A stretch of 64,000 bases of DNA from Rhodoflexus caldus. Lineage in GTDB: Bacteria; Bacteroidota; Bacteroidia; Cytophagales; Thermoflexibacteraceae. Position 1 is the first letter of the stretch; the number at the start of each line of letters is the position of its first letter. The notes below the pieces were generated by a model. The model was given only the letters and a program-made list of their open reading frames with translations. It had not been told where the DNA came from and made no database searches. The translations under genes were made by a program, and so were the position numbers. The DNA lies in assembly GCF_021206925.1 (NCBI RefSeq), contig NZ_JAJPRF010000009.1, forward strand, positions 1-64,000, written 5' to 3'. Positions 1 through 64,000 of the stretch are shown here, piece after piece.

Positions 1-2
1 CG

Positions 3-80
3 CGCCTTGCGGAGGCTAACAACCCTGTTTTACAAGCCATGCTTGCCCATAAAGCACAACCAAACTCTGTTATTGGCTAG
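3..80 (+). CDS. C-terminal fragment of an unidentified protein
   Basis: An open frame enters from the left edge and ends at a TAG at 78-80, giving about 25 residues that finish in NSVIG. It is followed 10 bases later by a strong terminator hairpin, which supports a real gene end. The fragment is too short to assign. It could be the end of trpE, because trpG follows, but a terminator and an attenuator lie in between and nothing in the residues proves it. Confidence 0.5.
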   Translation, partial: RLAEANNPVLQAMLAHKAQPNSVIG

Positions 81-90
81 TACTTAATGA

Positions 91-125
91 AAAAGGCCGC
101 CCCTTTTCGGACGGCCTCTTTTTTT
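91..125 (+). terminator. Rho-independent terminator of the upstream gene
   Basis: The arms AGGCCG and CGGCCT, extended inward by CC/GG, are followed by a run of seven T. It lies just after the stop codon at 80. Confidence 0.8.
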
Positions 126-270
126 GTATCAAGTACCTTCTTAAACACGCAAACTTTTAAAGGATGCCAAGGACGAACGCTGATTGCTTCTCTTTTAAAA
201 ATCAATTCCGTGCGAACCTGCGATATCTGCCTGTCAGCAGCGCTATGAAACAAAAAATTAAACCGAGAAA

Positions 271-302
271 TTTGGAATTGACAAAATCGTTCCGCTACTT
301 TG
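271..302 (+). promoter_or_regulatory. Predicted promoter of the trp leader transcript
   Basis: A TTTG at 271-274 and a TACTTTG at 296-302 are separated by 21 bases. This resembles the Bacteroidota -33/-7 pair (TTTG and TAnnTTTG), although the -7 box has one spacer base fewer than consensus. Transcription would begin close to 308-310, almost on the leader ATG, so the leader peptide may be read from a leaderless or nearly leaderless RNA. This is inference from the motif only. Confidence 0.5.
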
Positions 303-309
303 CGAAGTA

Positions 310-378
310 ATGAAAAATCGAGGCGCGATATTCTTTGGCTATTGGTTCTGGCACATGGGAAACCCGTGTGAACAGTAG
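310..378 (+). CDS. trpL: trp leader peptide, 22 residues
   Basis: A short frame begins with ATG at 310 and ends with TAG at 376-378. Its middle reads FFGYWFWH: two Trp codons (343-345 and 349-351) and four other aromatic residues in an eight-residue stretch. It sits in the transcript leader of trpG-trpD-trpC, directly before a terminator. Such Trp-rich peptides are the sensors of ribosome-dependent attenuation: lack of charged tRNA-Trp stalls the ribosome on these codons. The peptide itself has no other expected role. It has no clear Shine-Dalgarno sequence and starts only 8 bases after the -7 box. Confidence 0.75.
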   Translation: MKNRGAIFFGYWFWHMGNPCEQ

Positions 379-453
379 CCTATTGTCGCAACTGATGATA
401 GATTGAAAACCCAAAAAGGCTTGCTGTTCACCGCAGCAAGCCTTTTTGTTTTG
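337..453 (+). promoter_or_regulatory. trp attenuator with mutually exclusive hairpins
   Basis: The terminator is a perfect 14 bp stem, 413-426 with 434-447, followed by T-rich sequence. Its 5' arm can instead pair with CAG..AGCCT at 373-381 around the leader stop codon (417-421 with 377-381, and 424-426 with 373-375), which would be the antiterminator. Bases 376-380 (TAGCC) can also pair with GGCTA at 337-341, just before the Trp codons, and this would release the terminator. A ribosome stalled on the Trp codons covers 337-341, frees 376-381 and lets the operon be transcribed. A separate local hairpin, 352-359 with 363-370, lies between. The pairings are read directly; the switch mechanism is inferred from known trp attenuators. 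Confidence 0.7.
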
Positions 454-464
454 CCCTTAAACGC

Positions 465-1031
465 ATGAAAATTCTGGTTTTAGACAATTACGATTCGTTT
501 ACCTACAATCTGGTGCACTTGCTCAAAGTGCTGGGCGCTGCACCCGATGTGCACCGCAACGACAAAATCAGTTTGGACGAGGTGGCGGCCTACGACAAAA
601 TCCTGCTGTCGCCCGGGCCGGGGCTGCCTGCCGATGCGGGTATCATGCCCGAACTGATTCGCCGCTATGCCCCCGAAAAGTCCATTTTGGGCGTATGCTT
701 GGGGCATCAGGCCATCGGTGAGGCTTTTGGCGGCTCATTGGTCAATCTGGGCGAGGTAGTGCACGGCATAGCCACCGAAACTACTGTGCTCAAACACGAA
801 AACACGCTGTTTGAAGGCATCCCCAACAGCGTTAAGACCTGCCGCTACCATTCGTGGATTGTGCGCCGCGAAGATTTCCCCAAAGTGCTGGAAATCACTG
901 CCGAAGATGCGGCGGGCAACATCATGGCGCTGCGCCACCGCCAATACGACGTGCAGGGCGTACAGTTCCACCCCGAATCCTACATCACAGACTACGGGCA
1001 ACAGATGCTGGCTAACTGGCTGAAAAATTAA
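465..1031 (+). CDS. trpG: Anthranilate synthase component II (glutamine amidotransferase)
   Basis: TrpG releases ammonia from glutamine for TrpE, which makes anthranilate from chorismate, the first step of tryptophan synthesis. The 188 residues are full length for the class I amidotransferase family. The oxyanion strand is SPGPG (49-53), the nucleophile is Cys78 in GVCLGHQ, and the His169/Glu171 pair is in FHPES. It is the first structural gene after the attenuator and is 10 bases from trpD. No trpE is present in the window, so its partner is encoded elsewhere. In some bacteria the same subunit also serves PabB in folate synthesis, but the trp context makes TrpG the likely main role. Confidence 0.95.
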   Translation: MKILVLDNYDSFTYNLVHLLKVLGAAPDVHRNDKISLDEVAAYDKILLSPGPGLPADAGIMPELIRRYAPEKSILGVCLGHQAIGEAFGGSLVNLGEVVHGIATETTVLKHENTLFEGIPNSVKTCRYHSWIVRREDFPKVLEITAEDAAGNIMALRHRQYDVQGVQFHPESYITDYGQQMLANWLKN

Positions 1032-1041
1032 TCTGACGACC

Positions 1042-2037
1042 ATGAAAGAAATTCTCAACCATCTTTTTGAACACAAAACCTTAGACAAAGCCACTGCCCG
1101 CGAAGTGTTTATCAATTTGGCGCAGGGGCAATACAACAACAGCCAAATGGCCGCTTTTATGACCGTTTTCCTCATGCGCAGCATTACCGTAGAGGAACTC
1201 GGCGGTTTCCGCGATGCCATGCTGGAACTCTGCATCCCGTTCGATACGCAAGGTATGCCCGCCATTGATGTGTGCGGCACGGGCGGCGATGCCAAAGATA
1301 CCTTCAACATTAGCACGCTGGTGTCATTTGTAGTAGCTGGTGCAGGTGTGAAAGTGGTTAAACACGGCAACTACGGCGTTTCTTCGGTGTCGGGCTCGTC
1401 TAACATGCTGGAATATTTCGGCTATCGGTTCACCAACAACCAAGATGATTTGCTGCGCATGTTGGACAGCGCCAATATCGCCTTCCTGCACGCGCCGATG
1501 TTCCACCCCGCTATGAAGAACGTAGCCCCCGTTCGCCGCGAACTGGGTGTCAAAACATTTTTCAATATGTTGGGGCCAATGGTCAATCCTGCTTTCCCCG
1601 ATTACCAGTTTGTCGGAGTTTTCAGCCTTGAATTAGCACGCAAATACGGCTATTTGTACCAGCAAACGGGCAAAAAATTCGCCGTTGTTCACAGTTTAGA
1701 CGGTTACGATGAAATCTCGCTCACCTCGCCCTGCAAAGTCATTGATGCACAAGGCGAGCGCGTAGTGCAGGCGCAAGACTTCGGGTTCAGTGCCAAAACG
1801 CAGGAAAGCCTCTACGGCGGCAAAACCGTAGAAGAAGCAGCCAAAATTTTCACTGAAATTCTGGAAGGCAGAGGCACACAGGCGCAAAACGAAGTCGTGA
1901 TAGCCAATGCCGCCATGGGGCTGCGAACCGTAAACCCTGCGCTGTCTGTTGCCGATGCCGTAGCACAGGCCACCGATTCGCTGATGGGCAAAAAAGCACT
2001 CCATTCGTTTAAAAAACTTGTCAATTATCAATCATAA
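1042..2037 (+). CDS. trpD: Anthranilate phosphoribosyltransferase
   Basis: This enzyme joins anthranilate to PRPP, giving phosphoribosylanthranilate, the second step of tryptophan synthesis. The 331 residues are typical. The glycine-rich PRPP loop is GTGGD (79-83), the KHGN motif is at 107-110, and a later conserved segment has RRELGVKTFFNMLGP. The N-terminal helical domain is complete. The gene lies 10 bases after trpG and is followed by a small unknown gene and trpC, so it is presumably part of the attenuated trp transcript. Confidence 0.95.
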   Translation: MKEILNHLFEHKTLDKATAREVFINLAQGQYNNSQMAAFMTVFLMRSITVEELGGFRDAMLELCIPFDTQGMPAIDVCGTGGDAKDTFNISTLVSFVVAGAGVKVVKHGNYGVSSVSGSSNMLEYFGYRFTNNQDDLLRMLDSANIAFLHAPMFHPAMKNVAPVRRELGVKTFFNMLGPMVNPAFPDYQFVGVFSLELARKYGYLYQQTGKKFAVVHSLDGYDEISLTSPCKVIDAQGERVVQAQDFGFSAKTQESLYGGKTVEEAAKIFTEILEGRGTQAQNEVVIANAAMGLRTVNPALSVADAVAQATDSLMGKKALHSFKKLVNYQS

Positions 2038-2050
2038 ACTCAAAAAAATT

Positions 2051-2257
2051 ATGGAACAATTCATGGAATTGCTGCACCAATTTGAGGCAGCCGAACAACA
2101 GTACATCCGAATTCATCCCGACGCACAGCCTTTGGGCAATTTTTACAACGCTTTCGGCTTAAAAAAGCTACTGGAAATTCTCAAAGAAGCCGACGGGCGA
2201 AAAATCACTTTCAAATTCAACGCAACACTACAGAAATACGAGTACTCATTTGCATAA
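2051..2257 (+). CDS. Small unknown protein inside the trp operon
   Basis: A 68-residue acidic, helical protein starts at the ATG at 2051; an in-frame TTG further upstream overlaps trpD and is unlikely to be used. It starts 13 bases after the trpD stop and ends 3 bases before trpC, so it is tightly embedded in the operon. It has no signal peptide or membrane segment. The C-terminal part (KITFKFNATLQKYEYSF) looks like a beta-hairpin after two helices. I do not recognise a family. Its position suggests a link to tryptophan synthesis or simple co-transcription. Confidence 0.7.
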   Translation: MEQFMELLHQFEAAEQQYIRIHPDAQPLGNFYNAFGLKKLLEILKEADGRKITFKFNATLQKYEYSFA

Positions 2258-2260
2258 AAA

Positions 2261-3052
2261 ATGGACATCCTACAAAAGATAATTGCCCATAAAAAGACCG
2301 AAGTAGCCGCTGCCATGGAGGCGGTTACTTCGGCACAATTGGAGCAAAGCCCGCTGTTTGGCCGCCCGACGGTTTCGCTGAAAAAACGCCTGCAAAGCCC
2401 TTCGGAGCTGCCGCATATCATTGCCGAGTTTAAAAAACAATCACCTTCCAAAGGAGTGATTAACGCCCATGCACAGCCTGCCGAAGTTGCCCGCGGCTAT
2501 CAAGAGGCAGGCGCAGCAGCAATATCGGTACTTACAGATGTAAGTTTTTTTGGCGGAAGCAATGCAGACTTACAAGCTGCCCGCGCTGCCGTTGAAATCC
2601 CGATTTTGCGAAAAGATTTTACCGTTTCGGATTATCAGATTGTTGAGGCCAAGGCATTAGGTGCAGATTTAATCCTGCTGATTGCCGCCGCGCTCACCCC
2701 TGCCGAAATTCGCCAATTTACGCGCACTGCACACGGATTGGGGCTGGAAGTGCTCTTAGAAGTACACAGCGAGGAAGAATTGGAGCGCAGTTTTTTCCCC
2801 GAAATAGACATGGTGGGCGTAAACAACCGCAACCTCAAAACTTTTGAAGTGAGTTTGGAGGTTTCCAAGCGATTGAGCCGCTTGATACCTTCGGGCGTGC
2901 CAAGCGTTTCGGAAAGCGGTATCAGCAGCCTTTCAGAGGTTATTGAACTGCAACAATTTGGTTTTCAAGGCTTTCTGATGGGTGAAAATTTCATGAAAAC
3001 GGCAAATCCTGCACTTGCACTGGCAGATTTTCTGCGGGAAGACGCGCATTGA
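2261..3052 (+). CDS. trpC: Indole-3-glycerol phosphate synthase
   Basis: TrpC closes the indole ring of carboxyphenylaminodeoxyribulose phosphate. The 263 residues form one TIM barrel. Signature segments in order are AEFKKQSPSKG (catalytic Glu56 and Lys58), LTDVSFFGGS, LRKDF, LLEVHSEEEL, VGVNNRNLKTF and VSESGIS. It is the monofunctional form, not fused to TrpF. It starts 3 bases after the small unknown gene. trpF, trpB and trpA are not in the window; the next gene has its own promoter and another role. Confidence 0.95.
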   Translation: MDILQKIIAHKKTEVAAAMEAVTSAQLEQSPLFGRPTVSLKKRLQSPSELPHIIAEFKKQSPSKGVINAHAQPAEVARGYQEAGAAAISVLTDVSFFGGSNADLQAARAAVEIPILRKDFTVSDYQIVEAKALGADLILLIAAALTPAEIRQFTRTAHGLGLEVLLEVHSEEELERSFFPEIDMVGVNNRNLKTFEVSLEVSKRLSRLIPSGVPSVSESGISSLSEVIELQQFGFQGFLMGENFMKTANPALALADFLREDAH

Positions 3053-3080
3053 CTCCCACCGGATGCTAAAAACATCGTTT

Positions 3081-3111
3081 TTTGCCGAACATGTGATATT
3101 TTCTAAATTTG
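3081..3111 (+). promoter_or_regulatory. Bacteroidota-type promoter for the SpoIIE phosphatase gene
   Basis: TTTG at 3081-3084 and TAAATTTG at 3104-3111 are separated by exactly 19 bases. This is the best match to the -33/-7 consensus in the window. Transcription would begin near 3118, about 18 bases before the ATG at 3136. Confidence 0.7.
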
Positions 3112-3135
3112 CATCTCAATTATTACATCACCCCC

Positions 3136-4695
3136 ATGGTATCTACTCGGCGGCTGGCGTCAAGTCTTATCATTTCCTTTATCATCGGCTTTTTTACGTT
3201 GGTATTAGGGCTCAGTTTTGCCATTCAGCACGTGGAGCAAAAGAACGAACTGAACCGCATTTCCAACATGGCCGGCCGCCAGAGAACATTGGTCAGGTCT
3301 TTGCAGGCCGCTTGGTTATTTAACCGTCAGGCAAAGAGCATATCCGAGCGAATGCAGGCACACCGTACGATTGATTCGCTGGTAACACTTCTGGAAAACA
3401 CTCACTACAACCTGCTCAACAAGACGGATACCTTTTCCAAAGCACAACTTTATCACACGCCCGAGATAGAAAAAGATTTGGCTGAAATAACACCTACTTT
3501 GGTAAAATATGTCCGCATGATTAACACGGATACAACTGCTGTTCAGGAGGTTATAAAAACAGCCAATACGCTTGTCGCTCAAATCAGCGAACTAACGGAT
3601 ATCCACTATGCCGGATTGCACCGTGCGCACAACCGCGATGCATCTAATTACCTGTGGGCGGTATTGCTGATTGTTGGCAGCATTTTACTGTTCCAAAACC
3701 TGTTTTTAGTGTATCCGACGTTTAAGAAATTAGATGAAAAAATCAGGGACGCAGCGCTGGCAACCGAGCAGATAGAAAAGCAAAACCACGAACTGATTGT
3801 ACTGCAAGACTCACTGCAAGAACAAAACGAAGAGTTGAAAGCCAAGCAGGAAGAGTTGCAGATGCTGACCGAAGAGCAAAAAATGCAAAATGAGCGCTTG
3901 GAAACCAAACAAAAGCTCATCAGCGAGGCCTATCGGCATATTACCGAAAACATCATGTATGCTACGCGGATTCAGGCATCCTTCCGCACCGACCCGCAGC
4001 GATTGGTAGAAAGTTTTCCCGATTGCTTTGTTTTTGAGAAAGCCAAAGACATGCTTTCGGGCGATTTTTATTGGTACACCGAACGCGAGCAGTACAAAAT
4101 TCTGGCCGTAGGCGATTGTACCGGACACGGCGTTTCAGCCGCTCTGATGACAATGGTTGGGATTACCACACTTTATCAAATTATCAAAATTGAGCATCTG
4201 ACAACTCCTTCCGTCGTTTTGCATAAGTTACATCATCGCATCATTGAAATTTTACAGGGCAAAGGCGCAAGCAAACCCGTAAATGACGGCATGGACATCA
4301 GTCTGCTGGTTTTTGATACGGATAAACAGACACTTACCTTCGCAGGAGCTAACAGCAGCATCTGCTTGGTGCGCAACGGAACCATTGAACGTTTGATAAG
4401 TGCCAAACTGCCCATCGGTAGCTTCCAGATTAAAACAGAGCGCACTTATCCCGACATTGAAATTGCTTTACAGCCCGGCGATAAAATTTATGCCTATACG
4501 GACGGTTTCCAAGACCAATTCGGCGGAGCAGAAAACACCAAATATTACTCTCGCCGTTTCCGCGAGTTATTGCTGAATACCTCTCAACACCCGATGGATA
4601 AGCAAAAAACGATGATAGTCAATGAGTTGAGAACGTGGCAAGGCATGTTGCCTCAAACCGATGATATATTGGTAATAGGTTTGCAGCCTTGCTAA
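3136..4695 (+). CDS. Membrane sensor with PilJ-like domain and SpoIIE-type phosphatase
   Basis: A 519-residue protein with two membrane segments (about 8-30 and 172-192). The periplasmic region between them opens with NMAGRQRTLVRS, the signature of PilJ/NIT-like four-helix sensor domains. A long coiled coil follows (about 195-270), and then a PP2C SpoIIE-family Ser/Thr phosphatase domain with SGDFYW, GDCTGHGVSAAL and GDKIYAYTDGF. Such proteins usually dephosphorylate an anti-sigma-factor antagonist or a similar partner in response to an outside signal. No STAS or anti-sigma gene is adjacent, so the target is unknown. The ATG at 3136 was chosen because it follows a good promoter; an upstream TTG overlaps that promoter. 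Confidence 0.85.
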   Translation: MVSTRRLASSLIISFIIGFFTLVLGLSFAIQHVEQKNELNRISNMAGRQRTLVRSLQAAWLFNRQAKSISERMQAHRTIDSLVTLLENTHYNLLNKTDTFSKAQLYHTPEIEKDLAEITPTLVKYVRMINTDTTAVQEVIKTANTLVAQISELTDIHYAGLHRAHNRDASNYLWAVLLIVGSILLFQNLFLVYPTFKKLDEKIRDAALATEQIEKQNHELIVLQDSLQEQNEELKAKQEELQMLTEEQKMQNERLETKQKLISEAYRHITENIMYATRIQASFRTDPQRLVESFPDCFVFEKAKDMLSGDFYWYTEREQYKILAVGDCTGHGVSAALMTMVGITTLYQIIKIEHLTTPSVVLHKLHHRIIEILQGKGASKPVNDGMDISLLVFDTDKQTLTFAGANSSICLVRNGTIERLISAKLPIGSFQIKTERTYPDIEIALQPGDKIYAYTDGFQDQFGGAENTKYYSRRFRELLLNTSQHPMDKQKTMIVNELRTWQGMLPQTDDILVIGLQPC

Positions 4696-4745
4696 AAACA
4701 AATTTGGCAACCGACCAACAGCTACCAACTTTTATACAGGTTGTT

Positions 4746-4753
4746 TACCTTTG
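4746..4753 (+). promoter_or_regulatory. -7 box of cysS, almost on the start codon
   Basis: A perfect TAnnTTTG box (TACCTTTG) ends 4 bases before the first cysS ATG at 4758. Transcription should begin at or next to the start codon, implying a leaderless or nearly leaderless cysS message. No convincing -33 TTTG is visible at the right distance. Confidence 0.55.
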
Positions 4754-4757
4754 CCCC

Positions 4758-6251
4758 ATGATGAACCAAGACCTGAAAGTCTTCAATACGCTCACAAGGG
4801 AAAAAGAACCTTTTGAGCCCCTGCATCCGCCCTTTGTAGGCATGTACGTATGCGGGCCAACCGTTTACAACTTTGTACACTTAGGCAATTGCCGCACTTT
4901 TACCTGTTTTGATATTATCTATCGCTACCTGACTCACATTGGCTACAAAGTGCGCTACGTGCGCAATATTACCGACGTCGGCCATTTGGAAAACGATGCT
5001 GACGAAGGCGAAGATAAAATTGCCAAAAAAGCGAAATTAGAAAATTTAGAGCCGATGGAAGTGGTGCAGCGCTACGCCAACAACTTCCACGTGGTAATGG
5101 AGCAACTCAATAATATTCCGCCTTCCATTGAGCCGCAAGCAACCGGACACATAGTAGAGCAGATAGAAATGGCGCAGGCCATTATGCGCAACGGCTTGGC
5201 TTATGAAGTCAATGGTTCAGTTTATTTTGATGTACGCAAATATAATTTACAGCATCAGTACGGCAAATTATCGGGACGCATATTGGATGAGTTGGTATCC
5301 GGCACACGCGAATTAGACGGGCAAGGCGAAAAACGCAACCCCGAAGACTTTGCGCTCTGGAAAAAAGCATCACCCGAGCATATCATGCGCTGGAACTCCC
5401 CTTGGGGCGAAGGTTTCCCCGGCTGGCACTTGGAGTGCTCCGTAATGAGTCAGAAATATCTGGGGCAAAAGTTTGACATCCACGGCGGCGGCATGGACTT
5501 AAAATTCCCGCACCACGAGTGCGAAATTGCACAGTCGGTCGGCTATTGCGGCGAAGAACCCGTGAAATATTGGCTGCACACCAACATGCTGACCGTGAAC
5601 GGCGCGCGCATGAGCAAAAGCGCAGGCAACGGCATTTTGCCGCAGGAATTGTTTACGGGCAACCACCCGCTGTTGGAGCAGGCCTATAGCCCGATGACTT
5701 TCCGCTATGCCCTGCTGCAAACCCACTATCGCAGCACGATGGATATTTCCAACGATGCACTCAAAGCCGCTCAAAAGGGCTATATGAAAGTTATCAACGG
5801 CTTGCGAATTGCAAAAAAAATGCAGTATGCAGCCGATGACTCTGTTGCAGTGGACAGCAAAGCTGTTGAAGAAATCAACCGAATCATTGCTTCCATCTAC
5901 AAAGGCATGAACGATGACTTCAACACAGCCGTTGCGCTTTCGGCATTGTTGAATTTGTTGAAAAAAATCAACTCCATTCACAACGGGCAAATGAAAGCGG
6001 CCATGCTGGATGAGGCAACATTCCAAAAAATGATTGCTACCTACATTGCCTTTGTGGAGGATGTTTTTGGGCTGCGCGAAGAAGTCCGCACCGACATAGA
6101 CCGCATCATGAGTGTATTGTTGGGCGTTTATCGCGAAGCTAAACTCAACAAAGACTTCGGCATGGTAGATACTCTCCGCGCGCAGTTTAAGGAGTTGGGC
6201 ATCGTTGTCAAAGACATGAAAGACCGTATTGAGTGGGCTTACGAAGAATAA
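4758..6251 (+). CDS. cysS: Cysteine--tRNA ligase
   Basis: It charges tRNA-Cys with cysteine. With the ATG at 4758 (or the adjacent one at 4761) the protein has 497 residues, usual for the family. The zinc-binding Cys32 is in YVCGPTVYN, the HIGH-type motif reads HLGN, further zinc ligands are in WHLECS and HHECEIA, and the KMSKS loop is [10 protein letters not shown] longer reading starting near 4689 would overlap the preceding stop and promoter, so I reject it. The gene is convergent with the PLP enzyme to its right, with only 3 bases between. Confidence 0.95.
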
Positions 6252-6254
6252 TTT

Positions 6255-7331
6255 TCACTTTTGGCTCAAAAAATCTTCCACTGCACTTGCCAGAAAATCA
6301 ATGTCGGCGGGGGTATGCGCCGCATGGATAACCACGCGAGTAACCGTCGGGCCGTTGATATCAGGATAAGGGAATGCCGAAATCAGTATTCCCTTTTCCA
6401 ATAAAAATTCATACAGCCCTTGCACATCGGTGTAAAATACAGGATAGCCTTCGGTAAACTTAAAAATTCCGAAGGGATGCAGTTTTTTGGCTGCCAACGC
6501 CACATTTTCAGCCAATTGCAGGCGCTGCGTTTCCCAAATCGGGGCGGCGTGCAGCATGGCATACGCACAGGCAGGCGCGCAAGGGGATGCTCCGGCAAAA
6601 AAGGCATTGTGCGAAAGCAAACGACCGTAGTGTGCATTGGTCAGAATCAGCCCTGCGGCAAGCCCGCAAGCCTTTGCCAACGAAGCCACTACAACGGGCT
6701 GCACCTGCGCAAACCGTTGTAAGGTCGGGAAAATGCCTTTGCCCGCTTCGCCCGTAATGCCGATGCCGTGCGAGTCGTCGGCAATGAGCGTAACTTGTGC
6801 CCCTTCGGGCAAGTCTGCCAGCGGCGAAAAGTCATAAAGTTCGGCTTTTACCGAGTCTAAAGCATTGCAAACCAGTAAATAAGGGCGGTTTGGTTCGCGC
6901 TGCACCTTTGCCACCATAGTTTCCAGCCATTGCCCGAACGCGCCGTCTTCGCGGGTTTCCAGCCCCGACCAAAGCGCCTGATGCGTACGGGGCGCATAGA
7001 AAACAACCGTTTCGGGGTGTTTGTGTACGTGTTGGCGCAACCACCAAGCCGTCAGTTGCCCTGCCATAAAGCCCGAAGAAAGCAGAATTGCCTTTTCAGC
7101 GCCCGTGTATTGCTGCCAGAATTGCTCCGCCGCCTCATAAACCGCAAGCCGCAGGTTGGCAGTGCGCGAGCCGCCGAAGTTATTCCCGTGCCGTTCCATG
7201 CCTTCGGCAAGCAATTGGCGGAAACCCGCATGAGAAGGCAATGCCAGATAAGACGTACCGCTGAAATAGCGCATTTCGCCGCATTCGGTGCGCAACGTGC
7301 GCCCGATGGGGTCGTTTGTATGCAAAATCAT
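6255..7331 (-). CDS. BioF-like PLP-dependent aminoacyltransferase/aminotransferase
   Basis: A 358-residue fold-type I PLP enzyme of the alpha-oxoamine synthase family (BioF, Kbl, HemA). Visible motifs are FSGTSYLAL near the N-terminus, HGNNFGGSRTANL, the PLP-binding DDSHGIG and the probable PLP lysine in SLAKACGLAAG. Members condense an amino acid with an acyl-CoA, but the exact substrate cannot be read, and no bio genes are near. The start at 7331 is preferred over 7370 because a -7-like TATTTTG lies at 7344-7350 on the minus strand. It is divergent from sufS. Confidence 0.8.
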   Translation of the reverse strand: MILHTNDPIGRTLRTECGEMRYFSGTSYLALPSHAGFRQLLAEGMERHGNNFGGSRTANLRLAVYEAAEQFWQQYTGAEKAILLSSGFMAGQLTAWWLRQHVHKHPETVVFYAPRTHQALWSGLETREDGAFGQWLETMVAKVQREPNRPYLLVCNALDSVKAELYDFSPLADLPEGAQVTLIADDSHGIGITGEAGKGIFPTLQRFAQVQPVVVASLAKACGLAAGLILTNAHYGRLLSHNAFFAGASPCAPACAYAMLHAAPIWETQRLQLAENVALAAKKLHPFGIFKFTEGYPVFYTDVQGLYEFLLEKGILISAFPYPDINGPTVTRVVIHAAHTPADIDFLASAVEDFLSQK

Positions 7332-7436
7332 GTTGCAAAGTTGCAAAATACCCATCAATTGGGGCGGCAATTCATTTCTTGCTGAACAAAATCGCCCGCA
7401 AACGAGTTTATGTTTAGAATTGATTTAAATAAGCGC

Positions 7437-7444
7437 TAATTTTG
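7437..7444 (+). promoter_or_regulatory. -7 box of the suf operon
   Basis: A perfect TAATTTTG lies 34 bases before the sufS ATG. The -33 element is weak (TTTAG near 7413-7417). It probably drives sufS and the following three genes. Confidence 0.5.
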
Positions 7445-7478
7445 CAGCCTATTCATTCCGTTCCGCAAGGAAATTGCT

Positions 7479-8696
7479 ATGCTTGACATCACATCCATTC
7501 GGCAGGATTTTCCGATTCTTCAACAAGAAGTCAACGGAAAGCCGCTGATATATTTTGACAATGCCGCTACGTCGCAAAAACCGCGTCAGGTGATTGATGC
7601 GCTGACGCACTATTACGCGGCAATCAATGCCAACGTTCACCGCGGTATTCACTTTTTGGCAGAAAAAGCAACGGAAGCCTTTGAAAATACCCGCGAAGCT
7701 GTCGCCAAAATGATTAATGCGCCTTCCAAAGAGCAAATTATTTTTACCAGAGGCACAACCGAATCCATCAACTTGGTAGCTGCCAGCTATGGGCGCACTT
7801 TCATCGGCGAAGGCGATGAAATTATCGTCAGCACAATGGAACACCATTCCAACATTGTGCCTTGGCAAATGCTTTGTCAGGAAAAAAACGCCGTTTTGAA
7901 GGTCATCCCCATCAACGATGCGGGCGAACTTTTGATGGACGAGTACCTAAAAATGCTTTCACCGCGCACCAAGTTGGTTGCCGTCATGCACGTTTCCAAT
8001 GCTTTGGGCACAGTCAATCCCGTAGCGGAAATTATCCGATTGGCGCACGAACAAGGCGCAAAAGTGCTGATTGACGGCGCACAGGCAGCTCCGCACTATC
8101 GTATTGACGTTCAGGCTCTTGACGTTGATTTTTACGCCTTTTCGGCGCATAAGATGTACGGCCCCACGGGCATGGGCATCCTCTACGGCAAGCGCGAGTT
8201 GCTGGAAGCCATGCCTCCTTATATGGGTGGCGGCGAAATGATTAAAGAAGTGAGCTTCAAAGGGACAACCTACAACGAAATTCCCTACAAGTTTGAAGCG
8301 GGCACGCCCAACATCGGCGATGCGGTGGCAATGAAAGCCGCCATTGACTACATGCAAAGCATTGGGCAAGAAGCAATTGCCAAGCACGAACAGGATTTGC
8401 TCACCTATGCCACCGATGCGGTTGCTACCATCCCGGGCATCCGCCTGATTGGTACAGCACACCAAAAAGCAAGCGTACTTTCCTTCCTCATAGACGGTGT
8501 TCACCCCTTAGACTTGGGCATGATGCTGGATGCCAAAGGTATTGCCGTGCGGACAGGCAGCCATTGCGCCATGCCGCTCATGGAACGCTTGGGCATAGAC
8601 GGAACTGTTCGCGCCTCTTTTGCTGTTTACAACACCGAAGCGGAAATAGATACTTTTGCCAAAGAATTGCGCAAGGCTGCCGAAACCCTGCGATAG
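7479..8696 (+). CDS. sufS: Cysteine desulfurase SufS
   Basis: SufS removes sulfur from cysteine and passes it as a persulfide to SufE for Fe-S cluster assembly. The 405 residues match group II desulfurases: FDNAATSQKP near the N-terminus, MEHHSNIVPW, the PLP lysine in FSAHKMYGPTG and the catalytic Cys363 in RTGSHCAMPLM. The RTGSHC loop is a variant of the usual RxGHHC. It begins a tight run sufS-sufE-DUF59-bacilliredoxin. sufBCD are not adjacent and must lie elsewhere. Confidence 0.95.
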   Translation: MLDITSIRQDFPILQQEVNGKPLIYFDNAATSQKPRQVIDALTHYYAAINANVHRGIHFLAEKATEAFENTREAVAKMINAPSKEQIIFTRGTTESINLVAASYGRTFIGEGDEIIVSTMEHHSNIVPWQMLCQEKNAVLKVIPINDAGELLMDEYLKMLSPRTKLVAVMHVSNALGTVNPVAEIIRLAHEQGAKVLIDGAQAAPHYRIDVQALDVDFYAFSAHKMYGPTGMGILYGKRELLEAMPPYMGGGEMIKEVSFKGTTYNEIPYKFEAGTPNIGDAVAMKAAIDYMQSIGQEAIAKHEQDLLTYATDAVATIPGIRLIGTAHQKASVLSFLIDGVHPLDLGMMLDAKGIAVRTGSHCAMPLMERLGIDGTVRASFAVYNTEAEIDTFAKELRKAAETLR

Positions 8697-8707
8697 CTTT
8701 TCAGATT

Positions 8708-9136
8708 ATGACCATTCAGGAAATTCAGGACGAAATCATAGATGAGTTTGCTTTGTTCGACAACAAAGAAGACCGCTACGGCTATATCATAGAATTGGGC
8801 AAAAAATTAGCACCCTATCCGGAAGCCTACCGAACGGACGATTTCCTTATCAAAGGATGCCAGTCGAAGGTATGGATAAAGCCCGAAATACAAAACGGCA
8901 ACCTTGTATTCTACGGCGACAGCGACTCTACCCTTGTCAAAGGCATTGTGAGCCTATTGCTGCGGGTGCTTTCGGGTCAGCCTGCCCGCGAAATTGCTGC
9001 AGCGGATTTGTATTTCATCGACCGCATCGGCATGAGACAGATGCTTTCCATGAACCGCTCCAATGGTTTGGCGGCTATGGTAAAACAGCTCAAACTCTAC
9101 GCATTGGCTTATACATCTACGGATACTCCTAACTGA
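8708..9136 (+). CDS. sufE: Sulfur acceptor SufE
   Basis: SufE takes the persulfide sulfur from SufS and hands it to the scaffold. The 142 residues fit the family, and the acceptor Cys51 is in KGCQSKVW. The ATG at 8708 is 11 bases after the sufS stop; longer readings run back out of frame into sufS. It is followed after 8 bases by the DUF59 gene, consistent with one operon. Confidence 0.93.
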   Translation: MTIQEIQDEIIDEFALFDNKEDRYGYIIELGKKLAPYPEAYRTDDFLIKGCQSKVWIKPEIQNGNLVFYGDSDSTLVKGIVSLLLRVLSGQPAREIAAADLYFIDRIGMRQMLSMNRSNGLAAMVKQLKLYALAYTSTDTPN

Positions 9137-9144
9137 ATCGGCTT

Positions 9145-9525
9145 ATGGAACTGATTGACACCTCACAGGCGGCAGAAAACAACACCTCCGCTTCGGCAGA
9201 AGCTACGAACGTAGTGCCGATAGAAAACCTTCGGGACAAGGTCATAGAAGCGCTCAAAACGGTTTATGACCCCGAAATTCCTGTTGATATCTACGAATTG
9301 GGGCTTATCTACGAAATTACCGTCTATCCGGTCAATAATGTTTTCATTTTAATGACGCTTACCTCGCCCGCTTGCCCTTCGGCAGAGCAGATTCCGGGCG
9401 AAGTCAAAGAAAAAGTCAGTGCCATTCCCGGCGTTAATCAGGTGACGGTAGAACTGACATTTAACCCTCCCTACACGCAGGAGATGATGTCGGAAGTTGC
9501 CAAGTTAGAGCTGGGCTTTCTATAA
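9145..9525 (+). CDS. DUF59/MIP18-family Fe-S assembly protein (SufT-like)
   Basis: A 126-residue protein with a variable, Ala/Thr-rich N-terminal tail (about 1-30) and then a DUF59 domain: VYDPEIPVDIYELGLIYEI, followed by TLTSPACPSAEQIP, which carries the conserved Cys. Members help mature Fe-S proteins and often follow sufE in Bacteroidota. It has no signal peptide. Its position right after sufSE supports a role in cluster assembly or transfer, though the exact step is unknown. Confidence 0.88.
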   Translation: MELIDTSQAAENNTSASAEATNVVPIENLRDKVIEALKTVYDPEIPVDIYELGLIYEITVYPVNNVFILMTLTSPACPSAEQIPGEVKEKVSAIPGVNQVTVELTFNPPYTQEMMSEVAKLELGFL

Positions 9526-9564
9526 TTTTTCGTTTTTTATTCACCCAATAATCAGCTTTTGAGT

Positions 9565-9984
9565 ATGTACCCGAAAGAACTTACAGACCCCATGAAGCAC
9601 GACCTTACCTCGGTCGGTTTTGAAGATTTGGATACACCCGAAAAGGTAGAAGCAGCCATGAAACGCCAAGGCGTTACAATGGTTGTTGTCAATTCCGTGT
9701 GCGGTTGTGCAGCAGGCGCAGCGCGTCCGGGGGTAAAATTGGCGCTTCAGCACGCACCCGTAAAGCCCGACCACTTGGTTACGGTTTTTGCGGGCGTAGA
9801 CAAAGAGGCGGTTGCCAAAGCACGCGAATACATGTTGCCTTATCCGCCTTCTTCGCCTTCTATCGCTATTTTTAAGGATGGTGATTTGATGCATTTCATT
9901 GAGCGCCACCACATTGAAGGCCGTTCGGCACAAATGATTGCCGAGCACTTGGTAGATGCTTTTCAGGAGTTCTGCGAGGCTTAA
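9565..9984 (+). CDS. BrxA/BrxB-family bacilliredoxin
   Basis: A 139-residue thioredoxin-like protein of the YphP/BrxA/BrxB type, with the motif VCGCAAGAARPG (Cys46 and Cys48). Bacilliredoxins reduce mixed disulfides between proteins and bacillithiol. The family is common in Bacteroidota. The ATG at 9565 is used; an in-frame TTG two codons upstream is less likely. As the last gene of the suf run it may protect cluster-assembly thiols. A strong hairpin follows. Confidence 0.88.
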   Translation: MYPKELTDPMKHDLTSVGFEDLDTPEKVEAAMKRQGVTMVVVNSVCGCAAGAARPGVKLALQHAPVKPDHLVTVFAGVDKEAVAKAREYMLPYPPSSPSIAIFKDGDLMHFIERHHIEGRSAQMIAEHLVDAFQEFCEA

Positions 9985-10014
9985 TAATGCCTTACATAAA
10001 GGACTATCTACTGT

Positions 10015-10055
10015 AAAAAATCCCGACAGGTTTTGACAATCTGTCGGGATTTTGT
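10015..10055. terminator. Bidirectional terminator between the suf operon and the DUF4954-like gene
   Basis: A 13 bp stem (AAAATCCCGACAG with CTGTCGGGATTTT, 10017-10029 and 10041-10053) with T-rich flanks lies between convergent genes. It belongs to the CCCGACAGG hairpin family seen throughout the window. Confidence 0.85.
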
Positions 10056-10126
10056 TTGGCTATGCGGATATACGCAAACCGCGCAGCGTTTGGAGGATGC
10101 GTAGGCTAAATACTTGATTTTGAGTA

Positions 10127-12322
10127 TTATGACAACAGTTGCATCACCTGCTGACGGTAGTCCCGATGGGATGTTTCTGCCCAACGGATAAAACTGTTTT
10201 CGGCAAAACTGCCCAAAACCGTGTCCATTTCTTTCTCATTGGCATAAACGGCCTTGCGATAGGGGTTGGTATAGTCCTTCCGACGACTTTCCATAATGCC
10301 TTTGGTAATTTTTTCGTCGGTGAAAAGGCTCTGCTCCAACAGTTGTTCCAAGGCTGCTTTGCTGTCTATCGGCTGCCCGAAAACATGCGCATAAGCCGCT
10401 ATTGCATGTTTGAGTTTATCCATCGGATAGGTTGCCGCCTGTTCGCGATAGAATCGGTGCACTTCTTCCCAAGTGGTTACTTTCTTATGCTTAATGTCGG
10501 TTAGTAACTGTTGCAGGGCATCGCGGCGGATGAGTTGGCCACCTACATTGTCCCACTCCGATAACCGGCAGTCGTTTGGTAAACGTGCGAGCAGTTCGTT
10601 GAGCGAACGGATGCCCTGTCCTTCCGCAAAAACGGTCAGTTGCTTTGCCAAGTGAAAGGCTACAAGTTCGCGATAGAGGGCATAGGCTTTGGCTGTTTTG
10701 AGAATCACAACGGGGCGCTTGCTGTTTTCAAAACCCTCGGCCAATACGGTCATTTTTTGTACTTCATCGGGAGTTTCTTGCAATAGTTTATGACCGAGCG
10801 GTAAAAGGTCTTCATGGGTATATTCACTCCAATGGCTGTTTTGTTCGCGCAGACGGGCTTTTGCAACGGCTTCTGCCAGAATATCCAGCCCGTGAATCAT
10901 TTCATTAATCGTATCAGGGGCAAGATAGTTGTATTCCAGTAATTGTACTTTTTTGGTACGCTTGTCGCGGTCGCCATATTTCCATGCGTTGCGTGCCAGC
11001 GCATAGAGGTTGTGGAAAAACCAGTAGCCGGGCATTACCAGCAGTCGGTTTTTATCCAAGTCGTTGCTGACCAACGAAAAAGGCAGCGGAATATTCAGTT
11101 CGTAATGGAAGTCGCTTTTTGCCAGAATGGTAAAGGAGGCAAAAACCGAGTTGTGCTTAATGCTTACGCACAACCCCGGCCAAAAGCCCCGTCCTGCTAT
11201 CATTTCACCGTCTGCCCCGCGGCTGTTGTGATTGCTGCCAATGGTAGCACCCGCTGCCATATTGGTCTGCCCCTGCAACAGTGCAGCGCAGAGAAAGGAG
11301 TTGTTGTGGTGTTGCTCGTGTGCAGGGAATATGAGTGAATTCAGCACTTCGCAGCACGAAATCACCGCATTATTTCCCAGATAAGAGTTAATCAGGCGCG
11401 CGCCGTATTTGAGTTGCGAATGAGAAGCCATCACAAAGCGAACGGCTTTTACACCGTAAAAAATGCGGCAGCCTTCGCTTATAATGCCATTGACAAGCTC
11501 ACAACCCTCACCAATTTGCGTATGGGCTTCGGCAGACGAGTGAATGGTCAGGTTTTTCAGCTTGTTTGCTCCTTTAATATACACGTCGGAGCCCATATTG
11601 ACATCCTTGATGATTTTTGTATTTTTAATGATGCACCGATTGCCGATTCTGCCATAGAATCCTCGTTTGGGGGAGAATTCGCGTATGGTCATTTTCCGAA
11701 AACTTTCCATCAGTTCCTCATCGTGGCGGTTGCGCGTCCACATCCACGCATCGCCCGGGAGCATATTGCTGAAAGGCAGCACTTTCCGCCCGCCGTTTTC
11801 GTTGCACAGTTCTAACCAGATGCGCACGCTCTCGTCTTCGCCTTCTTTGACAATGCCGTTGCCGAATTTGGCGTAGTTAGTTGTTGCCATTTCGTTTACG
11901 TTAGCTATAATAGCCTCATTGCCAATTAGATAGTGCGACAGGTAATTAACATTGTCAATCACTACATTGTCGCCGATATCGCAGCTGATGATGGTGCTGT
12001 TGTACAAACCGACCCGCATCCGCAAGTTGTGGTATTCCAGATAATAAGGCTCTAATTTGCCGATGCGAATCAGCCCGAAAAACTGACAATTTTTAACCAA
12101 GCGCGCATCAAAGGCATCACTGACCCAAATCTGATTCCAATCGTCGCTGGTGTTGTTGTTGCGCACCAATGCCTCAATTTCGTAGGCGGTCAGATGGCGA
12201 TAGTTGCCGTTAGGGTTTTGTTCAAAACGCAGATAATATTCGTCTTTGCCTTCCGGTAAGTATTCCGCAGGAATAAACCGATAGCCCAATTGCTGTATCG
12301 GGTATTTAGTAATGTTGTTCAT
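10127..12322 (-). CDS. DUF4954-like beta-helix protein
   Basis: A 731-residue cytoplasmic protein without a signal peptide. The central part (about 90-400) has repeated hexapeptide-like turns (GDNVVID, GNEAIIAN, GNRCIIKN, GSDVYIKG, GEGCELV, GNNAVISC) typical of a left-handed beta-helix, as in sugar nucleotidyltransferases and acyltransferases. The C-terminal 300 residues are helical and charged. I recognise the overall sequence as the DUF4954 type found mainly in Bacteroidota; its function is unknown. The gene is divergent from katG and shares a 208-base upstream region with it. Confidence 0.75.
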   Translation of the reverse strand: MNNITKYPIQQLGYRFIPAEYLPEGKDEYYLRFEQNPNGNYRHLTAYEIEALVRNNNTSDDWNQIWVSDAFDARLVKNCQFFGLIRIGKLEPYYLEYHNLRMRVGLYNSTIISCDIGDNVVIDNVNYLSHYLIGNEAIIANVNEMATTNYAKFGNGIVKEGEDESVRIWLELCNENGGRKVLPFSNMLPGDAWMWTRNRHDEELMESFRKMTIREFSPKRGFYGRIGNRCIIKNTKIIKDVNMGSDVYIKGANKLKNLTIHSSAEAHTQIGEGCELVNGIISEGCRIFYGVKAVRFVMASHSQLKYGARLINSYLGNNAVISCCEVLNSLIFPAHEQHHNNSFLCAALLQGQTNMAAGATIGSNHNSRGADGEMIAGRGFWPGLCVSIKHNSVFASFTILAKSDFHYELNIPLPFSLVSNDLDKNRLLVMPGYWFFHNLYALARNAWKYGDRDKRTKKVQLLEYNYLAPDTINEMIHGLDILAEAVAKARLREQNSHWSEYTHEDLLPLGHKLLQETPDEVQKMTVLAEGFENSKRPVVILKTAKAYALYRELVAFHLAKQLTVFAEGQGIRSLNELLARLPNDCRLSEWDNVGGQLIRRDALQQLLTDIKHKKVTTWEEVHRFYREQAATYPMDKLKHAIAAYAHVFGQPIDSKAALEQLLEQSLFTDEKITKGIMESRRKDYTNPYRKAVYANEKEMDTVLGSFAENSFIRWAETSHRDYRQQVMQLLS

Positions 12323-12440
12323 TAGAAAAGTCAGTATAATTGTTTGCTTACGAAAGGTCTGAAAATTTATGCTTATTTTGATGCGAATTTATCATTTCGC
12401 CGCAGATGGCAATAAAAAAGAATTGGAGAACAATGCAAAA

Positions 12441-12466
12441 ATTAGTTGTGATAACAACTAATTTTG
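12441..12466 (+). promoter_or_regulatory. Palindromic operator candidate and -7 box of katG
   Basis: A perfect inverted repeat, ATTAGTTGT at 12441-12449 and ACAACTAAT at 12454-12462, overlaps a perfect -7 box TAATTTTG at 12459-12466. A regulator bound here would touch the RNA polymerase site. The T-N11-A layout resembles LysR-type sites such as OxyR, which controls katG in many bacteria. The regulator's identity is inferred. Confidence 0.6.
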
Positions 12467-12494
12467 ACCATAATTAAGTAATTTGCGCATCTAA

Positions 12495-14771
<2,277 letters not shown>

Positions 14772-14810
14772 TCGGTAACTGATTGGTAAGCAGTAAAACC
14801 ACATAAAAAT

Positions 14811-14845
14811 TGAACCCCGACAGGTGATACTTGTCGGGGTTTTTA
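14811..14845. terminator. Terminator after katG, shared with the convergent glucosidase gene
   Basis: The arms AACCCCGACA (14813-14822) and TGTCGGGGTT (14832-14841) enclose a short loop and are followed by T residues. The core matches the dispersed hairpin family. Confidence 0.85.
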
Positions 14846-14954
14846 AATTCGGCATTGCGCAGTGTGCCGCAAAAATGCCTGCTATTCCCAATATTGTGAA
14901 TCCCGCCAATAATTTGCTAAAATCCCGCTTGGTTGTGCAGAGAGGCAAGACACG

Positions 14955-16685
14955 TTATTTCATCTTATAAATAACTGATTGATAGGGTTTTAAGCGAATA
15001 TCTTTCCCTTCGGGAATGTCAGCGGAGTAGTTGTTGATGAGCACCTGCTTGGCACTGACGGCTTCGGGCAGGCTGATGCTTGCTTCGCGGTCGCTGAAAT
15101 TGTGCAACACCAACAAACGGCTGCCTTCATGTGTGCGCGTATAGGCATATACCTGCGGATGTTCGCGCTGCAAGAGTTGATACGCACCGTATATCAACGC
15201 AGGATTTTCTTTGCGCAAGCGCACCATGCGGCGGAAATGGTTCAGCACAGAGTTGGGGTCTTTGTCTTGCTTGGCTACGTTGATTTCCACATAGTTAGGA
15301 TTTACGGGCAACCACGGCGTGCCTGTGGTAAACCCTGCCTGCGGATTGCTGTTCCACTGCATCGGCGTTCTGCCGTTGTCCCGCGAACCGAATTTCAGGT
15401 CTGCCATATAGGCTACCACGTCGCCGCCGCTGTTGAGCACTTTTTTATAGCCGTTGATGGCAGCAATATCTTGGTATTGTTCAATTTTTTCAAAGCCTAT
15501 GTTGGTCATGCCCAACTCGTCGCCGTAGTAGCAATAAGGCGTACCGCGCATACTCAAAATGAAGGTATTCAGCATTTTAGCGACAGCCTCGCGGAATTGG
15601 GGCGCATCGGTGGCATAGCGATTGACCATCCGCGCTTGGTCGTGGTTGGCAAGAAAAATTGAAATCCATCCTTTTTGGGCAAAAGCGCTGTCCCAACGGG
15701 AAAAAACATCTTTCAGGTGCAGCAAATCGTAGCCCGTGCGCTTGGGAATATCCACACCGTCAAAGGCATAAGCCATGTTGAGTTCTTGGCGGTCTTCGTC
15801 CACTAAATTGTGCGCATCTTCAAAGCTATTGCCTGCGCCTTCGGCTACGCTCATCAGGTTGTATTTGCTCAATACCTCGCGGTTCATTTCTTTTAAATAC
15901 TCGTGCAAATTGCCCTGCATGGCGTAGTATTGCATAAAATTTTTCTCAAATCCGTCGGGGAATTTGGGAAAAGTGGTGTCTTTGGCGGCAAACTGGAAAG
16001 CATCCAAGCGGAAGCCGTCCACGCCTTTTTCTGCCCAAAACTTCATGATGTCGTACACTTCTCGGCGCACTTTGGGGTTTTCCCAGTTCAAGTCGGGCTG
16101 TTTGTCGGCGAAATAGTGCAGGTAGTAGGCATTGGTCAGCGAATCGTACTGCCATGCGTCGCCTTTTTCGTCAAACAGGCTGTAACGGTAGGGCGGCGTG
16201 CCTTTTTCGGCAGGCCACCAGTGGTAGTAGTTGCGGTAAGGATTGGTGCGCGAACTGCGCGACTGCTTGAACCACTCGTGCTCGTCGCTGCTGTGATTCA
16301 CGACCATGTCCATAATCAAACGGATGCCGCGTTTGTGCATTTCGGCAAGCAACAGGTCAAAATCTGCCATGGTGCCAAACTCGGGCTGTATGCCGCGATA
16401 GTCGCTCACGTCGTAGCCGTTGTCCGCATTGGGCGATGTATAAATCGGGTTGAGCCAAACAGCATCCACGCCCAGGCTTTTGATGTAGTCCAACTCGCTG
16501 ATGATGCCTTTCAGGTCGCCTACGCCGTCGCCGTCGGAATCTTTGAAACTTCGTGGATAAATTTGGTAAATCACGGCTTCTTTCCACCAAGGCTGCGCCT
16601 GTGCAGCAGTTTCTTGTTTTTTTGGGGTGCAATTTGTCAATCCGATTATCAGAAGACCGATTGCCAACAGAGTGTTTGTTTTCAT
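14955..16685 (-). CDS. GH13 alpha-glucosidase (oligo-1,6-glucosidase type), lipoprotein
   Basis: A 576-residue GH13 enzyme that hydrolyses alpha-glucosidic bonds in malto- or isomalto-oligosaccharides. A lipoprotein signal peptide ends at LTNC (Cys19), so it is anchored outside the cytoplasm. The order WWKEAVIYQIYPRSF, MDMVVNHSSDEHEWF, GFRLDAF (nucleophile Asp), VAEGAG (acid/base Glu) and LANHDQAR (third Asp) is that of oligo-1,6-glucosidase/trehalose-type GH13 proteins. A small beta-sandwich closes the C-terminus. No sus-type genes are adjacent. Substrate choice cannot be settled from sequence alone. Confidence 0.9.
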   Translation of the reverse strand: MKTNTLLAIGLLIIGLTNCTPKKQETAAQAQPWWKEAVIYQIYPRSFKDSDGDGVGDLKGIISELDYIKSLGVDAVWLNPIYTSPNADNGYDVSDYRGIQPEFGTMADFDLLLAEMHKRGIRLIMDMVVNHSSDEHEWFKQSRSSRTNPYRNYYHWWPAEKGTPPYRYSLFDEKGDAWQYDSLTNAYYLHYFADKQPDLNWENPKVRREVYDIMKFWAEKGVDGFRLDAFQFAAKDTTFPKFPDGFEKNFMQYYAMQGNLHEYLKEMNREVLSKYNLMSVAEGAGNSFEDAHNLVDEDRQELNMAYAFDGVDIPKRTGYDLLHLKDVFSRWDSAFAQKGWISIFLANHDQARMVNRYATDAPQFREAVAKMLNTFILSMRGTPYCYYGDELGMTNIGFEKIEQYQDIAAINGYKKVLNSGGDVVAYMADLKFGSRDNGRTPMQWNSNPQAGFTTGTPWLPVNPNYVEINVAKQDKDPNSVLNHFRRMVRLRKENPALIYGAYQLLQREHPQVYAYTRTHEGSRLLVLHNFSDREASISLPEAVSAKQVLINNYSADIPEGKDIRLKPYQSVIYKMK

Positions 16686-16822
16686 TGTACGCTCTTATAC
16701 TAATGGTTTTGCAAGGTTGATTTTATGGGTTTGGCAGATTGGCACGCACAACAGCTTCACTTTTGTTCGTGCGGACAGCTTTTATCAGCATTTCCAAAGT
16801 TTTCCAATATAAGCAATGCCCC

Positions 16823-17971
16823 CTAAAAACTCCACTTGAAGCGCATAAATGCCCGATGATTCAGGGCTTCGTAGGCAGGCAGGGACGCAAAAAAACTCTG
16901 CCAGACAATGTCCACATCCAGATTCGTAGCCGGATTGTAGCGCAGGGAAGGCAGCAGCAGTGTCAGGTTGGGGCCGGGCGCATAGAGTACCGAAAGGTTT
17001 GCCGACAGCGGCGGGGTGATTTCCTTGCCCATTCCTGCCAAAAAATTCCACCGCGTCGGCATGAGGTGCAGCGGCGAAAAATTGAAATTCAATTGCTGCA
17101 AATCGGTGGGGATTTCGCTGATGCCCTCGCTGTTGTAGAGCAGCCCGCCGCTGATGAACCAGCCGTTGGCGAATACATAATTGCTTTCAAGGCTCACATT
17201 CACATGCGCTTGGGGGTTGCGATGGGCAGCAAAAAACTGTACTTCGCCTTTGAAGCCTGCGTTTTTGATATTACCCGCCCAGCCACCGCCCAGCGTCAAG
17301 CGATTTTGATAAACGCCTGCAATGAGTTGCCAATCGTAGCCGCCTTTGTTAATGAAATATTTGACAGCACCTACCGCCTGTCCTTGCTTGCTGCCCGGCG
17401 CAAAAGCGACTTCTACATTGGAAAAGTCGCTGATGTTGTATTGCAGCCGTGCCGCATCGCTGCCCGGGCGTTCTTCGTAGTCAAAATCCAAAAAGTTGAA
17501 GGTGTTAAAAATATCGTTGGGATTCCATGTGGTCGTGATGCCCCAATTGAGCCGCTGCCTGCCTAATCGCAGTTGCCAGCGTTCGGTTTTGTATTCTGCC
17601 CAAAGCCGCTCGGTATTGAGGTGCATCACTAACGACGCAGTATTGACAGGCACCAACGACAAATTGACCGACTCGTTGGTATTGCGCAACTGTTCCGCAT
17701 AGTTGGGGATGGCGCGTACTTCATCGCCCCACAGGATGCGGTTGCGCAGTTCCAGCGCGAAAGTCAAGCCGCCGACAGGCTTCCAGCGCATATTCAACCG
17801 ATTGTGAATCAGATTGTTGGCAGTCAGCGGCTCAAAATTTTTCGGATAGGAAAGCGACTGCATACTTTTTAGGTAGCCGTTGAGTGTGAATTTCGGCGCA
17901 GGCGGCAGGCTGTCCTGTGCCGCTGCCGTTTGCCCTGCCAGCCAGAGCAATAGTAAGCAAAGGTATTTCAT
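16823..17971 (-). CDS. Outer-membrane beta-barrel protein of the Lol-like cluster
   Basis: A 382-residue protein with a signal peptide (cut after AAAQ near residue 19), alternating hydrophobic strands throughout and a terminal Phe, as expected for an outer-membrane barrel. A segment RWQLRLGRQRLNWGITTTWNPNDIF resembles DUF1302-like or alginate-export-type barrels. It starts 2 bases after the LolD-like ATPase gene and is the last gene of the cluster, so it may be the outer-membrane partner of the exporter. The cargo is unknown. Confidence 0.7.
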   Translation of the reverse strand: MKYLCLLLLWLAGQTAAAQDSLPPAPKFTLNGYLKSMQSLSYPKNFEPLTANNLIHNRLNMRWKPVGGLTFALELRNRILWGDEVRAIPNYAEQLRNTNESVNLSLVPVNTASLVMHLNTERLWAEYKTERWQLRLGRQRLNWGITTTWNPNDIFNTFNFLDFDYEERPGSDAARLQYNISDFSNVEVAFAPGSKQGQAVGAVKYFINKGGYDWQLIAGVYQNRLTLGGGWAGNIKNAGFKGEVQFFAAHRNPQAHVNVSLESNYVFANGWFISGGLLYNSEGISEIPTDLQQLNFNFSPLHLMPTRWNFLAGMGKEITPPLSANLSVLYAPGPNLTLLLPSLRYNPATNLDVDIVWQSFFASLPAYEALNHRAFMRFKWSF

Positions 17972-17973
17972 GA

Positions 17974-18684
17974 CTAATGCGCGTGTGCGGTATCCACTAC
18001 TGCCGAATCTGACACAATACGCCCGTCCACCAGCGTGATGACGCGCCGCGCCCGCTCAATCACTCGCGGGTCGTGGGTGGAAAACAGAAACGTGATGTTT
18101 TCTTCCTGATTGAGCCGCGCCATGATGTCCAGCAAATTGGCGGCAGATTTGGAATCCAGATTGGCGGTTGGTTCGTCTGCCAGTACGAACTGTGGCTTGG
18201 AAGCCAGCGCACGGGCAACCGCCACGCGCTGTTGCTGTCCGCCCGACAGTTGCGCAGGGGTGCTGTCTAATTTGTCTTCCATCCCGATTTCGCGGAACAG
18301 TTGCTTCATGCGTGCCTCGCGTTGGGTTTTGTCCGCACCTTGCAGCAGCATCACAAACTCGGCATTCTCGCGGGCGGTCAGCACGGGAATGAGGTTGAAG
18401 GATTGGAATACAAAGCCGATATTATGCAACCGAAAGTTGATAAGTTCGCCGGCGCTCATGCGGGTAATATCTACGCCATTGATAAAGATATTGCCCTGAT
18501 TGGGGCTGTCTAATCCGCCGATTAGGTTGAGCAGCGTCGTTTTACCCGACCCCGAAGGCCCTACCAGCGCGGTAAATTCCCCCCGATTGATGTGCAAATG
18601 CACATTATTGACTGCATAAACGGGGATGGTATCGGCATTGTAAATTTTGCTGATGTTGTGTGCGTCAATTACTGTGTTTGTCAT
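17974..18684 (-). CDS. LolD-like ABC transporter ATP-binding protein
   Basis: A 236-residue ATPase of the MacB/LolD class. Walker A is GPSGSGKTT (42-50), the Q-loop is FVFQSFNLIP, the signature is LSGGQQQRVAVARAL and Walker B is FVLADEPTANLDSKS. It should energise the two FtsX-type permeases encoded upstream. The 96-base gap before it contains a hairpin, which could reduce read-through from the permease genes or mark a second transcript start. The outer-membrane protein gene follows after 2 bases. Confidence 0.92.
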   Translation of the reverse strand: MTNTVIDAHNISKIYNADTIPVYAVNNVHLHINRGEFTALVGPSGSGKTTLLNLIGGLDSPNQGNIFINGVDITRMSAGELINFRLHNIGFVFQSFNLIPVLTARENAEFVMLLQGADKTQREARMKQLFREIGMEDKLDSTPAQLSGGQQQRVAVARALASKPQFVLADEPTANLDSKSAANLLDIMARLNQEENITFLFSTHDPRVIERARRVITLVDGRIVSDSAVVDTAHAH

Positions 18685-18721
18685 AGCTTGTGTTTGTTAG
18701 TTTTTTACCGCAAAGAGACCT

Positions 18722-18757
18722 TTAAACCCGACGGGCCTTATAGCCCCGTCGGGTTTG
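18722..18757. terminator. Hairpin inside the Lol-like cluster
   Basis: The arms AAACCCGACGGG (18724-18735) and CCCGTCGGGTTT (18744-18755) form a 12 bp stem with a short loop. It lies between the second permease gene and the ATPase gene, all read leftward, so it may act as a partial terminator within the operon. Confidence 0.6.
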
Positions 18758-18780
18758 TGCACCATCCGCATGCTCAAAAT

Positions 18781-19998
18781 TCAATTGCGCAATGCGTCAA
18801 TCGGTTTCATGCGCAGGGCTTTGACGGCCGGTAATATGCTTGCAATCAGTGCGGTAGCTACCACGATGATTAGAACGCTGACGATTCTTTCGCCCGGAAA
18901 TTCGGGGTAAACCATGGTGCGGAAGCCGAAACTGCCCATCATGTCTTCGCCCATACCTGCCAGATTCAGCCCCTTGTAGCTGTAATAGGTGCTTACCGCC
19001 CAGCCAATCGCGATGCCGACGGGTGCACCTGCCAGCGTGAGCAGCACGGTTTCGGTCAATACCAGCAGAAAAATGCGCAGCCTACCCGTCCCCAGCGCCG
19101 CCATCATACCAATTTCGCGGGTGCGTTCCATAATTGCCATCAGCATGGTATTGACGATGCCAAACGCCAGTGCAACCATGATGATAATCATAATAATGTA
19201 AGAATAATCGTCCACCGTTTTGACCATCAGGTTGGTTTCAGGTGAAATTTCCTGCCACGATTCGCAGCGCAGCGGCGCGGTTTGCTGCCTGATTTGGGTC
19301 AGCACAGGCGCTACATCTTCGTCGCGATGCAGCAGCACAGCTATTTCATGCACCCCCTCACCGATGCCTAGCAGTGCGTTCAGTTCGCTTTGGCGCACAT
19401 ACACGTTGCGCTCGTCAAGGGCGGTGTTGGTACTTTGGAAAACAGCCGCCACACGAAAAGCCCCCGCTACGATGTTATTGGCAGTGTCGGTGAAAGTAAG
19501 CACTAATTTACTGCCTGTTTTCAGCTTCATTTTATCGGCTAACTTCCTGCCAATCAGCACCTGATTGCGCTTTTCGGGGTTGAAACCTTCACCTTCCGCT
19601 ATTTTTTGTCTCAATGATGAAAAATCATATTCCTCTTCGGGTACGATGCCGTTGATTTGTACGCCCGTGCTGCCTGTCGGCGTGGAAAGCATCCCTTGTG
19701 CAAGGCTGCGCAAAGCGACTTGCTTCACCTGCGGCAGCGCCTGCAATTGCCGCACAATTTTTTCCGCATCGGGAATGAGGAAAACAGGTTCGTAGTCATC
19801 CTTAAACTGCGGCTGATGGATTTGCAAGTGCCCGATTTCCTCGTCAATCACCGTTCGGATGCGGCTTTTCATCATGCCTTTGTAGAGTGCCAGCACCGCA
19901 ATGCCTGCAAATAATCCCAGCGCAATGGAAAACATAATCACTAAACTGCGCATTTTATTGCGCCAAATATTTCGCCATGCCATCAACCAAATAATCAT
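18781..19998 (-). CDS. FtsX-family ABC permease (LolC/LolE-like)
   Basis: A 405-residue membrane protein: one N-terminal membrane segment (about 16-38), a large periplasmic MacB-type domain, then three membrane segments in the C-terminal FtsX domain (from about residue 270, with MERTREIGMMAALG between). This is the LolC/LolE/MacB mechanotransmission layout. It is similar in length and plan to its neighbour at 20011-21228, so the pair probably forms a heterodimer. A 12-base gap separates them. Confidence 0.9.
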   Translation of the reverse strand: MIIWLMAWRNIWRNKMRSLVIMFSIALGLFAGIAVLALYKGMMKSRIRTVIDEEIGHLQIHQPQFKDDYEPVFLIPDAEKIVRQLQALPQVKQVALRSLAQGMLSTPTGSTGVQINGIVPEEEYDFSSLRQKIAEGEGFNPEKRNQVLIGRKLADKMKLKTGSKLVLTFTDTANNIVAGAFRVAAVFQSTNTALDERNVYVRQSELNALLGIGEGVHEIAVLLHRDEDVAPVLTQIRQQTAPLRCESWQEISPETNLMVKTVDDYSYIIMIIIMVALAFGIVNTMLMAIMERTREIGMMAALGTGRLRIFLLVLTETVLLTLAGAPVGIAIGWAVSTYYSYKGLNLAGMGEDMMGSFGFRTMVYPEFPGERIVSVLIIVVATALIASILPAVKALRMKPIDALRN

Positions 19999-20010
19999 TG
20001 CGGTAAAAGT

Positions 20011-21228
20011 TTAGCGCTTCATTGCGGTTACAGGGTCTAATTGCAGCGCCTTCCATGCGGGATAGGCTGCCAGCACTAACCCGATGATGAGTACGGTCAG
20101 TCCCTGCCCCAAAAAAATGGACGGATGCGTTGCCGTCGGGAATATCGGCTCAAAGCCAAAGCGTTTATAGGCTTCGGCAGTTTCGCCGCCAAAGCGCAGC
20201 GGGTACAGGCTGAAATAATACACAGGCAACAGACTTGCCAGCAGCCCCAGCACGCATCCTGCCAGCACCGTCAGCACCGTTTCAGCCACTACAAGCGCCA
20301 TCAGCCGCACCTTGCTCATGCCAATTGCGACCAACATGCCCATTTCAAAGCGGCGTTCCATCATCATCAGCAGCAAAGTGCCGAAAATACCGAATGTAAC
20401 CAGCATGTAAAGCACACCCTGCACATATTTCATGTTGTTGCTGTCCGTTTCTATGTGTTGCTTAATGTCGGGCAGCATTTCGCCCCAGTTCATCACTTCG
20501 TAGTCTTTGCCCAGCAGCTGGCGCAATTTTGCTGCAAGTGTCTGTAAATCACTGGAATTTTGCGGCAGCAGAACGTAAGAAGTAATCAGTCCTTCGGCAG
20601 CGTACAAGTCCTGCGCAGCGGCCAGTGGCATAAACAGCACTTGGTCGTTCAGGTTGGGCGCACCGAATTTGAGCAGCCCTTTGATGAGGTATTTGCCCGC
20701 TGCCGTTGCCCCGTGATAGCCCTGCCCAATGAGCACCAGCGTATCGTTGATGCCCAATTGCAGCCGTTTCGCCAACCCTTCGCCCAGCAAAACGGCGCGG
20801 TCATTGGCTTGCAGGTAGCTTCCTGTGGCTACTTTCTGTTCCAAACCCGTTACGCGGCTTTCCTGCGCGGGGTCAATGCCTACAACAAGGCAGCCTTTGG
20901 TAGTGGCCTCGGAAGATGCCAGCGCGAACGATTCCAGACGCGGCGCAACAGCCGCCAGATTGCCCTGTTGCACAATACGTGCCGCCAGTGCGGGTTCATC
21001 GGCAAAGGCGTTGTCCAGAGTTTGCTCGTCCCAATAGCCGCTGCGATGCACCTGCATGTAGCCCACATAAAACCCAACCACATTTTTGACCAGATTATCA
21101 AAAACGCCTTTTTTCAGGCTTTCGGCAAAAACTGAAAGCACGACGGCGAAAAAAACGGCAGCCATAGAAATAAGCGTCCGGCTGCGGTTACGCCACATAT
21201 TTTTCCATGCAAGTGCTAAAAGCCACAT
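20011..21228 (-). CDS. FtsX-family ABC permease (LolC/LolE-like)
   Basis: A 405-residue permease with the same layout as the next gene: an N-terminal membrane segment (about 15-35), a periplasmic domain and a C-terminal FtsX domain with MMERRFEMGMLVAIG between membrane segments. Its start overlaps the stop of the LolA-like gene by one base, so the two are translationally coupled. It presumably works with the second permease and the LolD-like ATPase to extract a lipid or lipoprotein from the inner membrane. Confidence 0.9.
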   Translation of the reverse strand: MWLLALAWKNMWRNRSRTLISMAAVFFAVVLSVFAESLKKGVFDNLVKNVVGFYVGYMQVHRSGYWDEQTLDNAFADEPALAARIVQQGNLAAVAPRLESFALASSEATTKGCLVVGIDPAQESRVTGLEQKVATGSYLQANDRAVLLGEGLAKRLQLGINDTLVLIGQGYHGATAAGKYLIKGLLKFGAPNLNDQVLFMPLAAAQDLYAAEGLITSYVLLPQNSSDLQTLAAKLRQLLGKDYEVMNWGEMLPDIKQHIETDSNNMKYVQGVLYMLVTFGIFGTLLLMMMERRFEMGMLVAIGMSKVRLMALVVAETVLTVLAGCVLGLLASLLPVYYFSLYPLRFGGETAEAYKRFGFEPIFPTATHPSIFLGQGLTVLIIGLVLAAYPAWKALQLDPVTAMKR

Positions 21229-21974
21229 TATCGGATGGATTTCATTTTTTCAGTAGTAAAAAAATTATCGTCAATCGGTTGATTGTAGCGCACTGACTTG
21301 TAAATCATTTCGGTTTTCTGATTTTTCTTGTCCATCGGAATCATTTCTATGTGCGTAGGAATCAGCCGTCCGTCCATGAGCTTGGGCTCGTAGCCGTTCA
21401 TCACGTTGATGAGTACGCCCTCTTCGTCATAGAACCGCGAATGCAGTTCCATGTAGTGCTGTTGGTCAATGCAGGCAATGATTTTACCCCAGACAACGGC
21501 GGTTTGCGGTTTGGGAACCATCTGCACGATATAGCATTTGCGGTCTTGCAGCAGCGTATCGCCCAGCAAGGTATGCTGATAATCATTCACGATGGATGAC
21601 TCTTTGACCAAATCGTCGTTGGTAAAATCCGTGCCCATCCAGCTTTGGCTCATCATGGAAGGCGGCAGTTTGATGATGCGTTCCAGCGACGGATGCCAGT
21701 TCCAGACTTCCTTTTTCCGCTTCAAAAAAGTAATGCCTTTGTCGCGGGCAGGTGAGGTGATAAGAATCATGGAAAAATCCGTTCCCTTTGCCCATGCTTT
21801 GAGTTCCATGCTGCGTTTCCACGCGGGTCGGATGGTATTGATGATGATTTCGGTCTGCATGGTTTGCCCCCGCATGACCGAATCTGCCCGGCGCACGATG
21901 GTTTCTGCGGTCAGCGGCTGCGCAGCCAAAGCCCACGGAAGCGCAAAAAATAGGATACAGGCAAGCAGCTTCAT
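21228..21974 (-). CDS. LolA-like outer-membrane lipoprotein-sorting protein
   Basis: A 248-residue periplasmic protein with a signal peptide (cut after LAAQ near residue 19). The pattern (ETIVRRADSVMRGQTMQTE, KERS-like charged strands, then FYDEEGVLINVMNGYEPKLMDGRLIPTHIEM) matches the LolA-like superfamily, whose members carry a lipid moiety in a half-barrel. It begins the leftward cluster with two permeases, an ATPase and a barrel, so it likely shuttles the cargo across the periplasm. It differs from housekeeping LolA, and the cargo is unknown. Confidence 0.8.
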   Translation of the reverse strand: MKLLACILFFALPWALAAQPLTAETIVRRADSVMRGQTMQTEIIINTIRPAWKRSMELKAWAKGTDFSMILITSPARDKGITFLKRKKEVWNWHPSLERIIKLPPSMMSQSWMGTDFTNDDLVKESSIVNDYQHTLLGDTLLQDRKCYIVQMVPKPQTAVVWGKIIACIDQQHYMELHSRFYDEEGVLINVMNGYEPKLMDGRLIPTHIEMIPMDKKNQKTEMIYKSVRYNQPIDDNFFTTEKMKSIR

Positions 21975-22044
21975 GGCTTGTTTGAGGTTTGTTTGTTGTG
22001 TTGTTACAATAATTTACCTGCTGTTAATCAGCGGGTTGGTATTT

Positions 22045-22464
22045 TTATTCCGGCAAATAGTTTTCCCAATAATCTTTGGGACTTACAATCTTAGTATTTC
22101 TGTAAGTAAAAAAAGTAAAGTCATTGGTATTACCTGTGATTATGAAATCAGCTTCACATTCACTTGCAAGTTCCAAAATCATATTATCGTCCTTATCAGA
22201 AATAAGGTCAACTCTTTCTTTTGGTGTAAATTTCTTTGCCTTTAATTCAATGTCTACAAGCAGACTTTCTGCCTTGCCAAAAAAATCAGGGAATCTCGTA
22301 AACTTAGGTCTTGATAATACTTCATAATACTCTGACATCAATTCCTCTGAAACACACAGCAGGAATTTGTCATCTATAAATAATTCGTAGATGATTCTAT
22401 AAGGATAGCTCCGTTGAATGAGCGAAGAAACAATAACATTCGTGTCAATGACGATTTTTTGCAT
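22045..22464 (-). CDS. PIN-domain toxin
   Basis: A 139-residue PIN nuclease of the putative toxin (PIN_3, COG1569-like) family. Acidic residues are at the expected places: Asp7 in VIDTNVIVSS, Glu in SEELMSEYYEVL, Asp in SDKDDNMILELA and Asp in EADFIITGNTNDF. PIN toxins usually cleave RNA. The gene overlaps its antitoxin gene by 20 bases. Both are clearly AT-richer than their neighbours, which suggests arrival by transfer. Confidence 0.85.
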   Translation of the reverse strand: MQKIVIDTNVIVSSLIQRSYPYRIIYELFIDDKFLLCVSEELMSEYYEVLSRPKFTRFPDFFGKAESLLVDIELKAKKFTPKERVDLISDKDDNMILELASECEADFIITGNTNDFTFFTYRNTKIVSPKDYWENYLPE

Positions 22465-22687
22465 CGCGTACAGCCTTTACCTCTTCGCTTATCTCATCCA
22501 TTGTCATGGAAGATAGCCCGTATTTTTCAGCTAATTCCACACATTTATTGAGATTTTGCCTCATTAACTCTTTGCTAATGAGGTCAACAAACTCTGTAAA
22601 AGTCAGGTTGTCTTTTTTAAGACCGAACTTATTGAACTCTACTTCGGAAATAGAAATATTGAGTGTTCGCATATCTTGTCGGTTCAT
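22445..22687 (-). CDS. Antitoxin of the PIN toxin
   Basis: An 80-residue protein with a beta-strand start (LNISISEVEFNKFGL), a middle helix and a charged C-terminal tail (EEVKAVRDAKNRH), the usual form of a DNA-binding antitoxin that also wraps the toxin. The ATG at 22687 is chosen; an upstream in-frame start would run into the divergent promoter of the CoA transferase gene. It lies upstream of and overlaps the toxin gene. The intergenic space to the divergent gene is only 68 bases. Confidence 0.75.
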   Translation of the reverse strand: MNRQDMRTLNISISEVEFNKFGLKKDNLTFTEFVDLISKELMRQNLNKCVELAEKYGLSSMTMDEISEEVKAVRDAKNRH

Positions 22688-22727
22688 TTTTACCAAACTA
22701 CACAAAAAAATTGATTTACCCAAGTTT

Positions 22728-22735
22728 TATATTTG
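22728..22735 (+). promoter_or_regulatory. -7 box of the CoA transferase gene
   Basis: A perfect TATATTTG lies 20 bases before the ATG at 22756. The toxin-antitoxin operon must start from the same short region on the other strand. Confidence 0.55.
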
Positions 22736-22755
22736 CCCAAAACGCTAACAAAATA

Positions 22756-24030
22756 ATGCTTCATTTTACCTCACCACAGGAAGCGGTTTCCTGCATTCAA
22801 TCCGGCCATTGTGTGTTTGTACACAGCGCCGCCATGACCCCGCAAACGCTCGTTGCCGCTATGGTAGCCGAAGCACCGCGCCTGCAAAACGTCAAAGTTA
22901 TTCACATCCATACCGAAGGGAATGCCGACTACGCCAAACGCGAAATGCGCGGCAGTTTCCAAACCTTCGCCTGTTTTACGGGCGGCAATATGCGGCAGGC
23001 AGTCAATGACGGCACGGCGGACTATATCCCCGTGTTTCTGAGCGATGTGCCGACGCTTTTCCGCAACAAAATATGGCCGGTGGATGTGGCACTGGTGCAA
23101 GTTTCGCCACCCGACCGACACGGCTATTGCAGCCTCGGTGTTTCGGTAGATGTGAGCTTGGCTGCGGTGCAAACGGCTAAATACATCATTGCAGAGGTGA
23201 ACCCGAACGTGCCACGTACCCACGGCGAAGGTTCGCTGCACATGAGCCGCATCCATGCTGCCATAGAAAGCCACGTACCGATTTATGAACCCAAGCCGCG
23301 GCAACTTTCCGATACCGACCGCAAAATCGGCAAATTGGTTGCTGAATTGGTGGAAGACGGCGCAACGCTGCAAATGGGCATCGGCAGCATCCCCGATGCG
23401 GTGCTGGCAGAGCTGATTCACCACAAGGATTTGGGCATCCATACCGAAATGTTTTCCGACGGGCTGATGGATTTGGTATTTCGCGGCGTAGTTACGGGCA
23501 GGCTGAAAAACAGTATGCGCGAAAAAATCGTATCCTCGTTTGCGCTGGGCAGCCGCCGCCTCTACGATTTCATACACGACAACCCTACGATTCAGATGCG
23601 CGACGCGGGCTTTACGAACAACACGTTTGTGATAGCCCGCAACCCCAAAGTAACGGCAATTAACAGCGCCATTGAAATTGACATCACAGGGCAAGTATGT
23701 GCGGATTCCATTGGTAATCAGCAATTTTCGGGCGTAGGCGGACAGATGGACTTCATCCGCGGGGCTGCCCTTTCCGAAGGCGGCAAACCAATTATCGCCA
23801 TGCCTTCCATCACTGCCAAAGGCGAAAGCAAGATTGTTACCTACCTCAAACCCGGCGCTTCGGTTACGACCACGCGGGCGCACGTGCACTATGTAGTTAC
23901 GGAAAACGGCGTTGCCAACCTGTTCGGCAAGAGCCGCCGCCAGCGTGCCGTTGAACTCATCCGCATTGCACACCCCATGCATCAGGAGCAATTGGAACGG
24001 GAAGCCTACGAATGGCTCAAAAGGCTGTAA
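22756..24030 (+). CDS. Acetyl-CoA hydrolase/transferase family (4-hydroxybutyrate CoA-transferase-like)
   Basis: A 424-residue CoA transferase that moves CoA between acetyl-CoA and another acid or hydrolyses it. The catalytic Glu is probably in HTEMFSDGLMDL; other marks are GIGSIPDAVLAEL, GQVCADSIG and SGVGGQMDFIRGA. The size fits the Cat1/Cat2/AbfT group. The ATG at 22756 follows a good promoter; longer readings from 22663 include that promoter. It is a single gene with hairpins downstream. The acid substrate cannot be read. Confidence 0.9.
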   Translation: MLHFTSPQEAVSCIQSGHCVFVHSAAMTPQTLVAAMVAEAPRLQNVKVIHIHTEGNADYAKREMRGSFQTFACFTGGNMRQAVNDGTADYIPVFLSDVPTLFRNKIWPVDVALVQVSPPDRHGYCSLGVSVDVSLAAVQTAKYIIAEVNPNVPRTHGEGSLHMSRIHAAIESHVPIYEPKPRQLSDTDRKIGKLVAELVEDGATLQMGIGSIPDAVLAELIHHKDLGIHTEMFSDGLMDLVFRGVVTGRLKNSMREKIVSSFALGSRRLYDFIHDNPTIQMRDAGFTNNTFVIARNPKVTAINSAIEIDITGQVCADSIGNQQFSGVGGQMDFIRGAALSEGGKPIIAMPSITAKGESKIVTYLKPGASVTTTRAHVHYVVTENGVANLFGKSRRQRAVELIRIAHPMHQEQLEREAYEWLKRL

Positions 24031-24073
24031 ACATTTGGTCGTATTTATCAGTATATTTACAAGAGAACCATTT

Positions 24074-24105
24074 TAACCCGACGGGGCTTTAAGGCTCGTC
24101 GGGTC
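24074..24105. terminator. Terminator-like hairpin after the CoA transferase gene
   Basis: The arms AACCCGACG (24075-24083) and CGTCGGGT (24097-24104) lie 45 bases after the stop. It has the common CCCGACGGG core but no long T run. Confidence 0.6.
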
Positions 24106-24109
24106 ATAC

Positions 24110-24206
24110 AAAAGCACAAATGATTTGCGAAAATCGCTTTGTATAAATCAATGAAAAACAGGTATTTAAGCCTGACAAATCTCTAAACCTGTCAGGTTTG
24201 TGTATA
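24110..24206 (+). repeat. Dispersed intergenic repeat, copy A
   Basis: Begins AAAAGCACAAATGATTTGCG, continues through an AT-rich middle and ends in a hairpin (CCTGACA at 24171-24177 with TGTCAGG at 24190-24196) followed by TTTGTGTATA. The same order of blocks is found at 37349 and 39201. About 70% identity is judged by eye. Confidence 0.65.
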
Positions 24207-24234
24207 AAATCGCAACACATACAAACTCAAAAAC

Positions 24235-25875
24235 ATGCACCGCTACCTGATTATTGCGCTCGGATGGCTGTTACCGCTGACTGTCTTTTCGCAGGCTATG
24301 CCCGAAAAGTTGGACTCAACCCTTGTAACGGCAGAAAAACGGATAGAATTTGATTTGACAGGCCGCCGTATGGCCGAATATCGCGTTATGCCGCTTGGTA
24401 TAGATGGCTTACTGGTGTTTATTGAAGGCGAGGAAGTACTGCGCAACCTACGCAAGGAGATGACCATCGCCAAGTACGATACCGCGCTCAATTTGCAGTG
24501 GGCACAACGCTATGTGTTGGATGCAAGTTCTAACATGAATATTTACGCATGGCAGGGTGAAAAACTGTTTTTTTTGATTCCCAAAGCAGATTTTAAATAC
24601 GATATTTTGCGACTGAATACGGTCAGCGGGCAACTTTCCATGATTCGCTACGATAAAATCGTAGATATGCAGGTCAGCCAGTTTGCCGTGATGAACGACG
24701 TGATTCTGATGGGCGGTCAAGTCAATGGCGACCCGGCAGTGATTCACTATGACTACATGCGCAGCAAACCCAAAATCCTACCTTCGCTGAGCCAGTTGAA
24801 AGGGCAGATTTCCCGCATGGATGTCAGCCCCGAAACAAACGCCATCAGTGTGATTGTGTCGAGCAGCGTGCGCCGAAAAGCCAGCTTTTACTACTACATC
24901 TACAACGGCGAGGGGCAGTTGCTGCATAAGCGCGTTGTTCCTACCGAAGACGAGTACGGTATCGTCAATTTCCGCCCGTACTTTATCAGTCAGGAAAAAC
25001 AATTGTTGCTGGGCTTGTATTCGCTGACGGGAAAAGAAAAATCACAAGGGGTTTACGTAGCAACATTTGACAAAAACGAACGACAGGACATCAAGTTTTA
25101 TGACTTCGGTTTTTTGAAAAATTTTTTCAATTACATGCCGCCACGCCGCCGCGAACGTACCATTATGCGCATGAAAGACAAACGCGAAGACGGCAAAATT
25201 CCGAAATTAGACTATCACTTTTTTGCCCGCAACCTCCTCGTTACGCAAGACCGTATTTTGTTTGTGGCCGAGTCCTATATTCCGGTGTTCATGGAAAACA
25301 ACATATCGCGGTTCAATAGTTTTAACTCGCCGCAATTGTTCAATTCTTACGTAGTAAACACCATGAATCCGGTATTTTACAGCTACAATAATCTGTTCTG
25401 GCTTGACCGAAACTTAGTGCGCCCGCGCGAAGGTAATCGCACGCCCTCATCGTATCGCTACAAGCACGCCATTATCTGCGCCTTTGACAAATCGGGTAAA
25501 CTGCTGTGGGACAACAGCTTTGAGTATAAAGACACGGAAACGCGCCTGCCTGAGGAGTTGGTCAAAATCAACTTTGACAACGACCGCCTCCAAATGATTC
25601 ATTACAACAAGGATAAATTGTACTACAAACGAACCTACAAAAGTCTGCCCGTAGATACGCTGCTCACTACCCAAGTACCCATTAAGGCAGAAGAGAAAAA
25701 CCTTATCGGCGACCGCGAGAACGAGCAGGCTGCATGGTGGTACGGTAACCATTTTATTCTGTTTGGCAAGCAGGACATGAAACAAAATTCGCCTGAAACT
25801 CCTTTCGGACGCAAACGGGTTTTCTACATCACCCGCGCTGCCGTTACCCCACCCTCACCGGACGAAAAACAGTAG
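24235..25875 (+). CDS. Secreted protein of unknown function
   Basis: A 546-residue protein with a signal peptide (cut after VFSQ near residue 20) and no membrane segment afterwards. It alternates beta-rich stretches that read like successive propeller blades (TIAKYDTALNLQWAQ, RLNTVSGQLSMIRYD, YIYNGEGQLLHKRVV, CAFDKSGKLLWDNSFEY). The phrases AKYD..LNLQWAQ and CAFDKSGKLLWDN resemble PQQ-type or WD-like repeats. There is a basic stretch near 300 (PPRRRERTIMRMKDKRE). I do not recognise the family. It stands alone between the repeat and pyrH. Confidence 0.8.
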   Translation: MHRYLIIALGWLLPLTVFSQAMPEKLDSTLVTAEKRIEFDLTGRRMAEYRVMPLGIDGLLVFIEGEEVLRNLRKEMTIAKYDTALNLQWAQRYVLDASSNMNIYAWQGEKLFFLIPKADFKYDILRLNTVSGQLSMIRYDKIVDMQVSQFAVMNDVILMGGQVNGDPAVIHYDYMRSKPKILPSLSQLKGQISRMDVSPETNAISVIVSSSVRRKASFYYYIYNGEGQLLHKRVVPTEDEYGIVNFRPYFISQEKQLLLGLYSLTGKEKSQGVYVATFDKNERQDIKFYDFGFLKNFFNYMPPRRRERTIMRMKDKREDGKIPKLDYHFFARNLLVTQDRILFVAESYIPVFMENNISRFNSFNSPQLFNSYVVNTMNPVFYSYNNLFWLDRNLVRPREGNRTPSSYRYKHAIICAFDKSGKLLWDNSFEYKDTETRLPEELVKINFDNDRLQMIHYNKDKLYYKRTYKSLPVDTLLTTQVPIKAEEKNLIGDRENEQAAWWYGNHFILFGKQDMKQNSPETPFGRKRVFYITRAAVTPPSPDEKQ

Positions 25876-25957
25876 CCGCAACAAACGCCTACTATGCCAC
25901 AAAGGGCGGTTTGTAAACTGTTCGCAGCGGAAATATGCAAGCAGGTAAAATTCTGTT

Positions 25958-25965
25958 TATATTTG
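25958..25965 (+). promoter_or_regulatory. -7 box of pyrH-frr
   Basis: A perfect TATATTTG lies 23 bases before the pyrH ATG at 25989. No clear -33 element is visible. Confidence 0.55.
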
Positions 25966-25988
25966 CCGCGCCTTACACCACTTTTAGC

Positions 25989-26693
25989 ATGAAATACAAG
26001 CGTATCCTCCTCAAATTGAGCGGAGAAGCCCTGATGGGCGAACAAAAGTTCGGCATTGATTCCGAACGCCTCGGACAATACACGCAGGAAATAAAAAAAG
26101 TAGTAGATGCAGGCATTCAAGTTGCCATTGTTATTGGGGGGGGGAATATTTACAGAGGTATTCAGGCTGAAAAATCGGGAATAGACCGCGTACAGGGCGA
26201 CCATATGGGTATGCTGGCAACGCTGATTAACAGCATGGCACTGCAAAGCGCATTAGAAAAAATCGGCGTACAGACCCGCCTGATGTCTGCCATTCAAATG
26301 CAGCAACTCTGTGAACCGTACATTCGCCGCCGTGCTGTGCGCCACTTAGAAAAAGGTCGCGTAGTGATTTTTGGTGCCGGAACAGGCAACCCCTTCTTTA
26401 CTACTGACTCGGCAGCCAGCCTCCGTGCCATTGAAATTGAGGCTGATGTGGTACTCAAAGGCACACGCGTAGATGGTGTGTACACAGCCGACCCCGAAAA
26501 AAACCCTGATGCACAGCGCTACAACAACATCTCTTTTGACGAAGTGTATGCCAAAGGGCTGAATGTGATGGATATGACCGCCTTCACGCTTTGCAAAGAG
26601 AACAACCTGCCCATTATTGTATTTGACATGAATATGCCCGGCAACCTGCTCCGGTTAGTACAGGGCGCAGAAGTCGGAACACTCATTTCTTAG
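25989..26693 (+). CDS. pyrH: UMP kinase
   Basis: PyrH phosphorylates UMP to UDP for pyrimidine nucleotide synthesis. The 234 residues fit the bacterial hexameric family: KLSGEALMG at the start, [33 protein letters not shown] and [13 protein letters not shown]. The ATG at 25989 follows the -7 box; a longer reading from 25935 overlaps the promoter. frr follows after 31 bases, the common pyrH-frr pairing. Confidence 0.96.
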
Positions 26694-26724
26694 TTTGTCA
26701 TCATTCTAAATCTATCTCAATATC

Positions 26725-27285
26725 ATGGAAGAGATTAATATGTATCTGGACGACGCTGCCGAATCAATGGAAAAGGCGGTCAAACATACGCAACAGGAGT
26801 TCACTAAAATCCGTGCAGGCAAGGCAACTCCTTCCATGCTGGATGGCCTCTATGTGAACTACTATGGCTCTAATTCTCCTATCGGACAGGTGGCAAACAT
26901 CAACACCACAGATGCGCGCACCATTGTGATTAAGCCATGGGAAAAGTCCATGTTGTTTGAAATTGAAAAAGCCATTAAAAACAGCGACTTGGGCGTAAAC
27001 CCCACCAACGACGGTGAAGTGGTACGTATCGTGCTCCCGCCGTTGAGCGAAGAACGCCGCCGTGCATTGGTAAAACAAGCTAAAAACGAAGCCGAAAACG
27101 GCAAAATCAGCATCCGCAATATCCGCAAGGACACCAACGAAAGTCTCCGCAAGCTGGTAAAAGAGGGAGTACCCGAGGACGATGTGAAAAAAGCGGAAAC
27201 CAAAGTGCAAAACCTCACCGACAAGTTCATCAAGCAAATTGACGACCTGTTGGAGCTGAAAGAAAAAGATATCATGACTGTTTAA
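26725..27285 (+). CDS. frr: Ribosome recycling factor
   Basis: Frr works with EF-G to split ribosomes after termination. The 186 residues match the family: FTKIRAGKATPSMLDGLYVNYYGS, TIVIKPWEKSML, LPPLSEERRRALVKQAKNEAENGKI in shortened form, and a helical end. It is the second gene of the pyrH-frr pair, and a terminator follows 9 bases after the stop. Confidence 0.96.
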   Translation: MEEINMYLDDAAESMEKAVKHTQQEFTKIRAGKATPSMLDGLYVNYYGSNSPIGQVANINTTDARTIVIKPWEKSMLFEIEKAIKNSDLGVNPTNDGEVVRIVLPPLSEERRRALVKQAKNEAENGKISIRNIRKDTNESLRKLVKEGVPEDDVKKAETKVQNLTDKFIKQIDDLLELKEKDIMTV

Positions 27286-27293
27286 ATAAACCT

Positions 27294-27326
27294 GCCCGTT
27301 GCCAACTCCGGCCAACGGGTTTTTTA
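27294..27326 (+). terminator. Terminator of pyrH-frr
   Basis: The arms CCCGTTG (27295-27301) and CAACGGG (27313-27319) are followed by six T. Confidence 0.8.
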
Positions 27327-27371
27327 TTTGTAAGCAGGCGAACAAAAGCGGCTCAGAATACAGATTCAGGA

Positions 27372-27430
27372 TTTTGGATTTAAAAGCATCTGCATACAAA
27401 AGGCATTTTTCGCAAAACACTTGCGCTTTT
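27372..27430 (-). repeat. Dispersed intergenic repeat, copy E (decayed, reverse)
   Basis: Read on the minus strand it begins AAAAGCGCAAGTGTTTTGCG and continues AAAAATGCCTTTTGTATG, matching the first half of the copies at 24110, 37349 and 39201. Its own hairpin part is decayed. Confidence 0.5.
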
Positions 27431-27458
27431 ATGTAGCGCATTTAAATTGGCCCGAATG

Positions 27459-27500
27459 GAAAAATCCCGATGGTTTTTTAAAGCCGTCGGGATTTTTTTA
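27459..27500. terminator. Terminator at the end of the S9 peptidase gene
   Basis: AAAATCCCGA (27460-27469) pairs with TCGGGATTTT, followed by T on one side and preceded by A on the other, so it can work in both directions between frr and the convergent peptidase gene. Confidence 0.8.
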
Positions 27501-27538
27501 ACACCTGATTTTCAGGTTTTCATTCGGAGGTTTAATGC

Positions 27539-30406
27539 CTAATAGCCCAGATTAATGCTCTTTTCCGTCATGGGCACGCCTTTTTCCATCCATGCAGGCA
27601 TGGGAGCACCTTTTAGGTAGTGGTCAAAGAATTGCGACATGCGGATGGTGAAATCTTTGCGGTTTTTGCGCTGGGTAAGGCCGTGTTTTTCACCGTTGTA
27701 GTTAAGCATCCATACGGGCTTTTGCAGGCGCTTCAATGCCATGAAGAACTCAATGCCTTGATACCAAGGTACTGCACCGTCGTCGTCGTTGTGCATCATC
27801 AGTACGGGAGTATTCACTTTGGGCGCATAAAACAGCGGAGAGTTCTCGAGGAAGTGGAGCGGTTTTTCCCACAAAGTGCCACCAATACGGCTTTGCGTAT
27901 GTTCATACTGGTGGATACGGCTCAGGCCGCTTTCCCAACGAATGCCGCCGTAGGCACTGGTCATATTTACCACAGGTGCGCCCGCTTCTGCCGCGCGGAA
28001 CAGGTTGGTACGCGTAATCATGTAAGCCGTTTGGTAGCCACCCCAACTGTGCCCCTGCAAACCGATGCGCTGCGGGTCTATGAAACCTTTGGCAAGTATC
28101 TTCATTACGCCCGGCATGATACAGTTGTATGCACTTTCGCCCGGATAGCCGATTTTATAGACAATATCGGGTACAAAAACCACATAGCCGTTGCTTGTAT
28201 AGTAGCTGAAATTGATAATGGAACGCCCCGGAGAAGGCGCATGGTGCTGATAGAGGTTTTCCGAATTGCGCTCGTAGTAATAAACAATCATCGGATACTT
28301 CTTTGTTGCATCAAAGTTTTCGGGCTTGTAGAGCAGCCCTTCCAATGGAATGCCGTCATCGGAAGTCCATTTTACCAGCTCCACTGTTCCCCACAGATAG
28401 GCTGCCTGCTGCGGGTTGGCATTGCTGACGCGGCGCAAATTGGCAAAACTCAAATCGGTTACATACAAATCGGGAAATTCGTTGAAGTTGCCGCGAGTAA
28501 CCAGCAGTTTATCGGCATTTTTGGCTTTTATTATGTTGCCGAATGTGTGTTCGGAGCTTAGCAGTGCCACAGGCTGCCAACCGGACTCCATGCGGGCAAA
28601 GCCGTTTTCTTTTGATATTTCGCTGAAAGTGCGCAGCAAAGCGGGTTTTGTGCTGTCAATGAAGCGTTCTTCGTTGTCTAAGCGCACATAGCGATAGGTC
28701 AATCGCTTGGTTCTGCCGTCTTTGGTCAGGTTACGCATCTGGCCGTTTTGCGGATTAATCGCCCAGATATCGTAGCGGTCATTTACCCATATTTCGCGGT
28801 CATTTTCTGTCCATCCTGCTACACCATACGGGCGCGGATAATCAGGCGAATCATTTTCTTCATCTACCCAACGCTTGTCATTAGAAACTTTGAAGAGTTT
28901 ATCGCTGCCGATATGGTAGGCGTAGAGTGCCGTGTCGGTGGCATTGAACCAGTACGCATAGGTAGCCTGCGGCGAAAGGGCAGGGTTGGCTTTCACACCT
29001 TTGGCAAGGAGTTTACGGCTGCCGTCGGTAACATTGATGAGGTAAATATCGCTGTCGGCGTTCCAGTTCCAGCTTACCTCGGTAATGTAGGGCTGATTAT
29101 TTTCGGCTATTGCCCATACGGAGTTGCCCTCGTCGCCTACGTTGATAGTGGGAAAGTTAGCATCGCCAAGTTGTACCAATTTGTTCTCGGGCAAATGGTA
29201 AACGGCCATGTAGCTGCGCTTTTTGTCCTGCTCTAAGCGCACTTTTTGCTGCGGCTGAATGTAGCCGTCCTGCCAGTTCCAAATATCTACCTGTACTACC
29301 TCCTCGGGCAATAGCGTCGTGTCGGCTTCCAAAGGCTTGGGCGATGTGCCGAAGAAGAAGCGTTTGCCGTTTTTAGAAAAGCGGAGGCCGGCATTTTCGT
29401 TGATAATCCAGTCTTTGGGCATAAAATCCGCACCCTGTGCGGCAACTATCCGCGCCGTGTCCTGTCCGTTTTGCCAAACGCAAAGCGCATAGCTGTACTT
29501 CGCATTTTTGGCTGTGTCGCGGTTAGCCATAAAGCCGATGCCCGCGCCGTCTTCGCTGATGGAAAGCCCTTTGTATTTGCCTTTGCCCGATGCAATGCGC
29601 TGCAATTGCTCTTTGGCCAAGTCGTAGCGATATACGCCGGGCAGCAGTGTGCTGTCGTTGCCTGTGGTGGCAAAGGTCAGCGCCTGACCATACACGGCAA
29701 AATTATAGTCCGTAACGAAGGGGAAAACGGTTTCTTTGCCCGTTTTCAGGTTGCGAAGCACCAATTTGGAGCCGTTGTCGGCACTCTCTTTTTTGGGAGC
29801 TTTGGTAGGTTTTGCCGCTTTGGCCGTATCGGCTTTGGCGTTGTTGGCAGCAGGTTTGGCAGGCAGTGCAGGCTCTAACTGATAGGCCAACCATCCGCCC
29901 GCTTTTTCAGGTATTTTGAACGATTGCATTTCTCCGATGCGAACGGTACGGCGGCTTGCTACATCGTAGATGCCCAGCGTATCGCGCGGCATTTCTTCGC
30001 GCTTTTTCTTTTGTCGGCGCAGATTTTTCATCAGCTCAAACGGCGGTTTGATGCGAAAAACCACATGTGTTCCATCAAAACTGATGCGCGAACCCGAAGC
30101 CCGCGGCACAGAGTCTTCCTGATTGTTGGTCAGGTTTTTGATGAGCAGTTTCCCGTCGCCCTCTTGCGGATTGATGGCAAAAACCGCAAATTGCCCGTTG
30201 TTGGCTATTTGTGTTTCGGCAATTTCTTTCCAACTGTCATAAACGCCGTGGTGGAGCGGTTTTTTGCTAATAGTCTGCTGCCCGGCGGCACTGCGCGGCT
30301 GTCTGCCCTGCGCCGATACATTAGACACAAAAGCTAACATCAGCACACTGCTGAGTAGTAACTTTATTTTGTTTTGTGTTAATTTGACCGGAAATTGTTT
30401 TTTCAT
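27539..30406 (-). CDS. Secreted S9-family prolyl oligopeptidase-like peptidase
   Basis: A 955-residue exported serine peptidase. The signal peptide follows the ATG at 30406 (MKKQFPVKL...NVSAQ); a longer reading has a non-signal extension. A beta-propeller region precedes a C-terminal alpha/beta-hydrolase domain. The triad is Ser787 in GHSWGGY, Asp in HNDDDGAVPW and His in YNGEKHGL. S9 enzymes of this kind cleave peptides in the periplasm, often as dipeptidyl or acylaminoacyl peptidases. A low-complexity Ala/Lys/Thr/Pro insert lies near residues 180-210. The gene is divergent from the SPOR protein gene. Confidence 0.92.
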   Translation of the reverse strand: MKKQFPVKLTQNKIKLLLSSVLMLAFVSNVSAQGRQPRSAAGQQTISKKPLHHGVYDSWKEIAETQIANNGQFAVFAINPQEGDGKLLIKNLTNNQEDSVPRASGSRISFDGTHVVFRIKPPFELMKNLRRQKKKREEMPRDTLGIYDVASRRTVRIGEMQSFKIPEKAGGWLAYQLEPALPAKPAANNAKADTAKAAKPTKAPKKESADNGSKLVLRNLKTGKETVFPFVTDYNFAVYGQALTFATTGNDSTLLPGVYRYDLAKEQLQRIASGKGKYKGLSISEDGAGIGFMANRDTAKNAKYSYALCVWQNGQDTARIVAAQGADFMPKDWIINENAGLRFSKNGKRFFFGTSPKPLEADTTLLPEEVVQVDIWNWQDGYIQPQQKVRLEQDKKRSYMAVYHLPENKLVQLGDANFPTINVGDEGNSVWAIAENNQPYITEVSWNWNADSDIYLINVTDGSRKLLAKGVKANPALSPQATYAYWFNATDTALYAYHIGSDKLFKVSNDKRWVDEENDSPDYPRPYGVAGWTENDREIWVNDRYDIWAINPQNGQMRNLTKDGRTKRLTYRYVRLDNEERFIDSTKPALLRTFSEISKENGFARMESGWQPVALLSSEHTFGNIIKAKNADKLLVTRGNFNEFPDLYVTDLSFANLRRVSNANPQQAAYLWGTVELVKWTSDDGIPLEGLLYKPENFDATKKYPMIVYYYERNSENLYQHHAPSPGRSIINFSYYTSNGYVVFVPDIVYKIGYPGESAYNCIMPGVMKILAKGFIDPQRIGLQGHSWGGYQTAYMITRTNLFRAAEAGAPVVNMTSAYGGIRWESGLSRIHQYEHTQSRIGGTLWEKPLHFLENSPLFYAPKVNTPVLMMHNDDDGAVPWYQGIEFFMALKRLQKPVWMLNYNGEKHGLTQRKNRKDFTIRMSQFFDHYLKGAPMPAWMEKGVPMTEKSINLGY

Positions 30407-30510
30407 CTTCAAACGGATGGAAGGAGCAAAATAATGTAACCAGTGATTGGGTTGTTGTTTTAATAAGGCTTTCAAAAGTCGGGTGTTAAAATAGTGTAAA
30501 ATCTGCGCAA

Positions 30511-31410
30511 ATGCGAAAGGTTTTTCGGATAGCAATATTATTTGTTGCATGGACGGTATCGGGCATGGCATTTTTGCCATTGGCCGCCCAGCGCCAATCG
30601 GCGACGGTCAGTGCAAAGGTGGTAGCCCTCGGCGCATCCGACAACTGGAATGCAGCCGCACATAACAGCCTGCCGCCCGGTACGGTACTTCATGCAAGCC
30701 ATGCGGCCAATAACAGGCAGGTAGTGCTAAAAGTGGTCAGAAAATTACCCAAAAACCTGCCCTATGCCATGGAAATTTCGCAAGCAGCAGCCGACTCGCT
30801 GGGCATTACCGGAGCGGAAGCCACACTCCGCATAGAATACAGCCCCGCCAAACTTCCCAGAAGCGGACAAGTGGTTGCCGATGCCTACCGCGAAGTGAAT
30901 GCCAACCGTCCGCAAACCGACAAAAAGGAACGGGTATATTACGACAACGAGGAAATACCTGCTGCGCCTGCCACACAGCCGTCGCAGGAAACATCGGCGC
31001 AACCCGTGGCAACAACAACCAAACCCCCAGCCAAGAACAACAGTAAGTCATCCGCTTCGTCGGCTCGGAGCGTAGGGAAAAATATGCCCGATAAAACCAA
31101 AGGGAAAACAGGCAAGCAAGAACCTTTTGCACAAGCAGGCACTTACAATACTCGCGGCATAAAAGTTGCCGTAAAAGGTTTTGGACTGCAACTGCACGCA
31201 TTTAACGAGTCTGCCAAAGCCGTTAAAGAAGCCGTCAATTTGGAGAAGAAAAAATTAGGCAAGGTGTACATACAAGTTGCCGGCTCGGGAAGCAAGGTAA
31301 GTTATCGCGTGATTGTAGGAGAATATCCTAACAAAGGTGCAGCCGAAAAAGCAGCCAAAGAGATGAAAACCAAACATCAATTGCAAGCCATCATTAAACC
31401 GCATTTATAA
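30511..31410 (+). CDS. SPOR protein with a degenerate RlpA-like (double-psi barrel) domain
   Basis: A 299-residue exported protein (signal peptide to about residue 26). Residues 40-110 (HNSLPPGTVLHASHAANNRQVVLKVVRK..., then ISQAAADSLGITG) align by eye with the second half of the RlpA double-psi barrel of the next gene. However, the NDRGPY-type motif is replaced by VRKLPK and the N-terminal ASYY...TANGE half is missing. A long Ser/Lys/Thr/Pro linker (130-205) leads to a C-terminal SPOR domain (about 212-299) that should bind stripped septal peptidoglycan. It is probably non-catalytic. It is 43 bases before rlpA. Confidence 0.75.
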   Translation: MRKVFRIAILFVAWTVSGMAFLPLAAQRQSATVSAKVVALGASDNWNAAAHNSLPPGTVLHASHAANNRQVVLKVVRKLPKNLPYAMEISQAAADSLGITGAEATLRIEYSPAKLPRSGQVVADAYREVNANRPQTDKKERVYYDNEEIPAAPATQPSQETSAQPVATTTKPPAKNNSKSSASSARSVGKNMPDKTKGKTGKQEPFAQAGTYNTRGIKVAVKGFGLQLHAFNESAKAVKEAVNLEKKKLGKVYIQVAGSGSKVSYRVIVGEYPNKGAAEKAAKEMKTKHQLQAIIKPHL

Positions 31411-31453
31411 GCCCTATTGCCTAAAACTTACCCCAAACCTAACCTGACTTCAC

Positions 31454-32473
31454 GTGCGAAAACAACATTTGTTCCTATTACTCATTCTGTTGCTACCCCT
31501 GCAACTGACAGTAGCGCCTTTAGACCAGTCATACAATCGGGTGGGTTACACCCAGCGCGGCGAAGCCTCCTACTATGCCGAGCAGTTCCATGGCCGCAAA
31601 ACAGCCAATGGTGAAAGGTTTGACATGAACGAACTGACTGCGGCTCATCCGCGCATCAGGTTTCATACCCTATTAAGGGTTACAAACACGCGCAACAACA
31701 AATCCGTTATTGTGCGGATTAACGACAGAGGCCCTTATGTCGGCGACCGCATCATAGATTTATCAAAAGCGGCTGCGGCAAAAATTGATATGCTTCGGAG
31801 CGGTGTAGCCCCCGTTCTGTTGGAGGTGATTTATGTAGAAACAGGCCCTGTAACCGAGCGCGAGCGCAAAGCCAACGAAGAACGCATCCGCAAACAGGAA
31901 GAAAAAGGCATCAGGACACATCCGCCCGCGAAGGAAGAACCTGCCGAGGGTGAGGAAAACAAACGCCGTTCGGTATTGGAACGCATCCGCCGCCTGTTAG
32001 GCAAGCGTGAAAAAGCTCCTGAAAATCAGCAGGAAAGCAATACTACGCAACCGGAGCAACCCAAACCCGAAACACAGCCGCAACCGGAGCCCAAACCTGA
32101 GCCGAAGCGGGAACAAAAACCGCCCGTTCAGGAAAACAAACCCAAACCGGAAAACAAAGAAACGCCTGCCGGCAAACCGGTTGATGCCGAAACTTTTGCA
32201 GGAATTAATACCTACAAATTAGACGGCACAATCACCTATCCGAACGGGCACGGCGTACAAGTAGGGTCTTACAACAAGTTAGAAACGGCTATCCAAATCG
32301 GGCGAAATGTAGAACAAACCCGCCTTGCCGATGTTTACATACAAACGGGATGGTCAGGCTCAACCCGCATCTTCCGCGTGATAGCAGGTGAAGGTACGCC
32401 CGAACAGGCTCGCGAACTTGTTGCCAAGCTAAAAGCCAAGGGCTTTAACGGATTTATTAAACAACACTATTAA
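31454..32473 (+). CDS. rlpA: Septal lytic transglycosylase RlpA with SPOR domain
   Basis: A 339-residue exported protein starting at GTG 31454, with a signal peptide to about residue 22. The double-psi barrel (about 32-120) has RGEASYYAEQFHGRKTANGE, LLRVTNTRNNKSVIVRINDRGPY and IIDLSKAAAAKI, the RlpA hallmarks. A charged and then Pro/Glu/Lys-rich linker (130-245) precedes a SPOR domain (about 255-339). RlpA cleaves denuded glycan strands at division sites. The paralogue upstream appears to be a non-catalytic partner. Confidence 0.9.
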   Translation: MRKQHLFLLLILLLPLQLTVAPLDQSYNRVGYTQRGEASYYAEQFHGRKTANGERFDMNELTAAHPRIRFHTLLRVTNTRNNKSVIVRINDRGPYVGDRIIDLSKAAAAKIDMLRSGVAPVLLEVIYVETGPVTERERKANEERIRKQEEKGIRTHPPAKEEPAEGEENKRRSVLERIRRLLGKREKAPENQQESNTTQPEQPKPETQPQPEPKPEPKREQKPPVQENKPKPENKETPAGKPVDAETFAGINTYKLDGTITYPNGHGVQVGSYNKLETAIQIGRNVEQTRLADVYIQTGWSGSTRIFRVIAGEGTPEQARELVAKLKAKGFNGFIKQHY

Positions 32474-32482
32474 TCGGTTTCC

Positions 32483-33703
32483 ATGAAAAAAATACTTGCA
32501 TTTGCCATCTTTTCGCTTACAACTACACTTGGTTTGCAGGCACAGAATGTCCCAACGGGCATCTGGCGCGCCGTTTTGACTATTCAGAACAAAGAAGTTC
32601 CTTTTTTGATGGAGGTAACGGCACGTAAGGATACACTGCCGATGTTTGTTATTCGCAACGGCGAGGAGCGCATAGAAGCCACCGATATCAGCTATCGCAA
32701 CGATTCGCTGGTTATCAACATGCCCGTTTTTGATTCGGAAATTATTGCCAAAGCCGAAGGCAACCGCCTGACAGGTGTTTTCAGCAAAAATTTGCCCGGC
32801 AATGCCATCTATCGCGTACCTTTTCAGGCTCAACACGGCGAAACACACAGATTCAATAAGAATCCTGATAAAGCTACGGTGCAAATGTCGGGCAAATGGG
32901 ATGTTACCTTCACCAATGCCGACGGGCGCACCTCGCAAGCGGTAGGTGTTTTTACACAGCAGGAAAATCACCTGACAGGTACATTTTTAACCCCCACAGG
33001 CGACTATCGCTTTTTGGAAGGTCAGGTGAGCGACAATCGCTTCAGCCTTTCAACCTTCAACGGAGAAAGCATTTTGCTGTTTGAAGGCACTGTCAGCGGC
33101 GATGCAATTACAGGTGAAACATGGTCGGGTATTAGCGGCAACCGTCGCTGGCAGGCAAAGCGCAACGACAACGCACAACTGCCCGACCCCGAAAAACTTA
33201 CTTTTCTGAAAGAAGGTTATGACCGCCTGAGTTTCCGCTTTCCGAATATGGAAAACAAAATGGTCAGCATAGATGACGAGCGCTACAAAGGCAAAGTAGT
33301 AGTGGTGCAGTTGCTCGGCTCTTGGTGCCCGAACTGTATGGATGAAACTGCATTTTTAGCGCCTTACTACGATGCCAACAAAGACAAAGGATTAGAAATG
33401 ATAGGCCTTTCCTATGAGCGTTCGTCCAAATTTGAAGAGGCGCAGCCCCGCATTTTAAAAATGATGAAGCGCCTGAAAGTAAACTACGAAGTGCTTTTTG
33501 CCGGCTCAACCGATAAAGAGGAGGCTAACAGAACGCTGCCCATGCTCAACGCAGTAATGGCCTACCCGACCACCATTTTTATTGACAAAAAAGGCAAGGT
33601 GCGCAAAATTCATACGGGCTTCAGCGGCCCCGGCACAGGGCATTACTACACCGAGTATGTAGAAGAATTTGACCGATTTGTGAAGAAGTTGCTCAGCGAA
33701 TAG
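32483..33703 (+). CDS. Secreted TlpA-like thioredoxin-fold protein
   Basis: A 406-residue protein with a signal peptide (cut after LQAQ near 21). The first 230 residues form a beta-rich region unlike a known enzyme. The C-terminal part (about 240-406) is a thioredoxin fold with VVQLLGSWCPNCMDE (Cys282 and Cys285) and the cis-Pro loop AYPTTIFIDKKGKV. Periplasmic TlpA-like proteins act as thiol-disulfide reductases. It follows rlpA after 9 bases, so it may be co-transcribed, though the functional link is unclear. Confidence 0.88.
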   Translation: MKKILAFAIFSLTTTLGLQAQNVPTGIWRAVLTIQNKEVPFLMEVTARKDTLPMFVIRNGEERIEATDISYRNDSLVINMPVFDSEIIAKAEGNRLTGVFSKNLPGNAIYRVPFQAQHGETHRFNKNPDKATVQMSGKWDVTFTNADGRTSQAVGVFTQQENHLTGTFLTPTGDYRFLEGQVSDNRFSLSTFNGESILLFEGTVSGDAITGETWSGISGNRRWQAKRNDNAQLPDPEKLTFLKEGYDRLSFRFPNMENKMVSIDDERYKGKVVVVQLLGSWCPNCMDETAFLAPYYDANKDKGLEMIGLSYERSSKFEEAQPRILKMMKRLKVNYEVLFAGSTDKEEANRTLPMLNAVMAYPTTIFIDKKGKVRKIHTGFSGPGTGHYYTEYVEEFDRFVKKLLSE

Positions 33704-33752
33704 GCGCTGCCATTCGGATTTTGAACAGCAAAAAAGTCAAGCCTGCGAATTG

Positions 33753-34361
33753 TCAGCCACCTGTTTTGAGTGCCTGACGGATGAGTTCTTCCAAACTGAT
33801 ATCGCTGCCGAATTTCTTTAATACGGCAGCGATGCTTTTTTCGGCAGCAGGTTTGGCCACCCCCATAATCATCAGGGCAGCAAGGGCTTCCGATTGCAAC
33901 TGCGGGTTGATAATGGCCGCAAAACTTGCCTTTTCTACCGCTGCCACGCCTTCTTCTTTGCGGATTTTGTCTTTCAGTTCCAGAATGAGCCGCTGTGCGG
34001 TTTTAGAACCGATTCCTTTGATATTTTGCAGGGTACGCAAATCTTCGCGGGCGATGGCTTCGCGGATTTCCTGTGCGCTGAGCGAGGAAAGGATATTCAG
34101 CGCTGTGCCTGCCCCTACCCCCGACACGCTGATGAGCATCAGAAATAACGACTTTTCGTCTTCGGAGAAAAAGCCGAACAGCGTTTGCGAAAAATCATTG
34201 CTGTTGATGTGCAAGTAGGTGTACAGTTTGCACGCAGCCCCTTCCTGCAATTGCGAATAGGTTTGCAGCGAAATGCGCAACTCATAGCCGATACCGTTGT
34301 TTTCTATGACGGCAACTGCCGGGGCGCGATGTGCCAATTTACCGGTGATATAGGCGTACAT
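33753..34361 (-). CDS. ruvA: Holliday junction branch-migration protein RuvA
   Basis: RuvA binds four-way DNA junctions and loads the RuvB motor. The 202 residues include the N-terminal OB domain (MYAYITGKLAHRAPAVAVIENNGIGYEL), two helix-hairpin-helix motifs (ISVSGVGAGTALNIL and LQNIKGIGSKTAQRLILEL) and the C-terminal RuvB-binding domain after a short linker. ruvB is not adjacent. It follows the unknown 123-residue gene by 8 bases, so the two are likely one operon. Confidence 0.95.
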   Translation of the reverse strand: MYAYITGKLAHRAPAVAVIENNGIGYELRISLQTYSQLQEGAACKLYTYLHINSNDFSQTLFGFFSEDEKSLFLMLISVSGVGAGTALNILSSLSAQEIREAIAREDLRTLQNIKGIGSKTAQRLILELKDKIRKEEGVAAVEKASFAAIINPQLQSEALAALMIMGVAKPAAEKSIAAVLKKFGSDISLEELIRQALKTGG

Positions 34362-34369
34362 AAAAACTG

Positions 34370-34741
34370 TTAGTCCTCGGGATAGGGAATAAAAACAAAG
34401 TTGGTGAAGTCGTAATCAATCACAAACAGGCAGGCAAACTCCTCGGGGTCTTTGTAAGCGGCTTTAAATTCCTCTTCCAACTCAAAGTCCACCAGCCCGC
34501 GTTCAACAAATTCGCTGAGGAATGAGGCATAGTAATTCCATTTGTTTTCCATCTGCCCGCGAGGAATCAGCAATGCACCTACTGCCTGCTCTATTTTGCA
34601 AATAGGAAATATGGGATAGTCCGAAATGCCTCGTTTTTTAATCTGATAGGCCGCTTCCCGCAGCGTATCTGCCACTTTTACAAAGTCTTGACTGATAGTT
34701 CCTAAGTACTTTCCGCTAAGTTCGGGGTCGTTGGCGTACAT
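34370..34741 (-). CDS. Unknown cytoplasmic protein upstream of ruvA
   Basis: A 123-residue acidic protein without signal or membrane segment. The ATG at 34741 is chosen because a perfect -7 box lies at 34762-34769 on the minus strand; a longer reading runs back through that box and has poor sequence. Visible features are a helical start (GTISQDFVKVADTLREAAYQIKK), a middle PIFPICKIEQAVGALLIP and an acidic end with EEFKAAYKDPEEFACLFVID. I do not recognise a family. Its neighbour 8 bases on is ruvA. Confidence 0.7.
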   Translation of the reverse strand: MYANDPELSGKYLGTISQDFVKVADTLREAAYQIKKRGISDYPIFPICKIEQAVGALLIPRGQMENKWNYYASFLSEFVERGLVDFELEEEFKAAYKDPEEFACLFVIDYDFTNFVFIPYPED

Positions 34742-34761
34742 GCTTACAGGGTTCAAGGCTG

Positions 34762-34769
34762 CAAAATTA
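34762..34769 (-). promoter_or_regulatory. -7 box overlapping the stop codon of the previous gene
   Basis: CAAAATTA on the plus strand is TAATTTTG on the minus strand. It overlaps the stop codon of the coiled-coil gene (34767-34769) and sits 20 bases before the ATG at 34741. Confidence 0.5.
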
Positions 34770-35975
34770 GGGCTTTTTGGTGAGTTGGAAGTTAGCCCCC
34801 TGAATTGTAACGGTGCCGTCGTCGGCTTTGCTGATGGCAGCGTCGCCCATGAGGCGGTGTCCCATGTAAATCGTTCCTTTGGAAAGTTCCATCTCGCCAA
34901 AGCCTTGCATGTTTTGTCGGCGCTGTTGCAATTCGCCCCTGAACTGAAACCTAAGACGCTGATTAACAGCCGTTTTAATATCGTATATTTCAATTTGTAC
35001 CGGTTCTGTTTCGCCGCGATTGGTAACAGTGCCGCTGTAATTGCCTGTTACATCGGTTTCTATCAGGTTGCTGCTGCCCGTAAATGAGGGTAAAGTAATC
35101 GTCTCTGTTTTTTTGGCAGGCGCACTGCCTGAGGAATGGTTGTTTTTATACCAGAAAAACGCTGCGATGCCTCCGCCGCCTAAAACCACAAATGCAATCA
35201 CAAGAGGTATGATTTTCTTGGCTAAACCGCTGCCTGCTGCCGTATCGGTGTCGGAGGATTTCTTTTTGCCTTCAAAAGTTGGTTTTTTGGCTTCTATAAA
35301 CAATGTTTCGCCCGATGACGGTTTGGGCGGCAATTCGTGGTTTTCTGCCTGCTGCTTCTCTCTTACCAAACGGTTGTGCCGCTCCACGGCTTCCTCCTCG
35401 GCTTTTTTACGGGCAATGGCTTCCTCCCGAGCTCGCAACTCTTCCATGCGGCGCTTTTCTTCCTCCTCTTCCGCTGCACGCTTTCGGGCTTCTTCCACTG
35501 CTGCGTCGTCTTCTTGTTGAGGTTGCTCTGAGGCAATCCAGTCTATTTTGAAAATATCTTCTTCCTCCTGCGGTTGTTCAGGTGCTTGCTCGTTTTTTTC
35601 TTCTTTTTGCTCCAATGCGGCCAATACTGCCAAGGCTTCTTCATAGCGGCGATTGGCGGCCTCATCTTCATCGGTAATGGGGGGCGGAGCAGCCTCAGGC
35701 TCAACAACAGGCGATGCAACCACCTCCGGAATCGGAGGAGGAGTCGGTGCTTCTTCCAACGACCGACGGCGACGAGCCTGTTCCAGAATTTCGTCGGGAT
35801 TCAACTCCTTGCTCACAATATTTATCAGCCGCTGTAAGTCAGCATCGGAAAGCCCCAACCGGCGTGCCTCTTGCTGTAATTCGGGGCGAAACTCATCGTT
35901 CAGCGTAAAATTACCGGATTCTATGCTGGTAATCAGGTAGGATTTGATTTTTGTTTTAAGGTCATTGAGCGTCAT
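34767..35975 (-). CDS. Single-pass membrane protein with long charged coiled coil
   Basis: A 402-residue protein. Residues 1-70 form a small helical domain (SYLITSIESGNFTLNDEFRPEL, then LSDADLQRLINIV). A Pro/Glu-rich stretch (about 75-110) leads to a strongly charged EERK-rich coiled coil (about 110-225). One membrane segment (LVIAFVVLGGGGIAAFFWY, about 260-278) is followed by an outside beta-rich domain (about 300-402) containing NYSGTVTNRGETEPVQIEIYDI. There is no N-terminal signal, so the N-terminus is cytoplasmic. I do not recognise the family; a scaffold or envelope-linked role is possible. Confidence 0.8.
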   Translation of the reverse strand: MTLNDLKTKIKSYLITSIESGNFTLNDEFRPELQQEARRLGLSDADLQRLINIVSKELNPDEILEQARRRRSLEEAPTPPPIPEVVASPVVEPEAAPPPITDEDEAANRRYEEALAVLAALEQKEEKNEQAPEQPQEEEDIFKIDWIASEQPQQEDDAAVEEARKRAAEEEEEKRRMEELRAREEAIARKKAEEEAVERHNRLVREKQQAENHELPPKPSSGETLFIEAKKPTFEGKKKSSDTDTAAGSGLAKKIIPLVIAFVVLGGGGIAAFFWYKNNHSSGSAPAKKTETITLPSFTGSSNLIETDVTGNYSGTVTNRGETEPVQIEIYDIKTAVNQRLRFQFRGELQQRRQNMQGFGEMELSKGTIYMGHRLMGDAAISKADDGTVTIQGANFQLTKKP

Positions 35976-36000
35976 AGTAGTTTTCCGTTTAGTGAAAATA

Positions 36001-36645
36001 TCAAAGCCCTATTTTTTTCCAGTCAAAAAGGCTGCCGGGGTCTGTTTTGCGGGTGGGAGCATATTCATCGTGCCCGACAATGTGCTGCCTGTCCATTTTA
36101 ATTTCGGGGTGGCGTTTTTGAATATCTGCTATAAGTTGTTTGAGGCTGGCGTATTGTTCCTCCGTAAAGCCTATATCCGACTTAGCAATGCGTGCGTAAG
36201 CCTCCGCATCCATGAAAACGGCCATTTCTTTCTGCGTACCGATACCCATCAGCTCAATGCCAATGGAACTGCCGTTAAAACTGTTTTCCAAATAGGGCGG
36301 GAAGGGCAGTTTTCCTTTGCCTGCATGATACGCCACGCGGCTTTCGTCCACTAATTGGTAAACCGTGCCGTCGCGCCCGATGAGGTAGTGCGCAGAAACG
36401 CCGTAGTCTTCAAACACTTTGCAAATAGCGTTTAAATCGTAAGGATTTTGAGGTTGTTCAATGCAAACGCTGCAAAAATGAATCATCAGGTGGGTAACGG
36501 GCTTGTCTTTGTCGCGCGCGCGCGAGCATTTGTCGGCAAGCGGCCGTTGTACAATTTTTACTTGACCACAGGCAGTAGCTGCATGAAAAAATACAGGCAA
36601 CAATAAAATTGTTGCTTTTAAGAAGACTTGCTTAACTTTGAACAT
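36001..36645 (-). CDS. N-acetylmuramoyl-L-alanine amidase (Amidase_2 fold)
   Basis: A 214-residue exported protein (signal peptide to about 27) with the Amidase_2/PGRP fold. The zinc ligands are His in THLMIHFC and His/Asp in VGHDEYAPTRKTDPG; SAHYLIGRDGTVYQLVDE and SIGIELMG are typical. It cuts the bond between muramic acid and the stem peptide, for wall recycling or remodelling. Its start is only 11 bases from the divergent ABC gene, so the promoters of the two overlap their coding regions. Confidence 0.9.
   Translation of the reverse strand: MFKVKQVFLKATILLLPVFFHAATACGQVKIVQRPLADKCSRARDKDKPVTHLMIHFCSVCIEQPQNPYDLNAICKVFEDYGVSAHYLIGRDGTVYQLVDESRVAYHAGKGKLPFPPYLENSFNGSSIGIELMGIGTQKEMAVFMDAEAYARIAKSDIGFTEEQYASLKQLIADIQKRHPEIKMDRQHIVGHDEYAPTRKTDPGSLFDWKKIGL
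36633..36640 (+). promoter_or_regulatory. Promoter of the ABC ATPase gene inside the amidase gene
   Basis: A perfect -7 box TAACTTTG on the plus strand, with TTG 18-21 bases upstream (36609-36614), overlaps the first codons of the divergent amidase gene. Transcription would begin near 36647, 10 bases before the ATG at 36657. Confidence 0.6.
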
Positions 36646-36656
36646 TCCCTTTTTTT

Positions 36657-37337
36657 ATGTCGCATTACATCTTAGAGGCACAAAAATTAAGCAAAACTTA
36701 CTATAGTAACCAAAAAGCGCTGACAGTTTTGCACGAAATCAGTTTTGGCATTGCTCCGGGTGATACTTTTGCCATCGTAGGCCCTTCCGGCAGCGGAAAA
36801 ACCACGCTTTTGGGGCTTTGTGCAGGTTTGGACAGCCCCACAACCGGTTCTGTGATGCTCAACGGCCAGCCGCTGGAAGCCATGAGCGAAGATGCCCGTG
36901 CACGCCTGCGCAACCGCGATGTAGGCTTTGTTTTTCAAAATTTTCAACTCTTGCCGACCCTGACCGCACTGGAAAACGTAATGGTGCCTATGGAGCTCAA
37001 AGGCATGAAAAACATCCGTCAGCGGGCAATGGAATTACTGGGCAAAGTAGGCCTTGCCGACCGCCACGACCACTACCCTGCCCAACTTTCAGGCGGCGAA
37101 CAACAAAGGATTTCCATCGCGCGTGCCTTTGCCAACGAGCCCAAAATCCTTTTTGCCGATGAACCGACGGGCAATTTGGACGAGGCTACCAGTGGTAAAA
37201 TCCAACAGTTGCTCTTTGACCTGAATCGCGAAACAGGTACTACGCTTGTGGTAGTTACTCACGACCTTGAACTGGCGCAACGCACACAACGCATTATTCG
37301 CCTGAAAGGCGGTATGGTGGTAAACGAAGTCAATTGA
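36657..37337 (+). CDS. LolD/YbbA-like ABC transporter ATP-binding protein
   Basis: A 226-residue ATPase of the MacB/LolD class: Walker A GPSGSGKTT, FVFQNFQLLPTL, signature LSGGEQQRISIARAF and Walker B ILFADEPTGNLDEAT. No permease gene is next to it, so it is either an orphan that pairs with a permease encoded elsewhere or a regulatory ATPase. It differs from the ATPase at 17974-18684 and ends before a hairpin repeat. Confidence 0.9.
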   Translation: MSHYILEAQKLSKTYYSNQKALTVLHEISFGIAPGDTFAIVGPSGSGKTTLLGLCAGLDSPTTGSVMLNGQPLEAMSEDARARLRNRDVGFVFQNFQLLPTLTALENVMVPMELKGMKNIRQRAMELLGKVGLADRHDHYPAQLSGGEQQRISIARAFANEPKILFADEPTGNLDEATSGKIQQLLFDLNRETGTTLVVVTHDLELAQRTQRIIRLKGGMVVNEVN

Positions 37338-37348
37338 GCCACTATACC

Positions 37349-37443
37349 AAAGCGCAAGTGATTTGTGAAAAGTATTTTGTGTAAACTTTTGAAAATCAAA
37401 TAAATAAACCTGACAGACCATAGAAGACTGTCAGGTTTATTTG
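37349..37443 (+). repeat. Dispersed intergenic repeat, copy C, with terminator hairpin
   Basis: Begins AAAGCGCAAGTGATTTGTG, continues with TTTTGAAAATCAAAT and ends in a perfect 14 bp stem (37403-37416 with 37428-37441). The hairpin lies between two convergent genes and should terminate both. Confidence 0.7.
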
Positions 37444-37455
37444 CTATTGGGCTAC

Positions 37456-37863
37456 TCAATGGTTCTCGTGCTTGCAAAGCCCGACAATCCGATGGAATAC
37501 ATCGTGCAGGTCGGCAAGCGCTTTTTTGATTTGCTCATCGGTGGCTTTGGAACTTTTCACCAATCGGTGAAGCGCTTTGCTGTCTTTGGCAAGTTGTTGC
37601 ACGGCTTGGCGAATTTCGGGCGTATCAAATTTTTGGGGAACAGCCGAGTGCGCCAATATTTTTGCCTTATCTGCCATTTCCTTAGAACGCGCTTTGATGG
37701 GCTTTAAATCCCCTACCTCCGAAGGATGAAATGTTTGCGACATGACCTGATGGAAAGAGTTCAGTTCTGCCCATTGGTCAAAAATGGACTGTGCTTGTGC
37801 TGTTATTGCCATGCAAAAGAACAGCAGGAAAAAAGGCACGCTTTTTCTATGGATTTGCTTCAT
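37456..37863 (-). CDS. Small secreted helical protein of the MbnP-type cluster
   Basis: A 135-residue protein with a signal peptide (cut after AQAQ near 25). The rest is helical, with His at the start (LNSFHQVMSQTFHP), a Lys/Glu-rich middle and a His/Cys-rich end (LHDVFHRIVGLCKHENH). The spread of His and Cys suggests a four-helix metal-binding protein, but no family is recognised. Its start overlaps the stop of the preceding membrane protein gene as ATGA, so it is translationally coupled to the outer-membrane protein operon. A copper-chaperone or storage role is only a guess. Confidence 0.75.
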   Translation of the reverse strand: MKQIHRKSVPFFLLFFCMAITAQAQSIFDQWAELNSFHQVMSQTFHPSEVGDLKPIKARSKEMADKAKILAHSAVPQKFDTPEIRQAVQQLAKDSKALHRLVKSSKATDEQIKKALADLHDVFHRIVGLCKHENH

Positions 37864-38249
37864 AACAAAAATGGTTTGTTGGTGATTTTTTTGATGGGAA
37901 GGGAAAATTTATGCGTTTGAGGATAGACTTGTATGCGAAGTCCTTTGTGCTCTGCCAGCCACCAACCGATACCCAATCCGGCAAATTGGATGATGCTACT
38001 GACAAAAAATACAAAAAAGTACAGTAAAAACTCTTCCGAAACGGGTTTAGCTTGACTGAGCGATGCAAATAATCCTAAAACACAGGCAAATTCTACAATA
38101 AACAAACCACATATGACAAATACGGCCACAAAAGGCAAAGCCTGAAATATCGCGCGTATGTAGAGCCATATTCTCTCTGCCCGCGATACATAGCAAATCA
38201 GTTCGCCGTGTTTGTCTACAAATGTGCCGGATTTTTCTACGTTTTTCAT
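37860..38249 (-). CDS. Small two-helix membrane protein of the MbnP-type cluster
   Basis: A 129-residue protein with two strong membrane segments (about 35-60 and 75-97) and a charged tail. The N-terminus has a short beta-rich part (SGTFVDKHGELICYVS). It overlaps both neighbours as ATGA (start at 38249 over the barrel gene stop, and stop over the next start), so the three genes are made together. No family is recognised. Confidence 0.7.
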   Translation of the reverse strand: MKNVEKSGTFVDKHGELICYVSRAERIWLYIRAIFQALPFVAVFVICGLFIVEFACVLGLFASLSQAKPVSEEFLLYFFVFFVSSIIQFAGLGIGWWLAEHKGLRIQVYPQTHKFSLPIKKITNKPFLL

Positions 38250-39166
38250 ATCATGATGGTCAAGTGGGCAACTGCTCTTCCGTAGGTTTTAATTGTTCCG
38301 TTGGCGAAATCCTGCCGCAGGGGCTGCTGAAAGTTCCCGCCGATGGAAACGCGCCCGATGTAGAGCTCCAAGCCGCCAACGGCAAAAGCCGCGCGGCCGC
38401 CCGTGTTGGAAATTACCACGCCGTTGTTGTTGTCTTGCAGGTTGTATTCGCCAAAAGCACCGACATAGGGCATCACCGAAACGCCGCGCACGTTGCGTGC
38501 ATGAAACAGCGCCGCCTGCCCGCTGATGCGGTTGCCGAAGCGATAGCCGTCAGCGTTGGTCGTGTTTATTTTCAGGTTTAAATCCGTACTTAATCCCCAC
38601 TTGCCTGCACGGACAACGTACACAAGATTTGCCAGAAAATCGGTGCTGCCGCTGCCTAATTGGAAGTTTGGGTTGGCAACTTGCTGATTATCAGATACGT
38701 CAAAACGAAACCGTGCTGTTGGCAATTTTACCCCGCCGCCAATGAGCAGGTTATGGCGAAAATGTCGCGGCAAGGTATCGTGTGTATTGTCTAACAGGCG
38801 ATAATTGGCCAACAGTGTCCCCTCACCCAAGCCGGACAGCGTTTTGCTGAATGTTTGGTTGTAATCGGTTTGTCGGTTTACGTGGTAGGGCAAAAATGCC
38901 ATTACCTGAATGCGCTGCGTAGGATAAAACCGCGCCCAGAGTTCGACAGTTTGGAAAAGTTCATGTGTGGTCAGGTGGCTTTTTGTGCCGCCTATGCCCA
39001 AATGTGAATCGTAGGCGATTTGCCGATAGCGCACCCCGATAAAATGGCGGTTGAATTGCGGCGTAATGCCCATATAAAAATTGCCTACTCCGCAGCCGCA
39101 TATTTCACAGGCAAAGGCGTTCAGGCCGATAATCAGCAGCGCAAAAAGGGTTAAAGTCTTTTTCAT
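38246..39166 (-). CDS. Outer-membrane barrel with Cys-rich mature N-terminus (CEICGC)
   Basis: A 306-residue protein with a signal peptide cut near AFA/C20. The mature protein opens with CEICGCG (Cys20, 23 and 25), a likely metal-binding knot at the mouth of the barrel. The rest alternates hydrophobic strands with glycine and aromatic turns, as in meta-pathway-type transporter barrels. It lies near an MbnP gene and a di-heme peroxidase gene, so metal transport or sensing is plausible. Copper is my guess from this context. Two coupled small genes follow. Confidence 0.75.
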   Translation of the reverse strand: MKKTLTLFALLIIGLNAFACEICGCGVGNFYMGITPQFNRHFIGVRYRQIAYDSHLGIGGTKSHLTTHELFQTVELWARFYPTQRIQVMAFLPYHVNRQTDYNQTFSKTLSGLGEGTLLANYRLLDNTHDTLPRHFRHNLLIGGGVKLPTARFRFDVSDNQQVANPNFQLGSGSTDFLANLVYVVRAGKWGLSTDLNLKINTTNADGYRFGNRISGQAALFHARNVRGVSVMPYVGAFGEYNLQDNNNGVVISNTGGRAAFAVGGLELYIGRVSIGGNFQQPLRQDFANGTIKTYGRAVAHLTIMI

Positions 39167-39200
39167 AGCTTAGGTTTTTGAACAAAAAATGGTTATATCC

Positions 39201-39297
39201 AAAAGCACAAGAGGTTTGCGAAAAACTATTGTGCAAATAATTGAAAATCAAGTTTTTAAACCTGACAGGTCTTGAAGAATGTCAGGTTTTGTGTATG
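39201..39297 (+). repeat. Dispersed intergenic repeat, copy B, with hairpin
   Basis: Begins AAAAGCACAAGAGGTTTGCG, continues TTGAAAATCAAG and ends in the stem AAACCTGACA (39258-39267) with TGTCAGGTTT (39280-39289), then TGTGTATG. It sits 48 bases beyond the stop of the peroxidase gene and can serve as its terminator. Confidence 0.7.
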
Positions 39298-39337
39298 ATA
39301 TGTGTATGGCAAGAACGGGGCACGCGCCCTGTCCGTT

Positions 39338-40378
39338 TTACAATTCGCTGAATCGCTTATCGGTCAAAAAATCTTCATCGGTGAGGGTTTTCAGGAATGC
39401 GATAATCAGGCGTTTTTCTTCGGCAGTCATCGGGATACCGCGCCTGCCGTCGGGTCGTTTGAACAGCGGGTCAAGTGTCGGGATGTCCTCCATGCCCTCC
39501 GAGTAGTGGTCAAGCACCATTTCCAAATTGCGAAATCGCCCGTCGTGCATGTAGGGGCGCGTAACCTCTACGTTGCGCAGGCTTGGCACGCGAAATTTGT
39601 ATTTGTCTTGTTCGTTAAGCGTGATTTCGTAGCGCCCCAAGTCTTGGTTGAACTCCAAACTCAACCCGTTGTTGCGGTAGGTTTGGTCGGTAAACAGCCC
39701 GCCTGAATGGCAGTTTTCGCAGCCTTTTTCTTTGAACAGTTGCAGCCCGCGCAGTTCGTCGCGGGTGAGTTGCTCTTCTCCGTGCAGATACTTGTCGTAG
39801 CGTGAGTTGGCAGAAACCATCGCAACCATAAATTGCGAAAGGGCTTTCAGCAAGCGTTCTCCGGTAATTTCGGGGGTTCCGAAGGCGCGCTGGAACATGC
39901 GCGGATAGTCGGGATGCTTGCGCAGTTTTTCCAAAATATTGGGCATGGATTCGTCCATTTCCACGGGGTTTTCAATCGGTGCAAGCGGCTGTAAATCAAG
40001 GTCATGGATACCACCGTCCCACATCAAATCGTGGTAAAATGCCAAGTTCTGAATAGGCAGCGCATTGCGTTTGCCCAAACGGTCATCTACGCCATGGCTC
40101 AAATCGTGCCCGTGGTGCGTAAAGCCCGCACTCTGCTGGTGGCAAAATCCGCAACTGACCATGCCGTCCCGCGCAAGCGCGCCTTCGTAGAACAAAGCCC
40201 TGCCCAGTTCAAAACCTGCTTGTGTAACAGGGTTTTTACTCAGGTCATAAACCATTGGCGGAAAATGCGGTGGTGCTTTCACCTCTACGGTCGGGTTTAC
40301 GTCGCGCTGCCCGCACGAAATCGCAATTGCCGTCAGAAACATCAGAAACGAAACGGAAAAAAAGGCTGTTTTTTTCAT
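39338..40378 (-). CDS. Di-heme cytochrome c peroxidase, MauG/MbnH type
   Basis: A 346-residue lipoprotein (lipobox ending at Cys22) with two CxxCH heme sites: CGFCH (76-80) and CENCH (220-224). The size and the GRALFYEGALARDGMVSCGFCH and RVPSLRNVEVTRPYMHDGRF segments fit the bacterial CcpA/MauG family. Its neighbour is an MbnP-family gene. In methanotrophs MbnH, of this family, oxidises a Trp of MbnP to a kynurenine-like residue that helps bind copper. I infer the same role here; ordinary peroxide removal is the alternative. Hairpins lie on both sides. Confidence 0.88.
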   Translation of the reverse strand: MKKTAFFSVSFLMFLTAIAISCGQRDVNPTVEVKAPPHFPPMVYDLSKNPVTQAGFELGRALFYEGALARDGMVSCGFCHQQSAGFTHHGHDLSHGVDDRLGKRNALPIQNLAFYHDLMWDGGIHDLDLQPLAPIENPVEMDESMPNILEKLRKHPDYPRMFQRAFGTPEITGERLLKALSQFMVAMVSANSRYDKYLHGEEQLTRDELRGLQLFKEKGCENCHSGGLFTDQTYRNNGLSLEFNQDLGRYEITLNEQDKYKFRVPSLRNVEVTRPYMHDGRFRNLEMVLDHYSEGMEDIPTLDPLFKRPDGRRGIPMTAEEKRLIIAFLKTLTDEDFLTDKRFSEL

Positions 40379-40460
40379 AGCTGCCGTAATGGTTTGCTTT
40401 TGGTAGAAAGGTGGCTTATCGGCTGTAAACAGTTGAGAGATTTAAGTCATGCTTTATACA

Positions 40461-40497
40461 AATCCCCTGACGGGGTCTTTGACCGCCGTCAGGGATG
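40461..40497. terminator. Hairpin between the MbnP gene and the peroxidase gene
   Basis: CCTGACGG (40466-40473) pairs with CCGTCAGG (40486-40493), with extra pairs outside. It has the shared CCTGACGG core but no strong T run, and may weaken read-through from the MbnP gene to the peroxidase gene. Confidence 0.5.
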
Positions 40498-40556
40498 CTC
40501 TATCGACCTGTTAGAGGTCGTTAGACCCTAACGCGGCTTCAATGAAATGGTGTTAC

Positions 40557-41399
40557 TTACCTCGCCACAACCGTATGCATGTGGTGATACTCAAACATAT
40601 TTGCATAGTTATTGGCCACATTTACCGAAAAAGGCGAAAACATCACCGTCGGGTTTTGGGCAAGGCTGATGTTGGTGCTTCCGTTGAAGACTTTCAACAC
40701 ATCGGCAATGATGTGCATTTGCGGAGTGCTTTTACTGCGAACTTTTGCCACATCGCGCCCAAAAGAGAGGTCAATTTTCTTGATATTATTAATGGTGCGC
40801 ACAGGCGGGTTGCCGAAACCTCCGCCAAATCCACCGATGTGGTAGCGGAATCGGCGATTACCCGATGGGTCAGGGGCTATCTGCGGCGAAGTTCCCTCGA
40901 GCTTCACGAAAATATAGCCTGAGTTCCATGTCCAGTACATGCCTTCCGCGCCACTCATGTCCGACGGATTCAATACCCCCTGACGGCGGCTGATATCCAT
41001 TGTATTGCGCAGGCTGTCCACACCCAAAATGAATGAAGCACCCGTATAGTCGCCTTGCGGCACACTCAGGCGAATGATGTGCGTTTCGGGTTTATGCTCC
41101 TGCACCAAAAAATAGCCGGAGTCTTGCGGAACAACATATTCGCTGCCGTCAGATTTTTTCAAGCGAATATTGCTGATATAATACTGCAGCAGGCTCACAC
41201 TAAACTCCTCACCTGCGGCATTGCGGTATGTGCCGCGGTTCAGTTCCAAATCTCTCGTGCCAACCACGTTGTCAAATTCCAGCAATAAAGTGCCGCGGGC
41301 TGTAACATCAAATTCGGGAGCAATTTCATTTTTGCAGGCACTCAGAGCTGTGAAACCTGCCAGTAAAACCGTAATTATGAAGCGATAATGGAGTTTCAT
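40557..41399 (-). CDS. MbnP-family copper-binding lipoprotein
   Basis: A 280-residue lipoprotein (lipobox LSAC, Cys22). The order LEFDNVVGTRDLELN, FSVSLLQYYISNIRL, SFILGVDSLRN and GMYWTWNSGYIFVKLEG (Trp156 and Trp158) is that of MbnP-family proteins, which pair with an MbnH-type peroxidase and bind copper. The C-terminus has a His cluster (FEYHHMHTV). The peroxidase gene follows after a 178-base gap with a hairpin. A perfect palindrome lies 39 bases upstream of the ATG. Copper handling is inferred from the family. Confidence 0.85.
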   Translation of the reverse strand: MKLHYRFIITVLLAGFTALSACKNEIAPEFDVTARGTLLLEFDNVVGTRDLELNRGTYRNAAGEEFSVSLLQYYISNIRLKKSDGSEYVVPQDSGYFLVQEHKPETHIIRLSVPQGDYTGASFILGVDSLRNTMDISRRQGVLNPSDMSGAEGMYWTWNSGYIFVKLEGTSPQIAPDPSGNRRFRYHIGGFGGGFGNPPVRTINNIKKIDLSFGRDVAKVRSKSTPQMHIIADVLKVFNGSTNISLAQNPTVMFSPFSVNVANNYANMFEYHHMHTVVAR

Positions 41400-41437
41400 T
41401 GGGGCTAAAAGTTAAAATTTTGACAATATTTTAAACG

Positions 41438-41462
41438 TCTGATATTTTAACAAAATATCAGA
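41438..41462. promoter_or_regulatory. Perfect 11+11 bp palindrome upstream of the MbnP gene
   Basis: TCTGATATTTT (41438-41448) and AAAATATCAGA (41452-41462) flank an AAC spacer. Its size and lack of a T run suit a repressor or activator site better than a terminator. It lies 39-63 bases before the MbnP start, a natural place for an operator. Confidence 0.6.
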
Positions 41463-41653
41463 TAAATTAACTACACGCTGTATTGGACTCATCAGGTGAT
41501 GGCATTACGGCAAGCCTGCAACACACCACTCGAACTGCCAAACACAGTGCGATAAGAAGACCTAAAAAATCGGATGAAACAATACAGGCAAACGGATGAG
41601 CAGACACTGACAGCGTCAGTCATCGTATGCGCAAATGAGGCACAAACAGATTG

Positions 41654-42028
41654 TTAAATACGGGGCGGGTGGTCAATGCCGGTGCTGCAAGTGCGCACGT
41701 TGCCGAGTTGATAAGGCAGGAAAAAAATCGGCTCAACTTGTCGCAAAACAGTATTTAATTGAAAATAAAGGGTAAACGATGTAATGAAGAATATAACCTC
41801 AAAGTGGTTTTTCAGAGGGGGGATTTCTGCATCTTGCTGCTCGGCAGCCGCCATTTGCTTCATCAGGTGGCATGTACCGGCGCATTTCATTTCCGGACGG
41901 TCTTTGTTTTCGCAAAGATACTTAGCGATATACTCGCGGTTCACTTGAAAGGAGACCCATACCCATACGCGGTTCAGGCTCTGATTGAGCACTACCAATG
42001 CGCAAAATATGGCAAGTGTCCGCAACAC
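41654..42028 (-). CDS. Small Cys/His protein of a family associated with metal loci
   Basis: About 124 residues if it starts at GTG 42028; the start is uncertain. An N-terminal membrane segment (LAIFCALVVLNQSL) is followed by the conserved pattern REYIAKYLCENKDRPEMKC and CAGTCHLMKQM, three Cys and a His in a short stretch. A second hydrophobic segment (FEVIFFITSFTLYFQL) and a HPPRI tail end it. I recall this pattern in short proteins near MbnP/TonB loci of Bacteroidota; the role is unknown. It is divergent from rnhA. The GTG start is chosen because the -7 box at 42053-42060 rules out the longer reading. Confidence 0.65.
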   Translation of the reverse strand: MLRTLAIFCALVVLNQSLNRVWVWVSFQVNREYIAKYLCENKDRPEMKCAGTCHLMKQMAAAEQQDAEIPPLKNHFEVIFFITSFTLYFQLNTVLRQVEPIFFLPYQLGNVRTCSTGIDHPPRI

Positions 42029-42052
42029 AAACGAATCCTTATAGTTCAGGTG

Positions 42053-42060
42053 CAAAGGTA
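42053..42060 (-). promoter_or_regulatory. -7 box of the Cys/His protein gene
   Basis: CAAAGGTA on the plus strand is a perfect TACCTTTG on the minus strand. Transcription should begin near 42046, 18 bases before the proposed GTG start. Confidence 0.5.
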
Positions 42061-42191
42061 AGCATAAATGCTATTCAGTTGCAAGTTTCTGACAAAAAAA
42101 TTAGTAATCTTATGGTTTAAAAAATAGTCATAAAATAACAATAAAATTATCAACTCTTTTTTGACCTTTTCTGATTAGTATTGCGCCTCTT

Positions 42192-42662
42192 ATGGCTACC
42201 ATCATTATTTATACCGACGGCTCTTCGCGCGGCAATCCCGGCCCGGGCGGCTACGGAACAATTCTGATTTCTCCTGCTCACAAAGTGCGCAAAGAACTCA
42301 GCGGCGGCTTCAGGCTGACTACCAATAACCGTATGGAATTACTGGCTGTCATTACGGGTTTGGAAGCCTTAAAGAGCGGCGACAATGAGGTGGTCATCTA
42401 CTCCGATTCGCAATATGTGGTCAATGCCGTAGAAAAAGGTTGGGTGTTCAACTGGGAAAAACAAGGCTTTAAAGGCAAGAAAAATCCCGACCTTTGGCAG
42501 CGTTTTCTGGCTGCCTATCGCCGACAGCGCAAAGTATGGTTTCAGTGGGTAAAAGGTCATGCGGGGCATCCGGAAAACGAGCGATGCGACCAACTGGCCA
42601 CTATGGCAGCTGACCAGCCGATACTTCCGCCCGACGAATACTTTGAACAGCACCCCAACTGA
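42192..42662 (+). CDS. rnhA: Ribonuclease HI
   Basis: RNase HI cuts the RNA strand of RNA-DNA hybrids. The 156 residues have the full active site: Asp in IYTDGSSRGNPGPGGYG, Glu in NNRMELLAVI, Asp in IYSDSQYVVNAV, and His/Asp in VKGHAGHPENERCDQLA. It is a single gene followed after 68 bases by mscL. Confidence 0.96.
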   Translation: MATIIIYTDGSSRGNPGPGGYGTILISPAHKVRKELSGGFRLTTNNRMELLAVITGLEALKSGDNEVVIYSDSQYVVNAVEKGWVFNWEKQGFKGKKNPDLWQRFLAAYRRQRKVWFQWVKGHAGHPENERCDQLATMAADQPILPPDEYFEQHPN

Positions 42663-42730
42663 TTTTACCGCCATTTTTTGCTTGGCAAACGTTTTCCTGC
42701 CATCTTTGGAAAAACCTAAACTAAATGCTT

Positions 42731-43141
42731 ATGGGATTTCTAAAAGAATTTAAGGATTTTGCCATGCGTGGCAATCTGGTAGATTTGGCAGTAGGCTTTG
42801 TAATGGGTGCTGCCTTCGGCAAAGTAACCAATGCCTTTATCAACGGCGTAGTGATGCCTTTCGTCGGCCTGATTCAGGGCAAAGACCTCAGCGATTGGAA
42901 ACTTGTGCTGAAACCTGCCGAAACGGGTGCCGACGGCAAAGAGATAGCCGAAGTGGCCGTCCAATACGGTACATTCATCTCCGTAACTATTGAATTTATT
43001 ATTGTCGCATTCGTGATGTTCTTGGTAGTGAAAGCAATGAACGCAGCCAAGAAGAAAGAAGCCGAAGCGCCTGCACCGCCTCCTGCACCATCCAACGAAG
43101 AAAAACTGCTGGCAGAAATCAGAGATTTGCTCAAAAAATAA
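42731..43141 (+). CDS. mscL: Large-conductance mechanosensitive channel MscL
   Basis: MscL opens under membrane tension to save cells from osmotic shock. With the ATG at 42731 it has 136 residues and begins MGFLKEFKDFAMRGNLVDLAVGF, the classic start; the ATG two codons earlier (42725) is possible. Two membrane segments (about 15-45 and 75-100) and a C-terminal Ala/Pro-rich helix complete the family form. Confidence 0.95.
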   Translation: MGFLKEFKDFAMRGNLVDLAVGFVMGAAFGKVTNAFINGVVMPFVGLIQGKDLSDWKLVLKPAETGADGKEIAEVAVQYGTFISVTIEFIIVAFVMFLVVKAMNAAKKKEAEAPAPPPAPSNEEKLLAEIRDLLKK

Positions 43142-43278
43142 AACTGCTGCGGGCAGTAAGTGGTCAAACAAATTTCACCATATGAGATAAGCACACGGAC
43201 TGTTGCGGATAACACGATTTTTCGCTTTTTTAATCCAAAGTCTCAAGTCTGAATGCCGCAGTAGCGATTTAACTAAAT

Positions 43279-43312
43279 AAACCCGACCGGTCTCCGAAAC
43301 CTGTCGGGTTTG
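43279..43312. terminator. Terminator between mscL and ilvC
   Basis: AAACCCGACCGG and CCTGTCGGGTTT form a 12-position stem with one mismatch and are followed by TTTGTGTATA. It has the shared CCCGAC core and the same right flank as the dispersed repeat. The genes are convergent. Confidence 0.75.
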
Positions 43313-43330
43313 TGTATAGCGGCTTTCCAA

Positions 43331-44377
43331 TCAACCGTTTTTCGGGCGAAGCGCACGCACTTGGCGGCCTGCCTGCCACATTTCGGAATTATGAATGGCT
43401 GCAAGTTCTTCTTCCAGTTTTTCGCGATAGTCGGGGCGCGAGTTGGCCTTGATGGTAATTTCGGCCTCTTTGCCGCTGGCTACACTTTCGTACAGGTCGC
43501 GGAAGACCGGGGCAGTTGCCTCGCGGAAGCGATGTCTCCAATCTAATGCACCACGCTGAGCAGTGGTAGAACAGTTGGCATACATCCAGTCCATGCCATT
43601 TTCGCCCACCAAACGGATGAGGCTTTGCGTCAGTTCTTCTACGGTTTCATTAAATGCCTCGCTTGGGCTGTGTCCTTTTTCGCGGAGGAGATTGTATTGT
43701 GCCTCCATGATGCCTGCAATGGCACCCATCAAAACGCCGCGCTCGCCGGTCAGGTCGCTGAATACCTCTTTTTCAAAAGTGGTTTCAAACAAATAGCCCG
43801 AACCAACGCCTATGCCGAGCGCTACTACGCGGTCTTTGGCGCGCCCTGTGGCATCCTGATAGATGGCATAGCTGGAATTCAGCCCTTCACCTGCCAAAAA
43901 CAGGCGGCGCAGACTTGTTCCTGAGCCTTTGGGAGCAACCAAAATGACATCTATATCCTTGGGCGGAATAATGTTCGTTTGCGAACTGTACGTAATACCA
44001 AACCCGTGTGAAAAATACAGCGCTTTTCCTGCGGTGAGATATTGGCTGACAGTAGGCCAAAGGGCGATTTGTCCCGCATCGGAAAGCAGGTATTGGATAA
44101 TGCTTGCACGTTGGCAGGCTTCTTCAATAGTGAAGAGGGTTTTACCTTCTACCCAACCGTCGGCAAGCGCTTTTTCCCATGTTTTAGTGCCTTTGCGCTG
44201 CCCTACAATCACGTTAAAACCATTGTCGCGCAGGTTCAGCGCTTGGCCGGGGCCTTGCACCCCATACCCGATAACTGCAATGGTTTCATCTTTCAGCACA
44301 TTGCGGGCATGTTCCAAAGGAAATTCTTCGCGTGTTACTACGTCTTCAATTACTCCACCAAAATTAATTTTTGCCAT
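43331..44377 (-). CDS. ilvC: Ketol-acid reductoisomerase
   Basis: IlvC converts acetolactate or acetohydroxybutyrate to the dihydroxy acid in valine, leucine and isoleucine synthesis. The 348 residues have the NADPH-binding IAVIGYGVQGPGQALNLRDNG, the LVAPKGSGTSLRR segment and the acidic metal site in the C-terminal helical domain (EVFSDLTGERGVLMGAI, EAFNETVEELTQ). It stands alone; ilvBN, ilvD and leu genes are not in the window. Confidence 0.95.
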   Translation of the reverse strand: MAKINFGGVIEDVVTREEFPLEHARNVLKDETIAVIGYGVQGPGQALNLRDNGFNVIVGQRKGTKTWEKALADGWVEGKTLFTIEEACQRASIIQYLLSDAGQIALWPTVSQYLTAGKALYFSHGFGITYSSQTNIIPPKDIDVILVAPKGSGTSLRRLFLAGEGLNSSYAIYQDATGRAKDRVVALGIGVGSGYLFETTFEKEVFSDLTGERGVLMGAIAGIMEAQYNLLREKGHSPSEAFNETVEELTQSLIRLVGENGMDWMYANCSTTAQRGALDWRHRFREATAPVFRDLYESVASGKEAEITIKANSRPDYREKLEEELAAIHNSEMWQAGRQVRALRPKNG

Positions 44378-44574
44378 GATAAACAGGTAAACAAAACAAT
44401 GTTAGATAAAAAAGGTAGTAGAGCAAGTGCTATTTAAGTGTGTGTATGTTGCCTCCGGAAGAGGAAATTGGGGCTCCCAAGTTCGTAAAAGTTTTTAATA
44501 ATACCAACTTTCAAAAAATGAAGCGCTCATTTTGCCGCGAAAGCACGCACCTTGCCCCGACTTCTTAATAGAAA

Positions 44575-44665
44575 AAACGCAAGCGATTCAGAAAGATTTT
44601 TTATGTAAAACTCTCAAAATCAAATATTTAAAAACAAAAAAACGCTAAGCTTGTCAAGATTGCGT
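44575..44665 (+). repeat. Dispersed intergenic repeat, copy D (decayed)
   Basis: AAAACGCAAGCGATTCAGAAA, then TTATGTAAAACTCTCAAAAT and CAAATATTTA match the first 60 bases of copies A-C. The hairpin part is degraded to GCTAAGCTTGTCAAGATTGC. Confidence 0.45.
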
Positions 44666-44680
44666 ACAACGGGGGAAAAA

Positions 44681-44713
44681 TAAAAAAGCAGCCTGAAAAA
44701 GTTCAGACTGCTT
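44681..44713 (-). terminator. Terminator of tRNA-Pro
   Basis: On the minus strand AGCAGTCTGAA pairs with TTCAGGCTGCT (one G-T pair) and is followed by six T. It starts 14 bases after the tRNA 3' end. Confidence 0.8.
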
Positions 44714-44725
44714 ACTGCAATTATG

Positions 44726-44799
44726 TCGGGGTGACAGGATTTGAACCTGCGACCACCAGCACCCCATGCTGATACGCTACCGGACTGCGCTACACCCCG
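44726..44799 (-). tRNA. tRNA-Pro (anticodon GGG)
   Basis: The 74-base cloverleaf reads on the minus strand: acceptor CGGGGTG/CACCCCG, D-arm with AGTCCGGTAG, anticodon stem CAGC/GCTG with the loop ATGGGGT (T33, anticodon GGG), T-arm with GGTTCAAATCC and discriminator A. The 3' CCA is not encoded. A terminator follows. Confidence 0.95.
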
Positions 44800-44868
44800 T
44801 TGATTTGCGGGCACAAATTTATAACAGACAAAATCAAAACGCAAAAAAAATTTTTTTTGAAATCATCC

Positions 44869-44899
44869 TTGTAAAAAGTTCGCTTATCACCTAATTTTG
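44869..44899 (+). promoter_or_regulatory. Promoter of the rpsL-rpsG-fusA-rpsJ operon
   Basis: TTG at 44869-44871 and a perfect TAATTTTG at 44892-44899 are separated by 20 bases. Transcription would begin near 44906, about 36 bases before the rpsL ATG. Confidence 0.65.
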
Positions 44900-44941
44900 C
44901 GTTCCAATTATGAACAGACAATTCATATATTCTTTGAAATA

Positions 44942-45358
44942 ATGCCAACCATACAACAGTTAGTGCGTAAAGGCAGGGAAAAATTGACTTACAAATCTAA
45001 GTCGCCTGCGCTTGATTCATGCCCGCAAAAGAGAGGGGTATGTACCAAAGTGTACACCACTACCCCCAAGAAGCCCAACTCGGCGCTGAGAAAAGTTGCC
45101 AAAGTTCGCCTGAGCAACTCTATTGAAGTAATCGCTTACATTCCGGGCGAAGGACACAACCTGCAAGAGCACTCTATCGTGCTGATTCGCGGCGGTCGTG
45201 TGAAAGACCTTCCCGGTGTACGTTACCACATCGTTCGCGGTGCACTCGATACCGCCGGTGTAAACGGCCGCAAACAACGTCGTTCTAAATACGGTGCGAA
45301 ACGTCCTAAACCGGGACAAGCAGCAGCTCCGGCAGGAAAAGGCGGAAAGAAAAAGTAA
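44942..45358 (+). CDS. rpsL: 30S ribosomal protein S12
   Basis: S12 sits at the decoding centre. The 138 residues are full length, with a slightly extended Ala/Gly/Lys tail. The key loop [19 protein letters not shown] has Lys43, the streptomycin-sensitive form. The ATG at 44942 ([14 protein letters not shown]) is the family start. It leads rpsL-rpsG-fusA-rpsJ. Confidence 0.97.
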
Positions 45359-45381
45359 TCAATCGAACGTTTAGTTAAGAC

Positions 45382-45864
45382 ATGAGAAAAGCAAAACCTA
45401 AAAAGCGTTATCTGCTGCCTGACCCTAAGTTCGGCGATGTAATGGTTACGCGCTTTGTAAACAACCTGATGGAAAGAGGCAAGAAATCTTTAGCCTACCA
45501 AATTTTTTATGGCGCTCTGGAGCAGGTTGAACAACGCCTCGGAAAAGGCGGCGAGCCGGTAAACGGACTGGAAGTATGGCGCAAAGCATTGAACAACGTA
45601 ATGCCTTCCGTAGAAGTACGCAGCCGCCGTGTAGGTGGTGCTACTTTCCAAGTACCAACCGAAGTACGTCCTGACCGTCGTATTTCATTGGGTATCAAGT
45701 GGATGATTCGCTACGCACGCTCTCGCAACGAGAAAACCATGACCGACCGTCTGGCCGGTGAAATCATTTCCGCTTCCAAAGGTGAAGGTGCAGCCGTTAA
45801 GAAAAAAGACGACACCCACCGTATGGCAGAAGCTAATAAGGCATTTTCACACTTTAGATTTTAA
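45382..45864 (+). CDS. rpsG: 30S ribosomal protein S7
   Basis: S7 nucleates the 30S head. The 160 residues begin [19 protein letters not shown] and include [17 protein letters not shown] and [17 protein letters not shown]. It is 23 bases after rpsL and 6 bases before the fusA GTG. Confidence 0.97.
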
Positions 45865-45870
45865 TAAAAC

Positions 45871-47997
45871 GTGGCAAAGGATCTTAAATACCTTCGCAAT
45901 ATCGGTATCATGGCGCATATTGATGCCGGTAAGACGACAACTACCGAGCGTATCCTCTACTATACCGGTTTGACTCACAAACTCGGTGAGGTACACGAAG
46001 GCGCAGCTACTACCGACTGGATGGAACAGGAGCAAGAGCGTGGTATCACCATTACCTCTGCGGCTGTTACAACCAACTGGAACTACCCTACCGTACAAGG
46101 TGAAACTACTCCCGACACCCGTTCGTACCAAATCAACATTATCGATACGCCGGGTCACGTGGACTTTACTGTAGAAGTAGAGCGTTCTTTGCGCGTTTTG
46201 GACGGTGCAGTTGCGCTATTTTGTGCCGTATCGGGCGTTGAACCGCAATCTGAAACCGTATGGCGTCAGGCTGACAAGTACAAAGTACCTCGTATCTGTT
46301 TTGTAAATAAAATGGATCGCGCAGGTGCTGACTTCTTCAAGGCTGTTCGCGAAATCAAAGAAAAACTCGGCGCTAAGCCTGTTCCTCTGCAAGTACCTAT
46401 CGGCGCTGAAGATTCTTTCAAAGGCGTGGTAGATTTGATTACTAACGAAGCCATCATCTGGAACGAGGAAGACAAAGGAAAAACCTACAAAGTAATTCCT
46501 ATTCCTGATGACATTAAAGACGAAGTGGCTGAGTGGCGTCAAAATCTGATTGAATCAGTGGCTGAGTATGACGACAAATTGCTGGAGAAATTCTTCGAAG
46601 ACCCTGATTCTATCACAAAAGAAGAGCTGATGACAGCTATTCGCGCGGCCGTTATCGATATGTCTTTCTCACCTGTTTTGTGCGGCTCTGCCTTCAAAAA
46701 CAAAGGTGTGCAAGCAATGCTGGATGCCGTTGTTGCTTATTTGCCTTCACCGCTGGATTTGCCTCCGGTAAAAGGTATCAACCCTGATACAGAGCAAGAA
46801 GAAGAGCGCAAAGCAGATATCAACGAGCCGTTCACTGCTTTGGCATTTAAAATTATGACCGATCCTTTCGTGGGTCGTCTGTGCTTCATGCGCGTGTATT
46901 CAGGTAAATTAGATAAAGGCTCTTATGTTTACAATGCACGTACCGGCAACAAAGAGCGTATCTCTCGCTTGGTACAGATGCACGCCAACAAGCAAAATCC
47001 AATAGAGTTGGTAGAAGCAGGCGATATCTGTGCAGGTGTTGGTTTTAAAGATATCAAAACAGGTGATACGCTGACCGACGAAAACCACAAGCTCGTTCTG
47101 GAATCTATGACATTCCCTGAGCCTGTAATCGGTTATGCTATCGAGCCTAAGAAAGCCGCCGACCAAGACAAATTGTCTTTGGCTATTTCCAAACTGTTGG
47201 AAGAAGACCCTACGCTGCAAGCCTTCACCGACCAAGAAACAGGACAAACCATCCTGCGTGGTATGGGCGAGTTGCACTTGGAAATCATCATTGACCGCAT
47301 GAAGCGCGAGTTCAAAGTTGAAATCAACCAAGGTGCACCTCAGGTAGCTTACAAAGAGCACTTCACTGCCAGCACCGAGCACCGCGAAGTGTACAAGAAG
47401 CAGTCCGGTGGTCGCGGTAAGTTTGCCGATATCGTATTTGAAATCGGGCCACGTACAGACGGTCAGCAAGGACTTCTGTTTGAAAACGCCATCGTGGGTG
47501 GTGTAATTCCTAAAGAATTCATCCCTGCCGTTCAGAAAGGTTTTGAATCTGCCATGAAGAACGGCGTACTGGCAGGCTTCCCGATTGACTCAATGAGGGT
47601 GCGTCTGTTCCACGGTTCTTACCATGATGTGGACTCTGACTCTCTGTCATTTGAAATGGCCGCTATTTTGGGCTTCAAAGAGGCAGGTAAGAAGTGTAAG
47701 CCACGCTTGTTAGAGCCTATCATGAGCGTAGAAGTAGTTACACCTGATGAGTTTACAGGCCCTGTAACCGGCGACTTGAACCGTCGTCGCGGTATGATGA
47801 AGGGTATGGATACCAAAGGTGGCGCTCAGGTTATCAAAGCTGATGTTCCTCTGGCTGAGTTGTTCGGCTATGTAACCGACCTGCGTACTATTTCTTCAGG
47901 CCGTGCTTCTGCTACCTTGACGTTCTCTCATTATGCAGAAGTGCCTCAAAACTTGGCCGAGGGTATCATTGCTGAATTGAAAGGTGCAACCGTTTAA
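45871..47997 (+). CDS. fusA: Elongation factor G
   Basis: EF-G moves tRNAs and mRNA through the ribosome and, with Frr, recycles it. The 708 residues start at GTG 45871 and show the GTPase loops [30 protein letters not shown] and [10 protein letters not shown], then domains II-V ([32 protein letters not shown]). It lies 6 bases after rpsG. No tuf gene follows, which is common in Bacteroidota. Confidence 0.97.
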
Positions 47998-48008
47998 TCA
48001 ACAGAGTC

Positions 48009-48314
48009 ATGAATCAAAAGATAAGAATAAAACTGAAGTCTTACGACCACAATCTGGTGGATAAGTCATCGGAGAAAATCGTGAAAGCCGTTAAGGCTAC
48101 CGGCGCTGTGGTTAGCGGTCCTATTCCTTTACCTACCGAAAAGGAAAAATTCACTGTACTGCGTTCACCACACGTAAACAAAAAATCACGCGAGCAGTTC
48201 CAACTGTGCACTTATAAGCGATTGGTGGATATTTATTCTACCAGCTCAAAAACAGTAGATGCGCTGATGAAATTGGAGTTGCCAAGCGGTGTGGATGTAG
48301 AAATCAAAGTTTGA
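48009..48314 (+). CDS. rpsJ: 30S ribosomal protein S10
   Basis: S10 is a 30S head protein and also the NusE antitermination factor. The 101 residues include [17 protein letters not shown] and [28 protein letters not shown]. It starts 11 bases after fusA. Normally rplC, rplD and the rest of the S10 operon follow, but here a terminator and an opposite-strand gene come next. Confidence 0.97.
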
Positions 48315-48351
48315 TTTTGAGAATCCCGAAAAACTGAACGGGTTGCTGTTG

Positions 48352-48373
48352 AAAAACGGCAATCCGTTTTTTT
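48352..48373. terminator. Terminator after rpsJ
   Basis: AAAAACGG (48352-48359) pairs with CCGTTTTT (48364-48371) around CAAT, with T runs. It touches the stop codon of the convergent gene at 48372, so it may serve both. Confidence 0.75.
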
Positions 48374-49934
48374 ATTCTATTTCAATATCCTTAGAGGCAG
48401 ATTCTTTGTTTTCCAACATGCGCAGAATGTCTTCGCGCGTGAGGTTGCTGCCGTCGTATAAAATGTCGCTGATTTTGGTGGTAATGGCATCCAACTCATT
48501 GGCTTCCGCAATCAGTATGCGGATGAGTTCCCAGTCGTTGGTGGCGTTGGGGTCGTGTGTCATCAGGTATAACAGACCTCTGATACGCGCCAAAGGTGCA
48601 CGCAAAACATGCGAGTTGATAAAAGCGTATTCGCGCAGTTGTTGGTTTTGAATCTCTAATTGATGTGTGCGTTCTTCTACGCGTTGTTCCAGTGTTTCGT
48701 TGATGGTTTGGAGTTCCTCGTTAAGGGCGTTTAGCTCCTCATTCATGGTTTCTACTTCATTGGATTTGGCAACAAGCTCCAAATTCTGATGGCGGATTTC
48801 CTGCAATAAATGCTTGATACGCTTGTTTTTATAGTGCAGTGCAATTAAATCGGCCAAGGATTGCAGAAACAAAATATCCTGTGTTTGCCACTCTTTGCGG
48901 CTTTTTTGTTGCTCACAGCAGATAACGCCTATCGGCTTTCCTTCCGCCAATATGGGGCAGTCCAGCATGGAATAAATATCCAAAGGCTTGAGGTAAGTTT
49001 CGGTAAAACAAGCAGTGGCTTCGTTTGTTTGCGCATCGGCAGCGGCTATGTAGGGCATTGTCAGCAATGCCGCAAAATAGGGTTCAGAATCTTCCCGCAG
49101 CAAAATGGCTGATTCGTAGGTTTTTTCCTCGCCTCGCCGCAGCAGGTATTGACATACTAACTTCTGATAATTGTCTTCTAAATGCCAAACGCTGACCCGA
49201 CTTACCCCGAGCGCGTGCCCGGCAATTTCGCAAACATGTGCATAAAACACATCGGTATCCCACTCAAACAGCGAGGGGTTGCGAGTGAGGGATATTAGCT
49301 GCGACTGATAATATTCCAATTGTTTTTTGCTGTCTGCAATTTCATTTTTCAGGGTTTCCAACTCCTGATTTTTTCGCTCGGCAGCGGTGTAGGCATCGCC
49401 AAGCAGTTTATACAGCAAAAACCAGCCGCTCAGAAAAACCAGAAAAAAGATGACACCCGATATGACATAAGAATAAGTGCTGACCTGTAAATCATACGAC
49501 TTGCCATGGGCTTGGTATAAATACCAGCCGTTAAAAAAATGTGTGAACAGCACAATGAGAATCCACCAGCGGGCAGATTTCAGCCCCTGTGTTACTAATG
49601 CAACCAGCGGAACAAAAGGGAGCCAATAAACAATGGTGGTAAAAATTTTAGGATTGGTTATCATGTGGGCTTCTGTAATACCGTAAATCAGTATGACCAG
49701 CCCGTTGCTGACAATCAGATGGTTGCCCTTATAGTAAGCGAACAGGGCAATTAGTGCTGCCGCTGCCATGCCTACCCAAAGGATAGGGGCATGAAGAGAC
49801 TGTAAGTCAATTACCAATTCTACGGCAAGCATTACCCAAAGCATCAAATTCACCACGGCAACGGCAAATAATAATGTTTGGCGCGACTGCATCCGATGGT
49901 CTGTAAGGGTTATTAACCGAAAAATACGCTGCAT
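48372..49934 (-). CDS. Membrane GAF sensor with HisKA-like domain but no ATPase domain
   Basis: A 520-residue protein. Five or six membrane segments fill residues 20-185, a coiled coil follows, and then a GAF domain (about 225-370, with SMLDCPILAEGKPIGVICCEQQ). A second coiled coil (MNEELNALNEELQTINETLEQRVEERTHQLE) leads to a HisKA-like helix pair with FINSHVLRAPLARIRGLL (H-box His near 452). The protein ends about 65 residues later, so the HATPase catalytic domain is absent. It may receive phosphate from another kinase or act as a dimerising sensor. Natural truncation and gene damage are both possible. Confidence 0.8.
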   Translation of the reverse strand: MQRIFRLITLTDHRMQSRQTLLFAVAVVNLMLWVMLAVELVIDLQSLHAPILWVGMAAAALIALFAYYKGNHLIVSNGLVILIYGITEAHMITNPKIFTTIVYWLPFVPLVALVTQGLKSARWWILIVLFTHFFNGWYLYQAHGKSYDLQVSTYSYVISGVIFFLVFLSGWFLLYKLLGDAYTAAERKNQELETLKNEIADSKKQLEYYQSQLISLTRNPSLFEWDTDVFYAHVCEIAGHALGVSRVSVWHLEDNYQKLVCQYLLRRGEEKTYESAILLREDSEPYFAALLTMPYIAAADAQTNEATACFTETYLKPLDIYSMLDCPILAEGKPIGVICCEQQKSRKEWQTQDILFLQSLADLIALHYKNKRIKHLLQEIRHQNLELVAKSNEVETMNEELNALNEELQTINETLEQRVEERTHQLEIQNQQLREYAFINSHVLRAPLARIRGLLYLMTHDPNATNDWELIRILIAEANELDAITTKISDILYDGSNLTREDILRMLENKESASKDIEIE

Positions 49935-50219
49935 AGATGCGTGCTTTTACCCTAATGATACAGAAAAGATGATGGAATGTCAAAAAGTAGTGATAAGTAT
50001 TTTTAAGGATTGAGAGCAGTTGATATGCAGGAAGCAAGCCCGAAACCGTATGCTGTAACAATGCCTGTTGGCAGTAACTTGCCAATTCGGCAGCATGGAG
50101 CAAAGTAAGCAATTGGGTGATTAAAATGGATGTTTGCTGAACTAATACGGATAATTGTATAAAAAACCGTGAAACCGAATCCCGAAATGCCGTTTGTTTT
50201 GATTGCTCACCTGCACTAA

Positions 50220-50807
50220 TCAATTGGCGGCCTTTTCTACGACTGCATCTTCTAATGCAAAAAACAGTTGTTCGGGGTCATCATTGTTCAAACGCAGTAT
50301 TCCTCTGATAACTACGGGTTTGTCAGTAAAAGCAATGGGCTTTTGTGCATGTACTTCAACCACACTTTCGGGGCCGCTGCCGCCACAGAAAAAACAGGAA
50401 GCATAAGGGAAATAAGAAAGAACAAAATGTGTGTTTTCGCTGCTTTCTAAAGGAATAACAAATCCTTTGAGGCTTACTTCTTTGCCCTCTAAGGCCTGCA
50501 ATTCGTCGGAGAAACGGGCTTCATAAAAAACATTGTTTTTTTCGTATGCTACATTGCGCAGCAAATTCCACAAGGCAGCCGATTTTTCTTTGTGCCAAAG
50601 CGTATCGCCCGGGTCGCCGAGCTTTTTGAGCGTGTCGGATTCTTTGACGATGTATTTGTAGCTGCTGACAGTTTGAGGCTGGTACTGTTCAAAGCCGGTA
50701 GTTGCGTTGAGCCGCTCGGTTTCGCGTTGCTCAACGGTTCTTTGCCACCACAAACGGATGGCAAAGAACACGATCAGGAGCAGTAAAAGATACTTGGTAT
50801 AGCGCAT
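50220..50807 (-). CDS. DUF3299-like membrane-anchored protein
   Basis: A 195-residue protein with an N-terminal anchor (about 5-20) and an exported domain. The segment LEGKEVSLKGFVIPLESS followed by FPYASCFFCGGSGPES (two Cys in CFFC) is what I associate with DUF3299-like proteins of unknown function; a metal or thiol role is possible. Its start overlaps the stop of the DUF4199-like gene by one base, so the two are coupled. Confidence 0.7.
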   Translation of the reverse strand: MRYTKYLLLLLIVFFAIRLWWQRTVEQRETERLNATTGFEQYQPQTVSSYKYIVKESDTLKKLGDPGDTLWHKEKSAALWNLLRNVAYEKNNVFYEARFSDELQALEGKEVSLKGFVIPLESSENTHFVLSYFPYASCFFCGGSGPESVVEVHAQKPIAFTDKPVVIRGILRLNNDDPEQLFFALEDAVVEKAAN

Positions 50808-51331
50808 TAGAAAACTTCTTCAGGCTTGTTTTTCTTCAAAATAGCTGCCAAAATAGCACTGATGATGGCATATACAATGCCGGAAACAGCTAACTGCTGT
50901 ACAGATTTGCCGATAGTCATACTCATATCCTGCTTTTCAATTTCGGCCAGTGCCAAATCTATTTGCTCGGCACTCATGCCTAATTTGACAAACATGGCTT
51001 CACTGTTTTTAATGGTCAGGTTCTTAATCGTTGTCGCCAATTCGGGGTCAATGAAATTGAAGAGGATATAGTTAAAAATTGCACCTACAAGAGCACTAAT
51101 CATCAGCATGGTAAAAATATCGCCAAACATCTCTCTGAAAGTGGCAAAGCCGCCGCGACTTTGTCGCAACAGCCGCGCAAAATAAATGATAAGAACAATG
51201 CTGATGACCAGCATAATCAGGCCGGAGCTCATGCTTGCCATTAATTCAACATTAACCATGTAGATGGCCAATTGCGAAACGATGCCAATGGCAGCCAAAA
51301 TCAGCCCATAGCGGATAGCAGTGTTGTTCAT
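50807..51331 (-). CDS. DUF4199-like membrane protein
   Basis: A 174-residue membrane protein with four hydrophobic segments (about 8-28, 33-52, 73-95 and 140-165). Between the second and third is RLLRQSRGGFATFREMFGDIF, typical of the DUF4199 family common in Bacteroidota; the function is unknown. The ATG at 51331 is preferred to an upstream non-ATG start. It overlaps the DUF3299-like gene by one base. Confidence 0.8.
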   Translation of the reverse strand: MNNTAIRYGLILAAIGIVSQLAIYMVNVELMASMSSGLIMLVISIVLIIYFARLLRQSRGGFATFREMFGDIFTMLMISALVGAIFNYILFNFIDPELATTIKNLTIKNSEAMFVKLGMSAEQIDLALAEIEKQDMSMTIGKSVQQLAVSGIVYAIISAILAAILKKNKPEEVF

Positions 51332-51427
51332 AGTGTATGATTGTTTGTGTTGGAAATTTACAGGTAATTGACGCAAAGTTTCTCATCTTTGTTGTACAAA
51401 TTGGTCTGAAACAATAAAAAACACTCC

Positions 51428-52756
51428 ATGAAGCTCTGGCAGAAGAACTTTGATATACACGAAAAAATAGAGCGATTTACCACAGGGCGCGACCGTGAAA
51501 CCGATTTACTCCTCGCCCGCTACGATGTTCTCGGTTCGTTGGCACATATTCAGATGCTGGAAAGTGTGGGTTTACTGACTGCGGCGGAACTGCAACAACT
51601 GCAACAAGGACTGAAAGAAATTTACCGCGAAATTGAAAACGGGCAGTTTATTATCAGGGAAGGTGTGGAAGATGTCCACTCGCAGGTAGAGTTGCTGCTT
51701 ACCGAAAGACTGGGTGAAGTAGGCAAAAAAATCCATAGCGGCCGCTCGCGCAACGACCAAGTACTAACCGATATCAAGTTGTTCATTCGCGCCGAGTTGC
51801 AGAAACTGGTTGAAAATATCGCCTCTTTTGCCGACTTGCTCATCAGGCAAAGCGAAACTTATAAACACGTATTGTTGCCCGGTTATACACATTTTCAATT
51901 GGCCATGCCGTCCAGTTTCGGGCTTTGGTTTGCGGCCTATGCCGAGAGCCTTGCCGATGATTTGCTGGCCGTACAGGCTGCCTACCGCACCGCCGACCAA
52001 AATCCGCTGGGGTCTGCGGCGGGCTATGGTTCTTCATTTCCGCTGAACCGACGCATGACAACCGAGTTGCTGGGCTTTGCCGACCTGAACTACAACAGCG
52101 TATATGCACAAATGACACGCGGTAAAACCGAGCGCATCACGGCGGTAGCTATGGGCAGCGTAGCGGCTACCTTGGGCAAACTGGCGGCCGATGTCTGCCT
52201 GTACATGTGCCAAAACATGGATTTCCTGACCTTCCCGCGCGAACTGACAACCGGCTCGAGCATTATGCCGCACAAGAAAAACCCCGATGTGTTTGAGTTG
52301 ATTCGCGCCAAGTGCAATCGCCTGCAAATGCTGCCTGCCGAAATAGGCATGATATTGGCCAATTTACCTTCCGGCTATCATCGCGATTTGCAATTAATCA
52401 AGGAAAACCTGTTACCTGCTTTTGCAGAACTGAACGATTGCATTGACCTTGCCTCTTACATGCTGGAGCGCGTGATTGTGCGTGAAACCATCATCAGCGA
52501 GGAAAAGTACAAATACCTGTTCAGCGTAGAAGCAGTGAATAAGGAAGTACTGGCAGGCATGAGTTTCCGCGATGCTTACAAAAAAATTGGACTTATCATA
52601 GAAGAAGGCAATTTTCACCCCGAAACAACGTTATCACATACGCATGAGGGAAGCATCGGCAACCTGTGCAACAGCGAAATCAAACGCAAAATTGAAACTA
52701 TTATCAGCGATTTTCGGTTTGATAAAGCGCAACGAATGTTTGAGTTAGTCAGTTAA
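51428..52756 (+). CDS. argH: Argininosuccinate lyase
   Basis: ArgH splits argininosuccinate into arginine and fumarate, the last step of arginine synthesis. The 442 residues have the fumarase-family marks: IHSGRSRNDQVLTD, LPGYTHFQLAMPSSFG and the signature GSSIMPHKKNPDVFEL. An ATG at 51428 fits the family start. An unknown gene follows after 11 bases. The argD-like gene lies about 10 kb away; the other arg genes are not in the window. Confidence 0.95.
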   Translation: MKLWQKNFDIHEKIERFTTGRDRETDLLLARYDVLGSLAHIQMLESVGLLTAAELQQLQQGLKEIYREIENGQFIIREGVEDVHSQVELLLTERLGEVGKKIHSGRSRNDQVLTDIKLFIRAELQKLVENIASFADLLIRQSETYKHVLLPGYTHFQLAMPSSFGLWFAAYAESLADDLLAVQAAYRTADQNPLGSAAGYGSSFPLNRRMTTELLGFADLNYNSVYAQMTRGKTERITAVAMGSVAATLGKLAADVCLYMCQNMDFLTFPRELTTGSSIMPHKKNPDVFELIRAKCNRLQMLPAEIGMILANLPSGYHRDLQLIKENLLPAFAELNDCIDLASYMLERVIVRETIISEEKYKYLFSVEAVNKEVLAGMSFRDAYKKIGLIIEEGNFHPETTLSHTHEGSIGNLCNSEIKRKIETIISDFRFDKAQRMFELVS

Positions 52757-52767
52757 TTTAATCACCT

Positions 52768-53067
52768 ATGTTCAAACCCGGAGATAAAGTCGTTTGCATC
52801 AACGCGGATTTTTCCATGTATCCCAACATTTTTGACGTTTTTAAACAACTGCCCAAGCGCGATGAGGTTTACACCGTGCGCCAAAAACAGTACATTGAGG
52901 GCATGGGCTACCGCATTTTGCTTGAAGAAATACACAATCCGCCCGTTTACATTGACATGGTAAAAGGCATGGTTGAGCCTGCGTTTACCGCCAACCGCTT
53001 CGCACTCCTCACAGACCCTATTGCGGTGAAGCATGAGGAAGCAATTGAAGAGGAAATTTTTGCGTAA
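52768..53067 (+). CDS. Small unknown protein after argH
   Basis: A 99-residue acidic protein without a signal. The start (MFKPGDKVVCINADFS) resembles a small SH3/KOW-like beta-barrel, and the RNA- or DNA-binding look is weak. It lies 11 bases after argH, so it may be co-transcribed. A terminator follows. The family is not recognised with confidence. Confidence 0.75.
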   Translation: MFKPGDKVVCINADFSMYPNIFDVFKQLPKRDEVYTVRQKQYIEGMGYRILLEEIHNPPVYIDMVKGMVEPAFTANRFALLTDPIAVKHEEAIEEEIFA

Positions 53068-53087
53068 ATTGTCGGGTAACGGCTTGT

Positions 53088-53128
53088 CAAATCCTGAGCG
53101 CATTTATTATATGCCTCAGGATTTTTTT
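53088..53128 (+). terminator. Terminator after the argH pair
   Basis: AAATCCTGAG (53089-53098) pairs with CTCAGGATTT (53117-53126) and is followed by more T. Confidence 0.8.
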
Positions 53129-53177
53129 GTAACGGATTTTTCCGAACTTTGATAAAACACCCACCCAATTCTCCCTC

Positions 53178-56100
53178 ATGAAAATGAAAACAAAATTACT
53201 TGCAGCAGCCGCGCTGTTCGCCCTTGTTTGGGTAGCAGACAGTTGCTTTATGCGATTCAAAGACCCCATCCGAATTTTGGTATTTTCCAAAACCAAAGGA
53301 TTCCGCCACTCTTCCATTCCCAACGGCATTGCAGCACTGAAAAAAATAGCCGAACAAAACGGCTATCTGATGGATACAACTGAAAATGCCGCCAATTTCA
53401 ACGAAGAGAATTTGAAAAAGTACGCGGCGGTCGTTTTCCTCAGCACCACAGGCGACGTGCTGGACGATGTACAACAGGCTGATTTTGAGCGATATATACA
53501 AGCAGGTGGCGGCTATGTCGGTATTCACGCCGCAGCCGATACAGAATACGACTGGCCTTGGTACGGGCAATTGGTCGGCGGTTACTTCAACGGCCACCCT
53601 TCTACGCCCTCCAACGTGCAGCGCGGGCAGATTTTTGTGGTAGATAAGAAACACCCTTCCACCGAGCACCTGCCCGATACGCTGGAACGCACCGACGAGT
53701 GGTACGACTACCGCAACATGTACCCGGGCGTAAAGGTGCTGATGCGCATCAATGAAAAATCCTACATCGGCTCCAACATGAACAACCAACATGCCATTGC
53801 TTGGTATCACGAATTTGACGGCGGCAGAGCGTGGTACACCGCCGGCGGGCATACGGAAGAGAGTTTTTCGGAGCCGGACTTCCTGCGCCACATTGCCGGA
53901 GGTTTAAAATACGTCATCAGGAATGCCGTGCCTTTGGACTACCAAAAAGCCAAAAGCAAACGCGTACCCGAAGAAAACCGATTTACTAAGGTTGTTCTGG
54001 AAAATTATTTGGACGAACCTACCGAACTGGCCGTGCTCCCCGATGGTCGCGTGCTGTTTATTGAACGCAAAGGCGCTGTCAAAATCTATCGGCCGGATGA
54101 AAACAAGGTGAAAGAAGTCAATCGGTTTAAAGTAAACACCACCCACGAAGACGGCATGATGGGGCTTGCCGCCGACCCCAATTTTGCGCAAAATCAATGG
54201 ATTTATCTCTATTACTCGCACCCCGTTGAGTCGGTGAATCAACTCTCACGCTTCACCATGAAAGGCGACAGCATTGACCGCAGTACAGAAGTGAAAATCC
54301 TCAGCGTACCCGTGCAGCGGCAGGAATGTTGCCACACGGGCGGCTCCATCGCCTTTGACGGGCAGGGCAACCTGTTCCTTTCCACGGGCGATAACACCAA
54401 CCCCTTTGCCTCCGATGGTTACTCGCCCTCCGACGAACGCCCCGACCGTGCGCCGTGGGATGCACAGAAATCATCTGCCAACACCAACGACCTGCGCGGT
54501 AAAATCCTGAGAATCAAGCCGCAACCCGACGGTTCTTATACCATCCCCGAAGGCAACCTGTTCCCCAAAGGAACCCCGAATACACGCCCCGAAATCTATG
54601 TGATGGGTTGCCGCAATCCGTATCGCATTTCGGTGGACAAGCAAACGGGCTACCTCTACTGGGGCGATGTAGGCCCCGATGCGGGTGAGGACAACCCTGA
54701 CCGAGGCCCCAAAGGACACTGCGAGTTCAATCAGGCCAAAGCGCCGGGCAACTTCGGCTGGCCGCACTTTGTAGCCGATAACAAGGCCTATCAGCGCTAC
54801 GACTTTGCAACAAAGAAATCGCTGGGTTTCTTCAATCCTGAAAAACCGATGAACCTCTCGCCGAACAACACAGGGCTGAAAGAACTGCCGCCTGCACAAA
54901 AGCCGATGATTTGGTATCCTTACGGAGAGTCCAAAGAGTTTCCGATGGTGGGCACGGGCGGACGCAACCCAATGGCCGGTGAAGTATTCCGCGCCAATCG
55001 CTACCGCAAGTCCGATGTCGGCTTCCCTGATTATTTTGACGGCAAATTGTTCATTTACGAATGGATGCGCGGCTGGATTATGACCGTTACTTTTGACGAG
55101 CAGGGCAACATGAAAAGCCTGTCGCGCTTTATGCCTTCCACCAAGTTTAACAACCCGATGGATATGGAATTTGCGCCTGACGGTTCATTGTATATGCTGG
55201 AATACGGCACCAACTGGTTCAGCCGCAACGAGGATGCTCGCTTGGTGCGCATTGAATACAGCGCCGGCAATCGGAAGCCTATCGCCAAAGTCAATGCCGA
55301 CAAGGTAGTGGGTGCTGTGCCGCTTACCGTAAAGTTTGACACCAAAGGAACGGTGGACTACGACGGCGATGCGCTGCGCTACGAATGGTTCTTCACTCCG
55401 GATGCAAGAAAAGCACAGGCAACAGCCGCCAATCCAAGCTATACCTTCACCAAACCCGGTGTGTACAAGGTTACGTTGCGCATTGCTGACGGTAAAGGCG
55501 GCACCGCACAGCAGCAGATAGAAGTACGGGCAGGCAATGCACCGCCGGAGGTAAGCCTGACACTAAGCGGCAATCAAACCTTCTATTTTGACAACGACAA
55601 ACGGAGCTACACCGCAAGCGTGAAAGACAAGGAAGATGGCACTGTGGAAAGCGGCGGTGTCAATCCCGAAGAAGTTGTTGTAAGCATGGACTACCTGCCC
55701 GAAGGCAAAGACCTGACTGTTATCGCAAAAGGGCACCAAACCAACAGCAGCGAGGTAACAGGCTTTATGGCAGGCAAGCGCATGATTGACGACAGCGACT
55801 GCCGCGCCTGCCATGCCATGAACCAAAAATCGGTAGGCCCCAGCTATATGGACATAGCCAAGCGCTACCACAAAGACAACAATGCCGCCATCTATCTGGC
55901 AGAAAAAATTGTCAAAGGTGGTTCGGGCGTTTGGGGCGACAAAGGAATGGCCGCCCACCCGCAACTCTCCTTGGAGCAGGCTGCCGAGATGTCGCGCTAC
56001 ATCCTCAGCCTTGCACAAGAGAAAAAGGACAACGTACTGCCGCTGAAAGGTGAGTTTATGCCTGATAAACACATTGACAAAAATGAAAAAGGCGTTTACA

Positions 56101-56549
56101 TTATACGTGCCGCTTATACTGACAAAGGCGCAAACGGCGTGGGGCCTATCACAGGCAGCCAAACCATCGTACTGCGTTCGCCTATGCTTAAAGCAGTGGC
56201 AGCCGATGCACCTGCGGCACTGATGAAAGTCAATTTCAACGGAAAGGATTTTGCCATTTTGGGCAATAACGCCTTTGCGGAATACAAAAACATAGACCTG
56301 ACAGGTATCAAAAACATCACGCTGGGTGCGGCCACGCAGGGAACCAGTGCGGTAGTTGAGGTGCGTCTTGGTTCACCCGATGGTAAACTCCTCGGTGAAG
56401 CAGCCATTGGCTCGGAGCCGATGTTCCAGATGCCGAAAATTGCCATTCAGCCGCAAACAGGCATTCATTCGGTGTTTTTGGTTTGCCGCATCAAAGAAGT
56501 AAAAGCGCAACCCATGATTGCTATGGAATGGCTAAAATTTGAGCAATAA
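53178..56549 (+). CDS. Large exported ThuA/sugar dehydrogenase/PKD/cytochrome c fusion protein
   Basis: A 1123-residue exported protein (signal peptide or lipoprotein signal to about 25). In order: a ThuA-like domain (about 30-250, GGGYVGIHAAADTEYDW), a PQQ-type glucose/sorbosone dehydrogenase propeller (about 268-690, with MMGLAADPNF and CCHTGGSIAFDGQGNLFLS), a PKD domain (about 695-785), a cytochrome c domain with CRACH near 875, and a C-terminal carbohydrate-binding-like domain (about 985-1123). It probably oxidises a sugar and passes electrons to its own heme. The substrate is unknown. It is a single gene with its own terminator. Confidence 0.9.
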   Translation: MKMKTKLLAAAALFALVWVADSCFMRFKDPIRILVFSKTKGFRHSSIPNGIAALKKIAEQNGYLMDTTENAANFNEENLKKYAAVVFLSTTGDVLDDVQQADFERYIQAGGGYVGIHAAADTEYDWPWYGQLVGGYFNGHPSTPSNVQRGQIFVVDKKHPSTEHLPDTLERTDEWYDYRNMYPGVKVLMRINEKSYIGSNMNNQHAIAWYHEFDGGRAWYTAGGHTEESFSEPDFLRHIAGGLKYVIRNAVPLDYQKAKSKRVPEENRFTKVVLENYLDEPTELAVLPDGRVLFIERKGAVKIYRPDENKVKEVNRFKVNTTHEDGMMGLAADPNFAQNQWIYLYYSHPVESVNQLSRFTMKGDSIDRSTEVKILSVPVQRQECCHTGGSIAFDGQGNLFLSTGDNTNPFASDGYSPSDERPDRAPWDAQKSSANTNDLRGKILRIKPQPDGSYTIPEGNLFPKGTPNTRPEIYVMGCRNPYRISVDKQTGYLYWGDVGPDAGEDNPDRGPKGHCEFNQAKAPGNFGWPHFVADNKAYQRYDFATKKSLGFFNPEKPMNLSPNNTGLKELPPAQKPMIWYPYGESKEFPMVGTGGRNPMAGEVFRANRYRKSDVGFPDYFDGKLFIYEWMRGWIMTVTFDEQGNMKSLSRFMPSTKFNNPMDMEFAPDGSLYMLEYGTNWFSRNEDARLVRIEYSAGNRKPIAKVNADKVVGAVPLTVKFDTKGTVDYDGDALRYEWFFTPDARKAQATAANPSYTFTKPGVYKVTLRIADGKGGTAQQQIEVRAGNAPPEVSLTLSGNQTFYFDNDKRSYTASVKDKEDGTVESGGVNPEEVVVSMDYLPEGKDLTVIAKGHQTNSSEVTGFMAGKRMIDDSDCRACHAMNQKSVGPSYMDIAKRYHKDNNAAIYLAEKIVKGGSGVWGDKGMAAHPQLSLEQAAEMSRYILSLAQEKKDNVLPLKGEFMPDKHIDKNEKGVYIIRAAYTDKGANGVGPITGSQTIVLRSPMLKAVAADAPAALMKVNFNGKDFAILGNNAFAEYKNIDLTGIKNITLGAATQGTSAVVEVRLGSPDGKLLGEAAIGSEPMFQMPKIAIQPQTGIHSVFLVCRIKEVKAQPMIAMEWLKFEQ

Positions 56550-56916
56550 GCAAAAGCTGCAACGCACGTAATTCGTGCGACCCAACGCTTCCCCGTTTGG
56601 CGGGGAAGCGTTGTTTTTTATACGCAAACCTGACAAAAATCCAAGACTTTTTAGGCTTAAACACCTATTTTCCAAGAGTTTACATCAAACATTTTTCACA
56701 AACCTTTTGTAATTTTGCGTATATAATAAAAATTATGCGATAGTTTATCGGAAAAGTTTTATTGAATTTGGTGTCATACCTACATGAAAAGGAGACGGCT
56801 TATTAATACACATATACTTACAAAAAATACAACTAAAAGACAAAAAAATTATATCAATGTTTTTTTATTTTTCAAATAAAATATAGCAGTTATCAATGAA
56901 TAGCAAATAATTTGTA
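56550..56916. other. AT-rich intergenic region with an orphan promoter
   Basis: About 370 bases between convergent genes. It holds the terminator at 56583-56619, then a decayed repeat start (ATACGCAAACCTGACAAAAA near 56620) and a lone plus-strand -7 box, TAATTTTG at 56710-56717. No convincing gene follows. Confidence 0.5.
56583..56619 (+). terminator. Terminator of the fusion protein gene
   Basis: CAACGCTTCCCCG (56583-56595) and CGGGGAAGCGTTG (56601-56613) form a perfect 13 bp stem followed by six T. Confidence 0.9.
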
Positions 56917-58692
56917 TCAAGAGCATGATTTTATATGTATTCGCCAGGTGCTACCCTCTCCGATTTTACTTTCAACGGTTAGTCGAGCATTATTGTAGAC
57001 ACATAAGTTTTTGATTAGCCGAATACCCAGTCCTGTACCAACTTCTCCAGCCGTGCCGTGCGAGGTATAGCCTTCTTCTAAAATAATTGCCAGTTTTTCG
57101 GGCGGAATGCCTATGCCTGTATCGCGCACAGACACGATACATTCTGTATCTTGTATTTCCGAATCGATAAAAATATTACCACCTTCGGGCGTAAATTTAA
57201 TGGCATTGTTAATCAGATTGCGCAGTATGGTTTGCATTGAAATCGGATTAAAATATACCCGAATTTCGGATGACACCCGATTGTGTAACATGATTTGTTT
57301 TTGCTGTGCTGCAATTACAAGCAGGTCGATAACATCGCGTATTATTACAAAGAGGGATAGATTTTCTTTGGACAGGTTTTGCATCCAATCTTCCTTTTTT
57401 CCAAAAAGCAGCAAATTATCTAGTGTTACCATCAGTTGCGTAACGTTATTGTGCAAAGTGGGTAATAAGGCATTAAATTCTTCAGAGGTGATGGTATTCG
57501 TGAGTGATAAATCCAGCACGCCCCGCAAAGAAATCACCGGTGAGCGCAAGTCATGCCCGATAATGGCAAAAAGTTGTTTAAGGCGTGTGTTTAATTCGCG
57601 GAGTTCTTCGGCTTGCCGCACAATTTCAGCTTTTTGAGTTGCTAATTCTTCATTTTTGAGTTGTAACAGACGTGCCTCGCGGGCTTTATTTTCTTTCAAA
57701 CGATATAGAAAAGCAATCACGGTCAGCGCAATGACGATTGCCGCAATACCAATGGTGAAATAAAAGTAGAAGCGCCCTTGCCTGTATCGGGCTTCATAAC
57801 GAAGTCGCTCTATTTCAAAAGATTTGATAATACTGTCTTGGCGCAAAATTTCTAATGCCATTTGATTTTTGGTATAGCGCTCGCTAAGAGCGGCAATTGC
57901 CGAATCCTGTGCGGTAAGCCTGAGGGCGGCGCGACCAAGTGCTTCCTCTTGCAGGCGCGCTTCCATTTGGGCTATTCTTTTTTGTTCTTCCGCTCTGCGC
58001 AGCCGTTCGTGTTCATCTTCCAAATTTTCGCTTAGTACCTTGATTTTCAGACTATTTAAAGTTTCTACAACCTCTTTATATTGCTCAAAATATTCCTGCG
58101 TTTTTTTTAAGTCGCCGTTTTTCTCATAAGTTTCTGCCAGCAGGGCATAGCAGGTGCGCACGCGCTCCAAGTTGTTTTCACTGCGCGCAATTTCCAGCGC
58201 CTCTTCCAATACCCGCGTCGCTTCCTCGTAGCGCTTGAGCTTATTATATACGACCGATAGGTTGATTAATGCCGAAATAATCGGTTCGCTCGTCTGTTGC
58301 CTGCGGCGCCCTTCCAATACCTTTTGGAAGTAATACACCGACGAATCGTATTCCTGCAAATCGGCGTGCAAAAAAGCCAAGTTGTTATCAATACCGAATA
58401 TGCCGCTCTGATTATTAACCAACCGATTGAGTACGAGCGATTGATGAAACAAATTAACAGCTTTTTGAAATTCGCGGGCGTCCCAATAGGTCAAAGCCGC
58501 TTTGTTGATTAAATCGCTTGCGCCGCGCCAGTCTTTGACCGCCTTTTGTCGCTCGGCTTGCTGTAAATAGGTGGCAATTTTCGCCGAATCGGCTGCGCTC
58601 AAATAGTTTTGTGCATGCAACGGACAAGCACCAAGGCAAGCCGACAAACTTAACAATATGGCAATGCGAAACAACACGTCAGAAATCGGCAA
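56917..58692 (-). CDS. TPR-containing sensor histidine kinase
   Basis: A 591-residue kinase with a signal peptide (to about 28), periplasmic TPR repeats (about 35-215), a long coiled coil (215-300), one membrane segment (about 310-332), a cytoplasmic coiled coil, a HisKA domain with the H-box FAIIGHDLRSPV (near 378), and a complete HATPase domain (NLINNAIKFTPEGG, VRDTGIGIPPEKL, GTGLGIRLI). No response regulator is adjacent. It overlaps the end of the Ig-like repeat gene by 14 bases, so the two are made together, and the Ig-like protein may be its periplasmic partner. Confidence 0.9.
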   Translation of the reverse strand: MPISDVLFRIAILLSLSACLGACPLHAQNYLSAADSAKIATYLQQAERQKAVKDWRGASDLINKAALTYWDAREFQKAVNLFHQSLVLNRLVNNQSGIFGIDNNLAFLHADLQEYDSSVYYFQKVLEGRRRQQTSEPIISALINLSVVYNKLKRYEEATRVLEEALEIARSENNLERVRTCYALLAETYEKNGDLKKTQEYFEQYKEVVETLNSLKIKVLSENLEDEHERLRRAEEQKRIAQMEARLQEEALGRAALRLTAQDSAIAALSERYTKNQMALEILRQDSIIKSFEIERLRYEARYRQGRFYFYFTIGIAAIVIALTVIAFLYRLKENKAREARLLQLKNEELATQKAEIVRQAEELRELNTRLKQLFAIIGHDLRSPVISLRGVLDLSLTNTITSEEFNALLPTLHNNVTQLMVTLDNLLLFGKKEDWMQNLSKENLSLFVIIRDVIDLLVIAAQQKQIMLHNRVSSEIRVYFNPISMQTILRNLINNAIKFTPEGGNIFIDSEIQDTECIVSVRDTGIGIPPEKLAIILEEGYTSHGTAGEVGTGLGIRLIKNLCVYNNARLTVESKIGEGSTWRIHIKSCS

Positions 58693-60415
58693 TTTGGAAC
58701 GTAATAACCTCTTCGGTGCGGTTGCCTACAGCATCTTCCACAAATACCCTGATTTCGTAGCTTGTATTTTTCTTAAATCCTTCGATAGGCGCTCGGTAGG
58801 CAAGGGGCGGCGCACCGTTTATGGAGTAAAAGATATTTTGCGGCGAAGTGTCTTCATCTTGCACGGTCAAAAAGAGTTTGGCATAACTCGGATACGTGTT
58901 TTCGCCTACGGGCGCCACGCTGAACCGATGCGTAATTTGTGGGCGATTGCCGTCCACCCAGAATTCAATGAAAACGGCATTGCGGTTGTTTACGTTGTCG
59001 TAGGCAATCAATTCGAGGCGCTGCCTGCCCGTGCGGTCGGTTAAGCCGATAAGTCCGTTGTAGGGTTGTTCTTCCGATTGGTCTTCGAAACGATAGGCAA
59101 TGCGCTGCAACCCCGATTCAATATCGGAGGCAGTAATTTCTATCGATGTCTGCTGACCAGTAAACGTCTGACGGGCGCGTTGGAAGGTTTTGCCCACATA
59201 GCGGCTTTTAACTACCGGTCCGGTCAGGTCCACGTAAACGGCACTGACATTCTGCCGAATTTCGTCAAAGGCTTTGGTTTTGGTATCGGTCAGGTAAACG
59301 CCCGAATTGCCGATATTGTCTTCTGCAAAATAGCGGACAATGTGCAATCCGGGTTTTTCGGGCATATAGAACGGGTCTTCGTACTTTTGCAAAGAACCGT
59401 TGTCGATGGAATAGAACACGTTTTTTACGCCGGCTTTATTGTCCAAAGCCGTAAGTTTCAACTTAGTTCTACCCGAGAAATAGACCTGATTGCCCACGAT
59501 GAACTTATCGCCCAGAATATCTGCCGACATAATGGGAGCGGTGCGGTCCATAAAAAAGGTAAAACTTTGCTCTTCTTCGCGGTTGTTGACTTTATCCACC
59601 GAATAAAAATAAACGGTATGTTCGCCTTCAGCAAGTTTTTCAATCGGAAGTATTTGACCGGGTGCGTAAGTTATCCAAGGTCCTTCATCTATTTTATAGA
59701 AAGTTTTGTTCACGCCGACTATGTTGTCTTCCATAAAAAAATAAAAGCGCGTGGAAACGGAAACCACCTTACTTTCGGATATACCTGTTACTTGCAGGCG
59801 AGTTTGCGGCGGGGTAATATCCACCACAAATTTTTCGGTAACTACATTCGAGCGATTCCCCACGCGGTCAACGGCGTAGTAGCTAACCTGCCGGTCACCT
59901 TCCTGACCGACGGGTACGGGCGATTCGTAAACAGCTTCTCCTCCGCCGTCTCGTGCGATGAAAACTTTTTCCACGCCCGCCATGTCGTCGCTTGTTTGTA
60001 GTTCCACTACGAGGTCTTTACCGTAAAAATGCGTTTTGCCGTCGAAAAAATAATTGGGCGTAATGTAAACCGACTTGGTTTGCGGTGCTTTTCCGTCGGC
60101 ATGAATAACGTACCAGAACGAATTTTGCGGGTCGGTGGCGTCAAAATGTCGCAAATAGTGTATTCCGTGCCCGTCAAGTTGAATCGGAACAGTCTGAATC
60201 CGACCTTCGTTATTTTTTCTGCCCGAAAGCAATACGCCCGAATCATCGGGCGAAGAAGCGATGCGAACATAAATAGGTAAATCCAATCGGTGATAGTATT
60301 TGCCTGATTGGTCTATGTAAAATCCCTTTTCCGAACCGCCGTTCTGCGCGTAAGATTGAGAAATAGATACTAAAAAAATAAATAAAATACAAATTTTATT
60401 ATGCAAATATTTCAT
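58679..60415 (-). CDS. Exported Ig-like repeat protein coupled to the TPR kinase
   Basis: A 578-residue exported protein (signal peptide MKYLHNK...SYAQ, about 24 residues) made of repeated Ig-like/OmpL47-type beta units. Repeated phrases include YYAVDRVGNRSNVV, YFYSVDKVNNREE, YFAEDNIGNSG and ELIAYDNVNNRNA, each the end of a unit of about 95 residues, with SIDNGSLQKYEDPF-like loops. Such domains bind polysaccharide or partner proteins. The ATG at 60415 follows a -7 box at 60439-60446 on the minus strand. The kinase gene overlaps its end by 14 bases. Confidence 0.8.
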   Translation of the reverse strand: MKYLHNKICILFIFLVSISQSYAQNGGSEKGFYIDQSGKYYHRLDLPIYVRIASSPDDSGVLLSGRKNNEGRIQTVPIQLDGHGIHYLRHFDATDPQNSFWYVIHADGKAPQTKSVYITPNYFFDGKTHFYGKDLVVELQTSDDMAGVEKVFIARDGGGEAVYESPVPVGQEGDRQVSYYAVDRVGNRSNVVTEKFVVDITPPQTRLQVTGISESKVVSVSTRFYFFMEDNIVGVNKTFYKIDEGPWITYAPGQILPIEKLAEGEHTVYFYSVDKVNNREEEQSFTFFMDRTAPIMSADILGDKFIVGNQVYFSGRTKLKLTALDNKAGVKNVFYSIDNGSLQKYEDPFYMPEKPGLHIVRYFAEDNIGNSGVYLTDTKTKAFDEIRQNVSAVYVDLTGPVVKSRYVGKTFQRARQTFTGQQTSIEITASDIESGLQRIAYRFEDQSEEQPYNGLIGLTDRTGRQRLELIAYDNVNNRNAVFIEFWVDGNRPQITHRFSVAPVGENTYPSYAKLFLTVQDEDTSPQNIFYSINGAPPLAYRAPIEGFKKNTSYEIRVFVEDAVGNRTEEVITFQIADF

Positions 60416-60438
60416 GCGTATCTGATTCACATTTAGCG

Positions 60439-60446
60439 CAAAATTA
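60439..60446 (-). promoter_or_regulatory. -7 box of the Ig-like protein/kinase operon
   Basis: CAAAATTA on the plus strand is TAATTTTG on the minus strand, 23 bases before the ATG at 60415. Confidence 0.55.
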
Positions 60447-60507
60447 ATGTAAATTAGTTAAGTTGATGCGAGTTATCTGCTTGCTATTAGGAAAGTTATA
60501 TGTCTGC

Positions 60508-60984
60508 TTAACCGCTGTTAGGAACTGTGTTCAAATGCAAGAGTATGTGGTTAAATATTCGTATCAAGTAGCCGGATATGTTATGTGGCAATCGTTTACG
60601 ATAGGCTTGTCCGCTTTTAGCCACAGCGAATACTTGTCGGATGAGCTTATGCATAAGGGCATAGCTACTTTATGTGGCTTGTCTTTGGCTTCTTTACAGG
60701 CGGCATTGTAGCGTTTGGCTGATTTGGCACAGTTGTACAGCAAAGACCTGAGCAGCGCCGCCCCCTGTCGGCAAATGATACCTTTTTTAACCGTTCGTCC
60801 CGATTTGGTAGAGATTCGGGGCTATGCTAACATATCTTGCCGGTTGTCGGTGGTTAGCAAATTGCTTAAAACCTTTGGTAAGAAAAAGAAAGATGAGACG
60901 TGTGGCAGTCTTCTTACCAATGCCTTTCATACTGCTTGCCGGACTGACCATCTGCGTTATAGTCGGAGGGAAGTTCTTGTTCAA
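60508..60984 (-). pseudogene. Decayed IS110-family transposase, C-terminal part
   Basis: Read leftward in two or three frames, the sequence gives SMKGIGKKTATRLI, then TKGFKQFANHRQPARYVSIAP, then RYHLPTGGGAALRSLLYNCAKSAKRYNAA and AVAKSGQAYRKRLPH. These are the successive landmarks of the IS110 C-terminal domain (Transposase_20). Stops and frame changes break it, and the N-terminal DEDD domain is missing. The IS982 remnant begins 17 bases away and may have removed the rest. Confidence 0.8.
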
Positions 60985-61001
60985 TACGTTGACAACGCGA
61001 G

Positions 61002-61870
61002 TTACGCGATTAAATATTGAAAAAATTCAATTTCTGTCAGGGGTGTAAAATCCTTGACGGCTGGCAGGCTATCAAAATAAGTATAGGCAGCCAGTCCGCT
61101 CAATAGGTTGATGAACATACCTGATTGGGAACGATATCCGGTATGGTCAATATCTGCCTGAAAGGACAACAAACCAAAGACGGTTTCAATGATGCCTCTT
61201 TTTTTGAGAAAGTATTTCTCTTGTGCCGAATATAGTACTTTTTTCATATTGCGCCTTACTTTGGTAATGAGCTTCACGCCTTTGTCGGCAAGGGCTTGCT
61301 TTTGTCTTGTCAGGTAGCCTTTACTGCCAAAGAATATGCCTTGCAGGTTTTTGAACAGGGTTTGCAATACTTTGCTGTTGTTGTCACTTACATGACCCGG
61401 GGTTATCATAAAGTTGCACAATTGACCGTATTGATTGACAATGAGATGCAATTTGAGCCCATAGAACCATCCGACGGAGGTTTTACCTTTGCCGGCAAGT
61501 CCTTTCATGGTGCGGTGTTGAGCGGCACGTTTGACATGACAACTCTCTAACTTTTTGCTGTCAATGTAATTGGCATGGGGGACGGGGTGATGCCATTGGT
61601 AAAAAAAAGGAAGGCACACAGTTCAAAGAAATAGTATTTTTTTAAGGCGATAAATCGCTTATAAGAGAGCAGATGCGGAAAAAGCGTGCGGAACTTTTGA
61701 CACATAAGCAGTTTGTTGTAATAGGTTTTGAAACAGTCCATACGGCTGAAATGATAGCAGATGCAAATGGTGATAATTTCGGAGGGATGCAGTTGGGAAT
61801 GTGGTTGTTTGGCTTGTCCTATCAAGTGAGGTTGTGCATGGTGCTGAAAATTTTTCAGGAAATCATGCAC
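61002..61870 (-). pseudogene. Decayed or frameshifted IS982-family transposase
   Basis: Two overlapping frames make one IS982-type transposase: residues 1 to about 91 from 61870 and the rest in the -1 frame, ending at 61002. The switch point is a run of eight T on the minus strand (61601-61608), and a -1 slip there gives 289 residues, normal for the family. The catalytic motif that is usually GDKGY reads GSKGY, so the middle Asp appears lost; IDSKKLESCH and KKRGIIETVF (the Asp and Glu) remain. An inactive remnant is the simplest reading. Confidence 0.85.
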
Positions 61871-61898
61871 ATCAATGAAGATTTGTATTATTGTCTTC

Positions 61899-61975
61899 AG
61901 TAAGGGTTAGCATGGCGAAAAGCAGTTTCTTTGAAAAGTGCAATATAAAAATATGCTTTTTTGCAAACCCTTACT
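61899..61975. repeat. Inverted repeat to the right of the IS982 remnant
   Basis: AGTAAGGGTT (61899-61908) and AACCCTTACT (61966-61975) are perfect inverted repeats 57 bases apart. They may be the remains of an element end or of a nested insertion. From here to the DUF3109-like gene the DNA is AT-rich with no gene. Confidence 0.5.
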
Positions 61976-62102
61976 TTTTTTATTTTTTACCTGTAAGAGG
62001 TTGATTATCAAACTAATCACAAATAATTCGCGTTATAAATCCCAATTCATCATATCGGGATTTTGTGATATGCTGAAAGAGAGAGCGCGTACTGCTGCTA
62101 CC

Positions 62103-62678
62103 CTATTTTTGGCGCTCCCGTTCTTGGATTGCTTGCACCAAGTCCTGATACCAGCCCTCGCCGTAGGCGCGAATGAGCGCATCTTTCAAAAAAACATACA
62201 AAGGTATGCCGAGATGCTCTCCTAAGGTGCAGGCATCGCCGCAAATGTGCCAGCGGTGGTAGTTCAATGCGTCGTACTCCCCAAACTTGCTGACGCGAAT
62301 AGGGTACAAATGGCAGGAAATCGGTTTGCGGAAGTTTGTTTTGCCTGCCAAATATGCCTGCTCAATGCCGCATTTGAGCATACCTTTTTCATCGGTAACA
62401 GCATAGGCACACGCCCCCGAAGGTTTTAGCGGGGTGGCATGTTCCCCATCTTGGTCTATCACGTGTGTACCTTGTGATTCTATGGCCGCAATGCCTTCCG
62501 CAGTCAAAAAAGGTTTGACACTGTCAAAAATCTGTTCCAGCACAGGCAACTCGTCTTCGGACAAAGGAGCACCGGCATCACCTTCCACGCAACATGCACC
62601 TTTGCATTTTTCAATGTGGCATACAAAAAACTTTTCTGCGATGTCGTCGCTCAATACGGTTTGTCCTACGATTAGCAT
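62103..62678 (-). CDS. DUF3109-like Cys-rich protein
   Basis: A 191-residue cytoplasmic protein with the pattern [20 protein letters not shown] near the N-terminus, then [43 protein letters not shown] and [10 protein letters not shown]. The spaced Cys resemble the YkgJ-like zinc/iron-binding group; I recognise it as the DUF3109 type. The function is unknown. A palindromic terminator follows to the right of its start. Confidence 0.85.
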
Positions 62679-62698
62679 GGCCTGTTAATTTTGATAAA

Positions 62699-62733
62699 AA
62701 AACCTGTCAGGTTTCCAAGACCTGACAGGTTTG
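62699..62733. terminator. Strong palindromic terminator between the argD-like gene and the DUF3109-like gene
   Basis: AAACCTGTCAGGT and ACCTGACAGGTTT form a perfect 13 bp stem around TTCCAAG, with A and T runs outside. It is one of the best members of the shared hairpin family. Confidence 0.85.
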
Positions 62734-62751
62734 GAAGATGTTACCGCAAAA

Positions 62752-63897
62752 TTAGGCCACAGCCGCCACGTGTTTCTGCATCACCAACCTGAATTTTTCA
62801 AGGAACAAGTCTGCATCCTCTTTTTTCAGGTTGAGTGCAGGCAGCAGGCGCATGGTGAATTTATCGGACGATGAACCCGTGAAAATGCGGTGTTCATAGA
62901 GCAATTCATCGCGGATGGGGTTGCAGGGCATTTCCAGCACCACGCCGAGCATCAGCCCTCTGCCGCGCACAGTTGCCACGCCGGGCATTTGGCTGATAGC
63001 GGTTTTGAGGTATTCGCCCATTTGAGCAGCGTGAGCCATCAGGTTTTCGGCTTCCATTACCTCCAACACTGCCAGCGCAGCCGCACAAGCCAAATGATTG
63101 CCGCCAAAAGTTGTTCCCAACATGCCGTATTTGGGCTTGAATTTGGGGTGAATCAGCAAACCTGCTACGGGGAAGCCGTTGCCCATGCCTTTGGCAACGG
63201 AAATCAGGTCGGGTTCTACGCCGCTGAATTGGTGCGAAAAGAACTTGCCGGAGCGTCCGTAGCCGCACTGCACGCTGTCGGAAATGAGAACAGCGTTATG
63301 CTTGTCGCAAAGGCGGCGGGCGGTTTGCCAAAACTCATCGCTTGCCACATGAACGCCGCCGACTCCCTGCATACCTTCAATCATAACGGCGCAGGTTTGG
63401 TCATCTACGGCTGCCTCCAAAGCGGCAATATCGTTGTGGGGAATAAAAACGACGTGCTGATTAAAGTTAATCGGCGCAACAATGGCAGGGTTATCCGTTG
63501 CCGCCACTACTCCCGACGTGCGCCCGTGGAATGAGCCTTTCAGCACCACAATTTTGGTGCGCCCGTTGTAGAAGGAAGCCACTTTCAGTGCGTTTTCGTT
63601 GGCTTCTGCGCCCGAGTTGCACATAAACAGCGCGAAATCGGGATGTCCGCACATTTCGCCTAACTTTTTTGCAAGGGCTTCCTGCACAGGATTAATAATG
63701 GAATTGGAATAAAACCCGATTTTATTCAGTTGTTCGGTAATTCGTTTGACATAGTGCGGATGCGTGTGCCCGATGGAAATAACGGCATGGCCGCCGTACA
63801 AATCCAGATATTGGTTGCCCGCTTCATCCCACAGGTATGAGCCCAACGCACGCACAGGTGCAATTCGGTTCAGTTGATAAACGTCAAAAAGATGCAT
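62752..63897 (-). CDS. argD: Acetylornithine-type class III aminotransferase
   Basis: A 381-residue class III PLP aminotransferase. The start at 63897 gives MHLFDVYQLNRIAPV; longer readings add a hydrophobic, unlikely extension. Motifs are GGHAVISIGHTHP, CNSGAEANENALKVA, SFHGRTSG, ISDSVQCGYGRSGKFFSHQ and the PLP lysine in SVAKGMGNGFPVAG. The size and order fit ArgD (acetyl- or succinylornithine aminotransferase), and argH is in the same window. Related enzymes such as ornithine aminotransferase cannot be excluded. Confidence 0.85.
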   Translation of the reverse strand: MHLFDVYQLNRIAPVRALGSYLWDEAGNQYLDLYGGHAVISIGHTHPHYVKRITEQLNKIGFYSNSIINPVQEALAKKLGEMCGHPDFALFMCNSGAEANENALKVASFYNGRTKIVVLKGSFHGRTSGVVAATDNPAIVAPINFNQHVVFIPHNDIAALEAAVDDQTCAVMIEGMQGVGGVHVASDEFWQTARRLCDKHNAVLISDSVQCGYGRSGKFFSHQFSGVEPDLISVAKGMGNGFPVAGLLIHPKFKPKYGMLGTTFGGNHLACAAALAVLEVMEAENLMAHAAQMGEYLKTAISQMPGVATVRGRGLMLGVVLEMPCNPIRDELLYEHRIFTGSSSDKFTMRLLPALNLKKEDADLFLEKFRLVMQKHVAAVA

Positions 63898-63961
63898 GGC
63901 AATTTTGTAATGGAATAAATAAAAAACGAACACGCCGCAGCAGGCCGGCTGCTACGTCGCA

Positions 63962-64000
63962 TTAAAAAGGCAAATCATCATCGCCGCCGGAAACCAACTG
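63962..64000 (-). CDS. ssb: C-terminal tail of single-stranded DNA-binding protein
   Basis: A leftward frame enters at the right edge and ends with SGGDDDLPF and TAA (63964-63962). The DDDLPF ending is the hallmark of the SSB C-terminal tip that binds partner proteins. Only 12 codons plus the stop are in the window. Confidence 0.85.
   Translation of the reverse strand, partial: QLVSGGDDDLPF

Follow-up and report, generated by a model that had tools for sequence, protein, structure and literature searches.

A putative ribosome-dependent trp attenuator ahead of trpG in Rhodoflexus caldus and the placement of trp leader peptides in Bacteroidota

In the trp attenuator of Escherichia coli, a leader peptide containing Trp codons is coupled to alternative 1:2, 2:3 and 3:4 RNA helices, with the leader stop codon lying in region 2 and a terminator preceding the first trp gene. 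Leaderless genes are numerous in the phylum that includes Streptomyces. The Trp leader of the E. coli type carries the Rfam number RF00513 (as quoted in PMC4046766). The mechanism is known, and trp leaders that are leaderless have been described before in Sinorhizobium and Streptomyces. In Sinorhizobium meliloti, the trpL/rnTrpL attenuator transcript has the leader-peptide ATG at its 5' end (PMC7298713, in part), and trpL1 of Streptomyces lividans (MFAHSTRNWWWTAHPAAH) has been described along with other leaderless leader peptides (PMC8079986, in part).

Reports from Bacteroidota are brief. For Flavobacterium psychrophilum, attenuation of amino-acid operons by upstream leader peptides has been suggested on 'strong clues' (PMC9723704, in part); trpE is absent from the main text of that paper, and the part covered makes no statement on the 5' ends of leader peptides. 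Small ORFs in long 5' UTRs of Bacteroides thetaiotaomicron have been found reminiscent of leader peptides (PMC7366714, in part). Among the open-access matches listed for trp attenuation in Bacteroidetes, Bacteroides or Flavobacterium, no title or opening of an abstract describes it. Older attenuation surveys by Lyubetsky, Seliverstov and colleagues may list Bacteroidota trp leaders, and we therefore claim no priority; as far as we have seen, the attenuator considered here has so far not been described.

A phylum that lacks Shine-Dalgarno sites poses a specific question for this type of regulation, namely, how the first ribosome reaches the leader peptide in time. Here, we show a leader ORF, mutually exclusive helices, their conservation in relatives and an in silico order of folding at the start of a trpG-trpD-ORF-trpC operon of Rhodoflexus caldus, and interpret them, with a probability of roughly 0.88, as a ribosome-dependent transcription attenuator of that operon. 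By sequence and structure, the locus documents a trp attenuator of the classical type for a phylum on which we found only short remarks in print.

The leader ORF and its alternative helices

The window, that is, the whole stretch of 64,000 nucleotides that was analyzed, starts shortly 5' of trpG and belongs to a genome of 3.96 Mb in 40 contigs. Downstream of the leader, the gene order is trpG-trpD-ORF-trpC, with trpE located on another contig (C3):

310-378, plus strand: leader peptide ORF, MKNRGAIFFGYWFWHMGNPCEQ*, identified in the sequence and kept in the congener loci L083, L084 and L085
465-1031, plus strand: trpG, glutamine amidotransferase (PF00117, 2.1e-49)
1042-2037, plus strand: trpD (PF00591/PF02885)
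2051-2257, plus strand: small uncharacterised ORF in the trpD-trpC interval, no Pfam match
2261-3052, plus strand: trpC (PF00218, 6.7e-81)

The leader ORF consists of 22 codons, two of them UGG, and its stop lies 86 nt from trpG, which bears out the frame with two Trp codons reported by an earlier note on this DNA. No Shine-Dalgarno site was seen for it. All named relatives of TrpG come from Bacteroidota, with identity of up to 64% and with Adhaeribacter and Hymenobacter near the top. The small ORF between trpD and trpC shares 48% identity over 54 amino acids with an ORF that follows trpG in the family genome G009 and is possibly an uncharacterised trp-operon protein.

Small ORFs with two Trp residues within four positions occur 12 times on the plus strand of the window and seven times on the minus strand. 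A terminator follows a single such ORF per strand, namely, the leader 310-378 (-24.1 kcal) and a minus-strand ORF (-11.4 kcal) that lies inside a longer ORF. At the gathering score, the sole Rfam match in the window is a tRNA, with no Trp_leader, T-box, riboswitch or other family.

The minimum free energy (MFE) of positions 305-455 is -58.2 kcal/mol, compared with -35.5 +/- 3.5 in 200 dinucleotide shuffles, none of which is as low (z -6.4). The following elements make up the structure:

343-351, plus strand: sensor codons UGG UUC UGG, invariant in four genus members
325-389, plus strand: 1:2 hairpin, composed of 337-344/373-380 (8 bp), an inner stem 352-359/363-370 and an outer stem 325-330/384-389
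368-381 with 417-431, plus strand: antiterminator 2:3, 14 bp, -21.8 kcal/mol
412-427/433-448, plus strand: terminator 3:4, a 16-bp stem, -24.1 kcal, with a U-run at 443-447

The three pairings pointed out in the earlier note are all present, each within a longer helix: its 14 bp terminator (413-426/434-447) is the core of the 16-bp stem, its antiterminator (373-381/417-426) is part of the 14-bp helix, and its 5 bp pairing of 337-341 with 376-380 is part of the 8-bp stem. Both the antiterminator and the terminator, which starts 33 nt past the leader stop, use 417-427 and are accordingly mutually exclusive. Of the two UGG codons, 343-345 extends into the paired part of region 1 and 349-351 falls in the adjoining loop; the leader stop UAG (376-378) sits in region 2.

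We folded the growing transcript step by step, as equilibrium folds rather than kinetics and with assumed ribosome footprints. With no ribosome, region 2 pairs with region 1 once position 381 has been made, and the terminator is in the MFE structure from 3' end 440 onward. Hiding the RNA up to 360, as a ribosome positioned at the Trp codons would, makes the antiterminator the MFE structure at 3' ends 425-440; with the RNA hidden up to 390, as by a ribosome at the stop codon, the terminator forms. The earlier note had named folding with and without a footprint on the Trp codons as a check on its proposal, and the outcome is the switch just described, with the antiterminator favored at 425-440 under the footprint and the terminator otherwise. 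Even with the footprint to 360, the terminator is lower in energy than the antiterminator once the 3' end is at least 444, so that its success has to depend on timing rather than on energy.

From this arrangement, we infer translation of the leader, ribosome stalling, termination and a response to Trp, as follows. RNA polymerase would start at about 307-308, and the first ribosome would initiate on the start codon at 310, very close to the transcript's 5' end. When charged tRNA-Trp is scarce, the ribosome would stall at codons 12/14 and cover region 1, leaving region 2 (368-381) free to pair with region 3 (417-431) as the polymerase passes; with the antiterminator formed, the terminator would not arise in time, and the operon would be read. 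When Trp is ample, the ribosome would reach the stop at 376-378 and mask region 2, or region 2 would pair with region 1; in either case, region 3 would pair with region 4 and transcription would stop near 448. The trp attenuator observed in the earlier note is confirmed in its visible elements, and its interpretation as an attenuator is supported in those parts that sequence can test.

Conservation from the genus to the phylum

Three congeners, with TrpG proteins 98, 85 and 75% identical to that of the window, encode the leaders MKSQGAIYFNCWFWHMGRPCEQ, MSIQSATYFAYWFWYMGYPCEQ and MRKQRATYFAYWFWCMGFPCEQ at the matching place. Y/C-WFW, MG, P and CEQ are kept in these peptides, and UGG-UUC-UGG does not vary across the four genus members. 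In the 1:2 structure, 97.7% of the 88 cells of the four sequences are paired (both unpaired cells are in G003), and three pairs are changed on both sides, as many as in 34 of 500 shuffles. The terminator is paired in 95.3% of 64 cells and has four pairs changed on both sides (12 of 500 shuffles). The antiterminator 2:3 is paired in 92.9% of 56 cells (four unpaired) and shows no covariation across the four genus sequences because it hardly varies. Alignment of related leaders, from which the earlier note expected conserved Trp codons and covarying stems, thus upholds the codons as well as compensatory changes in 1:2 and in the terminator, but not in 2:3. In the congener G001, the stop within region 2 is UGA rather than UAG and region 1 is altered to match; the terminator hairpin is kept there but its U-tract is poor, and the terminator scan gave no call.

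Beyond the genus, Trp-containing leaders stand ahead of trpG in the family genomes G008, G011 and G012. A similar peptide, FGFYWFWH, is found in G009 ahead of a DJ-1-like gene (gene identity read from the sequence) and trpG; there, the leader peptide is kept and the terminator is without CUGUUCAC. In G012, a separate trpE is likewise preceded by a leader (AWW) and a terminator, this being the second leader of that genome; the same holds for G011, with one Trp and read by eye. Since a leader with a terminator stands before the separate trpE (L233, L234) and the separate trpG (L087, L089) of G012 and G011 alike, the leader element may have been duplicated when trpE and trpG were separated. Ahead of trpE in the window's genus (L001, L228, L229 and L235, in G000, G003, G002 and G001, respectively), no Trp leader was found. 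In G000, G003 and G002, TTTG lies only 2-3 nt before the apparent ATG of trpE.

For a broader survey, we started from 80 named trpG loci and searched 1.3-2.2 kb upstream of trpG, at the expected start of trpE, a place inferred from distance and not annotated. Trp-rich small ORFs were obtained as candidates in 61 loci; the other 19 include three left unscanned for having too little upstream DNA. Dropping three loci with unconvincing leaders (L028, L030, L081) and one with two leaders (L064) left 57, to which eight genus and family loci were added, the window included and family leaders ahead of trpE left out, for a set of 65. L008, which has two leaders, was counted by the first, whose start is uncertain (d = 6). 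A strong terminator lies 21-46 nt past the leader stop in 61 of the 65 loci, with no terminator called in L026, L063, L074 and L085. In 36 of these 61, the end of the leader pairs with the 5' arm of the terminator at a level equalled in at most 5% of 100 shuffles; in the remaining 25 it does not.

Tandem modules of a Trp leader and a terminator hairpin precede trpE in L008:721-1016 (a Draconibacterium MAG) and L064:687-1025 (a Bacteroidales MAG); with trpG oriented on the plus strand, the second leader starts past the first terminator in both, and, in L064, the U-tract of the final hairpin is weak. Such tandem attenuators could give a steeper or two-stage response.

The pairing words of the genus also extend more widely. 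A CTGTTC-like word occurs within 120 nt after the leader in 14 of the 65 loci, 11 of which have a GAACAG-like word in the searched stretch too. The CTGTTC-like word of L004 is near the stop, outside the terminator; the GAACAG-like word of L086 is solely inside its own terminator; and L087 and L009 have the terminator word without an exact GAACAG word. Ten loci combine a GAACAG-like region 2 with a CTGTTC-like terminator, namely, the four genus members and L002, L014, L016, L023, L078 and L089, such that the pair of GUGAACAG-like and CUGUUCAC-like words is found in six loci beyond the genus as well. Given that the distances from the leader stop differ among loci, the words are probably kept as RNA pairing rather than as coding sequence.

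Leader starts and promoter elements

Promoter-like elements are located immediately upstream of the leader:

271-274, plus strand: TTTG as a -33 element, from the sequence; TTTG stands 24-25 nt before the -7 TTTG in G000, G003, G002 and G001
296-303, plus strand: TACTTTGC as a -7 element, from the sequence; non-canonical, with the canonical TACATTTG in the congener G001
307-308, plus strand: predicted transcription start, 2-3 nt before the AUG, placed by the spacing from -7 element to start in Flavobacterium johnsoniae

TACTTTGC departs from canonical TAnnTTTG in having its TA one base nearer. Between its G302 and the AUG there are seven bases, and this 7-nt distance from TTTG to the ATG is shared by the four genus members. 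In the probable promoters of F. johnsoniae, 4-5 nt lie between the -7 element and the transcription start (PMC6847099, in part), hence the placement at 307-308. TACTTTGC also fits TAnnTTGY, which is motif SM5 of F. psychrophilum and set apart from the sigma-A box (PMC9723704, in part); G001 has the sigma-A form at the matching place.

The earlier note remarked that the -7 box sits almost on the leader ATG, and this generalizes. Counting as a box TTTG with at least one base of TA, and as a strict box canonical TAnnTTTG, we found 35 of the 65 Bacteroidota loci to have a box, and 23 a strict one, at 4-10 nt upstream of the leader ATG. In 200 rounds of dinucleotide-shuffled upstream stretches, the mean is 3.8 (maximum 11), or 0.49 (maximum 3) for strict boxes. 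For comparison, we took 336 ordinary genes from the loci of the analysis, each preceded by 100 nt of unoccupied DNA and with its start set as the first ATG rather than curated; seven have a box at 4-10 nt and three a strict one. The loci are related and the counts not independent, so that Fisher values for leaders against ordinary genes overstate the evidence. Given any relaxed box within 60 nt, the comparison is 35 of 59 leaders with 7 of 108 genes, and for strict boxes 23 of 38 with 3 of 39. If the shortest start is taken in place of the longest, the count falls from 35 to 34 of the 65 (strict, from 23 to 22). Leaders with a box at 4-10 nt come from Chryseobacterium, Flavobacterium, Cellulophaga, Tenacibaculum, Capnocytophaga, Winogradskyella, Pedobacter, Mucilaginibacter, Pelobium, Sphingobacterium, Chitinophaga, Algoriphagus and Adhaeribacter. 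G001 is among the 35; the window, G002 and G003 are outside them because their box is one base short (TAnTTTG). groES promoters served poorly as a control and were dropped: a canonical box was present in seven of 29 loci, at 52-107 nt, and absent within 150 nt from the other 22.

Leader peptides of other operons differ in this respect. A His-rich small ORF lies upstream in 33 of 59 hisG loci (L242-L270, L112-L141), some of which may be due to chance, since the criterion for a leader was three His in a span of seven residues; ten of the 33 have a box at 4-10 nt. The four genus genomes yielded no His-rich leader in the 1.5 kb upstream of the HisG match. Three of them have a Thr-rich leader (MFVIVVSLYNTTTCGMTTTMP in G000) ahead of an ORF for homoserine dehydrogenase (inferred thrA); in L202, L203 and L204 (G000, G002 and G003, respectively), the leader ORF is NTTTCGMTTTMP and TAGCTTTG lies 26 nt before its ATG. 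In the thr leader search of 20 stretches, five yielded any candidate. The box at 26 nt implies that leaders of the genus do not all have a short 5' UTR. By these sequence counts, the feature of a box close to the ATG is strongest in trp leaders, weaker in his leaders and absent from the genus thr leader.

The earlier note further suggested that the peptide may be read without a ribosome-binding site. That much is normal, Bacteroidota being without Shine-Dalgarno sequences (PMC6847099, in part); the unusual part is the nearly absent 5' UTR, which is predicted. Only about 3.7% of 5' UTRs are under 10 nt in B. thetaiotaomicron (PMC7366714, in part), 5.5% are leaderless in F. psychrophilum (PMC9723704, in part), and 87% of predicted F. 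johnsoniae leaders exceed 10 nt (PMC6847099, in part). We consider it fairly probable that the trp leader peptide of the window starts on a nearly leaderless mRNA, which would be a way to load the first ribosome early, and the same is predicted for many Bacteroidota trp leader peptides.

The alternative that fares best keeps the attenuator as real and has the transcript start further upstream, giving the leader peptide an ordinary 5' UTR. It draws on the off-consensus form of TACTTTGC, on the 30 of 65 leaders that have no box at 4-10 nt, the nearest being elsewhere or missing, on boxes at 31-38 nt in four of five Hymenobacter loci and at 17-24 nt in three Flavobacterium loci, and on the thr leader of the genus with its box at 26 nt. 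Against it stand the exact 7-nt spacing of TTTG in all four genus members, canonical in one of them, the second TTTG 24-25 nt further up, likewise in all four, and the excess of boxes at leaders over ordinary genes. On balance, we regard an upstream start as rather unlikely, although it retains a substantial share of the probability.

Relation to described attenuators

The putative attenuator, with its predicted near-leaderless start, could, besides acting in cis, release a terminated RNA or a peptide that acts in trans too. The rnTrpL/peTrpL precedent of S. meliloti (PMC7298713, in part) and the predicted terminated RNA, about 140 nt long and nearly leaderless, speak for such a role; the conserved core GGCTTGCTGTTCAC has one exact and two one-mismatch matches in the genome, as against one for a reversed control pattern, and we deem the role unlikely. 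That the hairpin is a plain operon terminator, or serves another sensor (T-box, TRAP-like protein or riboswitch), with a Trp-rich ORF nearby by chance, is highly improbable: strong terminators are common, but no T-box or riboswitch accompanies the tRNA match in Rfam, the Trp codons are invariant in the genus, Trp-rich small ORFs recur 1.3-2.2 kb upstream of trpG in 57 of 80 loci, as selected above, and the Trp codons and the stop form the points about which the helices are laid out.

Where a phylum lacks Shine-Dalgarno sites, placing the start codon at the 5' end would be a simple answer to the question of timing in ribosome-dependent attenuation. Whether Bacteroidota attenuator leader peptides, as a class, tend to lie at the extreme 5' end of the transcript (trp, 35/65; his, 10/33; ordinary genes, 7/336) seems to us an evenly balanced matter. 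If they do, a leaderless start would load the first ribosome once the AUG emerges, synchronizing it with RNA polymerase, and, together with the leaderless trp leaders of Sinorhizobium and Streptomyces, this would amount to a convergent design rule of attenuators.

The locus shares with the E. coli trp attenuator (Yanofsky type) the Trp-codon leader, the set of helices, the stop in region 2 and the terminator. Unlike in E. coli, the AUG is predicted to lie 2-3 nt from the 5' end, no Shine-Dalgarno site was seen, the element heads trpG-trpD-trpC, with trpE on another contig, and there is no Rfam match. The attenuators suggested for F. psychrophilum (PMC9723704, in part) have the phylum in common with the window. 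The predicted near-leaderless start has a counterpart in trpL/rnTrpL of S. meliloti, a trp attenuator that starts at the leader ATG, but in another phylum and preceding trpE(G) (PMC7298713, in part). Similarly, trpL1 of S. lividans is a leaderless Trp leader before a trp gene, with a terminator taken as Rho-independent by the authors (PMC8079986, in part); it, too, belongs to another phylum, and its gene is trpE, whereas the first gene in the window is trpG.
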